This document shows, piece after piece, positions 1 to 50,271 of a stretch of 50,271 nucleotides of DNA. Each line of letters starts with the position of its first letter. The stretch's first letter is position 1. Where the stretch lies: NCBI GenBank assembly GCA_944326635.1, contig CALVEU010000003.1, positions 1-50,271 of the forward strand, written 5' to 3'. A program made the translations under genes and the position numbers. Origin of the DNA: Candidatus Gastranaerophilales bacterium (GTDB lineage Bacteria; Cyanobacteriota; Vampirovibrionia; Gastranaerophilales; Gastranaerophilaceae). A model generated the notes under the pieces. The model did not search any database and was not told the DNA's origin. It saw only the letters and a program-made list of their open reading frames with translations.

Positions 1-120
1 AAAAGAGCTGCTAGAATTGGCCGTAACCCACAAACTGGTAAAGAATTAAAAATTCCTGCAACAACAGTTCCAGCATTTTCAGCAGGTAAAAAATTCAAAG
101 AAGCTGTTAACAAAAAATAA
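1..120 (+). CDS. hup: HU-family DNA-binding protein, C-terminal part
   Basis: The window opens inside this gene. The 39 visible residues ([16 protein letters not shown], then [15 protein letters not shown]) are the DNA-binding beta-arm and last helix of the HU/IHF family, including the RNPQTG hairpin whose conserved proline intercalates into DNA. HU is a small basic dimeric nucleoid protein that bends and compacts DNA. The frame runs from base 1 to TAA at 118-120 and is followed by a strong terminator. The N-terminal half lies upstream of the window, so length and start cannot be judged. HU and IHF subunits cannot be separated with certainty from this fragment, but a Gly-Arg-Asn-Pro-Gln-Thr-Gly arm ending in a short Lys-rich tail is usual for HU. 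Confidence 0.93.
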
Positions 121-138
121 GCAATTTTTTATAGCTTT

Positions 139-176
139 AAAAAGGACTTATCGAAAGATAAGTCCTTTTTATTTTT
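139..176. terminator. Bidirectional Rho-independent terminator
   Basis: A 13-bp stem (AAAAGGACTTATC / GATAAGTCCTTTT) with a GAAA tetraloop is followed by a T run on the plus strand and preceded by an A run. It can end transcription from the HU gene and from the converging gene at 177-767. Confidence 0.88.
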
Positions 177-767
177 TTATTTTTGTTTTGCAGCTTGTCT
201 TGCTTCTGCTTCTAATAAATTTGTTTTTTTAAGTTTATTTTTTGTTATTTTATTATTAATCATTTCTTCGAAGCCTTCTTCTGCCCAAATTTTTACGTTT
301 TCAAATGGTTCATAAGTTGGGTAATTTTTTAGTGCTTCAACATATTTTTTTGCTCTTTCAAATAAGTTATCTCCTTGTTTTATTACCCCATCTTGTTTTA
401 TAACTTGTTGATAATATTTTTTGTTAAATTTTTGAGATTCATATTGTGGGAAAATTTTTAACATGAAATTTTGAAAATTTTTAATCCCAGCATTTATATT
501 TTCTGTAAATCCAGCTATGTATCTTGCAATAATTTGAAATTGTTCAGCATGTTTTGTTGTATGTTGTATTGATTTTTTTACAATTGGTTTTAAAATTCTA
601 GAGCTGGTAATATTGTTTAATGTAATTTCTGCAGTGTAAGGGTTAAAATCTGCATCTATTAGTTTGCGTGAGTATTTTGGTTTGATCTTAGGCATTACTG
701 ATAAGTTATTATTTTCAGCACTTTTATTTAGGGTATTTAGTATAAATCTGCAATTTTTTACTTTCAT
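177..767 (-). CDS. Hypothetical protein, 196 aa, lineage-specific
   Basis: I do not recognise this protein. It is basic and Lys/Asn-rich, with no signal peptide or membrane segment. The middle (about residues 60-125) looks helical and contains short aromatic patches, and the C-terminus is a charged Lys/Glu/Ala-rich helix. The start is well supported by a GGAGG Shine-Dalgarno about six bases before the ATG at 767. It converges on the HU gene and shares its terminator. The upstream gene on the same strand (SNF2-type helicase) ends 100 bases away with no obvious terminator between, so the two may be cotranscribed. A cytosolic lineage-specific protein is the best description. Confidence 0.75.
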   Translation of the reverse strand: MKVKNCRFILNTLNKSAENNNLSVMPKIKPKYSRKLIDADFNPYTAEITLNNITSSRILKPIVKKSIQHTTKHAEQFQIIARYIAGFTENINAGIKNFQNFMLKIFPQYESQKFNKKYYQQVIKQDGVIKQGDNLFERAKKYVEALKNYPTYEPFENVKIWAEEGFEEMINNKITKNKLKKTNLLEAEARQAAKQK

Positions 768-867
768 ATTTCCTCCATATCTGTAAATCTTAAATTTTAG
801 GGTAAAAATTAATTAGTATATTTATAAATAATTGAAAATTTTATATTATTTAATTGCTATTTAAAAA

Positions 868-3800
868 TTAATCAACAGAGAATATTTCTTTAATATCGTC
901 CATTGTGAGAGATTTTACAATGTTTCTGTCAACAGAAATTACACTGTCTACTAAGTTTCGTTTAACGGTTTTAAGTTTTTGAATTTTTTCTTCAACTGTA
1001 TTTTTTGTAATAAGTCTGTATACAAATACTTTTTTAGTTTGACCAATACGATAAGCTCTATCAGTTGCTTGGTCTTCTACTGCAGGGTTCCACCAAGGGT
1101 CGTAATGGATTACATAATCAGCTCCAGTTAAGTTTAAGCCTGTCCCACCTGCTTTTAAGCTGATTAGGAAAATCGGAATTGATGGTGTAGAATTAAATCT
1201 TTCAACAGCACCTTGTCTATCTTTAGTTTTACCTGTTAAATATTCATATGGTATACCTTCTCGTTCAAGCCAAGCTTTAATTAAATCAAGCATATCGACA
1301 AATTGGCTGAATAAAAGTATTCTATGTCCTTCATCAATAATTTCTTCAAGCATTACTTTTAATTTTTCAAATTTACCTGATTTCATGATATTTTTTACAT
1401 TTTCTTTATCATAAAGTCTAGGGTGACAGCAAATTTGACGTAATCTTAAAAGAGCAGAGAAAATTGATAATCTACTCTTTTCAAGTCCATTTTGTTCAAT
1501 AGATTTGAATAATTCTTCTTTTGTACTGTCAAGAACTTGTAAATAGAAATCTCTTTGTTCATCAGTAAGTTCACAGTATGCAATGTTTTCAACTTTATCA
1601 GGTAAGTCTTTTGCAACATCTCGTTTCATACGACGTAAGATGAACGGATAAATTTGTAATTTCAGACGTTTTTCAACAGTTTTATCCTGACGTTCCATAA
1701 TAGGATTTACATATCTTGCGTTGAATTCAGCCATATTAAATAAGAATCCAGGCATTAAGAAGTCAAATACAGACCATAATTCTTCCAATTTATTTTCAAT
1801 TGGAGTACCTGATAGAGCCAATTTATGTGATGCCTGCAACTTTTTAACAGCTTGTGCAGTTTGTGACATTGCATTTTTAATATTTTGTGATTCATCAAGA
1901 ATTACATATCTGAAATTGTACTCTTTAAGTTTGTTAATATCCCGTCTTACAAGTGCATAACTTGTAATTACAACATCATAATTTGGGATTTCTTTAAAGA
2001 ATTGCTTTCTGTCAACCCCAGCAAGTTTTAAAGTTGTTAATGTAGGAGCAAATTTTTGAATTTCAGATTCCCAGTTGAATACAACAGTTGTTGGACAAAT
2101 TACCAAAGTTGGAGCAGGTCCGTCTTCTTCTTTTGCTTTTTGAACTACAGCTAAAGCCTGTAATGTTTTTCCAAGTCCCATATCATCTGCTAGGATTCCG
2201 TTAAGACCATATTTATACATGAACCATAACCAACCAAATCCTTTAGTCTGGTATTCACGGAATTCTGCATTAATTCCTGTTGGTAGTTTTAAGTCTTCTG
2301 ATGTTGAGAAATTAGACATTTGTTTCCAGAATGTTTCAAATTCATTACTTAAAACAAGTTCTACATTTAGATTTTTAAGTTCATTTATTAAGCCTGCACG
2401 ATAAGTTTTTACGATAAATTTGTTTTCATTATTTCTGTATACGTCAAATGAGTTGAATGCGCGCATAATAGAATAAATATCTTGCGCAGGGTACTCAACA
2501 AAACCAAGACTTCTTATACGGCTGTATTTTTCTCCGCTTTGAATTGTTTCATATACTTCATCAAAGTTGATAATTTCTTCTCCAGCTTGTCCGTATAAGA
2601 ATATTTCAAAACTGTCTTCTGCTTCTTCTGAGAAATCGATTTTTGCGCATAACTTGAATGGATTATCCATTAGCTTAAAGAAATTCATATCATCTTTTTC
2701 TACAAATTTCCAACCTTCTCCAGCTTGTTTAATATAGTAGTTATAAAAGTCGATAGCATTTTCTTTTTCTAAAGCTAAGTTATTAGTTTGCATTGGTACA
2801 AATCTACAAGCTAGAAGCATTTGATAAGCTTCTTGTTCATGCTTAAGATTTCTTTTTACCCAATATACCAAATCTTCTCCAGGCTTCTTGATTGTAATAT
2901 ATGGAGATTTTTCTGCGGTTGTTTTTGAATATGGAACAACTACTCCGTCATATTCAAATTCTAAAGAAGCTTTTAATGATTGGTCATAGTCAATTCCCAT
3001 TGTTACAATATTCAAAGGAGGACGTTCCGTAAGCATTAATTGGCTTATATTATCTGCGATTTCAACGTCCATAATCTCTTGAAGTTTTGGTAATTCTTCA
3101 TAAATAAATTTTCCACCATCGGCATCTTTTAAGTCTGTAAAAGATGATTTTAATATATTTTGAGGGATTGAACTCATTGCTATATTTGTTGGGAATATTA
3201 TATTTTTATATCTTCCCCATTTCAAATGTCTAGAGAAATACCTTACTTCTTCAAGCGGGTATACATCATCTTTATCAGGTCTTTTCCATTCTAAAGATAA
3301 AAGTATTGTACCTTGTGCTCCTGTATTTACATTTAAAATGAGTTTCCATTCTTCATCTGTGAACTTTAATCTTTCTTTTGTTTTTTCATCAAGAACTTCA
3401 TCAGCTTTAGATAAAAGAGTAAACATCGGTCCAAATTTTGTGATTGGAATATCGTACCAGCCTGCTTTTTTATCTTGTCTTGAAACAGTTAGTAATTGTT
3501 GGAAAATTGCGACTTCAACTTTTTGAGAATTATTTAATTCGAAATCAGGATTTTGTTTTTGAGCTTCAATTAAGGCTCTTAAAATCGGCTCAATTTGTCT
3601 TACAACTTTTCCGGTTTCTCTTGATCTAACTAATACAGAGAAAAAATTCGCTTTTCGTTTTGAATTAAAGTGGAAAATATAATTCCCTTGAGGAGTTTCT
3701 GTAAGTGCTGTATTTTCATCAGGGAAATCAAATTCCATTCCAAATTTTGTTTCAAGCCAGTCTTCATAAGCGTGCTCATCTATAGCTTTTAATGCAACAG

Positions 3801-4053
3801 CTACTGCGTGTTTACACCATTCTTCTTTAAGCGGACAATTGCATCTAGCTTCTACTTTGTTTTTCTTAAAGATTAAATCAGTATTGTAATGATCCTGAAA
3901 ATTTCCTTTTACTTTAGCCATATAAAAGTTTTTTTCAGGATAAGAATCAAATACCATATCTTTAAGATGGTATTCGTAGCCTCTACGCCAACTTCCGGCA
4001 CTCGCATTTTCTTTTATGAATTTGTAGTTAAATTCCTGCTGTTTAGCACTCAT
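868..4053 (-). CDS. SNF2/Swi2-family DNA-dependent ATPase with SWIM zinc finger
   Basis: A 1061-aa Swi2/Snf2 remodeller-type ATPase, probably a DNA or RNA polymerase-associated translocase of the HepA/RapA-like bacterial group. A SWIM zinc finger (CNCPLKEEWCKH) lies near residues 71-82, consistent with nucleic-acid or protein binding. The long middle part is family-specific. The motor begins near residue 600 with Walker A DDMGLGKT (about 623-630), DESQ in place of DEAH (about 719-722) and LSGTPIEN. It continues in the C-terminal lobe with GGTGLNLTGADYVIHYDPWW and AYRIGQTKKV (about 998), the arginine-finger motif. No frameshift is seen. There is no good Shine-Dalgarno; a -10-like GATACT lies 9 bases before the ATG (-35 TTGTAC, 17-bp spacing), so the mRNA may be nearly leaderless. 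Confidence 0.95.
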   Translation of the reverse strand: MSAKQQEFNYKFIKENASAGSWRRGYEYHLKDMVFDSYPEKNFYMAKVKGNFQDHYNTDLIFKKNKVEARCNCPLKEEWCKHAVAVALKAIDEHAYEDWLETKFGMEFDFPDENTALTETPQGNYIFHFNSKRKANFFSVLVRSRETGKVVRQIEPILRALIEAQKQNPDFELNNSQKVEVAIFQQLLTVSRQDKKAGWYDIPITKFGPMFTLLSKADEVLDEKTKERLKFTDEEWKLILNVNTGAQGTILLSLEWKRPDKDDVYPLEEVRYFSRHLKWGRYKNIIFPTNIAMSSIPQNILKSSFTDLKDADGGKFIYEELPKLQEIMDVEIADNISQLMLTERPPLNIVTMGIDYDQSLKASLEFEYDGVVVPYSKTTAEKSPYITIKKPGEDLVYWVKRNLKHEQEAYQMLLACRFVPMQTNNLALEKENAIDFYNYYIKQAGEGWKFVEKDDMNFFKLMDNPFKLCAKIDFSEEAEDSFEIFLYGQAGEEIINFDEVYETIQSGEKYSRIRSLGFVEYPAQDIYSIMRAFNSFDVYRNNENKFIVKTYRAGLINELKNLNVELVLSNEFETFWKQMSNFSTSEDLKLPTGINAEFREYQTKGFGWLWFMYKYGLNGILADDMGLGKTLQALAVVQKAKEEDGPAPTLVICPTTVVFNWESEIQKFAPTLTTLKLAGVDRKQFFKEIPNYDVVITSYALVRRDINKLKEYNFRYVILDESQNIKNAMSQTAQAVKKLQASHKLALSGTPIENKLEELWSVFDFLMPGFLFNMAEFNARYVNPIMERQDKTVEKRLKLQIYPFILRRMKRDVAKDLPDKVENIAYCELTDEQRDFYLQVLDSTKEELFKSIEQNGLEKSRLSIFSALLRLRQICCHPRLYDKENVKNIMKSGKFEKLKVMLEEIIDEGHRILLFSQFVDMLDLIKAWLEREGIPYEYLTGKTKDRQGAVERFNSTPSIPIFLISLKAGGTGLNLTGADYVIHYDPWWNPAVEDQATDRAYRIGQTKKVFVYRLITKNTVEEKIQKLKTVKRNLVDSVISVDRNIVKSLTMDDIKEIFSVD

Positions 4054-4062
4054 TACTTTTTG

Positions 4063-4090
4063 AGTATCTCTTTCTTTCCCTAAGGGTACA
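4063..4090 (-). promoter_or_regulatory. Candidate promoter of the SNF2 gene
   Basis: On the minus strand TTGTAC (-35) is followed after 17 bases by GATACT (-10, 4063-4068). The predicted start site is then only 1-3 bases before the ATG at 4053, which has no convincing Shine-Dalgarno. The match is moderate, so this is a suggestion. Confidence 0.4.
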
Positions 4091-4182
4091 AACTTTCGGA
4101 TATAGATTTTATCTATAAGCCCTTATTAATGTTTTTATTATTACATGAATAATAAAAAAAGGCAAGAGATTTTTTTATTTAT

Positions 4183-4644
4183 TTATCCTAAGATGTAAAA
4201 ATGATATAAATATGCAAATATAATACCGAATATTGCTCCCATAATAACTTCAAATGGGGTATGCCCAAGTAATTCTTTTAATTTTCCACCTATAGCTTGA
4301 ACATCGTGTTTGTAGAAATCTTCCATCATTCTATTCAAGCAAGCTGCAGTTTTTCCAGCAGCTCGTCTTACTCCTGCTGCATCATACATTGTGATTAGAG
4401 CAAATCCTATTGAAATAGCAAATACAATAGAATCCCAGCCTTCAATTAACCCAACAGCTGTAGATAGCCCCATTACACCTGCAGAATGAGAACTTGGCAT
4501 TCCACCTGTGGTTGTAAATATTTTAAAGTTAATTTTTTTTGTTTTAATTGTGAATATAAAAAATTTAATAACTTGAGCTAAAAATGCTGCTAATATTCCG
4601 GCTGATATTGCCTCGTATCCAGTATTAACTATTGCTGTAATCAT
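4183..4644 (-). CDS. Divergent PAP2 family (DUF212, YuiD-like) membrane protein
   Basis: This 153-aa integral membrane protein has the conserved DUF212 blocks in order: a first hydrophobic segment (about 12-32), GGMPSSHSAGVMGL (about 47-60), YDAAGVRRAAGK (about 88-99) and LGHTPFEV (about 125-132), ending in a final hydrophobic helix. The family is a divergent branch of PAP2-type acid phosphatases and probably acts on lipid phosphates, though its reaction is not settled. The SSHS histidine and RR motif are kept. AGGA five bases before the ATG supports the start. It lies just downstream of a prenyl diphosphate synthase on the same strand. That order suggests, but does not show, a role in isoprenoid or undecaprenyl-phosphate metabolism. 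Confidence 0.9.
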   Translation of the reverse strand: MITAIVNTGYEAISAGILAAFLAQVIKFFIFTIKTKKINFKIFTTTGGMPSSHSAGVMGLSTAVGLIEGWDSIVFAISIGFALITMYDAAGVRRAAGKTAACLNRMMEDFYKHDVQAIGGKLKELLGHTPFEVIMGAIFGIIFAYLYHFYILG

Positions 4645-4715
4645 TAATTCCTACTCTCTTTTGTATTATGTTTTATAAGTATAACATAATAATATTACTT
4701 TTGCAAAATTTGAAT

Positions 4716-5618
4716 TTATTTTATTCTGATTTTGTTTAAAATTTGTTCAAAAACTTCTGATTTTAATTCGTTTTTATTTAAGATGTCAAAGCATTTGTCG
4801 ATTAATTGATTTAAATCGCTTTTTGCTTTTTCAAGACCATATAGGGCAGTATATGTAAGTTTCCCAGCTTCTTTGTCTTTTCCCATAGTTTTGCCCATTT
4901 CTTCAAATGTAGATGTTTCATCTAAGATGTCATCTGCAATTTGGAATGCAACGCCAAGTGTTTGTCCAAATTCCGTAATTTCTTCTAATTGTTTGTTACT
5001 TACTCCTGCTATTATTGCTCCTGATCTTAGTGCTAGTTTAAATAAATCAGCAGTTTTATGACTATGGATATAATTTAAAATTTCAGGTAATTGTTCGTCA
5101 TCTTTATCAATTCCCCCAGAAAGTTCCATTGCTTTTATTAAAGATTCACTTTCAATGTCAACAACTTGTCCTGCTATTACTCCGTATGCACCTGCTGCTT
5201 GGAAATATTCTTCCATAATTTTGATTAATTTTTCTGTTCCTAATTTTTTTGAATTTTTTAAAATTATTTGTGGCGCAAAAGTTAAAAGAGCATCTCCTGC
5301 AAGAACTGCGTGAGCTTCGCCAAATACCATATGATTTGTTAATTGACCACGTCTATACATATCATTATCCATACAAGGAAGATCATCGTGAATAAGGGTT
5401 TGAGCGTGAAGCATTTCTATTGCACAGGCTGTCGGAAGTGCATCTTTATAATTTTCTCCAAACATTCTGCAGGTTTCCAAACACATTACAGGTCTTAATC
5501 TTTTGCCTGGTAGTGTAACTGTATATTTCATTGCTTTAAAAATCTTATGCGGATAATTTATAGGCATAAGTTCATCAATTGTTTTATTTACTAAATCAAT
5601 GTAATCATTCATCTTCAT
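4716..5618 (-). CDS. ispA: Polyprenyl (farnesyl/geranylgeranyl) diphosphate synthase
   Basis: A 300-aa short-chain trans-prenyltransferase that condenses isopentenyl diphosphate with allylic diphosphates. The first Asp-rich motif is HDDLPCMDND (about residues 80-89), the Mg-diphosphate site, followed by RRG and GDALLTFA. The second is QIADDILD, with a Lys-rich stretch after it (GKTMGKDKEAGK). The IspA/CrtE-like motif and length suggest a C15-C20 product supplying quinones and bactoprenol; the exact chain length cannot be read. The ATG at 5618 is chosen because AAGGA lies about eight bases upstream; a TTG six bases earlier is too close to it. The gene overlaps the end of rsgA by 14 bases, so the two are probably translationally coupled. 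Confidence 0.93.
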   Translation of the reverse strand: MKMNDYIDLVNKTIDELMPINYPHKIFKAMKYTVTLPGKRLRPVMCLETCRMFGENYKDALPTACAIEMLHAQTLIHDDLPCMDNDMYRRGQLTNHMVFGEAHAVLAGDALLTFAPQIILKNSKKLGTEKLIKIMEEYFQAAGAYGVIAGQVVDIESESLIKAMELSGGIDKDDEQLPEILNYIHSHKTADLFKLALRSGAIIAGVSNKQLEEITEFGQTLGVAFQIADDILDETSTFEEMGKTMGKDKEAGKLTYTALYGLEKAKSDLNQLIDKCFDILNKNELKSEVFEQILNKIRIK

Positions 5619-6603
5619 TTTCAAAATCCTTATAAATGTTTTGTTTTAAAGTGTTTCTTGCACTCTGTCGTTTTTTTTCGCTGATTTTTGCAATATGCTT
5701 GTTGTGTACAAATTTTTTGTTATTTTCTTGTTTTTTACCTTCGTATTTTATGCGTTCTTTGTATTCTTTTGCTTCGTCAATGAAAGCAAGATAACTTTCA
5801 TATCGTGTAGAGTCAATTTTATCAATGTTATTTAAAACGTTGCATTCATCTTCATTAATATGTAGACAGTCAGAATATTTACAGTCATCTCTATATTTTA
5901 CAATATCATCAAATAAAAGATCTACATCTGCAGGTAAAATGAAATCAAATTTTACGTTGCTAAAACCTGGTGTATCAACTATTCTAGAGGTGTCGTTGAG
6001 TTTCATTATTTCACAATGTCTTGTGGTATGAGTTCCTTTTAGAGTTTTTTCACTTACCTGTTTTGTTCTTAAATTAAAATTAGGGTTAATTGCATTTACA
6101 AGACTTGATTTTCCTACACCTGAATTTCCGCAAAGAACACTTGTTTTTCCATCCAGTAATTTTTCAAAGTTTTTTATTCCCTTATGTTCTGTGGCTGAAG
6201 TGAATACTATTTTGTATCCTAAAGGAGAATATATTTTTTTAATCTTTTCACCAAGTTGTTTTTCCCATTTTAAGTCTTCTTTGTTAAAACAAAGAACAGT
6301 TGGTATATTGTAATATTTTGCAAGAGCAATATATCTGTTTAATTGATGCAAGTCTAAATCAGGTTGTTTTAAAGCTGATACAATAATAATTTGATCAATA
6401 TTTGCAACGCTTGGACGTCTTATGAAATTTTTTCTTTCAATAAGATTTGTTATAACTCCGTTTTCAAATTCAACAAAATCACCGACGAGAATTTTTTCTT
6501 TTTGCTTTTTTAAAACTTCTCTAATTTTGCATTCAAAAGAGTTTACGCCGTCATCAACGTAATAAAAATCTGAATGAATTTTATAGATTTGTCCTTCAGC
6601 CAT
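5605..6603 (-). CDS. rsgA: Ribosome small subunit-dependent GTPase RsgA
   Basis: RsgA (YjeQ) is a GTPase that checks late 30S subunit maturation. The 332-aa protein shows the hallmark circular permutation: after an N-terminal OB-fold region comes G4 (FNKED, about residue 110), then G1/P-loop GNSGVGKSSLVNAINP (about 158-173), Thr-rich switch (GTHTTRH) and G3 DTPGFS. The C-terminal zinc knuckle is CKYSDCLHINEDEC, and the tail is long and basic. There is no Shine-Dalgarno. Instead an extended -10 box (TGCTAAAAT, 6613-6621) lies nine bases before the ATG, so a nearly leaderless transcript is possible. It lies 30 bases downstream of prepilin-like gene A, whose translation state could affect it if they are cotranscribed. 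Confidence 0.95.
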   Translation of the reverse strand: MAEGQIYKIHSDFYYVDDGVNSFECKIREVLKKQKEKILVGDFVEFENGVITNLIERKNFIRRPSVANIDQIIIVSALKQPDLDLHQLNRYIALAKYYNIPTVLCFNKEDLKWEKQLGEKIKKIYSPLGYKIVFTSATEHKGIKNFEKLLDGKTSVLCGNSGVGKSSLVNAINPNFNLRTKQVSEKTLKGTHTTRHCEIMKLNDTSRIVDTPGFSNVKFDFILPADVDLLFDDIVKYRDDCKYSDCLHINEDECNVLNNIDKIDSTRYESYLAFIDEAKEYKERIKYEGKKQENNKKFVHNKHIAKISEKKRQSARNTLKQNIYKDFENEDE

Positions 6604-6612
6604 TGCAAGATT

Positions 6613-6621
6613 ATTTTAGCA
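6613..6621 (-). promoter_or_regulatory. Extended -10 box of rsgA
   Basis: TGC followed by TAAAAT on the minus strand is an extended -10 element. The ATG of rsgA begins nine bases after it, which places the likely transcription start 1-3 bases before the start codon. No -35 close to consensus is seen. Confidence 0.45.
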
Positions 6622-6633
6622 TGAAAATATAAT

Positions 6634-7388
6634 TTATTTGTAATCATCTCCTTCTGTATAATTTTCATAATCAAGTTTGTCGTTGTAAAAGAATGAGTAA
6701 TTCCCATGTAGTTTATTAGGGTATACTCCTAGGTCAAAAGTATCAGCTCCAAACTGATTTGGACCTTTGCCTCCATTCACATCTACTTTTATTGCTCCAC
6801 ATCTGTTATCTTGGGTATTAATAATGATATCATTTCCGTTTTCATCTTTTACAATATTCCCTGCTTCGTCCCTTTTTGGATGGCTATTTACCCAATTGCA
6901 ACCGCTTTGCCTTTGATTAGTAAAGTTTTGAATAATAATTACACTGCCATCACTGAGAATTGCACTACTTGCTGTTCTCATATCAGAATAAACTGTTTTT
7001 CCATTTTGGAACTGTTTTTTGGGATATTTGGTTTTCCAAGAAATACAGCCACCTTTCCCTGATTTGCAGGTTTTTATAACTTTTAATTCTTTAGAGATAA
7101 TATCAAGTATTTCATCAGACGTTCTGTCTTTTTGAAAAAGATCTTCATAAGAATCAAGACCATTGTTAACTTTTGTCATTATTAATGCATTTGATAATGT
7201 AGAAAAAGAATTTTTAGTTTGGTTTATAAAAACTTTATTTTTGTAATTTGCAACCAAATTAGGCATAGTTAATGCAGCAACGATTCCAATAATACCAAGA
7301 GTAATTAAAACTTCTGCGAGAGTAAAAGCCTTAGAATAATCTATATTTTGCGGGGGGGGGGCACTCTCAAAGCTTCTTGTTTAAACAT
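6634..7388 (-). CDS. Prepilin-like protein A, gated by a C10 run (OFF in this sequence)
   Basis: This is a type IV pilin/pseudopilin-like gene. A GGAGG Shine-Dalgarno precedes ATG at 7388, which starts the leader MFKQEALRV followed by a run of ten C (coding strand). At length 10 the frame runs PPPRKI and stops at TAG. With 11 (or 8 or 14) it becomes a 251-aa protein: a 21-aa leader ending in DYSKA, the prepilin cut site before FTLAEVLITLGIIGIVAA, then a globular domain with several cysteines. Near the C-terminus is DVNGGKGPNQFGADTFDL, resembling the Ca-binding loop motif of pseudopilins. As sequenced, the first in-frame ATG past the run (7266) would lack the signal. rsgA follows in the same direction. 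The alternative is that slippage at the run makes some full-length product. Confidence 0.85.
7352..7361 (-). repeat. G10/C10 homopolymer in prepilin leader A
   Basis: Ten consecutive G on the plus strand (C10 on the coding strand) at codons 10-13 of prepilin-like gene A. One added base restores the frame through the pilin domain; lengths 9 and 10 both lead to early stops. Confidence 0.97.
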
Positions 7389-7410
7389 TTTTCAACCTCC
7401 ATTTTTTATT

Positions 7411-7439
7411 ATTATTTATTATTTTTCAATATTTGTCAA
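7411..7439 (-). promoter_or_regulatory. Promoter of prepilin-like gene A
   Basis: On the minus strand a perfect -35 TTGACA (7434-7439) is followed after 17 bases by AATAAT (7411-7416). The same arrangement precedes prepilin-like gene C, and the upstream AT-rich sequence is also nearly the same. Confidence 0.65.
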
Positions 7440-7448
7440 TAGCTGTTT

Positions 7449-7994
7449 TTATTTTAAGAATTCTGGAATTTTATTTTTAGCTGCTTGCATTTGCATATAC
7501 TGTTCTTTTAATTTAGCTTTTTCTTCTTTATTTGCGTTTTTAGCTTTCTCATTCATTTGAGTATAAAGTTCTTTTTCGACTTTATTTCCTTTAATATATA
7601 CATCCATATCTTTGCCTTTTTTAAAGGCATTAACGTTTCCGTTGTAATTTATATTAGGAGCTTTGAAAATTGTGTAGAGTATTGCAAAGCTACCAATAAA
7701 TGCCATAACTAATCCTGCCCAAGCTCCAAGAGCTAAAAGGAATTTTTTGTTTTTATTTGCGTTTTTATGTTGTTTCGCAACTATTTTTTCAGCTTGGTCA
7801 CCTAAAGTATCAACAACAAAGTCTCCATCCAAAACTTCAAATAATAACTTTGCTCCTAACCCTAAGCCTGCGGCAAAAGCAGCTTTAGTAAGTTTTGCTT
7901 TTTCTCCGGTTTTTGATATCGGATTATTATCATTTTTGGATGTTTGTTTTTGTTGAGTAAATGAGTAGCTATTATTAATTGCGCTAATTCTCAT
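7449..7994 (-). CDS. Small membrane protein, tandem paralogue 2 (ISAIN family)
   Basis: An unrecognised 181-aa protein. The N-terminus has the pattern ISAIN...FTQQK...NPISKTGEK, shared with the gene just upstream. Hydrophobic segments lie at about residues 38-52 (AAFAAGLGLGAKLLFEV) and 85-110 (LLALGAWAGLVMAFIGSFAILYT in two halves), followed by a charged Lys/Glu-rich helix to the end. The Shine-Dalgarno GGAG lies inside the end of the upstream gene, and the upstream TAA directly abuts this ATG (TAAATG), so the pair is translationally coupled. The C-terminal part contains KDMDVY, matching KEMDVF in the partner. A two-gene membrane pair of unknown function is all that can be supported. Confidence 0.8.
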   Translation of the reverse strand: MRISAINNSYSFTQQKQTSKNDNNPISKTGEKAKLTKAAFAAGLGLGAKLLFEVLDGDFVVDTLGDQAEKIVAKQHKNANKNKKFLLALGAWAGLVMAFIGSFAILYTIFKAPNINYNGNVNAFKKGKDMDVYIKGNKVEKELYTQMNEKAKNANKEEKAKLKEQYMQMQAAKNKIPEFLK

Positions 7995-8462
7995 TTATAC
8001 TCCTTTTATAAGCATTCCATTACCTTTGTTTGCCATTTGAACAGATGTATAATGGTTGATTTTTTGATCTAAGGATATATCTTCGTCTTTTACTTCTTTA
8101 TCAACTTCTTCTAAAATATTAGATTTAAGTTCTCTGTCTCGAGAGAACACATCCATTTCTTTTTCTCTAGTAAATGCTCTTACTTTTGTATCATAAAGTT
8201 TTGCTGGTAGTGTAAGAGCTAAAGTTAATAATCCTGCTGCAGCACCTATACCTCCAAGTTTTAGACCTCTGCTTTTTGCTCCAGATTTAATAAAGCAGCT
8301 TCCGATACCTGCAGCGGTGGCTCCAACTAAAGCACTTCCGCCAATTGATCCCCATATTGCGAGTCCTTTTTCAGTTTTTCTGTTAATCGGATTTTCATAA
8401 CCATTTTTTTGTGATGTAAATTGCGGTCTTGGGCAACATTTGTTGATAGCTGAAATTTGCAT
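7995..8462 (-). CDS. Small membrane protein, tandem paralogue 1 (ISAIN family)
   Basis: An unrecognised 155-aa protein. The polar N-terminal segment (ISAIN...QFTSQK...NPINRKTEK) parallels the next gene. Two Gly/Ala-rich hydrophobic helices follow (about residues 32-52 and 67-88), and then a charged tail with KEMDVF. A GAGGAG Shine-Dalgarno seven bases before the ATG fixes the start. The architecture suggests a two-helix inner-membrane protein with cytoplasmic ends. It is transcribed away from efp across a 169-base divergent region. Confidence 0.8.
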   Translation of the reverse strand: MQISAINKCCPRPQFTSQKNGYENPINRKTEKGLAIWGSIGGSALVGATAAGIGSCFIKSGAKSRGLKLGGIGAAAGLLTLALTLPAKLYDTKVRAFTREKEMDVFSRDRELKSNILEEVDKEVKDEDISLDQKINHYTSVQMANKGNGMLIKGV

Positions 8463-8559
8463 TATTTATACTCCTCATTTTTATTATGTTTATATAATAA
8501 TCAAACATTAAAATTTTTGCTAGTATGTTAATAATTTAAATCTTAATTGTAACAATTGT

Positions 8560-8587
8560 TTGAAGTTTTTAATGTTTATGATATTAT
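8560..8587 (+). promoter_or_regulatory. Candidate promoter of efp-accB-accC
   Basis: TTGAAG (8560-8565) and TATTAT (8582-8587) are separated by 16 bases, about 44 bases upstream of the efp start. Confidence 0.5.
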
Positions 8588-8631
8588 CGACTTACATAGA
8601 ATGATTATATTATTATGAAAAGGGGAAAAAT

Positions 8632-9189
8632 ATGATTTCAGTAAACGATTTAAAAACAGGCTTAACGCTTCAATTAGACAACGGTTTGTGGTCTGTTGTT
8701 GAATTTTTACACGTAAAACCGGGTAAAGGTGCAGCTTTCGTAAGATCAAAACTTAAAAACGTAGAAACTGGTCAAGTTGTTGAAAAAACATTCAGAGCCG
8801 GTGAAAAAGTTGCAAAAGCTATGTTAGACAGACGCGAAATGCAATATTTATATAAAGAAGGTAAAGAATACGTTATGATGGATAACGAATCATACGAACA
8901 ACTTCAATTAACAGAAGATCAAATTGGTGATGGTATTAAATATTTGAAAGAAAATATGATTGTCCAAGTATTAATGCATGATTCAAGAATTATTGGTGTA
9001 GATCTTCCAGCTCACGTTATTTTGGAAGTAACTGATACTCCTCCATCAGAAAAAGGAAACACAGCTCAAGGCGGTACTAAACCTGCAACTCTTGAAACTG
9101 GTGCTGTTGTTAACGTCCCATTCTTTATTTCAAATGGTGACAAAATCAGAGTTGATACAAGAACTAATGAATATTTAGATAGAGCGTAA
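8632..9189 (+). CDS. efp: Translation elongation factor P
   Basis: EF-P binds ribosomes stalled at polyproline stretches and promotes peptide bond formation. The 185-aa length and three-domain beta-barrel layout are normal. The tip loop of domain I reads [17 protein letters not shown], with the modifiable lysine near residue 32; the C-terminal signature is [23 protein letters not shown] before the ATG supports the start. It leads an efp-accB-accC cluster, an order found in many bacteria. Note that two prepilin leaders in this window encode runs of three or four prolines, the kind of sequence EF-P helps translate. Confidence 0.97.
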
Positions 9190-9218
9190 CTCTGTATAAT
9201 GTTTAAGAAAGGCAAAAT

Positions 9219-9671
9219 ATGAAATTTGATATAGAATATATTGAAAAATTAGCAAAGGTTTTAGCTGATAATTCTTTAACAGAAATCTCTTTAGAAGATG
9301 GAGAACAAGCTATTACTTTAAGAAATGAAGTTGTAGGTGTTACAGCTGCTCCTGTTGTTGCAGCTCCTGTAACTCAACCTCAAATAGCTCAACCAGCTCA
9401 AGCTTCAGCTCCTGCAGAACAAAAAGAAGTAAAAAAAGGTAAACCTTTGACATCTCCAATGGTTGGAACTTTTTATTCTGCACCATCTCCTGATGCTGAC
9501 CCATTTGTAAAAGTAGGTCAAACTATTAAAGAAGGCGATGTTGTATGTATCGTTGAAGCTATGAAATTAATGAATGAAATTGAATCTGAATTCTCAGGCA
9601 AAATTGTTGAAATTTGCGTACAAGACGGTCAACCTGTAGAGTTTGGTCAAGTTTTAATGTATATTGAATAA
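9219..9671 (+). CDS. accB: Biotin carboxyl carrier protein of acetyl-CoA carboxylase
   Basis: AccB carries biotin between the biotin carboxylase and carboxyltransferase parts of acetyl-CoA carboxylase, the first step of fatty-acid synthesis. The 150-aa protein has the usual short N-terminal domain, an Ala/Pro-rich flexible linker (about residues 42-67) and a biotinyl domain with the biotinylation motif EAMKLMNEI (lysine 116). SPMVGTFYSAPSPDADPFV is the typical thumb region. The AAAGG Shine-Dalgarno fits the start. It lies 29 bases after efp and 68 bases before accC, with a long palindrome in the latter gap. Confidence 0.97.
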   Translation: MKFDIEYIEKLAKVLADNSLTEISLEDGEQAITLRNEVVGVTAAPVVAAPVTQPQIAQPAQASAPAEQKEVKKGKPLTSPMVGTFYSAPSPDADPFVKVGQTIKEGDVVCIVEAMKLMNEIESEFSGKIVEICVQDGQPVEFGQVLMYIE

Positions 9672-9684
9672 AAGAATAGTGATT

Positions 9685-9718
9685 AGTAACAAGTGAATTT
9701 TAAAATTCACTTGTTACT
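9685..9718. repeat. Perfect 34-base palindrome between accB and accC
   Basis: AGTAACAAGTGAATTTT is followed directly by its exact reverse complement. As RNA it forms a long AU-rich hairpin in the accB-accC spacer. Only a weak T run (GTTTTAT) follows, so a full terminator is doubtful; partial termination, transcript processing or a protein-binding site are all possible. Confidence 0.8.
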
Positions 9719-9739
9719 GTTTTATAGGGATAAGAAAGT

Positions 9740-11098
9740 ATGTTTAGAAAAGTATTAATTGCAAATCGCGGAGAGATTGCTGTAAGAATTATAAGAGCTT
9801 GTAGAGAAATTGGTATTCCAACTGTAGCAATTTATTCTCAAGCTGATGCAAATTCTCTTCATGTAAGACTTGCAACAGAAGCATATTGCATAGGACCTGC
9901 TCAAAGTTCTAAAAGTTATTTGAGTATACCTGCAATTATTTCTGCTGCAATCGTATCTGGAGCTGACGCAATTCACCCTGGATATGGTTTTATGTCTGAA
10001 AGAGCTGATTTTGCTGAAATTTGTGCAAAACATGGTATTAAATTTATTGGACCTACAGCTGAAGCTATGAGAAAAATGGGAGATAAAGCTACTGCACGTA
10101 AAACTATGATTGAAAACAATGTGCCTGTTACTCCTGGGACAGGAATTTTAAAAACTCCTGAAGAAGTAAAAGAATTCGCTCATAAAGTAGGTTATCCGAT
10201 TATATTAAAAGCTACAGCAGGCGGTGGCGGAAAAGGTATGAGAATTTGCAGAAGTGATGAAGATGTTGAAACTAATATGAATCTTTGTCAATCAGAAGCT
10301 CAGAATTTCTTTGGAAATCCTGATGTATATGCAGAAAAATTCTTAGAAAATCCTCGTCATATTGAAGTTCAAATCTTAGCAGACCAATATGGAAATGTAG
10401 TTCACTTAGGTGAAAGAGATTGTTCAATTCAACGACGTCACCAAAAATTGTTAGAAGAAGCTCCTTCTCCTGCAATTGACGAAGCTACTCGTAAAGAAAT
10501 GGGTGCAGCAGCTGTAAGAGCTGCTAAAGCTATAAATTACGAAAGCGCCGGAACTTGTGAATTTTTGCTAGACCATGATGGAAAATGGTATTTTATGGAA
10601 ATGAATACCAGAATTCAAGTTGAGCACTGCGTAACAGAAATGATTTCTAATGTTGATTTAGTTAGAGAACAAATTATGGTTGCTGCGGGCGAAAAACTTG
10701 ATTTTACTCAAGATGATATAGTTCTTCGTGGTCATGCTATTGAATGTCGTATTAATGCAGAAAATCCTGAAAAAGATTTTATGCCAAATCCAGGAACTAT
10801 TACTGGTTATGTTACTCCAGGAGGTTTTGGTGTAAGAGTGGATTCTCATGCTTATCAAGATTATTCAATTCCGCCATATTATGATTCAATGATAGGCAAA
10901 TTAATCTGTTGGGGTAGAACAAGAAATGAAGCTAGACGCAGAATGTATAGAGCATTGAAAGAATATGTGATTACTGGCGTTGAAACTACAATTCCGTTCC
11001 ACCAAGATATCATTGAAGATCCTGTGTTTATGAGTGGAAACTTTAATACAGGCTTTATAGAAGATTTCTATAAACGAACAGGAAAAGATAAAAAATAA
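9740..11098 (+). CDS. accC: Acetyl-CoA carboxylase, biotin carboxylase subunit
   Basis: AccC uses ATP and bicarbonate to carboxylate biotin on AccB. The 452-aa protein shows the ATP-grasp order: N-terminal [34 protein letters not shown], the Gly-rich ATP lid GGGGKGMRI (about residue 164), [20 protein letters not shown], and the catalytic [14 protein letters not shown] (about 294). All key Lys, Glu, His and Arg residues appear present. It follows accB and ends at a strong terminator, so efp-accB-accC is a complete unit. The carboxyltransferase genes accA and accD are not in this window. Confidence 0.97.
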
Positions 11099-11102
11099 TT
11101 GA

Positions 11103-11133
11103 AAAACCGAAGATTTTAAATCTTCGGTTTTTT
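11103..11133. terminator. Bidirectional terminator after accC
   Basis: A 14-bp stem (AAAACCGAAGATTT / AAATCTTCGGTTTT) with a short loop runs into T6 on the plus strand and has the matching A run on the other side, serving accC and the converging XRE gene. Confidence 0.88.
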
Positions 11134-11143
11134 AATTATTAAA

Positions 11144-11362
11144 TTAAAAATCGAAAAAATCCTTTACTGGAATATCTAGTTGTTCAGCAATATCAATTAA
11201 AAGTCCAAGACTAACACATCTTTTTGCTGTTTCTATTTTGGCTAGATGTTCTCTTGATATTTCAAGTTTTTCGGCTAGCTGATTTTGAGATAGCCCTTTT
11301 TCTTTCCGAAACTTAAATATTTTTCTGCCTAATTGTAAAATTTTTGTAGTCTTATTGTTCAC
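11144..11362 (-). CDS. Small XRE-type helix-turn-helix regulator
   Basis: A 72-aa single-domain DNA-binding protein of the Cro/C1 (XRE) class. LGRKIFKFRKEKGLSQNQLA, EKLEISREHLAKIETAKR and LLIDIAEQLDIPVKDFF are the five helices, with the HTH at about residues 26-47. The start is uncertain. GTG at 11362 is chosen because a -10-like TAAAAT (11370-11375) ends seven bases upstream, suggesting a leaderless message; a longer reading from TTG at 11416 lacks any ribosome site. It is divergent from the ungated prepilin-like gene at 11430 and its promoter overlaps that gene's promoter region, so it may control that gene, itself or both. Confidence 0.8.
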   Translation of the reverse strand: MNNKTTKILQLGRKIFKFRKEKGLSQNQLAEKLEISREHLAKIETAKRCVSLGLLIDIAEQLDIPVKDFFDF

Positions 11363-11429
11363 AAAAAATATTTTATGTGATACTATGGTAAATGTATGTA
11401 GTCTAAAAGAGAACAAAATGGAGAGTTTT

Positions 11430-12161
11430 ATGAAAAAAGGTTTTACTCTTGCAGAAGTTTTAATTACTCTAGGTATTATTGGAGTAGTCGCATCAATGAC
11501 AATACCAACCTTAATAGCAAAACATCAAAAGGAAGTTGTTGCAACGTCTTTGAGAAAAGCTTATGCAGAGTTAAATTTGGCATTGCAAATGGCAATAAGT
11601 GATTATGGTGATGTTTCAACTTGGGATTATAGTAAAGCTTCAGAGATATCTTTATGGGCCGAAAAATACATTAAACCTTATTTTAAAATTTTAAATGCTC
11701 AAAATTGTTCGAATAATAGATCTTTTTCCTGCATAGGGGTTCCAGCAGTAGCTCAATTAGGATATGATACAAAACCAACAGGTATAATGTCGGCACCATA
11801 TGTAATATTAACTTCAGGAGGTGCCGCAAAAGCTTTTGCTTTTTATAAATATAATGCATATTCAGAAGTAAGGGTGCATGTTTATGTGAAATTACCCAAA
11901 AATAAAAAAGCTGAAAAGGGAAGGGATGTTTTCACTTTTGTATTAAAGCCTAATAAAACTGCGTTTGAACCTTTTGGTGTTACTGGAACTGTGCCTTTTA
12001 CAACAGGAAATATTTCAAGAGAAAAATTATTAAAAGGACCAATAAGGACGGGTGGCTGCTATAAAGAATCTGGAGGACCTGATTATTATGCTCCAGGTGA
12101 CAGTTGTGGTGCTGTAATAATGCTTGATGGCTGGAAAATTAAGTCTGATTATACTTGGTAA
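11430..12161 (+). CDS. Prepilin-like protein without homopolymer gate
   Basis: A 243-aa type IV pilin/pseudopilin-like protein. The ATG at 11430 is chosen over the one at 11418 because GGAGAG lies just before it and the result is a classic four-residue leader, MKKG, cut before FTLAEVLITLGIIGVVASMTIPTLI. The globular part has Cys pairs (NCSNNRSFSC, CYKE, SCGA) and ends in CGAVIMLDGWKIKSDYTW. That C-terminal block resembles the ends of genes C and D. Unlike those genes it has no G run and is in frame as sequenced, so it may be the constitutive member of the set. It lacks the DVNG loop but keeps a related GRDVFTF block. Confidence 0.9.
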   Translation: MKKGFTLAEVLITLGIIGVVASMTIPTLIAKHQKEVVATSLRKAYAELNLALQMAISDYGDVSTWDYSKASEISLWAEKYIKPYFKILNAQNCSNNRSFSCIGVPAVAQLGYDTKPTGIMSAPYVILTSGGAAKAFAFYKYNAYSEVRVHVYVKLPKNKKAEKGRDVFTFVLKPNKTAFEPFGVTGTVPFTTGNISREKLLKGPIRTGGCYKESGGPDYYAPGDSCGAVIMLDGWKIKSDYTW

Positions 12162-12180
12162 CTATTATTTAATATAAGGG

Positions 12181-12209
12181 TTGAAAACCTTATACAAATG
12201 TGTTACAAT
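12181..12209 (+). promoter_or_regulatory. Strong promoter of the SprA-like gene
   Basis: TTGAAA (12181-12186), 17-base spacer, TACAAT (12204-12209), with an extended TGT just before the -10. The gene begins 32 bases downstream. Confidence 0.7.
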
Positions 12210-12241
12210 TATAGTAGGTAGTATGTGTGTGAGGTTTTTGT

Positions 12242-12649
12242 ATGGCAGGAATTAATTTGTTTTACAGGTTTACAAATCCTATTGAAAAACAAAAAGAGCA
12301 ACAAAAAGCTCAAAAAGATGCTTTGATTAAGAAAAATTATGATGAGATTTATTCTCATGAACTTGCACATAAATCTGCTGCCGGAGCTTTAGCTGGTTCA
12401 ATAGTTATCGAACGTAATGCAGATGGAATTCCGTTTGCAGGCCATGTTGATATAAAAATGCCTGCATTAAACCCTAATAATCCACAAAAAACAATTAATG
12501 ATGCAAATACTGTAATAAGATCAGCAATGGCACCATTTGACCCTTCTGATCAGGATTATCGAGTAGCTGCTCAAGCTCAAAGTATAAAAATGCAAGCACA
12601 GGCTATTAAAGATAAAAATGTCGGCAATAAACTGGATTATAATGCTTAA
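12242..12649 (+). CDS. SprA-related putative metalloprotease (compact, 135 aa)
   Basis: The central part resembles the SprA-related/CJM1_0395 putative metalloprotease family. YSHELAHKSAAGALAGS contains an HExxH zinc motif (HELAH, about residues 40-44). It is followed by the typical DG.PFAGHVDI stretch and by the family's C-terminal block AMAPFDPSDQDYRVAAQAQ. The N-terminal Gln/Lys-rich helix replaces the longer regions found in many family members, so this is a compact form. No signal peptide or membrane segment is seen. Proteolytic activity in the family is predicted and, as far as I know, not well shown. It sits between two prepilin-like genes under its own near-consensus promoter. Recognition rests on motif memory, not on a search. 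Confidence 0.72.
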   Translation: MAGINLFYRFTNPIEKQKEQQKAQKDALIKKNYDEIYSHELAHKSAAGALAGSIVIERNADGIPFAGHVDIKMPALNPNNPQKTINDANTVIRSAMAPFDPSDQDYRVAAQAQSIKMQAQAIKDKNVGNKLDYNA

Positions 12650-12667
12650 CAGTTATAAGCTTTTATC

Positions 12668-12696
12668 TTGCAACTTTATGTTAATTTTGATATAAT
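12668..12696 (+). promoter_or_regulatory. Promoter of prepilin-like gene B
   Basis: TTGCAA (12668-12673), 17-base spacer and a perfect TATAAT (12691-12696), about 30 bases before the start codon. A strong promoter for a gene that is out of frame as sequenced. Confidence 0.75.
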
Positions 12697-12726
12697 ATAT
12701 GATGAAAGATATAAGGAGAAATGATA

Positions 12727-13475
12727 ATGAAATTTTTATTTAATTTTAACAAGTCGGGGGGGGGGCATTTTTAAGCTCCTTAAGTGGATTTACTCTGGCA
12801 GAAGTCTTAATAACTCTAGGTATTATTGGAGTTGTTGCAGCAATGACTTTACCATCTGTAATAAATAATATTCAAAATCGTCAACTTGAGGCCGGTTTTA
12901 AAAAAGGATATTCTGTTATCTCTCAAGCTCTTGATATGTATGCAGCAGAAAATGAAGAAAGGATTTCCACATTAAATTCTGGTTCTCAAGCTGGGATTTT
13001 AAAATTAGAATTTCAAAAGTATTTGAAAGTATCTTTTGTCGCAGATAAATTGGCTGCATTTTATGGTACTCATTGTATAGTTATTGGAAATAAGTATATA
13101 TTTTTTACTCCAGAGTATACTAATTTTCAAGGAGAAAAAATTAAAAGCATAGAAGATTTTAATGATGATGTTATTGTTTTGAGTGATGGTATGATGTTGC
13201 TATTTGAAAATGGTGCAAGTTGGAGCCATAATAGGTTATATGTTAGTGTTGATGTGAATGGCTTTAATAAACGTCCTAATCGGTTGGGCTTTGATTTATT
13301 TAGTTTCCAAATTGATGATAAAGGACGCTTACTTCCAATGGGAGCAAAGGGTACTGTTTATTATGATGAAAATGACAAATATTGCTCAAAATCTTCTAAT
13401 GAGGATCTAAATGGTATAGGTTGTACATATAAGGCAATGAGTGATAGTTCTTATTTTAAAAATTTAAAAAAGTAA
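12727..13475 (+). CDS. Prepilin-like protein B, gated by a G10 run (OFF in this sequence)
   Basis: A prepilin-like gene with AAGGAG eight bases before ATG at 12727 (another in-frame ATG at 12721 is too close to it). It starts MKFLFNFNKS and then meets ten G. As sequenced the frame reads GGGHF and stops at TAA 12772-12774. With 11 G it reads GGGAFLSSLSG, then the cut site and FTLAEVLITLGIIGVVAAMT, giving a 249-aa protein with a 21-aa leader. The mature domain contains DVNGFNKRPNRLGFDLFSFQ, the presumed Ca-binding loop, and two cysteines near the C-terminus. An ATG at 12843 inside the pilin helix could only start a signal-less fragment. Strong upstream promoter, good ribosome site and an intact downstream frame argue for a switchable gene over a decayed one. 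Confidence 0.85.
12756..12765 (+). repeat. G10 homopolymer in prepilin leader B
   Basis: Ten G on the coding strand at codons 10-13 of prepilin-like gene B, encoding glycine. One more base joins the start codon to the pilin frame. Confidence 0.97.
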
Positions 13476-13547
13476 TAATATTTAAAGAGTTTAATTGCAA
13501 GATGAATATGTGCTATATCATAATGTAATGCTTAATTTTGTTTGTGT

Positions 13548-13553
13548 TATAAT
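13548..13553 (+). promoter_or_regulatory. -10 box just before the MATE gene start
   Basis: A perfect TATAAT ends nine bases before the ATG at 13563, which lacks a Shine-Dalgarno. A second possible promoter, TTGCAA (13495-13500) with CATAAT (13519-13524), lies upstream. Confidence 0.45.
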
Positions 13554-13562
13554 CATGCTCGT

Positions 13563-14876
13563 ATGAGTACTCAGTTTAAGTATTATGCAAAAGAACTTTT
13601 AAACATTGCCCTGCCCATTATTATGGGAAACCTAGGATTTATTTTAATAGGTGCGGGTGATGTATTAATTGCTGGACATCATTCTACGGATACTTTGGCT
13701 GCGATTAGTATTGCGACAGCTATTACAAATTGTATTCAAACATTTGGGATTGGATTGATAGCTAGTGTTTCTCCTCTATTGTCGAATTTTAGAGGAGAGC
13801 GTAAAAGTGCTAAAAAATATTTTTTCCCAACTATAAGATTTTCAATGTTTTTGAGTGTTCTTGTAATGTTTGCAGTGCTTGCGTCTATCCCTTTGATTGA
13901 TTATTTGCATTTTGAAGCAAAACTTGTGCCAATGATTAAGCAATATATGTTTGTGACAGCTTTTGCGACTTTTGGTGGTTACTTGCACGCTGCATTAAAA
14001 GAATTTTTGCAAGCTTTTGAAATAGTTTTGTTCCCGAATTTGGTAACAGTATTTTCAGTATTTTTGAATATTGCTTTGAATGTAATTCTTGTATTTGGTT
14101 TTGGTCCAATACCTTCTTTAGGGGTTCTAGGATTAGCTGTTGCAAGTTTTATTGTTAGATATTTTATGGGCTTTGCTCTTTTAATATATTGTTTTAGTGT
14201 TATGAATTTCAATGATTACAAAGATTTTGATTATTATAAGAGTTTAATCAAGATTGGTATTCCTATATCTTGTGCTATTATGGTTGAATTCATTGCATTC
14301 AATAGTATTGCAATAATTATGGGCAGGGTATCTGGTGTATATGCCGCGGCTCAAAATTTAGTGTGTACATTGACGACAGTTTCATTTATGGTGCCACTTG
14401 CAATTTCAAATGCAATTGCTGTTAAAGTTGGATTTGCAAATGGAGCTGGGAATATAAAAGATTTAAAACGATATTCTTTTGTCGGGGTTGTAATGTCTGT
14501 AGGATTTATGCTATGCAGTGCATTTGTTTTTGCAACATTCCCTCAGTTTTTGGTAAAATTGTTTACTCAAGATAATAATTTGATTAAATTTTCTATACCT
14601 GTTTTATATATCTTATCTGTGTTCCAAGTATTTGATGGTTTGCAAGTCGCACTATCAGGAATTTTTAAAGGAATGAAAAGAACAGGTGTTGTATTGATTT
14701 CAAACTTTGTTGCTTATTGGTTGATTTCATTACCTTTAGGATATACATTAGCTTTCCATTTTCATTTGAATTTAAGAGGTTTTTGGTATGGACTTGCATC
14801 AGCAGCGATTATTCTTTGTGCAATGATGTCAGTTATGTTATTGAAAAGTATTAAAAAAATGGGAACTGTTAAATAG
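13563..14876 (+). CDS. MATE-family multidrug/toxin efflux transporter
   Basis: A 437-aa membrane protein with 12 predicted hydrophobic segments and the MATE layout: an N-terminal half starting LLNIALPIIMGNLGFILIGA, the loop with STDTLAAISIATAI, and a second half with the internal repeat (ISCAIMVEFIAFNSIAIIMG). Family members export organic cations, drugs or metabolites by sodium or proton antiport; the substrate cannot be told from sequence. ATG 13563 is preferred over a TTG seven codons earlier. No Shine-Dalgarno is present and TATAAT lies nine bases upstream, so the message may be leaderless. It is followed after 38 bases by ndk. Confidence 0.92.
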   Translation: MSTQFKYYAKELLNIALPIIMGNLGFILIGAGDVLIAGHHSTDTLAAISIATAITNCIQTFGIGLIASVSPLLSNFRGERKSAKKYFFPTIRFSMFLSVLVMFAVLASIPLIDYLHFEAKLVPMIKQYMFVTAFATFGGYLHAALKEFLQAFEIVLFPNLVTVFSVFLNIALNVILVFGFGPIPSLGVLGLAVASFIVRYFMGFALLIYCFSVMNFNDYKDFDYYKSLIKIGIPISCAIMVEFIAFNSIAIIMGRVSGVYAAAQNLVCTLTTVSFMVPLAISNAIAVKVGFANGAGNIKDLKRYSFVGVVMSVGFMLCSAFVFATFPQFLVKLFTQDNNLIKFSIPVLYILSVFQVFDGLQVALSGIFKGMKRTGVVLISNFVAYWLISLPLGYTLAFHFHLNLRGFWYGLASAAIILCAMMSVMLLKSIKKMGTVK

Positions 14877-14914
14877 CTTATTTTTATGGTAATATAAACT
14901 TGAATGGAGGAATT

Positions 14915-16509
<1,595 letters not shown>

Positions 16510-16570
16510 TTTGACATATATAAATTTCTCATTAAATAAATTATAGAAGTAGCAATAATGAGGTTTTTAT

Positions 16571-16750
16571 ATGAATGAAAGATTTGAATCATTTGTAAGT
16601 GAAAAATTTGAAAATCATAAAATTAATGAAATTTATGAAATTTATGAAGATACATTAAAGCTAGATGATCCAAGAATATGGGTTTGGCTAAGTAGTTCAG
16701 AAAACCACGGTTTTATGAATGAAGATTTTGTTGATTTTTTTACGATTTGA
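16571..16750 (+). CDS. Small acidic protein, 59 aa
   Basis: A short frame from ATG 16571 to TGA 16748-16750 with GAGG about seven bases before the start and a perfect -35 TTGACA (16511-16516) just after tgt. The product begins MNERFESFVSEKFENHK and is rich in Glu, Asp and Phe, with IYEIYEDTLKLDDPRIWVW in the middle; no signal peptide or membrane helix. The 3' end overlaps the converging gene at 16740-17303 by 11 bases. Codon use and the ribosome site make it a likely real gene of unknown function. Confidence 0.65.
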   Translation: MNERFESFVSEKFENHKINEIYEIYEDTLKLDDPRIWVWLSSSENHGFMNEDFVDFFTI

Positions 16751-17303
16751 CTTTTGAGTAGTTATTTAATTTTTGATCAACATGTGCTGCATGTTGGTTA
16801 GATTTAAGATATGCTTTAGCAAACTGGTAACCCCCGATAGCAGCTGCAGTTAATCCTGCAAATATTTTTGAGGATTTACTGATACATTTTAGAGGTTTGT
16901 TGAACATATCTTCAAATTTGATTTGTTTTTTTATAACTTTAGGCCAACCTTTGAAAAGCCAGTTAGAAAACATTATAGCTCCAGCTGCAAGTCCTCCATA
17001 GATTACAGTTGCACCTGTTGCTTTTAAGTAGTTGCCTGTTTTTACAAATGTCTTACAAAAACTTGCGAATTTTTCTTTAAAACTTTTTGGTTGATTATTG
17101 TTTGCTTTATTTTTTGTTTCTTCTTCTTCTTTTATATTTGTTTGCTGGATTTCTTGTGTTTTTTCAAAACTGTCAATTTTTTTTTCTATTTCATTAGATG
17201 CAGGTATTTGTGGTATTTGCTCCCCAGTTTTGGTATTTATTTTAGTTGTTTGTAATTGTATTGGTGCAGTTACTTTATTTAATTCTAATTCAACTCCTGA
17301 CAT
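16740..17303 (-). CDS. Hypothetical membrane protein, 187 aa
   Basis: An unrecognised protein with a long polar, Gln/Lys/Glu-rich N-terminal half (residues 1-80, probably disordered or coiled coil), then two hydrophobic stretches (about 97-116, ATGATVIYGGLAAGAIMFSN, and 145-160, FAGLTAAAIGGYQFAK) and a basic tail. AGGAGG lies just before the ATG, but this site falls in the arm of a stem-loop (17313-17342). The layout resembles the other small two-helix membrane proteins in the window without clear sequence identity. Its stop overlaps the small gene at 16571-16750. Confidence 0.78.
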   Translation of the reverse strand: MSGVELELNKVTAPIQLQTTKINTKTGEQIPQIPASNEIEKKIDSFEKTQEIQQTNIKEEEETKNKANNNQPKSFKEKFASFCKTFVKTGNYLKATGATVIYGGLAAGAIMFSNWLFKGWPKVIKKQIKFEDMFNKPLKCISKSSKIFAGLTAAAIGGYQFAKAYLKSNQHAAHVDQKLNNYSKVKS

Positions 17304-17312
17304 AAAAAATAC

Positions 17313-17342
17313 CTCCTGTTTTTATTTAAAATAAAACAGGAG
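17313..17342 (-). promoter_or_regulatory. Stem-loop holding the Shine-Dalgarno of the 16740-17303 gene
   Basis: CTCCTGTTTTATTT and AAATAAAAACAGGAG pair with one bulged base. On the minus strand this hairpin ends 10 bases before the ATG and its 3' arm contains AGGAG of the ribosome site, followed by GGTATTTTTT. It may end transcription from prepilin-like gene C, hide the ribosome site, or both. On the plus strand a T6 run also follows the stem. Confidence 0.6.
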
Positions 17343-17382
17343 ATTTTTTGTTATTGAAATTTAAAATTTTTACAAATATTTA

Positions 17383-18071
17383 TTAAATACGATAAGGGTA
17401 ATCTTTTTTTATTTCCCAACCATCAAATTCTATAATTGCAGAGCAAAGCCAGGGTTCATTTTTTCCACAAGAAATAAGAGTATTTTCCCGAGATTGGAGT
17501 ACCCGATTCCTTCCAAGAGGTGCAAATCCTTTAGAATATGAGAGGCTGTTTGAAATATTTAATAAAAAAGCAAATTGGTCATATCCTGCTTTATTTGGTT
17601 TTTTGTCTCCGTTTATATCGACATATATGTCAATTCCTCCACCTCTGTGGAATGCGATGGTAGTACCATTAACTAGTTTTATATAGAATAATTTTTCGTT
17701 ACCATTAATATTAATTGTTGTATTATTATTATTGTTTGCAATTCCTGTTTCAAGATATGTAATATATGGTAAAATGTATTTATTTGAAAATATCTCTAAA
17801 GAATTAGGAGTATTTTCTGGAATGTCCCAATATTCATAACTACCATTTTCAGATTCAGATAATTTGATTGCATTGTATAGAATGCTATAACTTTGTTTTA
17901 ATTGTGTTGCTACAACTTTTTTTCGATGATTTGCAATCAAGGTTGGTATGGTAAGAACAGCAACTACACCAATAATACCAAGAGTAATTAAAACTTCCGC
18001 GAGAGTAAAAGCCCTAGAATAACCTATGTTTCGCGGGGGGGGGGCACTCTCAAAGCTTCTTGTTTAAACAT
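17383..18071 (-). CDS. Prepilin-like protein C, gated by a C10 run (OFF in this sequence)
   Basis: A prepilin-like gene whose first 60 or so bases are nearly identical to gene A: GGAGG, ATG at 18071, MFKQEALRV and then ten C. As sequenced the frame reads PPPRET and stops at TAG. With 11 C it reads PPPPRNIGYSRA, then the cut site and FTLAEVLITLGIIGVVAVLT, giving 229 aa. The mature protein has DINGDKKPNKAGYDQFAFLL (presumed Ca-binding loop) and ends with CSAIIEFDGWEIKKDYPYRI, like the ends of the ungated gene and gene D. It lies directly behind mutS: its -35 box begins only two bases after the mutS stop. Confidence 0.85.
18035..18044 (-). repeat. G10/C10 homopolymer in prepilin leader C
   Basis: Ten G on the plus strand (C10 on the coding strand) at codons 10-13 of prepilin-like gene C, in the same position and context as gene A. 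Length 11 restores the full frame. Confidence 0.97.
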
Positions 18072-18094
18072 TTTTCAACCTCCATTTTTTTATT

Positions 18095-18123
18095 ATTATT
18101 TATTACTTTTGATTTTTTGTCAA
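18095..18123 (-). promoter_or_regulatory. Promoter of prepilin-like gene C
   Basis: TTGACA (18118-18123), 17-base spacer, AATAAT (18095-18100) on the minus strand, the same boxes and spacing as gene A. It starts just past the mutS stop codon. Confidence 0.65.
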
Positions 18124-18125
18124 GG

Positions 18126-20702
18126 TTAATTGAATAAATTAAGTTGAGGAACTTCTACTGTTGGTGCATCTGTAGCTTTTTTGCGTGTTGCAAGATTATT
18201 TGAGTAATCTTTTTGCATTCTTGTCATTAATTCTTGGGATCTTTTGATTACTGCACTAGGAAGTCCTGCCATTTTAGCAACTTGGATACCGTAACTTTTG
18301 CTTGCTCCTCCTTGTACTATTTTACGCAAAAATTCAATTTCTCCGTTTTCTTCACTAATAGTAATTCTGTAATTTTTAATTTGCGGATAAGTTTTAGTCA
18401 TTACGTTTAATTCGTGATAATGAGTCGCAAAAATGCATCTTGCTTTGATTTTCGTTGCAATATATTCTGCAACAGACCAAGCTATTGCAACACCATCATA
18501 GGTGCTTGTGCCTCTGCCTATTTCATCAAGTAGAATGAAACTTCTTTCTGTTGCAGAGTTTAAAATGCAGGCTGTTTCAATCATTTCTACCATAAATGTA
18601 GATTGCCCTAATGTTAAATCATCAGATGCTCCTACACGTGTGAAGATTTTATCTATAACTCCGATTTTTGCATAATCTGCAGGAACCCATGATCCTATTT
18701 GTGCTAAAATCGCAATTAATGCATTTTGTCGCATATATGTAGATTTACCTGCCATATTAGGACCTGTTAATATCATAAATTGAGTAGAATCAGCAGAATT
18801 ACATTTTAATTCCAAATCGTTTGCTACATATTCACCAAGTGGAAGTATTTTTTCTAATACAGAGTGACGTCCGTTTTTTACAATAAAATCATCAGACTCG
18901 TCAATTATAGGTTTGCAGAAATTATTTTCTGCTGCTGTTTGTGCAAGACCTGTGTATACGTCACATTTTGCAATACAATCTGCTATTTCTCTAATTTTTG
19001 AAACAAACTCTTTTGAATATTCTCTAAAATCACAGAACAGTTTATATTCAAGTTCTGTAGATTTGAATTTCGCAGATAGTACATCATCTTCATGCTTTTT
19101 CAGTTCTTCTGTGATAAATCTTTCCCCGTTTGTAAGTGTTTGTTTTCTTATATAGCCTTCAGGAATTTGATTAAGATAAGAATTTGAAATTTCGATGAAG
19201 TAACCGAATACTTTATTAAAGCCTATTTTTAAGGATTTAATTCCTGTTCTTTCTTTTTCTTTTTCTTCAAAATCTTTTAGCCAATTTTCTCCGCCGGAAA
19301 GCAGTTCTCTAAAGTAATCCAGTTCTCCTGATACACCTTCTTTTATAATACCGCCCTCTTTGATTAGAGCTGATGCATTTTCAGAAATTGTTCTGTCGAT
19401 TAAATTAGTATATTCTGCAATTTCATCTTTATATTGTACAATTTGAGAAAGTGGGTTAAATTCAAGAGATTCTGTCGCATCTAATAAGTCAGGTAACATT
19501 ATTAAAGATGCTTTTAAACTTAGAAAATCTTTTGGGTTGGCTGAGCTGTTTGACATTCTTGTAGCAAGTCTTTGAATATCATAAATTTTTTCAAGCAAAT
19601 TAGAGATATTTATTCGCTCGTCTGTTTTTTCAACAAGTTCAGTAATACAATTTTGACGGCTTTGAATATCTTCAATTCTTTTTAACGGCTGACATATCCA
19701 ATTTTTAAGAAGTCTTGCTCCCATATTGGTTTTAGTTTTATCTACAGACCATAAAAGTGAACCGAATTTATTTTTATCTCTCAATGTTTCAGTAAGTTCA
19801 AGATTTTTTCTTGTGCTTCCGTCCAAAATCATATATTCAGAAAGCTCATAAGGCTCAATTCTTTCAAATTTTGGAACATTGTCTTTTAAAGTTTCCCAAA
19901 CATATGCAAGTAATGCTCCTGCAGCTCTAAAACCTATTTTGTATCTATCGTATCCAAATGATTCTAAGCTGTTTGCCTGGAATACTGCTTTAAGATTGTT
20001 TTCTGCAAAATTGGCATCAAATACTGAAGATGGTATTTTTGAACAGTTATAGATTTTTGTAATTTCTTCAGGCAAATTAATTTTTTCATCAGGTACAATT
20101 TGAAAAGGCATAATTTTTTGTTTTACTGATGGGCCTATAACTTCTGCAGGTGATATTCTTGTTAGTTCAGCTAAAATGAGTTCATAATTCGCTTGAGTAA
20201 CCTTAAATTCACCTGTTGATATATCAGCGTATGAAAATCCCCATATTCCGCTTTTTTCATCTTTGAATAATGCACAAATATAGTTATTAGAATTTTGTTG
20301 CAGAAAATCACTTTCAGTCAAAGTGCCTGATGTGATAATTCGAGTAACTCCTCTTTTGACAAGTCCTTTAGCAAATTTTGGGTCTTCCAACTGATCGCAT
20401 ATTACTACTTTGTAATTTTTTTGAACAAGTTTTTCAATGTAATTATTTACAGCTTTGGCAGGGATACCTGCAAGAGGAATTCTCCCAAATTTCCCTTGTT
20501 CTCTGCCTGTTAGAGTTAATTCCAATTCTTTGGACATAGTTACGGCATCTTCAAAAAATGTTTCGTAAAAATCCCCGAGTCTGTATAGCAGAATTTTATC
20601 CGGATTCTGGTGTTTAATTTTTAAATATTCCTGCATTGCAGGAGTTAAGTCCTCTACCTTAATATCAGCCGTATTGATATGATTGATTTCTGCCTTTTTC
20701 AT
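18126..20702 (-). CDS. mutS: DNA mismatch repair protein MutS
   Basis: MutS recognises mismatches and small insertion/deletion loops and starts repair with MutL. The 858-aa protein has the mismatch-binding domain with YRLGDFYETFFEDA (the Phe-x-Glu wedge motif, FYE), connector, lever and clamp regions. The ABC-type ATPase follows: Walker A TGPNMAGKSTYMRQ (about residue 640), STFMVEMIET and Walker B ILLDEIGRGTSTYDG. No truncation is seen, so this strain should be repair-proficient in MutS. ATG 20702 is chosen over an upstream reading; it has no Shine-Dalgarno, and TATACT (20715-20720) lies 12 bases upstream. Prepilin-like gene C follows directly. Confidence 0.97.
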   Translation of the reverse strand: MKKAEINHINTADIKVEDLTPAMQEYLKIKHQNPDKILLYRLGDFYETFFEDAVTMSKELELTLTGREQGKFGRIPLAGIPAKAVNNYIEKLVQKNYKVVICDQLEDPKFAKGLVKRGVTRIITSGTLTESDFLQQNSNNYICALFKDEKSGIWGFSYADISTGEFKVTQANYELILAELTRISPAEVIGPSVKQKIMPFQIVPDEKINLPEEITKIYNCSKIPSSVFDANFAENNLKAVFQANSLESFGYDRYKIGFRAAGALLAYVWETLKDNVPKFERIEPYELSEYMILDGSTRKNLELTETLRDKNKFGSLLWSVDKTKTNMGARLLKNWICQPLKRIEDIQSRQNCITELVEKTDERINISNLLEKIYDIQRLATRMSNSSANPKDFLSLKASLIMLPDLLDATESLEFNPLSQIVQYKDEIAEYTNLIDRTISENASALIKEGGIIKEGVSGELDYFRELLSGGENWLKDFEEKEKERTGIKSLKIGFNKVFGYFIEISNSYLNQIPEGYIRKQTLTNGERFITEELKKHEDDVLSAKFKSTELEYKLFCDFREYSKEFVSKIREIADCIAKCDVYTGLAQTAAENNFCKPIIDESDDFIVKNGRHSVLEKILPLGEYVANDLELKCNSADSTQFMILTGPNMAGKSTYMRQNALIAILAQIGSWVPADYAKIGVIDKIFTRVGASDDLTLGQSTFMVEMIETACILNSATERSFILLDEIGRGTSTYDGVAIAWSVAEYIATKIKARCIFATHYHELNVMTKTYPQIKNYRITISEENGEIEFLRKIVQGGASKSYGIQVAKMAGLPSAVIKRSQELMTRMQKDYSNNLATRKKATDAPTVEVPQLNLFN

Positions 20703-20705
20703 AGT

Positions 20706-20731
20706 TATAATAATAGTATAACATGATAAGG
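20706..20731. promoter_or_regulatory. Overlapping divergent promoters of mutS and the 20740 gene
   Basis: Only 37 bases separate the two starts. TATAAT (20706-20711) faces right and TATACT (20715-20720, minus strand) faces left. AAGGA at 20727-20731 is the ribosome site of the right-hand gene; mutS has none. Confidence 0.45.
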
Positions 20732-20739
20732 ATTTCAAT

Positions 20740-21339
20740 ATGGGTTGTTTAAAAAATATTTTGAGAGCAATAATCCTTACACTGGCTGTAGTTGGTTTTA
20801 TGGCATTAGGCGGTAAAGAACTTGTCAGTGGATTAATAAATAATTATTTTAATCCTCCAATAGATACCATGCTTGAACGAGCTCAAAAAGTTGGAGATTT
20901 TTCTAAAATAAATGATGAATTTGAAATCGAAAGAGCTGCAGGCATTATGGGCTATAATGCTGTTGTTGCAGAACATAAAGCATCTGGTCAAAAAATGTTT
21001 GTTGTTGATTCTGGTGATAAGGATATCTTAACAGTAGAAGATATTAAATCAGATAATGTAGAAGAAAAATTGTATAAAGCTATAAGTAAAATAAAATACC
21101 AAGCAGTTTCAGTAGAAGACTTAAAGGTTACCAAACATGGCACAATGCATTCATATGGAAAAGATGTTCCATATGTAAAATTTGAAGCTAGAGTGAAAAA
21201 ACTTCCAATAGGTGATATAGGTGGTATAATTTCTGTAGCTGAAACAAAAGACGGAGAATCAAGACTTTTGATTTCTGCTAATGAAAAAAGTAAATATTCT
21301 CAGTTAATTTCAGATGAATTTTTCAAAAAAATAAAATAA
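20740..21339 (+). CDS. Hypothetical membrane-anchored protein, 199 aa
   Basis: I do not recognise this protein. An N-terminal hydrophobic helix (about residues 7-27, ILRAIILTLAVVGFMALGG) is an uncleaved anchor or signal, and the rest is soluble with mixed alpha/beta content (VVAEHKASGQKMFVVDSGDK, then VPYVKFEARVKKLPIGDIGG). AAGGA eight bases before the ATG supports the start. It is divergent from mutS and ends five bases before tRNA-Leu. A location on the outer face of the inner membrane is the most that can be said. Confidence 0.8.
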   Translation: MGCLKNILRAIILTLAVVGFMALGGKELVSGLINNYFNPPIDTMLERAQKVGDFSKINDEFEIERAAGIMGYNAVVAEHKASGQKMFVVDSGDKDILTVEDIKSDNVEEKLYKAISKIKYQAVSVEDLKVTKHGTMHSYGKDVPYVKFEARVKKLPIGDIGGIISVAETKDGESRLLISANEKSKYSQLISDEFFKKIK

Positions 21340-21344
21340 GGAAT

Positions 21345-21425
21345 GTCGGAGTGGTGGAATGGTAGACATGTACGTTTCAGGTGCGTATGGAGCAATCCGT
21401 GTGGGTTCAAGTCCCATCTCCGACA
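21345..21425 (+). tRNA. tRNA-Leu (anticodon CAG)
   Basis: The acceptor stem GTCGGAG (21345-21351) pairs perfectly with CTCCGAC (21418-21424). The anticodon loop is TTCAGGT, giving anticodon CAG, read as leucine. The long variable arm (TGGAGCAATCCGT) is the class II arm of tRNA-Leu, and the T loop reads GGTTCAAGTCC. CCA is not encoded, so it must be added by nucleotidyltransferase. Confidence 0.95.
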
Positions 21426-21451
21426 ATTAATTATTTAATGTTTTTATACTC

Positions 21452-21480
21452 TTGAAATATATCTTAATATTTGATATAAT
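21452..21480 (+). promoter_or_regulatory. Near-perfect promoter for a leaderless gene
   Basis: TTGAAA (21452-21457), 17-base spacer and TATAAT (21475-21480). The ATG of the next gene begins seven bases after the -10 box, at the expected transcription start. Confidence 0.7.
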
Positions 21481-21486
21481 ATTTAT

Positions 21487-21723
21487 ATGAGTGATTATTA
21501 TGATTTAATGAGAATAGTTGACAAAGAAGTAATCAATGTAAAAGAGTTACATCGAATTACTAATGATGAACTTGTTTCCCAAATTAGTGAAATCAATCCA
21601 GATCCAAAACGTAAAAATTATTTCAGATATGAAGTAAAATTAACTAATGGGGAGATTTATTTTGTTTTCATCAAAAAACCTTGGTATATGATTTTATTTG
21701 GAGATAAAAAACAAAATAAATAA
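21487..21723 (+). CDS. Hypothetical protein, 78 aa, probably leaderless
   Basis: An unrecognised small soluble protein: MSDYYDLMRIVDKEVINVKE, then a charged segment, and a C-terminal beta-like region with FRYEVKLTNGEIYFVFIKKP and WYMILFG. No Shine-Dalgarno precedes the ATG. A near-consensus promoter places the transcription start on or next to the A of the ATG, so the message should be leaderless. It stops two bases before the converging ricT stop. Confidence 0.75.
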   Translation: MSDYYDLMRIVDKEVINVKELHRITNDELVSQISEINPDPKRKNYFRYEVKLTNGEIYFVFIKKPWYMILFGDKKQNK

Positions 21724-21725
21724 GT

Positions 21726-22649
21726 TTACACATTTCCAGTTGAACTGTTTCTATCATCTTCTAATTGTCTAATATCTATGTTGTCGTTATCATCTGTATA
21801 TGTATTCATTACAGGTATATCTATTTCAACATTTACATCAGCATCAACCATTTCAATATCACCTTTAGGAAATTCTTTTGTTTTACCATCTTCCATTTTG
21901 ACAGCAACTTTTCCGCTCAAAAATTGAAGATAACAAACTTTACCAAGTCCGTCAGGAGTCATAACAGATGATCCAACAGGAGGCATACCTTTTGCTGCTT
22001 CAATATAATTTGAATATTCATATGTAAGACAGCATAATAGTCTACCGCAAGTTCCAGAAATTTTCCCTGGAGCAATAGGCATTCCTTGATCTTTTGCAAG
22101 TTTAACATTAATTGTTGCAAATTTTCTTAAAAAACTAGAGCAGCAAAATGGTCTTCCGCATACACCGCTGCCTTCCAAAATTGAAGTTTCATCTCTTACA
22201 CCAATGTGTCTTAGATCAATTCTTACGCGAGTGAAAACTTGAGTTAAATCTTTAAGTAATGCTCTGAAATCAACTCTTTCTGGTGCAGTGTAATAGAATG
22301 TTATTTTCCTTTTATCAAAAGTTATTCTGCATTGAACAAGATTCATATTTAGTTTATGCTGTTGTACTAATGCTTGGCATTTAAAAAATGATTGAACTTC
22401 TTCTTTTTTTATTTCTTCTATTGTTTGAAGATCTCTTTGAGATAAAGTTCTTATGACAGTAAAAGGTTGTGGTTTGTTTTCACATTTTTCCCATAGATTT
22501 GCAATTTGAGAATTTACAACGAATGCTTTTAGAGCTTCTTCTCCTTTTTCAGTTCTTACAAGTACCATTTGTCCATCTTCAATGTGAATTGTATTTGGTA
22601 CATCAAGTGGGTAAAATGTGTTTTTTAAATATTTTACAGCATATTTCAT
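21726..22649 (-). CDS. ricT: PSP1/RicT-family protein (YaaT-like)
   Basis: A 307-aa protein of the PSP1 C-terminal domain family, of which Bacillus RicT (YaaT) is the best known: part of the RicAFT iron-sulfur complex that helps RNase Y process mRNA. Conserved blocks are RVDFRALLKDLTQVFTRVRIDLRHIGVRDE and the two Cys clusters GVCGRPFCC and GTCGRLLCC, the expected cluster ligands. In cyanobacterial-lineage bacteria the partners are not established, and RicA/RicF are not visible here. The ATG overlaps the gpsA stop (TAATG), so the pair is coupled. Confidence 0.93.
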   Translation of the reverse strand: MKYAVKYLKNTFYPLDVPNTIHIEDGQMVLVRTEKGEEALKAFVVNSQIANLWEKCENKPQPFTVIRTLSQRDLQTIEEIKKEEVQSFFKCQALVQQHKLNMNLVQCRITFDKRKITFYYTAPERVDFRALLKDLTQVFTRVRIDLRHIGVRDETSILEGSGVCGRPFCCSSFLRKFATINVKLAKDQGMPIAPGKISGTCGRLLCCLTYEYSNYIEAAKGMPPVGSSVMTPDGLGKVCYLQFLSGKVAVKMEDGKTKEFPKGDIEMVDADVNVEIDIPVMNTYTDDNDNIDIRQLEDDRNSSTGNV

Positions 22650-23650
22650 TATAAGTATCTTTCTTCTTCTTTTAATTTTCTATTCATTAATTTTTCAAGT
22701 AGAGCTTTTGGAGTGATATCTGTATAAACTGCTTCATATATAGCGTTTGATACTGGGACTTCAATATTTAATTTTTTAGCAAGTTCACAAATTGCTTTAG
22801 ATGTTTTTACACCTTCTGCTACAGAGCCTAATTCATTAAGTATATCATTAATTTTTTTACCTTTTGCAAGCATTGAACCTACAGTGTAATTTCTAGACAT
22901 TGGACTTGAACATGTTGCAATCAAATCTCCCATTCCTGATAATCCATATAAGGTAGATGGATTTGCGCCAAGATTAATACTTACACGAACTATTTCAGCC
23001 ATTCCTCTAGTTAATAATGATCCTGCACAATTATCTCCAAGTCCCATTGTATGTGCAAAACCTGATGCAATAGCTATTACGTTTTTCAAAGATCCGCCAA
23101 GTTCTACTCCTATTACGTCAGTATTTGTATATAATCTGAATTTAGAAGGAACGTTTAATGCTTTTTGTACGAATTCCGCAATTTTTATATCTTCACAAGC
23201 TACAGAAGCAGCTGTAGGAAGTCCTGCTAAAACTTCTTTCGCAAGAGTCGGCCCTGATAGAATTGCAAGTCTTTGTTCTGGTAATACATCTTTAATAACT
23301 TCTGACATTCTCATTAATGAAGGTAATTCTATTCCTTTTGATGCATTTACAAGAATCTGTTCAGGTTTAATCCCTGCTTCTTTTAATCTTTCACAAACAT
23401 CTCTTGTTCCAGATGTAGCTACTACTGATAAAATTATATCCGCATTTTTTATTGCTTCTTTTAAATCAGAAGTTATTTCAATTTTATTATCAAGTTGAAC
23501 TTCTAATGGTTTAGAACAATGTTTATTTATTTTTAAATCATCTGATAAATCTTGTTCTCTTCCCCATACAGTTATATTTTCAAAGTTGTTTGTTAAAAGC
23601 CAAGCTAATGTTAGCCCCCAACATCCTGCACCAAGTACTGTTAATTTCAT
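22649..23650 (-). CDS. gpsA: NAD(P)-dependent glycerol-3-phosphate dehydrogenase
   Basis: Reduces dihydroxyacetone phosphate to sn-glycerol 3-phosphate for phospholipid synthesis. The 333-aa protein begins MKLTVLGAGCWGLTLAWLL with the NAD-binding GxGxxG loop. It continues with ILVNASKGIE, LSGPTLAKEV, GVELGGSLKNVIAIASG (the catalytic Lys) and GLSGMGDLIATCSSPMSRNY. ATG 23650 matches the usual N-terminus. A TTG two codons earlier is better spaced from AGGAG, so the real start could be 23656. It lies between murQ (17 bases) and ricT (overlap). Confidence 0.96.
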   Translation of the reverse strand: MKLTVLGAGCWGLTLAWLLTNNFENITVWGREQDLSDDLKINKHCSKPLEVQLDNKIEITSDLKEAIKNADIILSVVATSGTRDVCERLKEAGIKPEQILVNASKGIELPSLMRMSEVIKDVLPEQRLAILSGPTLAKEVLAGLPTAASVACEDIKIAEFVQKALNVPSKFRLYTNTDVIGVELGGSLKNVIAIASGFAHTMGLGDNCAGSLLTRGMAEIVRVSINLGANPSTLYGLSGMGDLIATCSSPMSRNYTVGSMLAKGKKINDILNELGSVAEGVKTSKAICELAKKLNIEVPVSNAIYEAVYTDITPKALLEKLMNRKLKEEERYL

Positions 23651-23666
23651 CTTCAAGCTCTCTCCT

Positions 23667-24560
23667 TTATACTGCCTGACTCATGTGTAATAGTTTTCTT
23701 AATACACCGCCTTGTTTTTTTAATTCTTGTCTAGCTTTATCAATGCTAATTTTCATTTTGATTGATATGATTGCTGTCTTAATTTCCCAATCGCATTTTA
23801 AAAGTGTTGCAAGAGCTTCGCTGTGAGGGACATCTGCGATTTGTGCCACAATTCTTATAGCTCTGTCTTTTAATTTTTCATTGGTAGCTTTAAGGTCAAT
23901 CATGAAATTTTCATAGGTTTTACCGATTTTAATCATTGCTCCTGTAGTTAGCATATTTAAAATCATTTTTTGAGCAGTTCCAGCTTTTAATCTTGATGAT
24001 CCAGCAATAACTTCTGGTCCTACTTCTGCACAAATAACGAGTCCTGCTTCTTCTGCAATTTTTCCTTTAGAGTTACAAGTAACACCTATTGTTTTACAGT
24101 TTACTTCTTCTGCTCTTTTTAATACTCCTTGTAAGTATTTAGGATTTCCGCTTGCTGAAATTACGACTGCAACATCCTGTTCTTCAAGAATTTTAGAATC
24201 TTCGTAACCTAAATCAAAATTATCTTCAGCTCCTTCAATAGAGTGTCTTAGAGCTTTATCGCCCCCAGATATAAAACCTTGAACTAATTCAGGAGAAACA
24301 CTAAATGTTGGTGGACATTCTGACGCATCAAGAACTCCTAATCTCCCTGATGTTCCTGAACCAAAATAAAAAAGTCTTCCACCTCTTAAAAATTGTTTAG
24401 CAATTAAATCAATAGCTTTTGCAATATTTTCAGTTTCTTCTTCAACTGCTAGAGCTACAAGTTTGTCTTCTTCATTCATTTTTCTAACAATTTCAATTGT
24501 AGGAAGAATGTCAATATCTTTAGTATTTTCGTTTCTGAATTCAGTGATAATGTCGCTCAT
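23667..24560 (-). CDS. murQ: N-acetylmuramic acid 6-phosphate etherase
   Basis: Cleaves the lactyl ether of MurNAc 6-phosphate to GlcNAc 6-phosphate and D-lactate, a peptidoglycan recycling step. The 297-aa protein carries the SIS-domain blocks LFYFGSGTSGRLGVLDASEC and ISASGNPKYLQGVL, plus EVIAGSSRLKAGTAQK, and the catalytic-region motif SIEGAEDN. AAAGGGG lies before the ATG. It implies a cell-wall recycling or MurNAc scavenging route and a real peptidoglycan layer. Confidence 0.96.
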   Translation of the reverse strand: MSDIITEFRNENTKDIDILPTIEIVRKMNEEDKLVALAVEEETENIAKAIDLIAKQFLRGGRLFYFGSGTSGRLGVLDASECPPTFSVSPELVQGFISGGDKALRHSIEGAEDNFDLGYEDSKILEEQDVAVVISASGNPKYLQGVLKRAEEVNCKTIGVTCNSKGKIAEEAGLVICAEVGPEVIAGSSRLKAGTAQKMILNMLTTGAMIKIGKTYENFMIDLKATNEKLKDRAIRIVAQIADVPHSEALATLLKCDWEIKTAIISIKMKISIDKARQELKKQGGVLRKLLHMSQAV

Positions 24561-24612
24561 GTTTTCCCCTTTTTCTCTGATTTACATCAGTTTTTATATT
24601 TTATAATAAACA

Positions 24613-25074
24613 CTAAACTAATTTTAATAAATTAGCCATTTCAATCGCCGCTTTTGCAGCATCAGAACCTTTATTGCCAGCTTTAGTTCCAGCTCTTTCA
24701 ATGGCTTGTTCAATATTTTCTGTTGTTAAAACTCCAAAAATTACAGGTACTTCTGTTTGTAAACTTACTTGAGCTATTCCTTTAGATAATTCAGCACTTA
24801 CATGTTCGTAATGAGTTGTTGCACCTCGAATTATTGCTCCTAAAGTAATTATAGCGTTATATTTTTTAGTTTTAGCGAATTTCATAGCTGCAAGAGGAAT
24901 TTCAAAAGCTCCAGGAACTTTTACTATATCGATATTTTCATCAGATACGCCATGGCGTTTTAATTCATCAATAGCTCCTGATAAAAGTTTAGAACCTATG
25001 AAATCATTAAATCTTGATATAATTATACAAAATTTTTCATTACCTGCTACTAATTGACCTTCGTATGTATTCAT
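24613..25074 (-). CDS. ribH: 6,7-dimethyl-8-ribityllumazine synthase
   Basis: Makes the lumazine precursor of riboflavin from the pyrimidinedione and 3,4-dihydroxy-2-butanone 4-phosphate. The 153-aa protein has [30 protein letters not shown], the signature [14 protein letters not shown] with the catalytic His, [12 protein letters not shown] and [27 protein letters not shown] before the ATG fixes the start. Other rib genes are not next to it, so the pathway is probably dispersed. Confidence 0.97.
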
Positions 25075-25124
25075 TTTTTCTCTCCATTGTGTCTATAGAT
25101 ACAATGATTTTAACGCATTTGTAA

Positions 25125-25829
25125 CTATTTTACAATAAGTGGAGCAAAAATCTTATAAAAAATATATATTGAAGCTATTACTAATAGTCCGCCGCTTATT
25201 TTTAAGAGCCAATCTGAAAATTTATAAAACCCTTTCCAATTTTTTAAGTGAGATGTTAAAAATCCTGCAAGTATAAGAATTAATCCTTGTCCTAAAGCGA
25301 ATAAAAATAACATAATTATTGCTTGAGCAATACTTGCAGATAATGATGCAAATGCCATAATACCTGCTAAGATTGGAGTAGAACAAGGAGTGCCAGCTAG
25401 TGCAAAAATCCCGCCTAAAATAATTGGATAAAGGAATGTATTAGTGCCATTGTTTTTTGGCATTTCTTTTATAATTACAGGTAATTCAAAATCAAGTACA
25501 CCAATTAATTTTAAACCCATTACCATAATTATTCCAGCAAGGAATATGCCGAAATATCCCCCGGCAAAAGATATAAATACTTTCCCTGTAATTGCACAGA
25601 TTATACCTATAATTGAGAAAACTATAGCAGTCCCTAATACAAAGAAAAGCATTTGAGTAAATGTCTTAATTGGTTTTGCATCAGAATATCCGCCGATATA
25701 ACCTACAATAATTGGTAACATTGCAAGAGAACAAGGAGATATTGAAGCAATAAGACCCCCTAAAAATGAAAGTCCAAATAATATCGGTAAACTGCCTTGT
25801 TGTGTAAATAAATTAATATAATTTTCCAT
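25125..25829 (-). CDS. ccdA: CcdA/DsbD-type thiol-disulfide membrane transporter
   Basis: A 234-aa, six-helix membrane protein that carries electrons from cytoplasmic thioredoxin to the outer side. The two redox-active cysteines are in the family motifs ISPCSLAMLPIIVGY (first helix) and AGTPCSTPILAGI (middle), and proline-rich bends around them are typical. It sits two bases downstream of a membrane-anchored thioredoxin-like gene, making a two-component reductive relay. The client could be a cytochrome maturation factor, a periplasmic peroxidase or a disulfide isomerase; none is adjacent. Confidence 0.92.
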   Translation of the reverse strand: MENYINLFTQQGSLPILFGLSFLGGLIASISPCSLAMLPIIVGYIGGYSDAKPIKTFTQMLFFVLGTAIVFSIIGIICAITGKVFISFAGGYFGIFLAGIIMVMGLKLIGVLDFELPVIIKEMPKNNGTNTFLYPIILGGIFALAGTPCSTPILAGIMAFASLSASIAQAIIMLFLFALGQGLILILAGFLTSHLKNWKGFYKFSDWLLKISGGLLVIASIYIFYKIFAPLIVK

Positions 25830-25831
25830 TA

Positions 25832-26218
25832 TTATTCAAGTCCTTGTAAATATTTGTCCATTTCTTCTTTTGGAATTGCTCCTTCTATTCTTTTTACCTG
25901 TTTGCCTTCAGAATTTAAAAGAATAATAGTAGGAACCAGGGTTACATTGTATTTTTTTATTTGTGAGTCGTTAAAAGAATTTTTATCTTGAACTTGTATT
26001 TCTGTAAAATTAATTTTATTTTGGTATTTAGGGAATATTTCTTTAAATATTTTGTTCATAGTTTGACAATCCAAACACATTGCAGATGTAAATTTAATTA
26101 CAGATGGCTTATTAATATCTGTAGTTTGTGCAGTGGTTGAATTTGAAGCTGTAAGTGCCATATATAATAATAATGGTATTGCAAAAATTAAAGAAATTAT
26201 TATAATATTTTTTTTCAT
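25832..26218 (-). CDS. Membrane-anchored thioredoxin-like protein
   Basis: A 128-aa protein with an N-terminal signal or anchor (MKKNIIIISLIFAIPLLLYM) and a thioredoxin fold outside. The active site is CLDC (cysteines 48 and 51), the cis-proline follows VTLVP, and GKQVKRIEG is the usual C-terminal strand-turn. GGAG precedes the ATG. It probably receives electrons from the CcdA-type protein encoded immediately downstream. CLDC differs from the CGPC of cytoplasmic thioredoxin, as expected for an extracytoplasmic relay protein. Confidence 0.92.
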   Translation of the reverse strand: MKKNIIIISLIFAIPLLLYMALTASNSTTAQTTDINKPSVIKFTSAMCLDCQTMNKIFKEIFPKYQNKINFTEIQVQDKNSFNDSQIKKYNVTLVPTIILLNSEGKQVKRIEGAIPKEEMDKYLQGLE

Positions 26219-26297
26219 GGAAAAACTCCTTTCTGTTTAATATTAGCATAAACTAAAAAGGATTTTTTCAAAACCTCTGTTGGGTAATTTTAAAAGG

Positions 26298-26462
26298 TTA
26301 TACATCTTCAGGGATATAGAAATTAGCTTTAGCTAAAAGTTCCCTAGTATGTTCATAACAACAAGAGTTTTGACAAATTGTTTGATACTCCCTCACAATA
26401 TTTAAAACATCATCTACTGACATTTTAATAATTCTTCTTTCTCCTTCAATAATTCTAGCCAT
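26298..26462 (-). CDS. Small Cys-containing protein, 54 aa
   Basis: A short frame from ATG 26462 to TAA 26298, preceded by AAGGAAT about six bases upstream. It begins MARIIEGERRIIKMSVDDVL, contains QTICQNSCCYEHTRELL with three cysteines close together, and ends in FYIPEDV. No signal peptide or membrane segment. The ribosome site, codon use and compact ordered sequence argue for a genuine gene; function unknown. A metal-binding or redox role for the cysteines is only a possibility. Confidence 0.65.
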   Translation of the reverse strand: MARIIEGERRIIKMSVDDVLNIVREYQTICQNSCCYEHTRELLAKANFYIPEDV

Positions 26463-26566
26463 ATTTTTATAATTCCTTTCAATATATTTTACGGAATACA
26501 GGCTTAATAACTTTTGAAATATCAGCTTTTAAATATAGAAATTTTGTTTAATATAAAAGTAAAAAG

Positions 26567-26595
26567 TTGAAAAATCCCAAGTGATTTGTTAGAAT
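26567..26595 (+). promoter_or_regulatory. Promoter of prepilin-like gene D
   Basis: TTGAAA (26567-26572), 17-base spacer and TAGAAT (26590-26595) with an extended TGT before the -10. The start codon follows 29 bases on. Confidence 0.7.
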
Positions 26596-26623
26596 AAACG
26601 TATAAAATAAAAAAGGAGCGATT

Positions 26624-27414
26624 ATGAAAAAATCTTTAAAGTTTGAAACTCGGGGGGGGGGCGCTTTTTAGCTCCCAATTACTGTTTTGAAAGTTTGTTC
26701 AAAACTATAGTGTCGGCTCAAGCGGCACGCTTGGGGTTTACCCTTGCAGAAGTGTTAATTACATTAGGAATAATTGGAATCGTTGCAGCTTTGACTATTC
26801 CTCAATTAATTAGTGGCTATAAAAAGAGAGTCGTCGAAACTAAATTGCAGAAAGTTCATTCAATATTAAGTCAAGCGGTTCGTTTATCAGAAGCAGAAAA
26901 TGATGTGGCTGTAAATTGGGATTGGCCTGATAGTGTTGTTGATGAAGAAGGTCGAAACATCTTTTTTAATAAATATTTTAAACCATATATGAAAATTGTA
27001 GACGAGGAAAGAACCTATTTTAATGTATATAAACCTGATGGCACAAGAGATTATACAGAATGGCATACTTATTATAAGCTTTCTGATGGAACTTTTATTA
27101 GTTTTTATATTTCGTATAATGTTCATAGACACATTTATTATGCAAGTATTGAAGTAATATTACCTGGGACTAATAAAGATTATTTAATATCTGGAAAAGA
27201 TTACTTTAATTTTCAAATAAATGTATCTTCTGATAAGACTGCAGTATCAGTGTTTCCTTCTACATATGGAGGTTTGACTTGTGAGGGAATATCAAATAAT
27301 TTAAATTATTTTGTTGATAAATGTAAAACAGCTACACAAGGTGGGTATTATTGTACGGCTTTAATATATTGTAATGGCTGGAAAATCCCTGATTATTATC
27401 CTGTTAGATTTTAA
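26624..27414 (+). CDS. Prepilin-like protein D, gated by a G10 run (OFF in this sequence)
   Basis: A prepilin-like gene with AAGGAGCG just before ATG 26624 and the start MKKSLKFETR, followed by ten G. As sequenced it reads GGGAF and stops at TAG 26669-26671. With 11 G it continues GGGRFLAPNYCFESLF through AQAARLG, the cut site and FTLAEVLITLGIIGIVAALT, a 263-aa protein with an unusually long 38-aa leader. The mature part ends CTALIYCNGWKIPDYYPVRF, like genes C and the ungated gene. In place of DVNG it has SGKDYFNFQI. It converges on rpoC2 and shares a terminator with it. Confidence 0.85.
26652..26661 (+). repeat. G10 homopolymer in prepilin leader D
   Basis: Ten G on the coding strand at codons 10-13 of prepilin-like gene D. 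Adding one base brings the start into register with the pilin frame. Confidence 0.97.
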
Positions 27415-27439
27415 ATTTATAATAAAATTATGGATATAA

Positions 27440-27475
27440 AAAAAGAGCCTCGATATTGAGGCTCTTTTTATTTAA
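27440..27475. terminator. Bidirectional terminator between prepilin D and rpoC2
   Basis: AAAAAGAGCCTC and GAGGCTCTTTTT form a 12-bp stem with loop GATATT, with T and A runs on either side. It serves the converging transcripts. Confidence 0.9.
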
Positions 27476-27484
27476 AAGAAATTA

Positions 27485-30400
27485 TTATTCTTCGTCTTCG
27501 TTACCTAATTGGAAATCAGGAGCTCCAAACATACCTTCAATTTCTTCTAAAATTGCAGATGGTTTTCTAGCTTGATTTCTTTGAGCAACTGCACGTTTTC
27601 TTTCTTCACGTTCTTTTTCTTCATTAGCATTTGATAGATGGTGGAATCCTGTACCTGCAGGGATTAGACGACCGATAATAACGTTTTCTTTCAAACCTCT
27701 CAACATGTCTTTTTTGCCATCTACAGCTGCTTCTGTAAGAATTCTTGTTGTTTCTTGGAATGATGCTGCTGAAATGAAACTTTCAGTATTTAAAGAAGCT
27801 TTTGTGATACCTAACAACATGTATTCACAAGTTGCTGGAGTTCCACCTTTTTCTTCAACTTCTTTATTTTCTTTTTCGAATGTTTGCATTTCAACTAATT
27901 CACCTGGTAACAATGTTGTATCACCAGCATCAACAATTTTAACTTTTTTAGTCATTTGTCTTACGATGATTTCAACGTGTTTATCAGCAATTTCTACACC
28001 TTGTGAACGGTATACTCTTTGTACTTCGTCTACAAGATATTGTTGTGCTGCTTCAGGACCGCAAAGTCTGATTACATCGTGTGGATTTAAAGGACCACTT
28101 GTTAAAGGTTGACCTTTTGTAATCTTTTGTTTGTTTTGAACAACAATATTAGCATCAATTGCGTATTTGATTTCTGTTCTGCCATTATCAGTTACAAGAT
28201 ATAATCTTGGAAGATCGTCGTCAGTTTCAATTTCTGCAATACCGTCTTCTTCTGCTAGAATAGCACAATCTTTTGGTTTACGACCTTCAAGAAGTTCTTC
28301 AACCCTTGGAAGACCTTGAACGATATCGCCAGTTTTTTGTCTTTCAAATACTAATGTTGCAATGTTGTCACCTCGTAGAACAAGAGCTCCTGCTTCTACT
28401 TGTAACATTGTACCTGGGCTGATTAAGTATGGACGACCATTTCTAATCGTAATTTCGCCTTTATTAACAGCTGATACTATACCGGATACTGTTGATTTTT
28501 CTCCACTATCAGCAATAATTGAATCTAATCTTACAAAATCACCTTTTTTAACGTTAGCTTTTCCTTTTACTGGTAGTATTGTTTCATATGCTTCGCTTGT
28601 TAATAATAATCTTCTAGTATCTTCTTTTTCTGATTTTATAGAAGCGACACCATCATTAATAGCTAAAACTTGAGTTTTTGCAACAGGAGTTTTTGGATCA
28701 ATTGTTTGTCCGTCTTTTACTAATAATTCAGTTTGAAGAGAAGACATTGTTTTTGCATTACCTTCAAATTCACGACGTACAATTAAGTTTTCTAATACAA
28801 CAATTCTCAAGTTGTCTTTTTCATCAAGTTCTACCATACCTTTAAGGTGTGATAGGTAACCTTGCATTTGAAGAACTAAACTTGTTCTTGTAATTGTTGA
28901 ACCGTCCAAATTTCTTACTCGAGCACCGTCTTTGTATTGTAACTGAGTAACAGGTACGATATCTATTAGACTATCTGATGTGTTGAATTTAATAGATACA
29001 TTTTTCTGTTCTACTTCTAATACTTGAACAGGTCTTATTAAAATTTGGATAGGTTGGTTAGAAATACTATCTTCGTCTAATGAAAGGCTTGTATCAAGTT
29101 CTTCATCTAAATCATCAATAACAATATCGTCCATTGATGAATCCATAATTGTAACAATTGATGTTTCTTTTGCTTTAATTCCATCAGCAATGACAGTTCC
29201 TTTTTTGACGATTTCTCCTTCATCAACTTTTAATTCAGAAACGCTTGAAAGTTGGTGAATTTCGCCAGGGCGGATTGTAATTTCATGGATTACATCATTG
29301 TACTCTTTGAATTCAACGATACCATCAATGTGGCAGTATACATCTTTTACAACTTCTGTTCCTGCAGTAACATGAGTTCCGTTTTCAACCATTTTTAAAG
29401 ATGAATCTTTATTAATTTGGTGAATTTCTTCAGGAATAAATACTACAGAACCAGGTTTTGTAATGATTTGATTTTCATCAACTTCAACATCAACATATCT
29501 GATTTCACCTGATGAATTAACTGCACATTCATCGTCAATTAATTCAGCGATAATCATACCATTTTCAACTGTTGTATCAACAGGGGCTTTTACGATATAT
29601 TTTTCGCCTGTTTTATTAACTGTCCATAATTGTTCTTTTTTAGTTTGTTCAAATGTAGCATTTTCAGGCATTAATGAAGCAATTACGATTGTTAATTCTT
29701 TACCTTGTACAATCTTTTTGATATTTTTGCCTTCAAATTTAACATCTTCGATAACTAAATCTTCACCAAAGCGAACTTCACCGCCGTGTTCACATATTGT
29801 TAATGTTTCTGCTAGTTTTTCGCCTTCTTTAATTTTTTGACCGTCTTTTACTAATATTTTAGAACCGCCAGGCAAGTTATAAACATCACCGCCAAGAACC
29901 CAAATAATACCTTGTTTATTTGTTGTTCTAGAAATGTTACCTTGTCTGTCTTTCTTTTCATCAGCAACGAAGTCTTCATATAATACTTCACCTGATAAGT
30001 CAGATGTAATATCTTTTGTTGCTTTTTCTGTTAAACGAGAACCGCCTTGTGCTGCTGGTTCAAATTGAGCAAGTTTGAAGCCTTTTTCAACTTTCATTCC
30101 GTTTGTAAAGAATACTGTAGAACCTGCTGGGATATGATATTTTTCAGTTCTTTTAGCACCTTTAATTTCAATATCAGTTTCGTAGTTAGAAATATTAACT
30201 ACATCCCCGTGACGAGTTCTTAATTCTCTTGTCTTAACGTTTGAAATAACTTCACCGTCTTGTTTTGCAATTACTTCTTTAATTGCATCTTTAACGCCTA
30301 CCGCACCACCTGTGTGGAATGTTCTCATTGTAAGCTGTGTTCCAGGTTCACCGATTGATTGAGCTGCGATAATACCGATTGCTTCACCGATATCAACTAA

Positions 30401-31342
30401 TTTTTGAGTAGTCATTGCCCAACCGTAACATTTTTGGCAAATACCGTATTCAAGTCCGCAAGTAAGACCTGAACGAACTTTTAATTCTTGAAGATTTAGG
30501 TGAGCTACTTTTTTAACATCATCTCTGTTCATTGTAGTACCTTCTTTTACAAGAACTGTACCATCTGTATCAACGATGTCTTGAGCAACTGTTCTACCTA
30601 ATAATCTGTCAATTAGTGGAACAATTACATTATCGCCATCTGTAATCGGTTTCATATTGATTGATTTTGTAGTATGGCAATCGTCTGCACGAATAATAAC
30701 GTCTTGTGCAACGTCAACCAAACGTCTTGTTAAGTAACCTGAGTCAGCAGTTTTTAACGCTGTATCTACAAGCCCTTTTCTTGCACCATATGATGAAATG
30801 ATGTATTCTGTAACGGATAAGCCTTCTTTAAAGTTTGATTTAATAGGTAAGTCGATGATTTGACCTTGTGCGTCTGCCATCAAACCTCTCATTCCGACTA
30901 GCTGAGATACCTGTGATAAGTTACCTCTCGCTCCAGAGAATGCCATCATATATACTGGGTTTAATTTATCAAAGTTTTCAACAACCTGAGATGTTAATTT
31001 TGCAGTTGTTTCAGACCAAGTATCGATAACTTTTGTGTATCTTTCAACTTCTGTAATTTCACCTTTTAGGTATCTGTTTGTTGATTTTTCGATTTCTGTT
31101 TCAGCTTCTTTAAGTAGCTCTTTTTTAATTGCCGGAACTTGTAAATCTGCAATAGAAATAGTTGTACCGGATTTTGTAGCATACTTATAGCCAAGGTTTT
31201 TAAGGCTGTTAGCCAATTCTGCGGTTTTAGCTCCGCCAAACTCTAGATACATTTGTGAAAGCAAATTGTTTAAACCTTTTTTATCCATTTGCTTGTTAAT
31301 GAAATCTATTGTTTTTTTACCATGTGTGTATGTTGTTTCCAT
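27485..31342 (-). CDS. rpoC2: RNA polymerase beta' subunit, C-terminal part
   Basis: The separate C-terminal part of beta', 1285 aa, a state typical of Cyanobacteria, their non-photosynthetic relatives and plastids. The N-terminus (METTYTHGKKTIDFINKQMD) enters directly in the funnel/rim-helix region. RSGLTCGLEYGICQKCYGWA carries the second zinc-site cysteines, GEAIGIIAAQSIGEPGTQLTMRTFHTGG is the trigger loop, and a large insert between trigger-loop halves follows, as in cyanobacterial SI3. GDIVQGLPRVEELLEGRKPK and the acidic end (LGNEDEE) complete it. AAGGAA precedes the ATG. It lies 46 bases after rpoC1. Confidence 0.98.
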   Translation of the reverse strand: METTYTHGKKTIDFINKQMDKKGLNNLLSQMYLEFGGAKTAELANSLKNLGYKYATKSGTTISIADLQVPAIKKELLKEAETEIEKSTNRYLKGEITEVERYTKVIDTWSETTAKLTSQVVENFDKLNPVYMMAFSGARGNLSQVSQLVGMRGLMADAQGQIIDLPIKSNFKEGLSVTEYIISSYGARKGLVDTALKTADSGYLTRRLVDVAQDVIIRADDCHTTKSINMKPITDGDNVIVPLIDRLLGRTVAQDIVDTDGTVLVKEGTTMNRDDVKKVAHLNLQELKVRSGLTCGLEYGICQKCYGWAMTTQKLVDIGEAIGIIAAQSIGEPGTQLTMRTFHTGGAVGVKDAIKEVIAKQDGEVISNVKTRELRTRHGDVVNISNYETDIEIKGAKRTEKYHIPAGSTVFFTNGMKVEKGFKLAQFEPAAQGGSRLTEKATKDITSDLSGEVLYEDFVADEKKDRQGNISRTTNKQGIIWVLGGDVYNLPGGSKILVKDGQKIKEGEKLAETLTICEHGGEVRFGEDLVIEDVKFEGKNIKKIVQGKELTIVIASLMPENATFEQTKKEQLWTVNKTGEKYIVKAPVDTTVENGMIIAELIDDECAVNSSGEIRYVDVEVDENQIITKPGSVVFIPEEIHQINKDSSLKMVENGTHVTAGTEVVKDVYCHIDGIVEFKEYNDVIHEITIRPGEIHQLSSVSELKVDEGEIVKKGTVIADGIKAKETSIVTIMDSSMDDIVIDDLDEELDTSLSLDEDSISNQPIQILIRPVQVLEVEQKNVSIKFNTSDSLIDIVPVTQLQYKDGARVRNLDGSTITRTSLVLQMQGYLSHLKGMVELDEKDNLRIVVLENLIVRREFEGNAKTMSSLQTELLVKDGQTIDPKTPVAKTQVLAINDGVASIKSEKEDTRRLLLTSEAYETILPVKGKANVKKGDFVRLDSIIADSGEKSTVSGIVSAVNKGEITIRNGRPYLISPGTMLQVEAGALVLRGDNIATLVFERQKTGDIVQGLPRVEELLEGRKPKDCAILAEEDGIAEIETDDDLPRLYLVTDNGRTEIKYAIDANIVVQNKQKITKGQPLTSGPLNPHDVIRLCGPEAAQQYLVDEVQRVYRSQGVEIADKHVEIIVRQMTKKVKIVDAGDTTLLPGELVEMQTFEKENKEVEEKGGTPATCEYMLLGITKASLNTESFISAASFQETTRILTEAAVDGKKDMLRGLKENVIIGRLIPAGTGFHHLSNANEEKEREERKRAVAQRNQARKPSAILEEIEGMFGAPDFQLGNEDEE

Positions 31343-31388
31343 TATATATTTCCTTTTTTCTTTTATTGTCTCAAGTCAATTTTTTGAT

Positions 31389-33098
31389 TTAAGCCAAAGC
31401 ATTTCTTACAGCTTCGTTGAAGATAATTCTTCCTGCAGTTGTTTCAATTCTTTCTCCGTGTTCATCTCTTACAACGATTTTGTCGTGTAGTTCGATTACA
31501 CCTACTTCTAGAGCTGAAATTGCATCTTGGAAGTTGTAGAAATATCCTTTAGGTTCCATTTCAGGATTTTTCAGGATTGTTAAATAGTACATACCCAATA
31601 CCATATCCTGTGTAGGAGTGATAATAGGTTTACCTGTAGCTGGAGCTAAGATGTTGTTAGTAGCTAACATTAACATTCTAGCTTCTGTTTGAGCTTCAAT
31701 TGATAATGGTACGTGAACAGCCATTTGGTCACCGTCGAAGTCAGCGTTGAATGCTGTACATACTAATGGGTGTAACTGAATTGCACGACCTTCTACCAAT
31801 TTTGGTTCAAACGCCTGAATACCTAATCTGTGAAGAGTTGGGGCACGGTTTAATAGTACTGGGTGTCCGTCAATTACTTCTTCTAATATATCCCATACGA
31901 TTGCTTCAGAACGTTCAATTTTCTTTTTAGCTGATTTAATATTTTGAACGTATCCTCTTTCAATCAATTTATTAACAACAAATGGTTTAAATAATTCAAT
32001 TGCCATTTCTTTTGGAAGACCACATTGATTTAATTTCAATTGAGGTCCTACAACGATTACTGAACGACCTGAGTAGTCAACACGTTTACCTAACAAGTTT
32101 TGACGGAAACGACCTTGTTTACCTTCAATAATATTAGATAATGATTTTAATGCTCTGTTGTTTGGTCCTACAACAGTTCTTCCGCGTCTACCGTTATCAA
32201 TCAATGCATCTACTGCTTCTTGTAACATACGTTTTTCGTTTCTTACAATGATTTCAGGTGCGCCCATTTCCAATAGTCTTTGTAAACGGTTGTTTCTGTT
32301 GATTACACGTCTGTACAAATCGTTTAAGTCTGATGTTGCAAAACGTCCACCGTCTAATTGTACCATTGGTCTTAAATCCGGAGGAGTTACTGGGAGTACA
32401 TCCATAATCATCCAAGTCGGATCTGTTTCAGAAGATATTAATGAATCTAGTAATCTTAAACGTTTGATAAGTTTACTTTTCTTTTGTACAGAATTTACTG
32501 TTCCAGCTAATTCTGTTCTGATTTCTTCTGCTAGTTCTTTTGTATTGATTTCAGATAGAAGTTCTTTTATAGCTTCAGCACCGATTCCTACTTTTAATTC
32601 AGAATCTTCATGTTCAGCCATATAATCTTCGTATTCTTCTTCTGATAATAATTGTAATTTTTTGAATTCACTTTCACCTGGATCAAGAACTACATAGTTG
32701 TTGAAGTAGATAACTTGTTCCAAATCTTTTAAAGTCATATCTAAAAGTAAACCTAAATATGAAGGTATACCTTTTAAGAACCAAATGTGAGAAACAGGAG
32801 CAGCAAGTTTGATGTGTCCCATTCTTTGACGTCTTACTTTACTGTCTGTAACTTCAACGCCGCAACGTTCACAAATGATTCCTTTATGTCTTACTCTTTT
32901 ATATTTACCGCAATAGCATTCCCAGTCTTTTGATGGTCCAAAAATTCTTTCACAGAATAGACCGTCTCTTTCTGGTTTTAATGTACGGTAGTTGATTGTT
33001 TCCGGTTTAGTAACTTCACCGTATGACCATTTAAGTATTCTTTCCGGTGAAGCGATACTAATTCGTATATAGTCAAAATAATCTATGCTTGTTGACAT
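31389..33098 (-). CDS. rpoC1: RNA polymerase beta' subunit, N-terminal part (gamma)
   Basis: The N-terminal part of split beta', 569 aa (cyanobacterial RpoC1 is usually a little over 600). It begins with the clamp/zinc-ribbon region [24 protein letters not shown]. Further on, [23 protein letters not shown] is the switch region, and [18 protein letters not shown] (about residues 448-465) holds the three Asp that bind catalytic Mg. It ends after the MYYLT and NEAVRNALA region, where bacterial fused RpoC would continue. AGGAG precedes the ATG. A stem-loop separates it from rpoB. Confidence 0.98.
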
Positions 33099-33122
33099 TT
33101 TCTATTTATCTCCTTTTTAGTG

Positions 33123-33142
33123 GGGGGAAAATAGTTTCCCCC
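33123..33142 (-). other. Stem-loop between rpoB and rpoC1
   Basis: GGGGGAAA and TTTCCCCC pair perfectly around a four-base loop, in the 59-base gap after rpoB. No T run follows on the coding strand, so it looks like an mRNA processing or stabilising hairpin more than a terminator. Confidence 0.6.
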
Positions 33143-33157
33143 TTTCAAGTAATTTTC

Positions 33158-36100
33158 CTATAAATCTCCGAATGTAGTCGGTGTTTCAAAGAAGTTGATA
33201 TTTAACAACTCAGAATCCATATCTGATAGAACTCTTCTTGGAGCGGATTTTCTTAAATCGTCCATATCTGTCATTAAGTCTACTTCTTGACCGTCTTTTT
33301 TCGCTACCGTAATATCCAAACCGATACTTTGTAATTCTCTTACAAGTACTTTGAATGATTCAGGAATACCCGGTCTTGGAATGTTGTCACCTTTTACGAT
33401 TGCTTCATATGCTCTGTTTCTACCGTTAACATCATCGGATTTTATTGTTAACATTTCTTGTAGTGTATATGCTGCACCGTATGCTTCTAATGCCCAAACT
33501 TCCATTTCACCGAATCTTTGACCACCAAATTGAGCTTTACCGCCGAGTGGTTGTTGTGTAACAAGTGAGTATGGACCAGTAGAACGAGCGTGAATTTTGT
33601 CGTCTACTAAGTGGACAAGTTTAAGTATATATGAAAGACCTACTGCAACAGGTTCGTCGAATTGTTCACCTGTTCTACCGTCGATAAGTCTTACTTTACC
33701 GTCTTCATTTACCCAATCGCAACCTGATTCTTTAATACCTTTTAGTAATTCTTCTTTAGTTGCTCTTTCTGATTGGTTATCACCGTATCTTTCATCGAAA
33801 GATGGTGTTTCATAGTAGTTTCCTGTCAAGTATGCAGCCAAACCTAATAATAATTCATAAGTTTGACCAACGTTCATACGAGAAGGTACACCTAGTGGGT
33901 TCAATACAATATCTACTGGAGTTCCGTCTGGTAAGAATGGCATATCTTCTTTTGGTAATATTCTTGATACAATACCTTTGTTACCGTGACGTCCTGAAAG
34001 TTTATCACCTACAGAAACTTTACGTTTTTGCGCGATGTATACTCTGATAACTGTATTAGCTCCAGGTGGTAATTCATCACCTTTTTCTCTGTCGAATACT
34101 TTTACGTCAAGTACTCTACCGCCTTCTCCGTGAGGTACTCTTAATGAGTTATCTTTTACATCTCTTGCTTTTTCAGCGAAGATTGCACGTAGAAGTTTTT
34201 CTTCTGGTGGATGTTCTGATTCTCCTTTTGGAGTAACTTTACCTACTAATATATCGTCTGCATAAACTCTTGCACCGATACGAACAATACCACGTTCATC
34301 TAAGTGTCTCAAAGCATCTTCTGAAACGTTTGGAATTTCACGTGTAATTTCTTCAGGTCCAAGTTTTGTTTGACGTGCATCTATTTCTAATTTTTCAATG
34401 TGAACTGATGTGAAGATGTCATCGTGAACGCATCTTTCTGATAACAAGATAGCATCTTCGTAGTTATAACCTTCCCAAGGCATATACGCTACAATTACGT
34501 TTTTACCTAATGAAAGTTCTCCGCAGTTAGTAGAAGCACCATCGGCAATTACATCGCCTTCTTTTACTTTATCACCTTCATGAACTAAAGGTTTTTGGTT
34601 AATACAAGTATCTTGGTTACTTCTTACATATTTCATTAATGTATGTACATGTGGTTTGTTGTGAATGTCGCGGATAATAATTTCTTCACCGACTACTCTT
34701 TCAACAACACCGTCGCAATCAGAGATTACAACCATACCAGAGTCTCTAGCAGCTCTTTTTTCCATACCTGTACCAACAACCGGTCTTTGAGTAATTAAAA
34801 GAGGTACTGATTGACGTTGCATGTTTGAACCCATCAATGCACGGTTAGCGTCGTCGTGTTCAATGAATGGGATTAATGATGTCGCAACTGAAATGATTTG
34901 GATTGGTGATACCCCAACAAAGTCAACTTTACTTGATTGATCCATTGTAAATTCAGATCTGTAACGAACCGGTACATATTCATCTTTGAATGTGCCATCT
35001 GGGTTTAGTTGTACATCAGCAGGTGCGCAACGAAATTCTTCGTCTTCATCTGCTGTCATATAAACTACTTCGTCTGTTACTTTTCCATCTTTAACTACAA
35101 AGAACGGAGCTTCTACGAAGCCGTAATCATTTACTTTCGCGTGTGTTGCTAATGAACCGATCAAACCTGCGTTTGGACCTTCAGGTGTTTCAATAGGACA
35201 AATACGTCCGTAGTGTGATGGGTGAATATCACGAACTGCGAAACCTGCACGTTCTCTCATCAAACCGCCAGGTCCTAAAGCTGAAATACGTCTTTTGTGA
35301 GTTAATTCAGCTAGTGGGTTAATTTGGTCCATGAACTGTGATAATTGAGATGATCCGAAGAATTCTTTTAATGAAGCAACTAATGGTTTAGTGTTCAATA
35401 AGTTCAACGGAGTAAGTGTTTCAGAATCTTGTAGAGTCATTCTTTCTTTTACAATTCTTTCGATTCTTGATAAACCTACTCTGAATTGGTTTTGTAACAA
35501 TTCACCTACAGATCTGATTCTTCTGTTTCCTAAGTGGTCGATATCATCAACTGTTCCTTCATCATATGTTAAATTGATTAAGTATTCGATTGATGCAACG
35601 ATATCTTGAACTGTTAATGTTCTTTGGTTTTTAGGAATATTTAAGTTTAATTTTTTATTTAATTTATAACGACCTACACGACCAATATCATATTTCTTTT
35701 CATCAAAGAAACGAGCTTCTAATATTGAACGTCCGCCTGCTGCTGATGCAGGGTCGCCAGGTCTTAATTTTTTATAAACTTCGATTAATGCATCATCTGT
35801 TGTTTCTGCTGTGTCTTTATCCAATGTTTTCTTCAAGAATTCAAAGTGAGTGAATAAAGTTTCCATTTCAGAAACTGTGATACCCATAGCTTTTAATAAT
35901 GTTGTAGCTAAGATTTTTCTGTTTTTATCGATTTTAACGTAAATAATATCGTTAGAATCAGTTTCTATTTTCAACCAAGCTCCACGGTTAGGGATCATAG
36001 TTGCGTTATATAAACGTTTTCCAGCTGGAGAAATTTCACGTTTAAAATAAACACCAGGAGAACGAACGATTTGTGAAACGATTACACGTTCAGCACCGTT

Positions 36101-36475
36101 TACAATGAAAGTACCTTTGTCTGTCATTGTAGGAATATCGCCGATGTATACTTCTTGTTCTTTGATTTCACCGCTGTCACGGTTTACTAATCTTACCATT
36201 ACACGCAATTGTTTTGCATATGTTGCGTCATGGATTCTTGCTTCTTCAATTGTATACTTTGCATTGTCGAAAGTATAGTTTGGCAAGAAGTGTAATTCTA
36301 ATCTGCCTGTGTAGTCTTTAATTGGTGAAAAAGATAGTAATTCTTCTTTCAAACCTTCTTTTAAAAACCATTCAAACGATTTTTTTTGCACTTCAATAAG
36401 GTCTGGTAAATCATCCAAACGAGTATGTGGTATACCCATTGGAGTTACTCTTTCTGCATATTTTGTGTTAGACAT
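33158..36475 (-). CDS. rpoB: RNA polymerase beta subunit
   Basis: The 1105-aa beta subunit, close to cyanobacterial length. Conserved blocks in order: N-terminal lobe, [20 protein letters not shown] (rifampicin region, about residues 390-410, with the usual Asp, His and Arg), [37 protein letters not shown], then [14 protein letters not shown] near the active centre. The C-terminal [31 protein letters not shown] anchors beta'. GAGGTG before the ATG gives the start. Ribosomal protein genes rplJ/rplL are not upstream; rpoB has its own promoter and long leader. Confidence 0.98.
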
Positions 36476-36694
36476 TAATTCACCTCGTCTATGTGTACGT
36501 ACTATATAAAAAATTGTATTTATTTCTTTGGAAATTTTTATTACAATTAAAAAATCTAACTTGAGGCTGTAAACCTTTCATTTTACTGATATTCAGCTAA
36601 ATGAACTTTTATGTTTAAATTCAATTTAGGCATAGTACACCTAACTTAAATTTACCATGTTACTTAATCATAATACATCAATTTTTATCGTCAA
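36476..36694 (-). promoter_or_regulatory. rpoB promoter and structured leader
   Basis: This is most of the 378-base gene-free stretch between rpoB and the gene at 36854. On the minus strand TTGACG (36689-36694), 16-base spacer and TATGAT (36667-36672) predict a start near 36660 and a leader of about 185 bases. Right at its beginning a stem of 14 positions (36640-36653 with 36617-36630, 13 of 14 pairing including one wobble) can form. I see no open frame or terminator in the rest. Confidence 0.55.
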
Positions 36695-36804
36695 GAAAAT
36701 ATCGCTTAATTTAAAAAAATATGTTAAAATTTTGTTACATTATGTTAAACTCTTTATTCTATTGGGAGAAAAGCTTGATTATAGCTCTGTTTTAATGTCA
36801 AGAC

Positions 36805-36832
36805 TGGACATAATAACTTTTCATATTATGAT
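36805..36832 (+). promoter_or_regulatory. Candidate promoter of the secreted protein gene
   Basis: TGGACA (36805-36810), 16-base spacer and TATGAT (36827-36832), 22 bases before the ATG at 36854, which is preceded by AAAGGAG. Confidence 0.5.
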
Positions 36833-36853
36833 GTATTAATTAAAGGAGTATAT

Positions 36854-37495
36854 ATGAAAAAAATTATAGTATTATTATGCTTTTTAATGTTAGGGAAAGC
36901 TGCATTATCTGCAGATATTGATCCAATTAAAAAGATAGAAAATATTCCATCAGAAATTGTACTTACTGGAAATTTGGTCTTTGATTGGTTAGATATTTCT
37001 CAAGTTGAAAGAGATGCTGTGATTGATAGGTATCAAAAAGAACTTTTTGATGAAAATACTGTATATAAATATAATAAAAAAGAGTTCAAGTCAGAATACA
37101 AAGATTTTTTGAAAGATAAAGATTATAAAAGGCATTATATGCTTGTTAAAAATGGTGTAAAAGAAACTGATGCAGAAAATCTTTGTGGATTTTTTTACAA
37201 AAACAATTTATTAATAAGTTATGCTATTCAGTATAAAAATGATTTAAAAACAGTGTATTATTATGATACTATGGGAAAATTAAGATATATTGATAAATTC
37301 TCAGAAAATTATCCTAATTTCCCTTATATGTCAAAACAATATCGTGCTAATGGGACTTTAGTCAGTGCAATATATTTTATTTCTCACGATATGCAATATA
37401 TGTATAATAATGATAAGTCTTTTAGGGGGGCTTGGTACAAAGATAAAATGTATGATAGGCACGCAAAGCAGACTTTGACTAGAAATAATTGGTAA
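36854..37495 (+). CDS. Secreted hypothetical protein, 213 aa
   Basis: An unrecognised protein with a clear signal peptide (MKKIIVLLCFLMLGKAALSA, cut after about residue 20). The mature part is charged and Tyr/Lys/Asp-rich. It has repeated short beta-like units such as YYYDTMGKLRYID and YRANGTLVSAIYF, reminiscent of MORN- or antitoxin-type repeats but not clearly either. AAAGGAG precedes the ATG and a strong terminator follows, so it is a single-gene unit. It is probably periplasmic or outer-surface. A G6 run near the end is in frame and not near a start. Confidence 0.8.
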   Translation: MKKIIVLLCFLMLGKAALSADIDPIKKIENIPSEIVLTGNLVFDWLDISQVERDAVIDRYQKELFDENTVYKYNKKEFKSEYKDFLKDKDYKRHYMLVKNGVKETDAENLCGFFYKNNLLISYAIQYKNDLKTVYYYDTMGKLRYIDKFSENYPNFPYMSKQYRANGTLVSAIYFISHDMQYMYNNDKSFRGAWYKDKMYDRHAKQTLTRNNW

Positions 37496-37497
37496 AT

Positions 37498-37532
37498 AAA
37501 AAAAAGAGAACTTTTAAAGTTCTCTTTTTTTA
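37498..37532. terminator. Bidirectional terminator
   Basis: AAAAAGAGAACTTT and its complement form a stem flanked by A and T runs, between the secreted protein gene and the converging M16 peptidase gene. Confidence 0.88.
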
Positions 37533-37547
37533 TATTTGTCTGATTAT

Positions 37548-40127
37548 CTATTGTGGTTTGACTATAGATAAAACGTAATTGTTATTGAAATATTTGTTTG
37601 CAACTTCTATAATATCTGATTCTGTAACGCTGTTTATTAATTGTGCATATTGGTCATCAAACTTATAGCCTCTACCAGATGCTTCAAACCAGCCTATAGT
37701 TATTGCTTTATCTAGGTTTGTTTCTTGTCCTATAATGTAATGTCCTAATAATTTGTCTTTTGCTTCTTGTAGTTCTTTAGAGCCTACAAATTCTGTCTTT
37801 AATCTAAAGACTTCTTCTTTTAGTCTTTTTTGAGCATAGTCAAGGTTTTCAGGATTTGTTCCAATATAGACAATGAATGATCCTTTTAGAACATTTGGAG
37901 AGTATTGAGATCCTAGTTGGTATGCAAGTCCGTCTTTATCTCTAAGATTTTTGAATAGCCTTGAACTCATGCCAGAACCTAACAATGAATCTATTACTTG
38001 TAATGTTGCATAGTCTTTGCGTTCCAAAACACCTGCAGTTTGCCAACCCATTATAATCCAGTCAGTTTTTAAGTCTTTTACTTTTGCTGTTGATGTTTTT
38101 GGTTGTGTAAGTTTTGGTATTGAATATTTTGAATAGTCAAATTTTTCTCCTTTTTTGTTGTTGAAAATTTTAGTAAATTCATTAATTGTTTTTTCTTTGT
38201 CAACGTTTCCGTTTATTGAAATTACAATATTTTGAGGTGTAAAAGCTTGATTATAATAGTTTTGTATATCTTCTTGTGTTATTTGCGGTAAGGTTTTTGC
38301 AAGAACTTTATTTGAATTTGAATATGGTGTATTTTCAAATATTAGAGTTTTGTAGTTATCTACAGCGATATTTAGAGGTATATCTTTGCTTTTTTTAATT
38401 GCATTTAATTTTTCAGTTCTTGATTTCTCTATTTCATAGTCATCAAGAGTTGCGTTATTAATTATTTCATCTAAGATTTCAAGCGTTTTGTTATATTCAT
38501 TTTTTGTGGTAAGCACAGTAATTGAAAAATTATCTGCTTTTGCAGATGGAACTATTTTAATCCCATTATCTTCAAGCAGTTGTGCAAGTTCTATTGATGA
38601 ATATTTTTTTGTCCCTTTTGTTAATACAGATGCTGTTAAATCTGCTGTTCCAGGAGTTTTTTCAGTGAATTCTCCACCTTTTGAGAAAATTGTGATTGCG
38701 ACAATATCATTTACTTTGTTAGGAGTAAGTAGTAATGTTGCTCCGTTAGAAAGTTCGTATTTTTGTGTATTTTTATTTTGGCTGACTAATTTAGCTTCTC
38801 CTGTTTTTGTGGTTGTGTTTGAGATTTTAACCTCTTTTGATGTATTAGGTAAAACTATTGATACTGCACTTTTTTCTTTTCCTAAATATTTATCTGCAAC
38901 TCTTTTTACATCTTGAGTTGTTACTTTTTTTATATTATCAAGATATGTTTCATAATATTTTATGTCATCAGTGGTAACAAATGTGTAACCGATTTCACTT
39001 GCTATATTTGATATTGATTCTCTTTCATAGTATGTATCTCTTTCTATAATATTTTTGGCAAGTTGTAATTGTTCTTCAGATACTCCTTTTTTTTGTATAT
39101 TTTGGATTTCTTCAAATATGTCATTTTCTAATTTTTCGCATTTGTCTGGAGTAAAGTTTGCTGAAATATAGAAAATTCCATCATCTTTAAACCCAGTATT
39201 TGCAGCACCTATAGAAAAAGCCAGTTGCTTTTGTTCTTTGATGTTTCTGTAAAATATTGAAGATCTGCCATCACCTAAGATTGTCGCAAGAACATCAAGT
39301 GCATATGAATCTTTATCGTTTATTTTAGTGCCTCTAAATCCGATTAACATATATCCAGATTGGGTGTCTGAGTAAGCAATATTTTTAGCTTGTGATGTTA
39401 GAATTTTTTCTTTAGGATAAGTATTTTTTATAGGTTTTTTATATTCTGCGTTAAAATCATATTTAACTTTTTCTATTGCAGATGCTGAGTCTACATCTCC
39501 TACAATTACTGTAACCATATTTGATGGGTTGTAATATTGGTTATAGTAATCTAAGATTTCTTCTCTTTGAATTTTGCTTATAATTCCAGCTTTTCCGATT
39601 ACTTTTCTTTTATATGGGTGAGTTGTGTATAACATATTAATTAAATTGTCATATACAAGTGTATTTGGAGAATTAGCGTCTTTCATAATTTCTTCAATTA
39701 CAACTTTTCTTTCTTTTTCAAGTTCTTTTCTTGGAATAAGTGGATGGAGTAACATATCAGAATGCATTTCTAAAGCTAAATCAAAGTCTTTTGAAGGGAT
39801 TGTGACGTAGTAATGAGTAAAATCTTTGCTTGTTGCTGCATTTGTGATGGCACCTTTAGTTTCTAAAATTTTATCAAATTCTCCTGGTGCATGATTTGTT
39901 GAACCTTTGAAGAATAAATGTTCTAAAAAATGTGAGACTCCGTTATTTTCGTCATTTTCATTAATAGATCCTGTTTTTATCCAGGTATCAATTGTGACAA
40001 TTGGGTTTGTTTTTACTTCTTGAATTACAACAGTTTGTCCATTGTCAAGTTTATAGACATTAAAATCTGCCGCATTTACAATATTAGCGAATAATACGGT
40101 AATCAGTAAAAATATAATTTTTTTCAT
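37548..40127 (-). CDS. Secreted M16-family zinc metallopeptidase, two-domain
   Basis: An 859-aa pitrilysin/processing-peptidase homologue with a signal peptide (MKKIIFLLITVLFANIVNA). The N-terminal M16 domain has the inverted zinc motif HFLEH (His 66, Glu 69, His 70) and a downstream Glu-rich helix (KERKVVIEEIMKDANSPNTL) with the third ligand. A second M16-like domain starts near residue 450 (KYELSNGATLLLTPNKVNDI) and lacks HxxEH, as usual for the structural half. Having both halves in one chain is common in bacterial periplasmic members. Substrates are probably peptides in the envelope. AAGGGG precedes the ATG. Confidence 0.94.
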   Translation of the reverse strand: MKKIIFLLITVLFANIVNAADFNVYKLDNGQTVVIQEVKTNPIVTIDTWIKTGSINENDENNGVSHFLEHLFFKGSTNHAPGEFDKILETKGAITNAATSKDFTHYYVTIPSKDFDLALEMHSDMLLHPLIPRKELEKERKVVIEEIMKDANSPNTLVYDNLINMLYTTHPYKRKVIGKAGIISKIQREEILDYYNQYYNPSNMVTVIVGDVDSASAIEKVKYDFNAEYKKPIKNTYPKEKILTSQAKNIAYSDTQSGYMLIGFRGTKINDKDSYALDVLATILGDGRSSIFYRNIKEQKQLAFSIGAANTGFKDDGIFYISANFTPDKCEKLENDIFEEIQNIQKKGVSEEQLQLAKNIIERDTYYERESISNIASEIGYTFVTTDDIKYYETYLDNIKKVTTQDVKRVADKYLGKEKSAVSIVLPNTSKEVKISNTTTKTGEAKLVSQNKNTQKYELSNGATLLLTPNKVNDIVAITIFSKGGEFTEKTPGTADLTASVLTKGTKKYSSIELAQLLEDNGIKIVPSAKADNFSITVLTTKNEYNKTLEILDEIINNATLDDYEIEKSRTEKLNAIKKSKDIPLNIAVDNYKTLIFENTPYSNSNKVLAKTLPQITQEDIQNYYNQAFTPQNIVISINGNVDKEKTINEFTKIFNNKKGEKFDYSKYSIPKLTQPKTSTAKVKDLKTDWIIMGWQTAGVLERKDYATLQVIDSLLGSGMSSRLFKNLRDKDGLAYQLGSQYSPNVLKGSFIVYIGTNPENLDYAQKRLKEEVFRLKTEFVGSKELQEAKDKLLGHYIIGQETNLDKAITIGWFEASGRGYKFDDQYAQLINSVTESDIIEVANKYFNNNYVLSIVKPQ

Positions 40128-40202
40128 TTTATCCCCTTCTCTTCAAATACACATAAACTATATAAAAACATGATACAATAAATTTTTATATAGTAAACTG
40201 GT

Positions 40203-40475
40203 TTATTTTTTTATAATTTTTTTCAATAGAGGGTAGCAAATAGCAAGTAGTCCTAGTCCAAATGCGACAAAAACAGATTTTGGCGTTTTCTTTTTTTCTA
40301 TACTTTCGCTACTTTTCATTGAGGTGTAAATGTCGTGGTTAAGTCTGTTAAATTCATTAGATGCTTGGACGTGTGAATATAGAACAGGTTTATTGTACCT
40401 ATCTGGCGGGGTGAGAATTCCGACATTTAATGGCGGATTTTTCATATTATTATTTACACTTACACTATTTTCCAT
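40203..40475 (-). CDS. Small tail-anchored protein, 90 aa
   Basis: An unrecognised protein with a polar 65-residue N-terminal part (NPPLNVGILTPPDRYNKPVL is distinctive) and one C-terminal membrane helix (SVFVAFGLGLLAICYPLL), ending in a Lys-rich tail. This suggests a tail-anchored inner-membrane protein. No Shine-Dalgarno precedes the ATG at 40475 or the internal ATG ten codons on, so the start is uncertain. It is divergent from the PerR-like gene. Confidence 0.65.
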   Translation of the reverse strand: MENSVSVNNNMKNPPLNVGILTPPDRYNKPVLYSHVQASNEFNRLNHDIYTSMKSSESIEKKKTPKSVFVAFGLGLLAICYPLLKKIIKK

Positions 40476-40540
40476 ATTTCAATTAAAACAAAACAAGTTT
40501 TAAAATTGCTCTAAATATATATTTATATTAAGCAGAAAAC

Positions 40541-40585
40541 TTGACAAAAAATAAAAATATGTTTAAAATGAGAATAATTATTACT
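40541..40585 (+). promoter_or_regulatory. PerR-like gene promoter with palindromic operator
   Basis: TTGACA (40541-40546), 17-base spacer and TAAAAT (40564-40569) form a near-consensus promoter. The 15-base AGAATAATTATTACT (40571-40585) is an almost perfect inverted repeat, like PerR/Fur boxes, and covers the expected start site. Binding there would block transcription of the regulator and the oxygen-defence genes after it. Confidence 0.65.
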
Positions 40586-40598
40586 TTTGAGGAGAACT

Positions 40599-40991
40599 AT
40601 GAATTACTCAAGACAAAGAGAAGTTATATTGGATGCTTTGAAATCAAATGTTGTTCATCCAACAGCAGAATATCTTTATGCAATTATAAAGGAAAAGGAG
40701 CCCAATATAAGTCTTGCAACATTATACAGAAATTTGAATCAGTTAGCAGATAATGGAGTGATAAAAAAAATAGATGGGCTTGAAACTTCATCTCATTTTG
40801 ATCATAATATTCATGGACATTATCATTTTATTTGTGATAATTGCAAGAGAGTGTTTGATGTGAGTTCTGATGTCGCTCCTGATATTGTTAGAAAAGCTGA
40901 AGAAGAAACTGGATTCATTATAAAAAAACATGATATTGTGTTTAATGGAATTTGTAAGGATTGCTTAGAAAAAATTAAAGAAAATAATTAA
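40599..40991 (+). CDS. perR: Fur-family regulator, PerR-like
   Basis: A 130-aa metalloregulator. The N-terminal winged helix (RQREVILDALKSN, then TLYRNLNQLADNGVIKKI) binds DNA. The dimer domain has the His-rich metal-binding stretch HFDHNIHGHYHF, and two CxxC pairs (CDNC and CKDC) form the structural zinc site seen in PerR. An Asp in KRVFDV at the place where Fur usually has Glu favours a peroxide sensor over an iron sensor. GGAG lies just before the ATG. The gene precedes rubredoxin, rubrerythrin and flavodiiron genes, a typical PerR regulon in anaerobes. Fur or Zur activity is not excluded. Confidence 0.85.
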   Translation: MNYSRQREVILDALKSNVVHPTAEYLYAIIKEKEPNISLATLYRNLNQLADNGVIKKIDGLETSSHFDHNIHGHYHFICDNCKRVFDVSSDVAPDIVRKAEEETGFIIKKHDIVFNGICKDCLEKIKENN

Positions 40992-41026
40992 AATATAGTT
41001 TACAGTAAAAGAAAAGGAGAAGTAAA

Positions 41027-41164
41027 ATGGAAAAATATGTATGCACAGTATGCGGATATGTTTATGACCCAGAAGAAAATGATGGTGTTAAATTTGAAGA
41101 TTTAGCCGATGATTATGTATGCCCTCTTTGCGGAGTTGGTAAAGATTTATTTGAAAAACAATAA
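41027..41164 (+). CDS. rd: Rubredoxin, 45 aa (short)
   Basis: A one-iron electron carrier. The two ligand pairs are CTVCGY (Cys 6 and 9) and CPLCG (Cys 32 and 35), and the start [20 protein letters not shown] is typical. At 45 aa it is shorter than the usual 52-54 because the loop between the pairs has lost about eight residues. AAGGAG precedes the ATG. It probably passes electrons to the rubrerythrin or flavodiiron protein encoded next, for reduction of peroxide or oxygen. Confidence 0.95.
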
Positions 41165-41195
41165 TTGTATTATAAAAATCTAGAAAGGAATTTTT

Positions 41196-41738
41196 ATGGC
41201 AGATTTAAAAGGAACAAAAACTGAAAAAAATTTATGGACAGCTTTTGCAGGAGAATCTCAAGCCAGAAATAAATATACTTATTACGCTTCTCAAGCTAAA
41301 AAAGAAGGTTTTGTACAAATAGCAAAAATATTTGAAGAAACAGCTAACAATGAGAAGGAACATGCAAAAATATGGTTTAAAGCTTTGCATGAGGGTAAAA
41401 TTCCTGAAACAATAACCAATTTAGAAGATGCAGCAAATGGTGAAAATTACGAATGGACTGATATGTATGCAACTTTTGCGAAAGAAGCTAAAGAGGAGGG
41501 TTTTGAAACTTTAGCTGCTTTGTTTGAAATGGTTGGCAGAATTGAAAAGGAACATGAACAAAGATATAGAACTTTACTTGATGCTGTAAAAAATAATACA
41601 GTTTTTGAAAAATCAGAAAAAGTAATATGGGAATGTTCAAATTGTGGGCATGTACATGAAGGAGAAAAGGCCCCTCAATTATGTCCAGTGTGTAAACATC
41701 CTCAGGCTTATTTTTATTTAAAAGCTAATAATTATTAA
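41196..41738 (+). CDS. rbr: Rubrerythrin
   Basis: A 180-aa di-iron peroxidase that reduces hydrogen peroxide. The four-helix part has the expected ligand motifs: [15 protein letters not shown] (first Glu), [11 protein letters not shown] (Glu and His), [10 protein letters not shown] and IEKEHEQRY. The C-terminal rubredoxin-like domain has CSNCG and CPVCK. AAAGG precedes the ATG. It lies in the PerR-like gene's oxygen-defence cluster and likely takes electrons from the rubredoxin. Confidence 0.96.
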
Positions 41739-41777
41739 TAAATAATTTTGTTTATATTAAAAAGTGAGGGTAAAATA

Positions 41778-42320
41778 TTGTCACTTAAAGGTTCAAAAAC
41801 GATAAAAAATTTACAAAAGGCTTTTGAAATTACTTCAAAACGTAGAATGGAATATGATATTTATGCTTTAGTTGCTCAAAAACAGGGGTATGAAGATGTA
41901 AGTCATCTTTTTGCTCGTTTTGCAGAGCATGAAAAAGAACATTCAAAATTATGGTATAAATGGTTAAAAATTAACAAAGGAACTTTTCCAAGTTTAATAT
42001 CTTGTGTTAAAAATGCTCTAAGCCAAGAAAAAGATGAAATAGAAGGCTTGTATGAGGTATTTGCAAAAGAGGCTAAAGAGGAAGGTTTCGATCATATTGC
42101 CGGCCTTTTAGAAAATATTGCCAATATCGAGAAAGTCCATTATGACAGATTGAAAAAAATGATCTGGAAACTAGAGGATAAGGCTATACCGAATAGTGAT
42201 GGGACATATAATTGGACGTGTAGTACTTGTGGTGCTGTATTTGTTCAAAAAGATGAGCCAGAATATTGCCCTTTATGTTTAAAAGAAGAAGTCTTTTTTT
42301 ATAAAAAGCCGAACGAATAG
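41778..42320 (+). CDS. Second rubrerythrin-like protein, altered first ligand
   Basis: A divergent 180-aa paralogue of the rubrerythrin before it. The start is TTG 41778, with GAGGG about eight bases upstream, which makes it the same length as its neighbour (MSLKGSKTIKNLQKAF against [17 protein letters not shown]). The later ligand motifs [20 protein letters not shown] and IEKVHYDRL and the rubredoxin-like end (CSTCG, CPLC) are kept. However, the first GESQAR is replaced by ITSKRR, so the first Glu ligand is a Thr. The di-iron site may be incomplete or use another residue, and the protein could have a changed reaction. Tandem duplication explains the pair. Confidence 0.88.
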   Translation: MSLKGSKTIKNLQKAFEITSKRRMEYDIYALVAQKQGYEDVSHLFARFAEHEKEHSKLWYKWLKINKGTFPSLISCVKNALSQEKDEIEGLYEVFAKEAKEEGFDHIAGLLENIANIEKVHYDRLKKMIWKLEDKAIPNSDGTYNWTCSTCGAVFVQKDEPEYCPLCLKEEVFFYKKPNE

Positions 42321-42339
42321 TTAAGGAGAAATATACAAA

Positions 42340-43524
42340 ATGAAATTTCAAGAAATTAAAAACAATATTTTTTATTGCGGTTTGAATGACTGTGATAGAA
42401 GAATTTTTGATGAATTAATCCCATTAGAACATGGTACAAGCTATAATTCATATCTTGTAAAAGGTTCTGAAAAAACTGCAATTATTGATACTATGTATCC
42501 ACCAAAAACAAAAGAATATTTAAAAAGATTAGCGGATAATCAAGTTGGAAAAGTAGATTATATTGTTGCAAATCACGGAGAACAAGACCATTCTGGCTCA
42601 ATTCCTGCATTATTGGAAAAATATCCAAATGCTGTTGTGTTAACAAATCCAAAAGTTGCAGAAAATATAAAATCAATGTTGCATGTTCCTGCTGAAAAAA
42701 TTCAAGTAATTGCAGATGGTGAAGAAGTATCTTTAGGAGATAAAACTCTTAAATTTATTTTTGCCCCAGGTGTTCACTGGCCTGATACAATGTTTACATA
42801 CATAAAAGAAGATAATGTAATTTGTACTTGTGACTTTTTAGGTGCTCATTACACATTCTCAGATGTATTTGCTCAAGAAAGCAAAGAATTAGAAAATAGT
42901 GCAAAAAGATATTATGCAGAAATTATGATGCCATTTAGAATGATGTGTAAAAAATATACTCAAATGGTAAAAGATATGAATGTTGATATGATTTTGCCAA
43001 GCCATGGACCTGTATATAAAAGACCTGATTTTATTTTAGATTTATATACAGACTGGACTGCTGATGCTCCTAAAAATTTAGTTACAATGCCTTATGTTTC
43101 AATGTATGAAAGCACAAAAGAAATGATTGATTACTTAAGCGATAAACTAGAAGCAAAAGGAATTAAGACATTCAAATTTGATATTGTAGACGATGATTTA
43201 GGAGATCTTGCAATGTCATTAGTAGATGCTGCAACAATTGTAATGGGAACATCAATGGTTTTAGCTGGGCCTCACCCAATGGCTGTTAATGTTGCATATC
43301 TTGCAGCAGTATTAAGGCCTAAAGCTAAGTTTGCGTCGCTTTTAGGATCTTATGGCTGGGGCGGTAAATTATTTGACTTGATTGCTCAAATTCTAGCTCC
43401 TTTAAAACTTGATTTGATTGAACCGTTACAAGTAAAAGGAAAACCGACAGAAGAAGATTTCAAAAAACTTGATGCAATGGCTGAGAGTATTTATGAAAAA
43501 CATAAATCAATAGGTTTGGTATAA
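42340..43524 (+). CDS. fprA: Flavodiiron protein (FprA-type oxygen/NO reductase)
   Basis: A 394-aa A-type flavoprotein that reduces oxygen to water (or NO to N2O). The N-terminal metallo-beta-lactamase-like domain has the di-iron ligands NHGEQDHSGS (His-x-Glu-x-Asp-His), GVHWPDTM, CDFLGAHY and LPSHGP. The C-terminal flavodoxin domain starts at about residue 250 (PYVSMYESTKEMIDYL) with Glu where Gly is common in the phosphate loop. GSYGWGGKLF is the flavin-binding loop. AAGGAG precedes the ATG. It ends the PerR-rubredoxin-rubrerythrin cluster, matching the oxygen tolerance set of strict anaerobes. Confidence 0.96.
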   Translation: MKFQEIKNNIFYCGLNDCDRRIFDELIPLEHGTSYNSYLVKGSEKTAIIDTMYPPKTKEYLKRLADNQVGKVDYIVANHGEQDHSGSIPALLEKYPNAVVLTNPKVAENIKSMLHVPAEKIQVIADGEEVSLGDKTLKFIFAPGVHWPDTMFTYIKEDNVICTCDFLGAHYTFSDVFAQESKELENSAKRYYAEIMMPFRMMCKKYTQMVKDMNVDMILPSHGPVYKRPDFILDLYTDWTADAPKNLVTMPYVSMYESTKEMIDYLSDKLEAKGIKTFKFDIVDDDLGDLAMSLVDAATIVMGTSMVLAGPHPMAVNVAYLAAVLRPKAKFASLLGSYGWGGKLFDLIAQILAPLKLDLIEPLQVKGKPTEEDFKKLDAMAESIYEKHKSIGLV

Positions 43525-43531
43525 AAAAGTT

Positions 43532-43560
43532 AAGGTCGGTTTTAAAACCGACCTTTTTTA
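43532..43560. terminator. Bidirectional terminator after the flavodiiron gene
   Basis: AAGGTCGGTTTT and AAAACCGACCTT form a stem followed by T6. It also overlaps the 3' end of the converging TPR gene. Confidence 0.88.
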
Positions 43561-44522
43561 ATATCTTTGAACCATTCAGAATATTTGTGAAGTTTCCAAT
43601 TTGCTTTAGCTCTCAAATGATAGTAAGTTTTTTCTCCGTTGCGGGATGGTAGACATTTTCCTGTAATTTTTTTGCACAATTTTGGATTATATTCAATAAA
43701 TAAGTCAAGATTTTCAATAACTTTTTTATAATTTTTTAATTCATAATAACATAAGGCTTTGCCATAATAATGAACGTAGCCAAAGTCATCTCCCTGAGGG
43801 TATTTATCATAAGTTTTGAGGGCTTTTTCGTATTGTCCGTCACTAAAATAAGCTCCTGCTAGTTTTAGTCCTATTTGTGTAGACGTACCATTTAATTCAA
43901 TTGCTTTTTCATAATCAGAAATCATTTGATGAAATTTTTCTTTAAGTAATTTGTCAAATTTATCTTTTTCGGATGTATTATAACTGATGCCATTTATACT
44001 CATGCCTATAGCATCTGCTCTTTTTTCGTAAGCCTCTTTCAAGTCTGGCTTGAGTTCTATTACTTTTGAATAATCCTTTACGGCTGATTTAAAATCAGAA
44101 CAAAAAGATTGTTCATCATTTTCAAACATTGAAACAGTTGGCTTGTTTTTGAGATTTGCACGTTCATAATAAAGTTTGTAATTATTAGGATTTTGTTTGA
44201 TTTTTTCATTCAAATCATTCAGTCTGGTAAGACAATCAACAGCTTCATCCTTATCTTTTAAATACGGTTCATTTTTAGAATGAATAAGTTTTCTTATACT
44301 TTCACGTGTTTTCATATCTTCAAGAGAATTTTTAACATCACCGTTTTTAAATCTGCTAACAGCTCTTATGTATAAAACTCTGTCAAGTTCGGTGTAAGCA
44401 TTTGCAAGCTGTTGTGAATCAGGAAGATTTTCTTTTTTTAGATTGTTAAAAACAATAAAAGAAATGAAAATAATAAAGACTGTAATAGCACCTGCAAGAA
44501 ACCAGAATATATTTTTTTTCAT
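43542..44522 (-). CDS. Membrane-anchored TPR protein
   Basis: A 326-aa protein with an N-terminal anchor (about residues 5-27, FWFLAGAITVFIIFISFIVF) and tetratricopeptide-like helix pairs: YIRAVSRFKNGDVKNSLEDM, AVKDYSKVIELKPDLKEAYEKRADA, ISDYEKAIELNG, GAYFSDGQYEKALKTYDKYP and KALCYYELKNYKKVIENLDL. These form a scaffold for protein contacts, probably on the outer side of the inner membrane. GAGGTG precedes the ATG. The partner is unknown and the gene stands apart from its neighbours. Confidence 0.85.
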   Translation of the reverse strand: MKKNIFWFLAGAITVFIIFISFIVFNNLKKENLPDSQQLANAYTELDRVLYIRAVSRFKNGDVKNSLEDMKTRESIRKLIHSKNEPYLKDKDEAVDCLTRLNDLNEKIKQNPNNYKLYYERANLKNKPTVSMFENDEQSFCSDFKSAVKDYSKVIELKPDLKEAYEKRADAIGMSINGISYNTSEKDKFDKLLKEKFHQMISDYEKAIELNGTSTQIGLKLAGAYFSDGQYEKALKTYDKYPQGDDFGYVHYYGKALCYYELKNYKKVIENLDLFIEYNPKLCKKITGKCLPSRNGEKTYYHLRAKANWKLHKYSEWFKDIKKGRF

Positions 44523-44581
44523 TATTGCACCTCATATTGAAAAGAGGACGGCAATTTAATTGCCATCCTTTAAAAATAAAT

Positions 44582-46387
44582 TTATACTTTTACTAGCTCC
44601 TTTGCAAATGATTCGGAACTTCTTGCTTTGATTTCTTCTTCAATTTTTGAAATAAATTCATCAACACTCATTGTACCTACTTGTCCAATACCACGAGCTC
44701 TTACAGCAACTGAATTTGCTTCAATTTCCTTATCCCCGATTACGCATACGTAAGGGATTTTCTTATCTTGTAAGCTTTCTCTGATTTTATAATTCATACT
44801 TTCAGATCTGTCATCAAGATTTACTCTTATACCTTTGTCGCGCATTTTTTTGTAAACTTTTTCAGCAAAGTCAATGTGTTTTTCGTTGCTGATTGGAACT
44901 ATTGCAACTTGTGTAGGTGCAAGCCATGTTGGGAATGCGCCTGCGTAATGTTCTATTAAGATACCATGGAAACGTTCCATTGATCCGAAAATTACACGGT
45001 GTAACATTACAGGAGTTTTCATTGAACCGTCTTTATCTTGGTATTTAATATCAAATCTTTCAGGTAAGTTAAAGTCTAATTGAATTGTAGCACATTGCCA
45101 AGTTCTGCCGATTGCATCTTTGACTTTGAAGTCAATTTTTGGTCCGTAAAATGCACCATCGCCTTCATTGATGTCATATTTCATTCCACGTCTGTCCATT
45201 GCTTCTTTTAGACCAGCTTCTGCTCTGTTCCAGTTTTCAATTTCTCCAACGTAACTTTCTGGACGTGTTGATAATTCAACTTCAAATTTCATGTTGAAAA
45301 TTTCCATTGTATCAGCTACAAAGTCAATAATTTCGTTGATTTCATCTACTAATTGTTCAGGTGTACAGAAAATGTGAGCATCATCTTGAGTAAAGCCTTG
45401 TACACGAGTAAGACCTGATAGAGCTCCAGATTTTTCTTTTCTGTAAACAGTTCCTAATTCTGCCATTCTTAGCGGTAATGAACGGTAAGAATATCTGTTT
45501 GCTTGGTAAATTAATATGTGGAATGGGCAATTCATTGGTTTTAAAATGAATTGTTCATCTGAATCTTCATCTTTTTGGATAAAGAACATATTTTCGCGGT
45601 AGTGGTCTGCGTGACCTGAAATTTCCCATAATTTAGATTTTGCAATATGAGGAGTATTTACAATTACATATCCGCGTTTTCTATGTTCAGTTCTCCAGTA
45701 ATTTTCAATTTCTTCTCTAACAACTGCTAAATTTGGATGCCATAGAACAAGACCTCCGCCTAGTTCATCTCTTGTTGAGAATAAATCAAGTTTTGCTCCT
45801 ATTTTTCTATGGTCACGTTTTTCAGCTTCTTCAATAAAATGTAAGTAATCAGCTAAATCTTCTTTGCTCCAGAATGCTGTTGCATAAATTCTTTGAAGCA
45901 TTTTATTTTTAGCATTACCTCTCCAGTAAGCACCTGCAACTTTTAATAATTTAAATGCATTCGCTTTAATATATGATGTATTTGGAAGGTGAGGTCCTGC
46001 ACATAGGTCATTAAATAGAATATTGCCATCTTTGTCTTTTGTTAAATACAATGTTGGGTTGTCATTTCTGTGTTCTTCTAATAATTCTGCTTTGTAAATT
46101 TCACCTTCAGCTTTAAATTCTGCAATTTGTTTGTCAACATCAGGAATTACATATTTTTCGAATGAAAGATTTTGTTTTACAATATTTTTCATTTCTTCTT
46201 CGATTTTAATAAGATCTTCTTGGGTAAAAGCGTGACCATCGGTTAAATCGAAGTCATAATAAAAGCCGTTCTCTACAGCAGGTCCGATAGCTAACTTTGC
46301 AGACGGAAACAGCTTTTGAACAGCTTGAGCCATAATGTGTGATGTTGAGTGTCTTAAAACACTTAAAGTTGATTCGTTTTTTTCCAT
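44582..46387 (-). CDS. thrS: Threonyl-tRNA synthetase, form without TGS domain
   Basis: A class II synthetase of 601 aa. It lacks the roughly 60-residue TGS domain of E. coli ThrS and begins directly with the editing-domain region (LRHSTSHIMAQAVQKLFP, the HxxxH site; later CAGPHL). Catalytic motifs are KPMNCPFHILIY (zinc Cys), motif 2 TVYRKEKSGALSGLTRVQGFTQDD and motif 3 HRVIFGSMERFHGILIEHY. The C-terminal anticodon domain has APTQVAIVPIS and MRDKGIRVNLDDR. AAGGA precedes the ATG. A short-form ThrS with editing domain is known in cyanobacteria. A stem-loop lies just before the ribosome site. Confidence 0.96.
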   Translation of the reverse strand: MEKNESTLSVLRHSTSHIMAQAVQKLFPSAKLAIGPAVENGFYYDFDLTDGHAFTQEDLIKIEEEMKNIVKQNLSFEKYVIPDVDKQIAEFKAEGEIYKAELLEEHRNDNPTLYLTKDKDGNILFNDLCAGPHLPNTSYIKANAFKLLKVAGAYWRGNAKNKMLQRIYATAFWSKEDLADYLHFIEEAEKRDHRKIGAKLDLFSTRDELGGGLVLWHPNLAVVREEIENYWRTEHRKRGYVIVNTPHIAKSKLWEISGHADHYRENMFFIQKDEDSDEQFILKPMNCPFHILIYQANRYSYRSLPLRMAELGTVYRKEKSGALSGLTRVQGFTQDDAHIFCTPEQLVDEINEIIDFVADTMEIFNMKFEVELSTRPESYVGEIENWNRAEAGLKEAMDRRGMKYDINEGDGAFYGPKIDFKVKDAIGRTWQCATIQLDFNLPERFDIKYQDKDGSMKTPVMLHRVIFGSMERFHGILIEHYAGAFPTWLAPTQVAIVPISNEKHIDFAEKVYKKMRDKGIRVNLDDRSESMNYKIRESLQDKKIPYVCVIGDKEIEANSVAVRARGIGQVGTMSVDEFISKIEEEIKARSSESFAKELVKV

Positions 46388-46400
46388 TTTTATCCTTTCC

Positions 46401-46445
46401 GGTCAACGATAACATTCGAAAGACCAATAACGGGGTGGATCCCCC
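46401..46445 (-). promoter_or_regulatory. Structured thrS leader
   Basis: On the minus strand two hairpins are possible: GGGG/CCCC around GATCCA (46432-46444), and GGTC-TTT-CGA with TCG-TT-GACC around the loop ATGTTA (46401-46425), which ends a few bases before the AAGGA ribosome site. The loop holds UGU, a threonine anticodon. E. coli ThrRS binds anticodon-like loops before its own start, so an operator is possible here. Confidence 0.4.
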
Positions 46446-46493
46446 TAACTAACTACAATCAACTTTATACTACTAATATATAAGAATTACAAG

Positions 46494-47348
46494 TTATGAA
46501 TTTTTATTCCCGAAAAGTTTTACACAAGCTGCAGAGATTATTGCAGCTGCTCCGCCTGTAATTAAAGCCCATTTAGTTTTGCCTGTTTGCGGTACATATT
46601 TTTTGATTGAATCAAAAGATAGATCTTGTAACATATTATTTATAACTGGTTTAATTTCTTTTTTTGCAGATTCCAGCATATCTTTTTTATGTAAGAACCC
46701 ATTTTTTTCAATTTTTGATAAATTTTTATATAATTCTAATTCTTTATTTGTTACATTAATTGCAATATCTCTTGAAGATTTAAACATATCAATAGTTGTG
46801 TCATTAATTGGATTAGGAGCTTTATATCCGTCTTCTCCAATTGCGTCGACTATATCTTTTTTTACAATATTGATAATATTTTCAGGAAGAATATCTCTTT
46901 TTTTGATTTCGTTAAAATATTCTTCTAAAGAAATATTTTGCCCTTTTTTATTAGTTAAGTATTTTATAAATGCATCAATTTTTTTGTTTGCATTTTTTGC
47001 AACTTTTTCTTGTTTTGTTAATTGTTGTTGAAAATCGGCTGAAGATATTTTATCACCTGGGAATGCATTATTTATTCTGACTTCTAAGTTGTCTAATACT
47101 GCTCTTGCTGGAACAAGTCCCCAAGATTTAGAAATAGCATCTAGAGATTTAGTATTTTGCATATTATCAATAGTTTTATAAAAAACATCAGAATTTCCAT
47201 ATAGTAAATCATCTAAATTCTTAGCAGCTCTTGGTGCATATTTAGACCCTGCAATTGCTCCTGCAGTTCCTGCACAAATTCCTGTAGAAATTGCCATTAT
47301 ATTGTTTTGAGCTCTGTTATCTTTAGATTGTATTGGATATATAGCCAT
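46494..47348 (-). CDS. Hypothetical membrane protein, 284 aa
   Basis: An unrecognised protein. The first 30-40 residues are weakly hydrophobic and Gly/Ala-rich (IMAISTGICAGTAGAIAGSK), the large middle part is a Lys/Asp-rich helical region probably forming coiled coils, and the end is a hydrophobic helix (WALITGGAAAIISAACVKLFG). This suggests a protein held to the membrane at both ends. AAGGAG precedes the ATG. It is divergent from ssb and downstream of nothing obvious, likely its own unit. Confidence 0.8.
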   Translation of the reverse strand: MAIYPIQSKDNRAQNNIMAISTGICAGTAGAIAGSKYAPRAAKNLDDLLYGNSDVFYKTIDNMQNTKSLDAISKSWGLVPARAVLDNLEVRINNAFPGDKISSADFQQQLTKQEKVAKNANKKIDAFIKYLTNKKGQNISLEEYFNEIKKRDILPENIINIVKKDIVDAIGEDGYKAPNPINDTTIDMFKSSRDIAINVTNKELELYKNLSKIEKNGFLHKKDMLESAKKEIKPVINNMLQDLSFDSIKKYVPQTGKTKWALITGGAAAIISAACVKLFGNKNS

Positions 47349-47509
47349 ATTTTATCTCCTTAGATTTTCTTTATTAATTAAACCTTGTAAAGATATTTAT
47401 TGATATTATGTAAATTGAGATTTTACAAAAAGTTACATAGCTTTTATAGGCATGAAAATTTTTTGTTATTTGTTATAAAATATCATTATTAAAGAAAAGA
47501 GGTAAATAA

Positions 47510-47851
47510 ATGAACACAGCAGTCTTAGTCGGTAGAGTAGGCCGAGATGCCGAAATAAAATATTTTGAATCAGGAAAAGTAAAAGCTAATTTCTCAATAG
47601 CAGTAAATCGTTGGGATCCTAAAACAAAATCTGAAGTAGCCGATTGGTTTAATATCGATGTATGGGATAAATTAGCAGAATTTGCAGGCGAATATGTAAA
47701 AAAAGGTGTTCAGGTCGCTGTAGATGGTAGAATTGGTCAAAATAAATGGACTGATAAAGCTACAGGCAATGAAAGAGAAAATTTTTTAATTATTGCAAGC
47801 AGTATTAGATTATTAGGTTCTAAAAGAGATATCGAGCAAGATCAGTTATGA
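47510..47851 (+). CDS. ssb: Single-stranded DNA-binding protein, short form
   Basis: A 113-aa OB-fold protein that coats single-stranded DNA. It begins MNTAVLVGRVGRDAEIKYFE and has FSIAVNRWD, WFNIDVWDKLAEF and VAVDGRIGQNKW in the family order. It lacks the long Gly-rich tail; the last residues (DIEQDQL) do not match the usual DDDIPF tip that recruits partners. AGAGGT precedes the ATG. A second, longer SSB may exist elsewhere. Its stop overlaps the next start (ATGA). Confidence 0.93.
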   Translation: MNTAVLVGRVGRDAEIKYFESGKVKANFSIAVNRWDPKTKSEVADWFNIDVWDKLAEFAGEYVKKGVQVAVDGRIGQNKWTDKATGNERENFLIIASSIRLLGSKRDIEQDQL

Positions 47852-49170
47852 TAATTAATTCAAATATTGTAGGTATAATTGCAGATGATTTAACAGGAGC
47901 AAATGATACAGCTCTTCAATTCCATTTAAAAGGTGCAAATACGCAGATATTACTGTCTGATGAAATTGAGCCTTTAAATATCAAAAATACTCAAACTTGG
48001 GCTATTTCTACAGAATCAAGAAATGTTGAGCCTGAGATTGCTTATGAAAAAGTTTTAAAAGCTGCAAAAATGCTTGAAGAAAAATTAAATCCTGATTATT
48101 TTTATAAAAAAATTGACTCTACTGTAAGAGGAAATATTGCTGTTGAAGTTTTAGGAATTTTAGCTGCTTTAAATTATGATGCTTCAATTGTTTTACCAGC
48201 CTTCCCTGCTGAGACAAGAACTACAGTTGGCGGTTATCATCTTTTAAGAGGTATTCCAATAGAACGTACTGAGATGGCAAGAGATCCGCATTCTCCGATT
48301 TTTGAATCTCATTTGCCTACATTATTAAAATCTCAAATTTTACCTGAATATCAAAATTTAATAGGACAAATAGAATTAAAAACTATTATGAAAGGTGCAG
48401 GTCCTATTTTACAAAAAATTAATGAATTAATAAATGATGGTAAAAAATTAATAATCACAGATGCTGTATCAACTGTTGATATAGAACAGGTTGCTTTGGC
48501 TATCAAAAAATGTGATTATAAAATTTTGCCGGCTGGAACTGCTGCATTTGCTCAAGCATTGAGTGAATTTTGGTTTGCGGATTTAGATTGTGAACATATT
48601 ATCAAAACATTTCCTAGATTGCCTAAATTTATTGTGTCAGGTAGTGCTACACAAATTACTGCTAATCAGATTGTAAAGCTTGAAAATAGTGATGAATTTG
48701 AAGATGTTTTATCTATAAGTCTAGATTTAAAAACAGTTTTAGACGGTGTAAAAGATGAATTAGTTGACAGAGTTGTATCTAACTTAAGATTTGATAATAC
48801 CGTAATAGTTCATACTTCTCATTTGATTAAGGATTTTGACGGTTTTTCAGAAGATTCTCTAAATGCAGAATTGACTAAAGCTAATTTAGCAAATGTAATT
48901 ACTGATTTCTTAGCCGAGTTGACTAAACGCGTATTAGCCAAGAAAGAAGCGATTCTTATTACTTTAGGAGGGGAAACTTCATATAAGTGTTGTAATGCTA
49001 TTGGAGCTTATCAATTACAATTAATAGATGAAGTTGCACCTGCAATTGCCCTTACTCTTGATCATAATGCTCAATGGATTGTGACTAAATCAGGAAATCT
49101 TGGAACTGCAAATACATTAATTGATATTTTGAGATATTTTGAAACACATGGCGGATTGCAAGATGCCTAA
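47848..49170 (+). CDS. Four-carbon acid sugar kinase family protein (DUF1537)
   Basis: A 440-aa ATP-dependent kinase of the DUF1537 (OtnK/DenK/LtnK) family. Conserved parts are IADDLTGANDTALQF at the N-terminus, KIDSTVRGN (about residue 92), LPAFPAETRTTVGGYHLL, RDPHSPIFESHLP and, in the nucleotide domain, LITLGGETSYKCCNAIG. Known members phosphorylate D-threonate, D-erythronate or related acids. pdxA follows with an 8-base overlap, the usual partner of these kinases. Overlap with ssb (ATGA) shows the gene is read in an ssb-kinase-pdxA unit. The substrate is not known from sequence. Confidence 0.92.
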   Translation: MIINSNIVGIIADDLTGANDTALQFHLKGANTQILLSDEIEPLNIKNTQTWAISTESRNVEPEIAYEKVLKAAKMLEEKLNPDYFYKKIDSTVRGNIAVEVLGILAALNYDASIVLPAFPAETRTTVGGYHLLRGIPIERTEMARDPHSPIFESHLPTLLKSQILPEYQNLIGQIELKTIMKGAGPILQKINELINDGKKLIITDAVSTVDIEQVALAIKKCDYKILPAGTAAFAQALSEFWFADLDCEHIIKTFPRLPKFIVSGSATQITANQIVKLENSDEFEDVLSISLDLKTVLDGVKDELVDRVVSNLRFDNTVIVHTSHLIKDFDGFSEDSLNAELTKANLANVITDFLAELTKRVLAKKEAILITLGGETSYKCCNAIGAYQLQLIDEVAPAIALTLDHNAQWIVTKSGNLGTANTLIDILRYFETHGGLQDA

Positions 49171-50134
49171 GATTGTTATTACAACTGGTGATCCAAATGG
49201 TATTGGTACTGAAATTACTATAAAAGCATTGAATAAATTAGATTTGCCTCAAAATAGAATTGCTTTAATTTCTAATAAAAAAATTTTAGATTACTATGGA
49301 AAATTAGATAAGGATTATGAAATTATTGAGGTTCCTTATGACTCTGATATTTGTCCTGGAAAGATTACAAAAGAGTCAGGAGAATTTTCTTTTCAATCAG
49401 TTAAATTAGCTTGTGAAATTGAGGCAGAAGCTATTGTAACAGCTCCTGTTGCAAAGAATGCACTTTATCTTGCAGGACATAATTTTAATGGTCAGACAGA
49501 AATTTTGCAAAAATATTTGGCTCATGATAATCAGTTAGCTGAAATGCTTTTTGTTGCAGGAAATTTTAGAGTGTTACTTTTAACTCGCCATGTGGCATTG
49601 AAAAATATTAATCTAAATAAAAATATGGTTGTTGAGAAAATTCTGAATTTAAAAGAGTTTTTTGTTAAGAATTTAAGGATTTCTGATCCAAAATTCGCAC
49701 TATGTGGATTTAATCCTCATGCTGGAGAAGATGGAATTTTAGGGCGAGAAGAAATTGATATTTTAATCCCTGCAGTGAATGAATTAAGAGAGAAAGGTGT
49801 AAATATTACAAATCCTTTGCCTGCTGATACGTTATTTATAAAGATTGCAAAAGAGTATTTACTTGAAACTCAAAAGCAAAATAATAATTTTTTAAATAGC
49901 TTGTCCTCTTGTCCTCCTAACTTCAGATCTTCTTGTTATGATTGTTGTATTGCAAATTATCATGACCAAGGTTTAATTCCGATTAAAACTGTTGCAGGTG
50001 ACAAGACTGTTAATATGACAATAGGACTGGATATAATAAGAACTTCTCCAGGACATGGTACTGCATTTGATATAGCAGGTAAAAATATTGCAGATGAAAC
50101 TGGCATGATTGAAGCAATAAAAGCAGTTTTATAA
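49163..50134 (+). CDS. pdxA: 4-hydroxythreonine-4-phosphate dehydrogenase (PdxA family)
   Basis: A 323-aa metal- and NAD-dependent dehydrogenase. It begins MPKIVITTGDPNGIGTEI. Metal-ligand histidines lie in AGHNFNGQTE, LTRHVALKNI and NYHDQGLIPIK, and FNPHAGEDGILGREE and RTSPGHGTAFDIAG are further family blocks. In PLP synthesis PdxA oxidises 4-phosphohydroxythreonine. In the DUF1537-PdxA2 pairing it oxidises 4-phospho-threonate or -erythronate on the way to dihydroxyacetone phosphate. The kinase partner directly upstream makes the second role plausible. ATG 49163 is chosen because it fits the family N-terminus. A strong terminator follows. Confidence 0.93.
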   Translation: MPKIVITTGDPNGIGTEITIKALNKLDLPQNRIALISNKKILDYYGKLDKDYEIIEVPYDSDICPGKITKESGEFSFQSVKLACEIEAEAIVTAPVAKNALYLAGHNFNGQTEILQKYLAHDNQLAEMLFVAGNFRVLLLTRHVALKNINLNKNMVVEKILNLKEFFVKNLRISDPKFALCGFNPHAGEDGILGREEIDILIPAVNELREKGVNITNPLPADTLFIKIAKEYLLETQKQNNNFLNSLSSCPPNFRSSCYDCCIANYHDQGLIPIKTVAGDKTVNMTIGLDIIRTSPGHGTAFDIAGKNIADETGMIEAIKAVL

Positions 50135-50166
50135 AAAAAGACCTCTTATATAAAGAGGTCTTTTTT
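50134..50166. terminator. Bidirectional terminator after pdxA
   Basis: AAAAAAGACCTCTT and AAGAGGTCTTTTTT pair around ATATA, with T and A runs, between pdxA and the converging secF. Confidence 0.9.
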
Positions 50167-50187
50167 GTTCTTATTTTATTGTTAAAC

Positions 50188-50271
50188 TTATGCTGTTTTT
50201 GTTTGTTGTTTGTCGTTCCAGAAATCAACTAACATACTGCAGAAGAAAATACTTGAATAAGTACCGATTGC
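50188..50271 (-). CDS. secF: Protein translocase subunit SecF, C-terminal end
   Basis: Only the last 27 residues are in the window, from the edge at 50271 to TAA at 50188-50190. They read AIGTYSSIFFCSMLVDFWND then a short polar tail. GTYSSIF is the conserved motif at the last transmembrane helix of SecF, which with SecD uses the proton motive force to assist Sec export. The N-terminal part lies outside the window. The identification rests on this one motif, but it is highly characteristic. Confidence 0.85.
   Translation of the reverse strand, partial: AIGTYSSIFFCSMLVDFWNDKQQTKTA

Follow-up and report, generated by a model that had tools for sequence, protein, structure and literature searches.

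Our analysis suggested that each long G run in the pilin genes of a Candidatus Gastranaerophilales bacterium is probably a length-variable frameshift gate, which lies in the cytoplasmic leader of a type IV prepilin and has OFF as its resting state. The window, namely the whole stretch of 50,271 nucleotides that was analysed, is contig C3 of the genome G000 (1.84 Mb, 92.6% complete, 149 contigs). The nearest relatives of G000 are Candidatus Gastranaerophilales MAGs, and its RsgA is 99% identical to that of BRZ_DM__bin106 (G007). Fetched stretches of G000 and sampled parts of G007 (C1, C2 and C3, chosen around runs) represented the two focal genomes. Further comparison sets were 12 other genomes of the genus and the pilins around rsgA in relatives (L-numbered loci).

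The window (31.7% GC) contains exactly four G or C runs of at least 7, every one of length 10 and with G on the plus strand (7352-7361, 12756-12765, 18035-18044 and 26652-26661, in pilin genes A, B, C and D, respectively). Chance alone would give about 0.03 runs of at least G10 in the whole 1.84 Mb genome, and 76 runs of at least 9 were observed in the stretches of G000 that were read. All four runs of the window sit between an ATG with an upstream ribosome site and the prepilin cut. Gene A lies on the minus strand, with its ATG at 7388-7386, its leader at 7327-7388 and predicted removal before the Phe at 7326; the mature pilin (6634-7326, 230 aa plus stop) starts with FTLAEVLITLGIIG, and the run is read as C10 (Pro) in the gene. 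Gene B lies on the plus strand (leader 12727-12788; mature pilin 12789-13475, 228 aa plus stop). Gene C is again on the minus strand and reads C10 (leader 18010-18071; mature pilin 17383-18009, 208 aa plus stop), and gene D is on the plus strand (leader 26624-26736; mature pilin 26737-27414, 225 aa plus stop), with the palindrome CAAGCG-GCA-CGCTTG within its leader, before the cut. An ungated pilin is encoded on the plus strand of the same window (11430-12161), and its leader is MKKG (4 aa). A full-length mutS (18126-20738) directly adjoins gene C, so that mismatch repair is probably present in the organism, as judged from this gene.

At a run length of 11, the leaders read MFKQEALRVPPPPQNIDYSKA in A, MKFLFNFNKSGGGAFLSSLSG in B, MFKQEALRVPPPPRNIGYSRA in C and MKKSLKFETRGGGRFLAPNYCFESLFKTIVSAQAARLG in D (21, 21, 21 and 38 aa), each ending in G or A and followed by FTLAEV. 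The distance from the run end to the cut is 25, 23, 25 and 75 nt. The original prediction was right about the leader lengths of 21 and 38 aa and about the distance of some 25 codons in D, but the distance in A-C is about 8 codons rather than 8-12. None of the four genes is in frame at the present run length of 10; they are thus OFF, and translation stops just past the run (after PPPRKI in A, GGGHF in B, PPPRET in C and GGGAF in D); A, B and C would be ON at 8, 11 or 14. Between the run and the Phe, no in-frame ATG, GTG or TTG was found in A, B and C, and gene D has in-frame GTG or TTG codons only. In the AlphaFold model of mature pilin A (mean pLDDT 80.5), strands come after an N-terminal helix (3-54); a PDB fold search with this model gave no significant match.

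The pilins turn over fast at fixed sites. The neighbouring RsgA is 99% identical to that of L120, yet the pilin at the gene A locus (6634-7388) is only about 54% identical, and the ungated locus (11430-12161) holds a different pilin in L120. The latter was considered as a gated orthologue of the MKKG gene and rejected, since only 76 of 217 positions of the mature part are identical.

The gated proteins have the features of type IV prepilins, i.e. G/A, then [FY]TLxE and a hydrophobic helix, and PF07963 matches were found among them. The residue before Phe or Tyr is G or A in all scored gated leaders of G000 and G007, and most mature parts start with FTLAE; the pilin search pattern itself required G or A codons before the cut, but the PF07963 search did not, and the same residues were seen in a further check. 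A single PF01478 match with CxxC pairs (G000:C9:27145-27534) encodes the prepilin peptidase. Class III prepilin leaders end in Gly or Ala, remain cytoplasmic and vary in length (PMC10191384). In the tabulated G000 gated genes, the run ends at least 22 nt upstream of the Phe codon, which places the repeat wholly upstream of the cut. The leader, whose cleavage we infer from these features, also evolves under far weaker protein constraint than the mature pilin. In 14 orthologous pairs, the leader had a pN/pS of 0.58 downstream of the run and of 1.65 upstream (few changes); the mature part had 0.19 at its N-terminus and 0.23 elsewhere, and the counts of leader and mature part differ (p=1e-6). Furthermore, mature pilins that are 97%, 95% and 90% identical carry unrelated leaders (C6:15597/C2:109329, C1:1689/C1:349038 and C99:2130/C3:202032, respectively). 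This indicates that leaders are interchangeable modules and that the mature pilin is independent of its leader; candidate places for the exchange breakpoints are FTLAEVLITLGII or the run. These data agree with the earlier claim that the run lies in the part to be removed and leaves the mature pilin unaffected, and the removed leader is predicted to shield the mature protein from changes of the run.

The putative gate is not restricted to the window. A run was present in the leader of 74 of 101 detected pilins in G000 and of 67 of 72 in the sampled parts of G007. The run lengths of the G000 gated pilins were 9 (3 genes), 10 (63), 11 (7) and 13 (1). G7-G8 runs are practically absent from G000; A and T runs taper smoothly. 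Length 10 was also found for 63 of 67 runs in G007 and 60 of 64 in the 12 other genomes. The ON length is 8/11/14 for 71 of 73 scored G000 genes, and this phase is reached via three reading frames in G-type leaders and two in C-type leaders, i.e. in both run orientations. As a result of length and phase, 66 genes were scored OFF and 7 ON in G000, 64 OFF and 2 ON in G007 (some starts are uncertain, and C1:537423 of G007 was counted ON via a doubtful ATG), and 4 of 64 ON in the 12 other genomes. OFF exceeded the expected two thirds significantly in all three sets (p=2e-6 for G000, 1e-9 for G007 and 2e-7 for the other genomes), with the caveat that paralogues are not independent. Thus a homopolymer occupies a frame-critical place between start and protein, as in slippage-type phase variation.

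Differences between orthologues were observed as well: G11 (ON) versus G10 (OFF) twice, C13 versus C10, and G12 versus a run-less in-frame copy (GGGGGGTGGA) whose mature part is 99% identical. In the sister clade, the ON length is 10, run lengths spread over 8-12, and the genes are mostly OFF. Long G runs are scarce outside the genus. Within it, G013 and G023 have 0-1 G runs, and the gate system may have been lost there. The sole non-pilin run of at least 9 seen in G000 (C101:5768, G10) is in frame at 10 within another protein, and one additional G000 run sits in a stop-broken pilin (C66).

Gated leaders had been predicted to be longer than ungated ones across the lineage, and they are. In G000, gated leaders measured 18-76 aa (n=72, median 24) and ungated leaders 4-34 aa (n=23, median 7; p=1e-9); in G007, where the sample was chosen around runs, the medians were 41 (n=65) and 4 (n=4). 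Among the relatives, gated leaders around rsgA are all at least 20 aa, versus 4-9 aa in about two thirds of the 34 scored ungated leaders. Orthologous loci agree. At the gene A locus (clade support 100/100), the gated leaders have 21 aa (window) and 46 aa (L120), and the ungated ones 5 aa (L134), 7 aa (L151 and L157) and at least 24 aa (L135). Likewise, the gated L122 (54 aa) is sister to the ungated L124 (MKKG, 4 aa; support 100/99). L124 (FR900479.1) comes from a record named Fusobacterium sp. CAG:439, which groups with Gastranaerophilales by RsgA and is probably misnamed. Long leaders are therefore universal among gated genes, but not exclusive to them: 11 of the 34 ungated pilins in relatives exceed 15 aa (17-94 aa, often with inserted repeats).

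The runs are strictly oriented with respect to replication. All 144 runs of at least 9 in the two focal genomes have G on the leading strand, regardless of gene direction; the leading strand was assigned by the usual skew rule (the G-rich strand), not from a mapped origin. All 76 runs of G000 are on the GC3-rich strand, with no mixed contigs, and so are all 68 runs of G007, in domains whose orientation changes together with the GC3 skew. Among relatives, the rule is followed by 59 of 63 runs, and the 4 exceptions are in weak-skew stretches. The strand bias of runs of 3-4 is merely 1.3-1.7 to 1. About a quarter (24%) of gated genes carry C on the coding strand and read Pro. In the window, A and C point opposite to B and D; they read Pro and the latter Gly because G is always on the leading strand. 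Hence the choice of Gly or Pro follows from strand and does not reflect harmlessness alone. The polarity holds whichever way the gene points, and this links the run to replication, as opposed to transcription or translation.

The DNA around the runs is conserved as well. The motif C-G10-CA...GCTY is retained on the G strand whichever way the gene is oriented; in gene A it continues 3' of the run on the plus strand at 7362-7376 (CACTCTCAAAGCTTC, which encodes EALRV in the opposite direction), with equivalent sites at B, C and D. Of the G-type leaders 98%, and of the C-type leaders 94%, have GCT at about +9..+13 (shuffles gave about 5% and 3%), and the base immediately 3' of the run is C in 97/101 and 33/34 cases. 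Being kept in both gene directions and several reading frames, the motif is a DNA-level feature, possibly a mutability or recombination element. It could be argued that the run is mainly such a DNA-level site, for example one at which recombination shuffles the 5' modules of pilins, or what is left of a small mobile element, with the frameshift as a by-product. The retained motif, the strict replication polarity and the leader exchange between near-identical pilins would fit this. We nevertheless regard it as unlikely, because an ON phase that stays at 11 across three frames and either run orientation, and the confinement of nearly all runs to pilin leaders, are unexpected if coding is irrelevant; moreover, no recombinase was identified.

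Another explanation is programmed slippage with unchanged DNA, in which RNA polymerase adds a G or the ribosome slips back one base on a fixed G10, so that all pilins are made at a low and constant level. The focal clade fits this explanation in that its runs are almost all exactly 10 long and almost all of its genes lack one base. However, the run orientation follows replication. The mRNA carries G10 or C10 according to gene direction, with equal length and phase, and mRNA G and C runs should not behave alike, which argues against slippage by RNA polymerase or the ribosome. In addition, lengths of 9, 11, 12 and 13 occur, orthologues differ as 10 versus 11, and the sister clade varies over 8-12 around its ON length of 10. 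Programmed slippage is thus improbable to us.

The leaders were said to be extended only to hold the run, which is too narrow: long leaders also carry an old promoter or 5' region, palindromic inserts and in-frame ATGs, and occur in the ungated relatives described above. Many of them translate a promoter-like TTGTCA...TGTTATAAT (read CYNSD), followed by a GTGAT...ATCAC palindrome, and the leaders of L131 and L120 retain the old short leader (MTRFKG and MKKG) with a ribosome-site-like sequence. The promoter-like stretch in L131, L120 and the G000 long-leader class is a possible second promoter. Palindromic inserts were found in other long leaders. A hairpin repeat (HSEGEYPKESS...KSRNDRFG) is inserted in pilin leaders at C37:318, C48:4753, C83:1047 and C7:31104 of G000. 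Repeats of the FTLAE region (e.g. FTLAEGATHVD..RRVAFTLAEV) extend leaders of both ungated and gated pilins (L123, L126, L142, L164 and G000:C116:4755). An in-frame ATG follows the run in 11 of the 66 G000 OFF genes, and together with the old promoter and short leader in long leaders this means that some genes may leak. Thus the expected clean on/off switch is not supported for every gene. A conserved internal ATG of long leaders was rejected as a general bypass, since the codon varies (M, I or V). That there is no gate at all, and that an internal start after the run, served by the old leader promoter (TGnTATAAT), yields pilin at any run length, is suggested by the -35/-10-like elements, palindrome, ribosome-site-like sequence and old short leaders of L131 and L120, but is unlikely given that 35 of the 66 OFF genes have no in-frame start whatever before the Phe, that the internal codon varies and that A, B and C lack one downstream of the run; it could be true at most for some long-leader genes.

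The polarity, the near-fixed length of 10 with ON at 11, and the motif in both orientations favour default-OFF slippage during replication. Slippage during replication of the leading-strand G run would alter its length by one. At 8, 11 or 14, the ATG frame would join the pilin frame, and the prepilin would be made and enter the membrane, where prepilin peptidase would cut off the leader including the run, so that every ON length gives the same mature pilin from the Phe. At 9 or 10, translation would halt after the run. As most runs rest at 10 with the frame set to 11, the default would be OFF, and each cell would express few of about 70 gated pilins. Run length presumably changes at a useful rate in living cells, and the purpose would be a random choice of surface pilins. 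Several observations count against a gate: the run state was the same in 24 of 28 orthologous pairs of the two close genomes (different in 4 of 28), MutS is encoded beside gene C, 11 OFF genes of G000 have an in-frame ATG after the run, and run length, at exactly 10 in some 85-95% of genes, varies less than in the poly-G phasome of Campylobacter, with up to 81 phase-variable genes per strain (53% G9, 26% G10; PMC6321876).

Similar switches are known from other bacteria. Neisseria opa genes have CTCTT repeats in the leader-peptide region (PMC3960869), and the pilin genes resemble them in a slippage repeat in the removed part (removal being predicted here), a paralogue family switched singly and the same mature protein from every ON length (PMC3960869). 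They are unlike opa, with its pentamer repeat, Sec signal peptide and outer-membrane proteins, in that about 74 genes are involved, the repeat is G10 within a prepilin leader, and the runs show leading-strand polarity with a phase fixed at 'one short'. Neisseria pilC contains a genic G run of 9-20 and shares with our genes a coding G run, a link to pili and translational ON/OFF control, here predicted (PMC5953494); however, pilC encodes an adhesin or retraction factor rather than a pilin, has 1-2 copies and varies widely in run length. The gated proteins are prepilin-like without homology to opa (outer-membrane) or PilC, and would work like them without being members. The low-GC genome with many coding G runs is reminiscent of Campylobacter (PMC6321876), in which many gene types are involved, whereas here it is one gene family, with 24% C on the coding strand and 100% G on the leading strand. 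As for pilE/pilS antigenic variation in Neisseria, there is a pilin repertoire with sequence exchange, but instead of one expressed and many silent copies, most copies here have their own SD, ATG and gate. At GnT hotspots, G-run mutability requires the run 5'-3' on the leading strand (PMC12344412), as for our runs (144/144). These hotspots concern T to G substitution in Pseudomonas and Salmonella at G tracts that are short, with no demonstrated role in setting the length or phase of runs (PMC12344412), and the T immediately 3' of the run is missing here, with C instead (97/101, 33/34). In the literature searched, we found nothing on point for phase variation or pilin G runs in Gastranaerophilales or Melainabacteria, no account of such leading-strand polarity for phase-variable runs, and likewise no such scale within one pilin family, fixed length or common phase. 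Thus the repeat in a removed leader is already known (opa, few Neisseria genes), and the scale, polarity, fixed length and common phase were not found described.

In conclusion, our results extend the idea of a repeat in a cleaved leader to about 74 pilin genes in a single gut bacterium and to most of its genus, in an uncultured order. The polarity, a length that hardly varies and the shared 'one short' phase form rules open to testing, through which a default-OFF antigen repertoire is connected with replication-strand mutability. We tentatively suggest, as a possibility short of an even chance, that G10 and its constant flanks (C-G10-CA...GCTY) form a mutability element oriented by replication. 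This element would need G on the leading strand, would be kept at 10 by the copying machinery and would have been placed either way into pilin leaders, with the phase repeatedly set so that rest is OFF and one added base is ON. If true, this element would be a genome-wide stochastic selector of the pilin repertoire.
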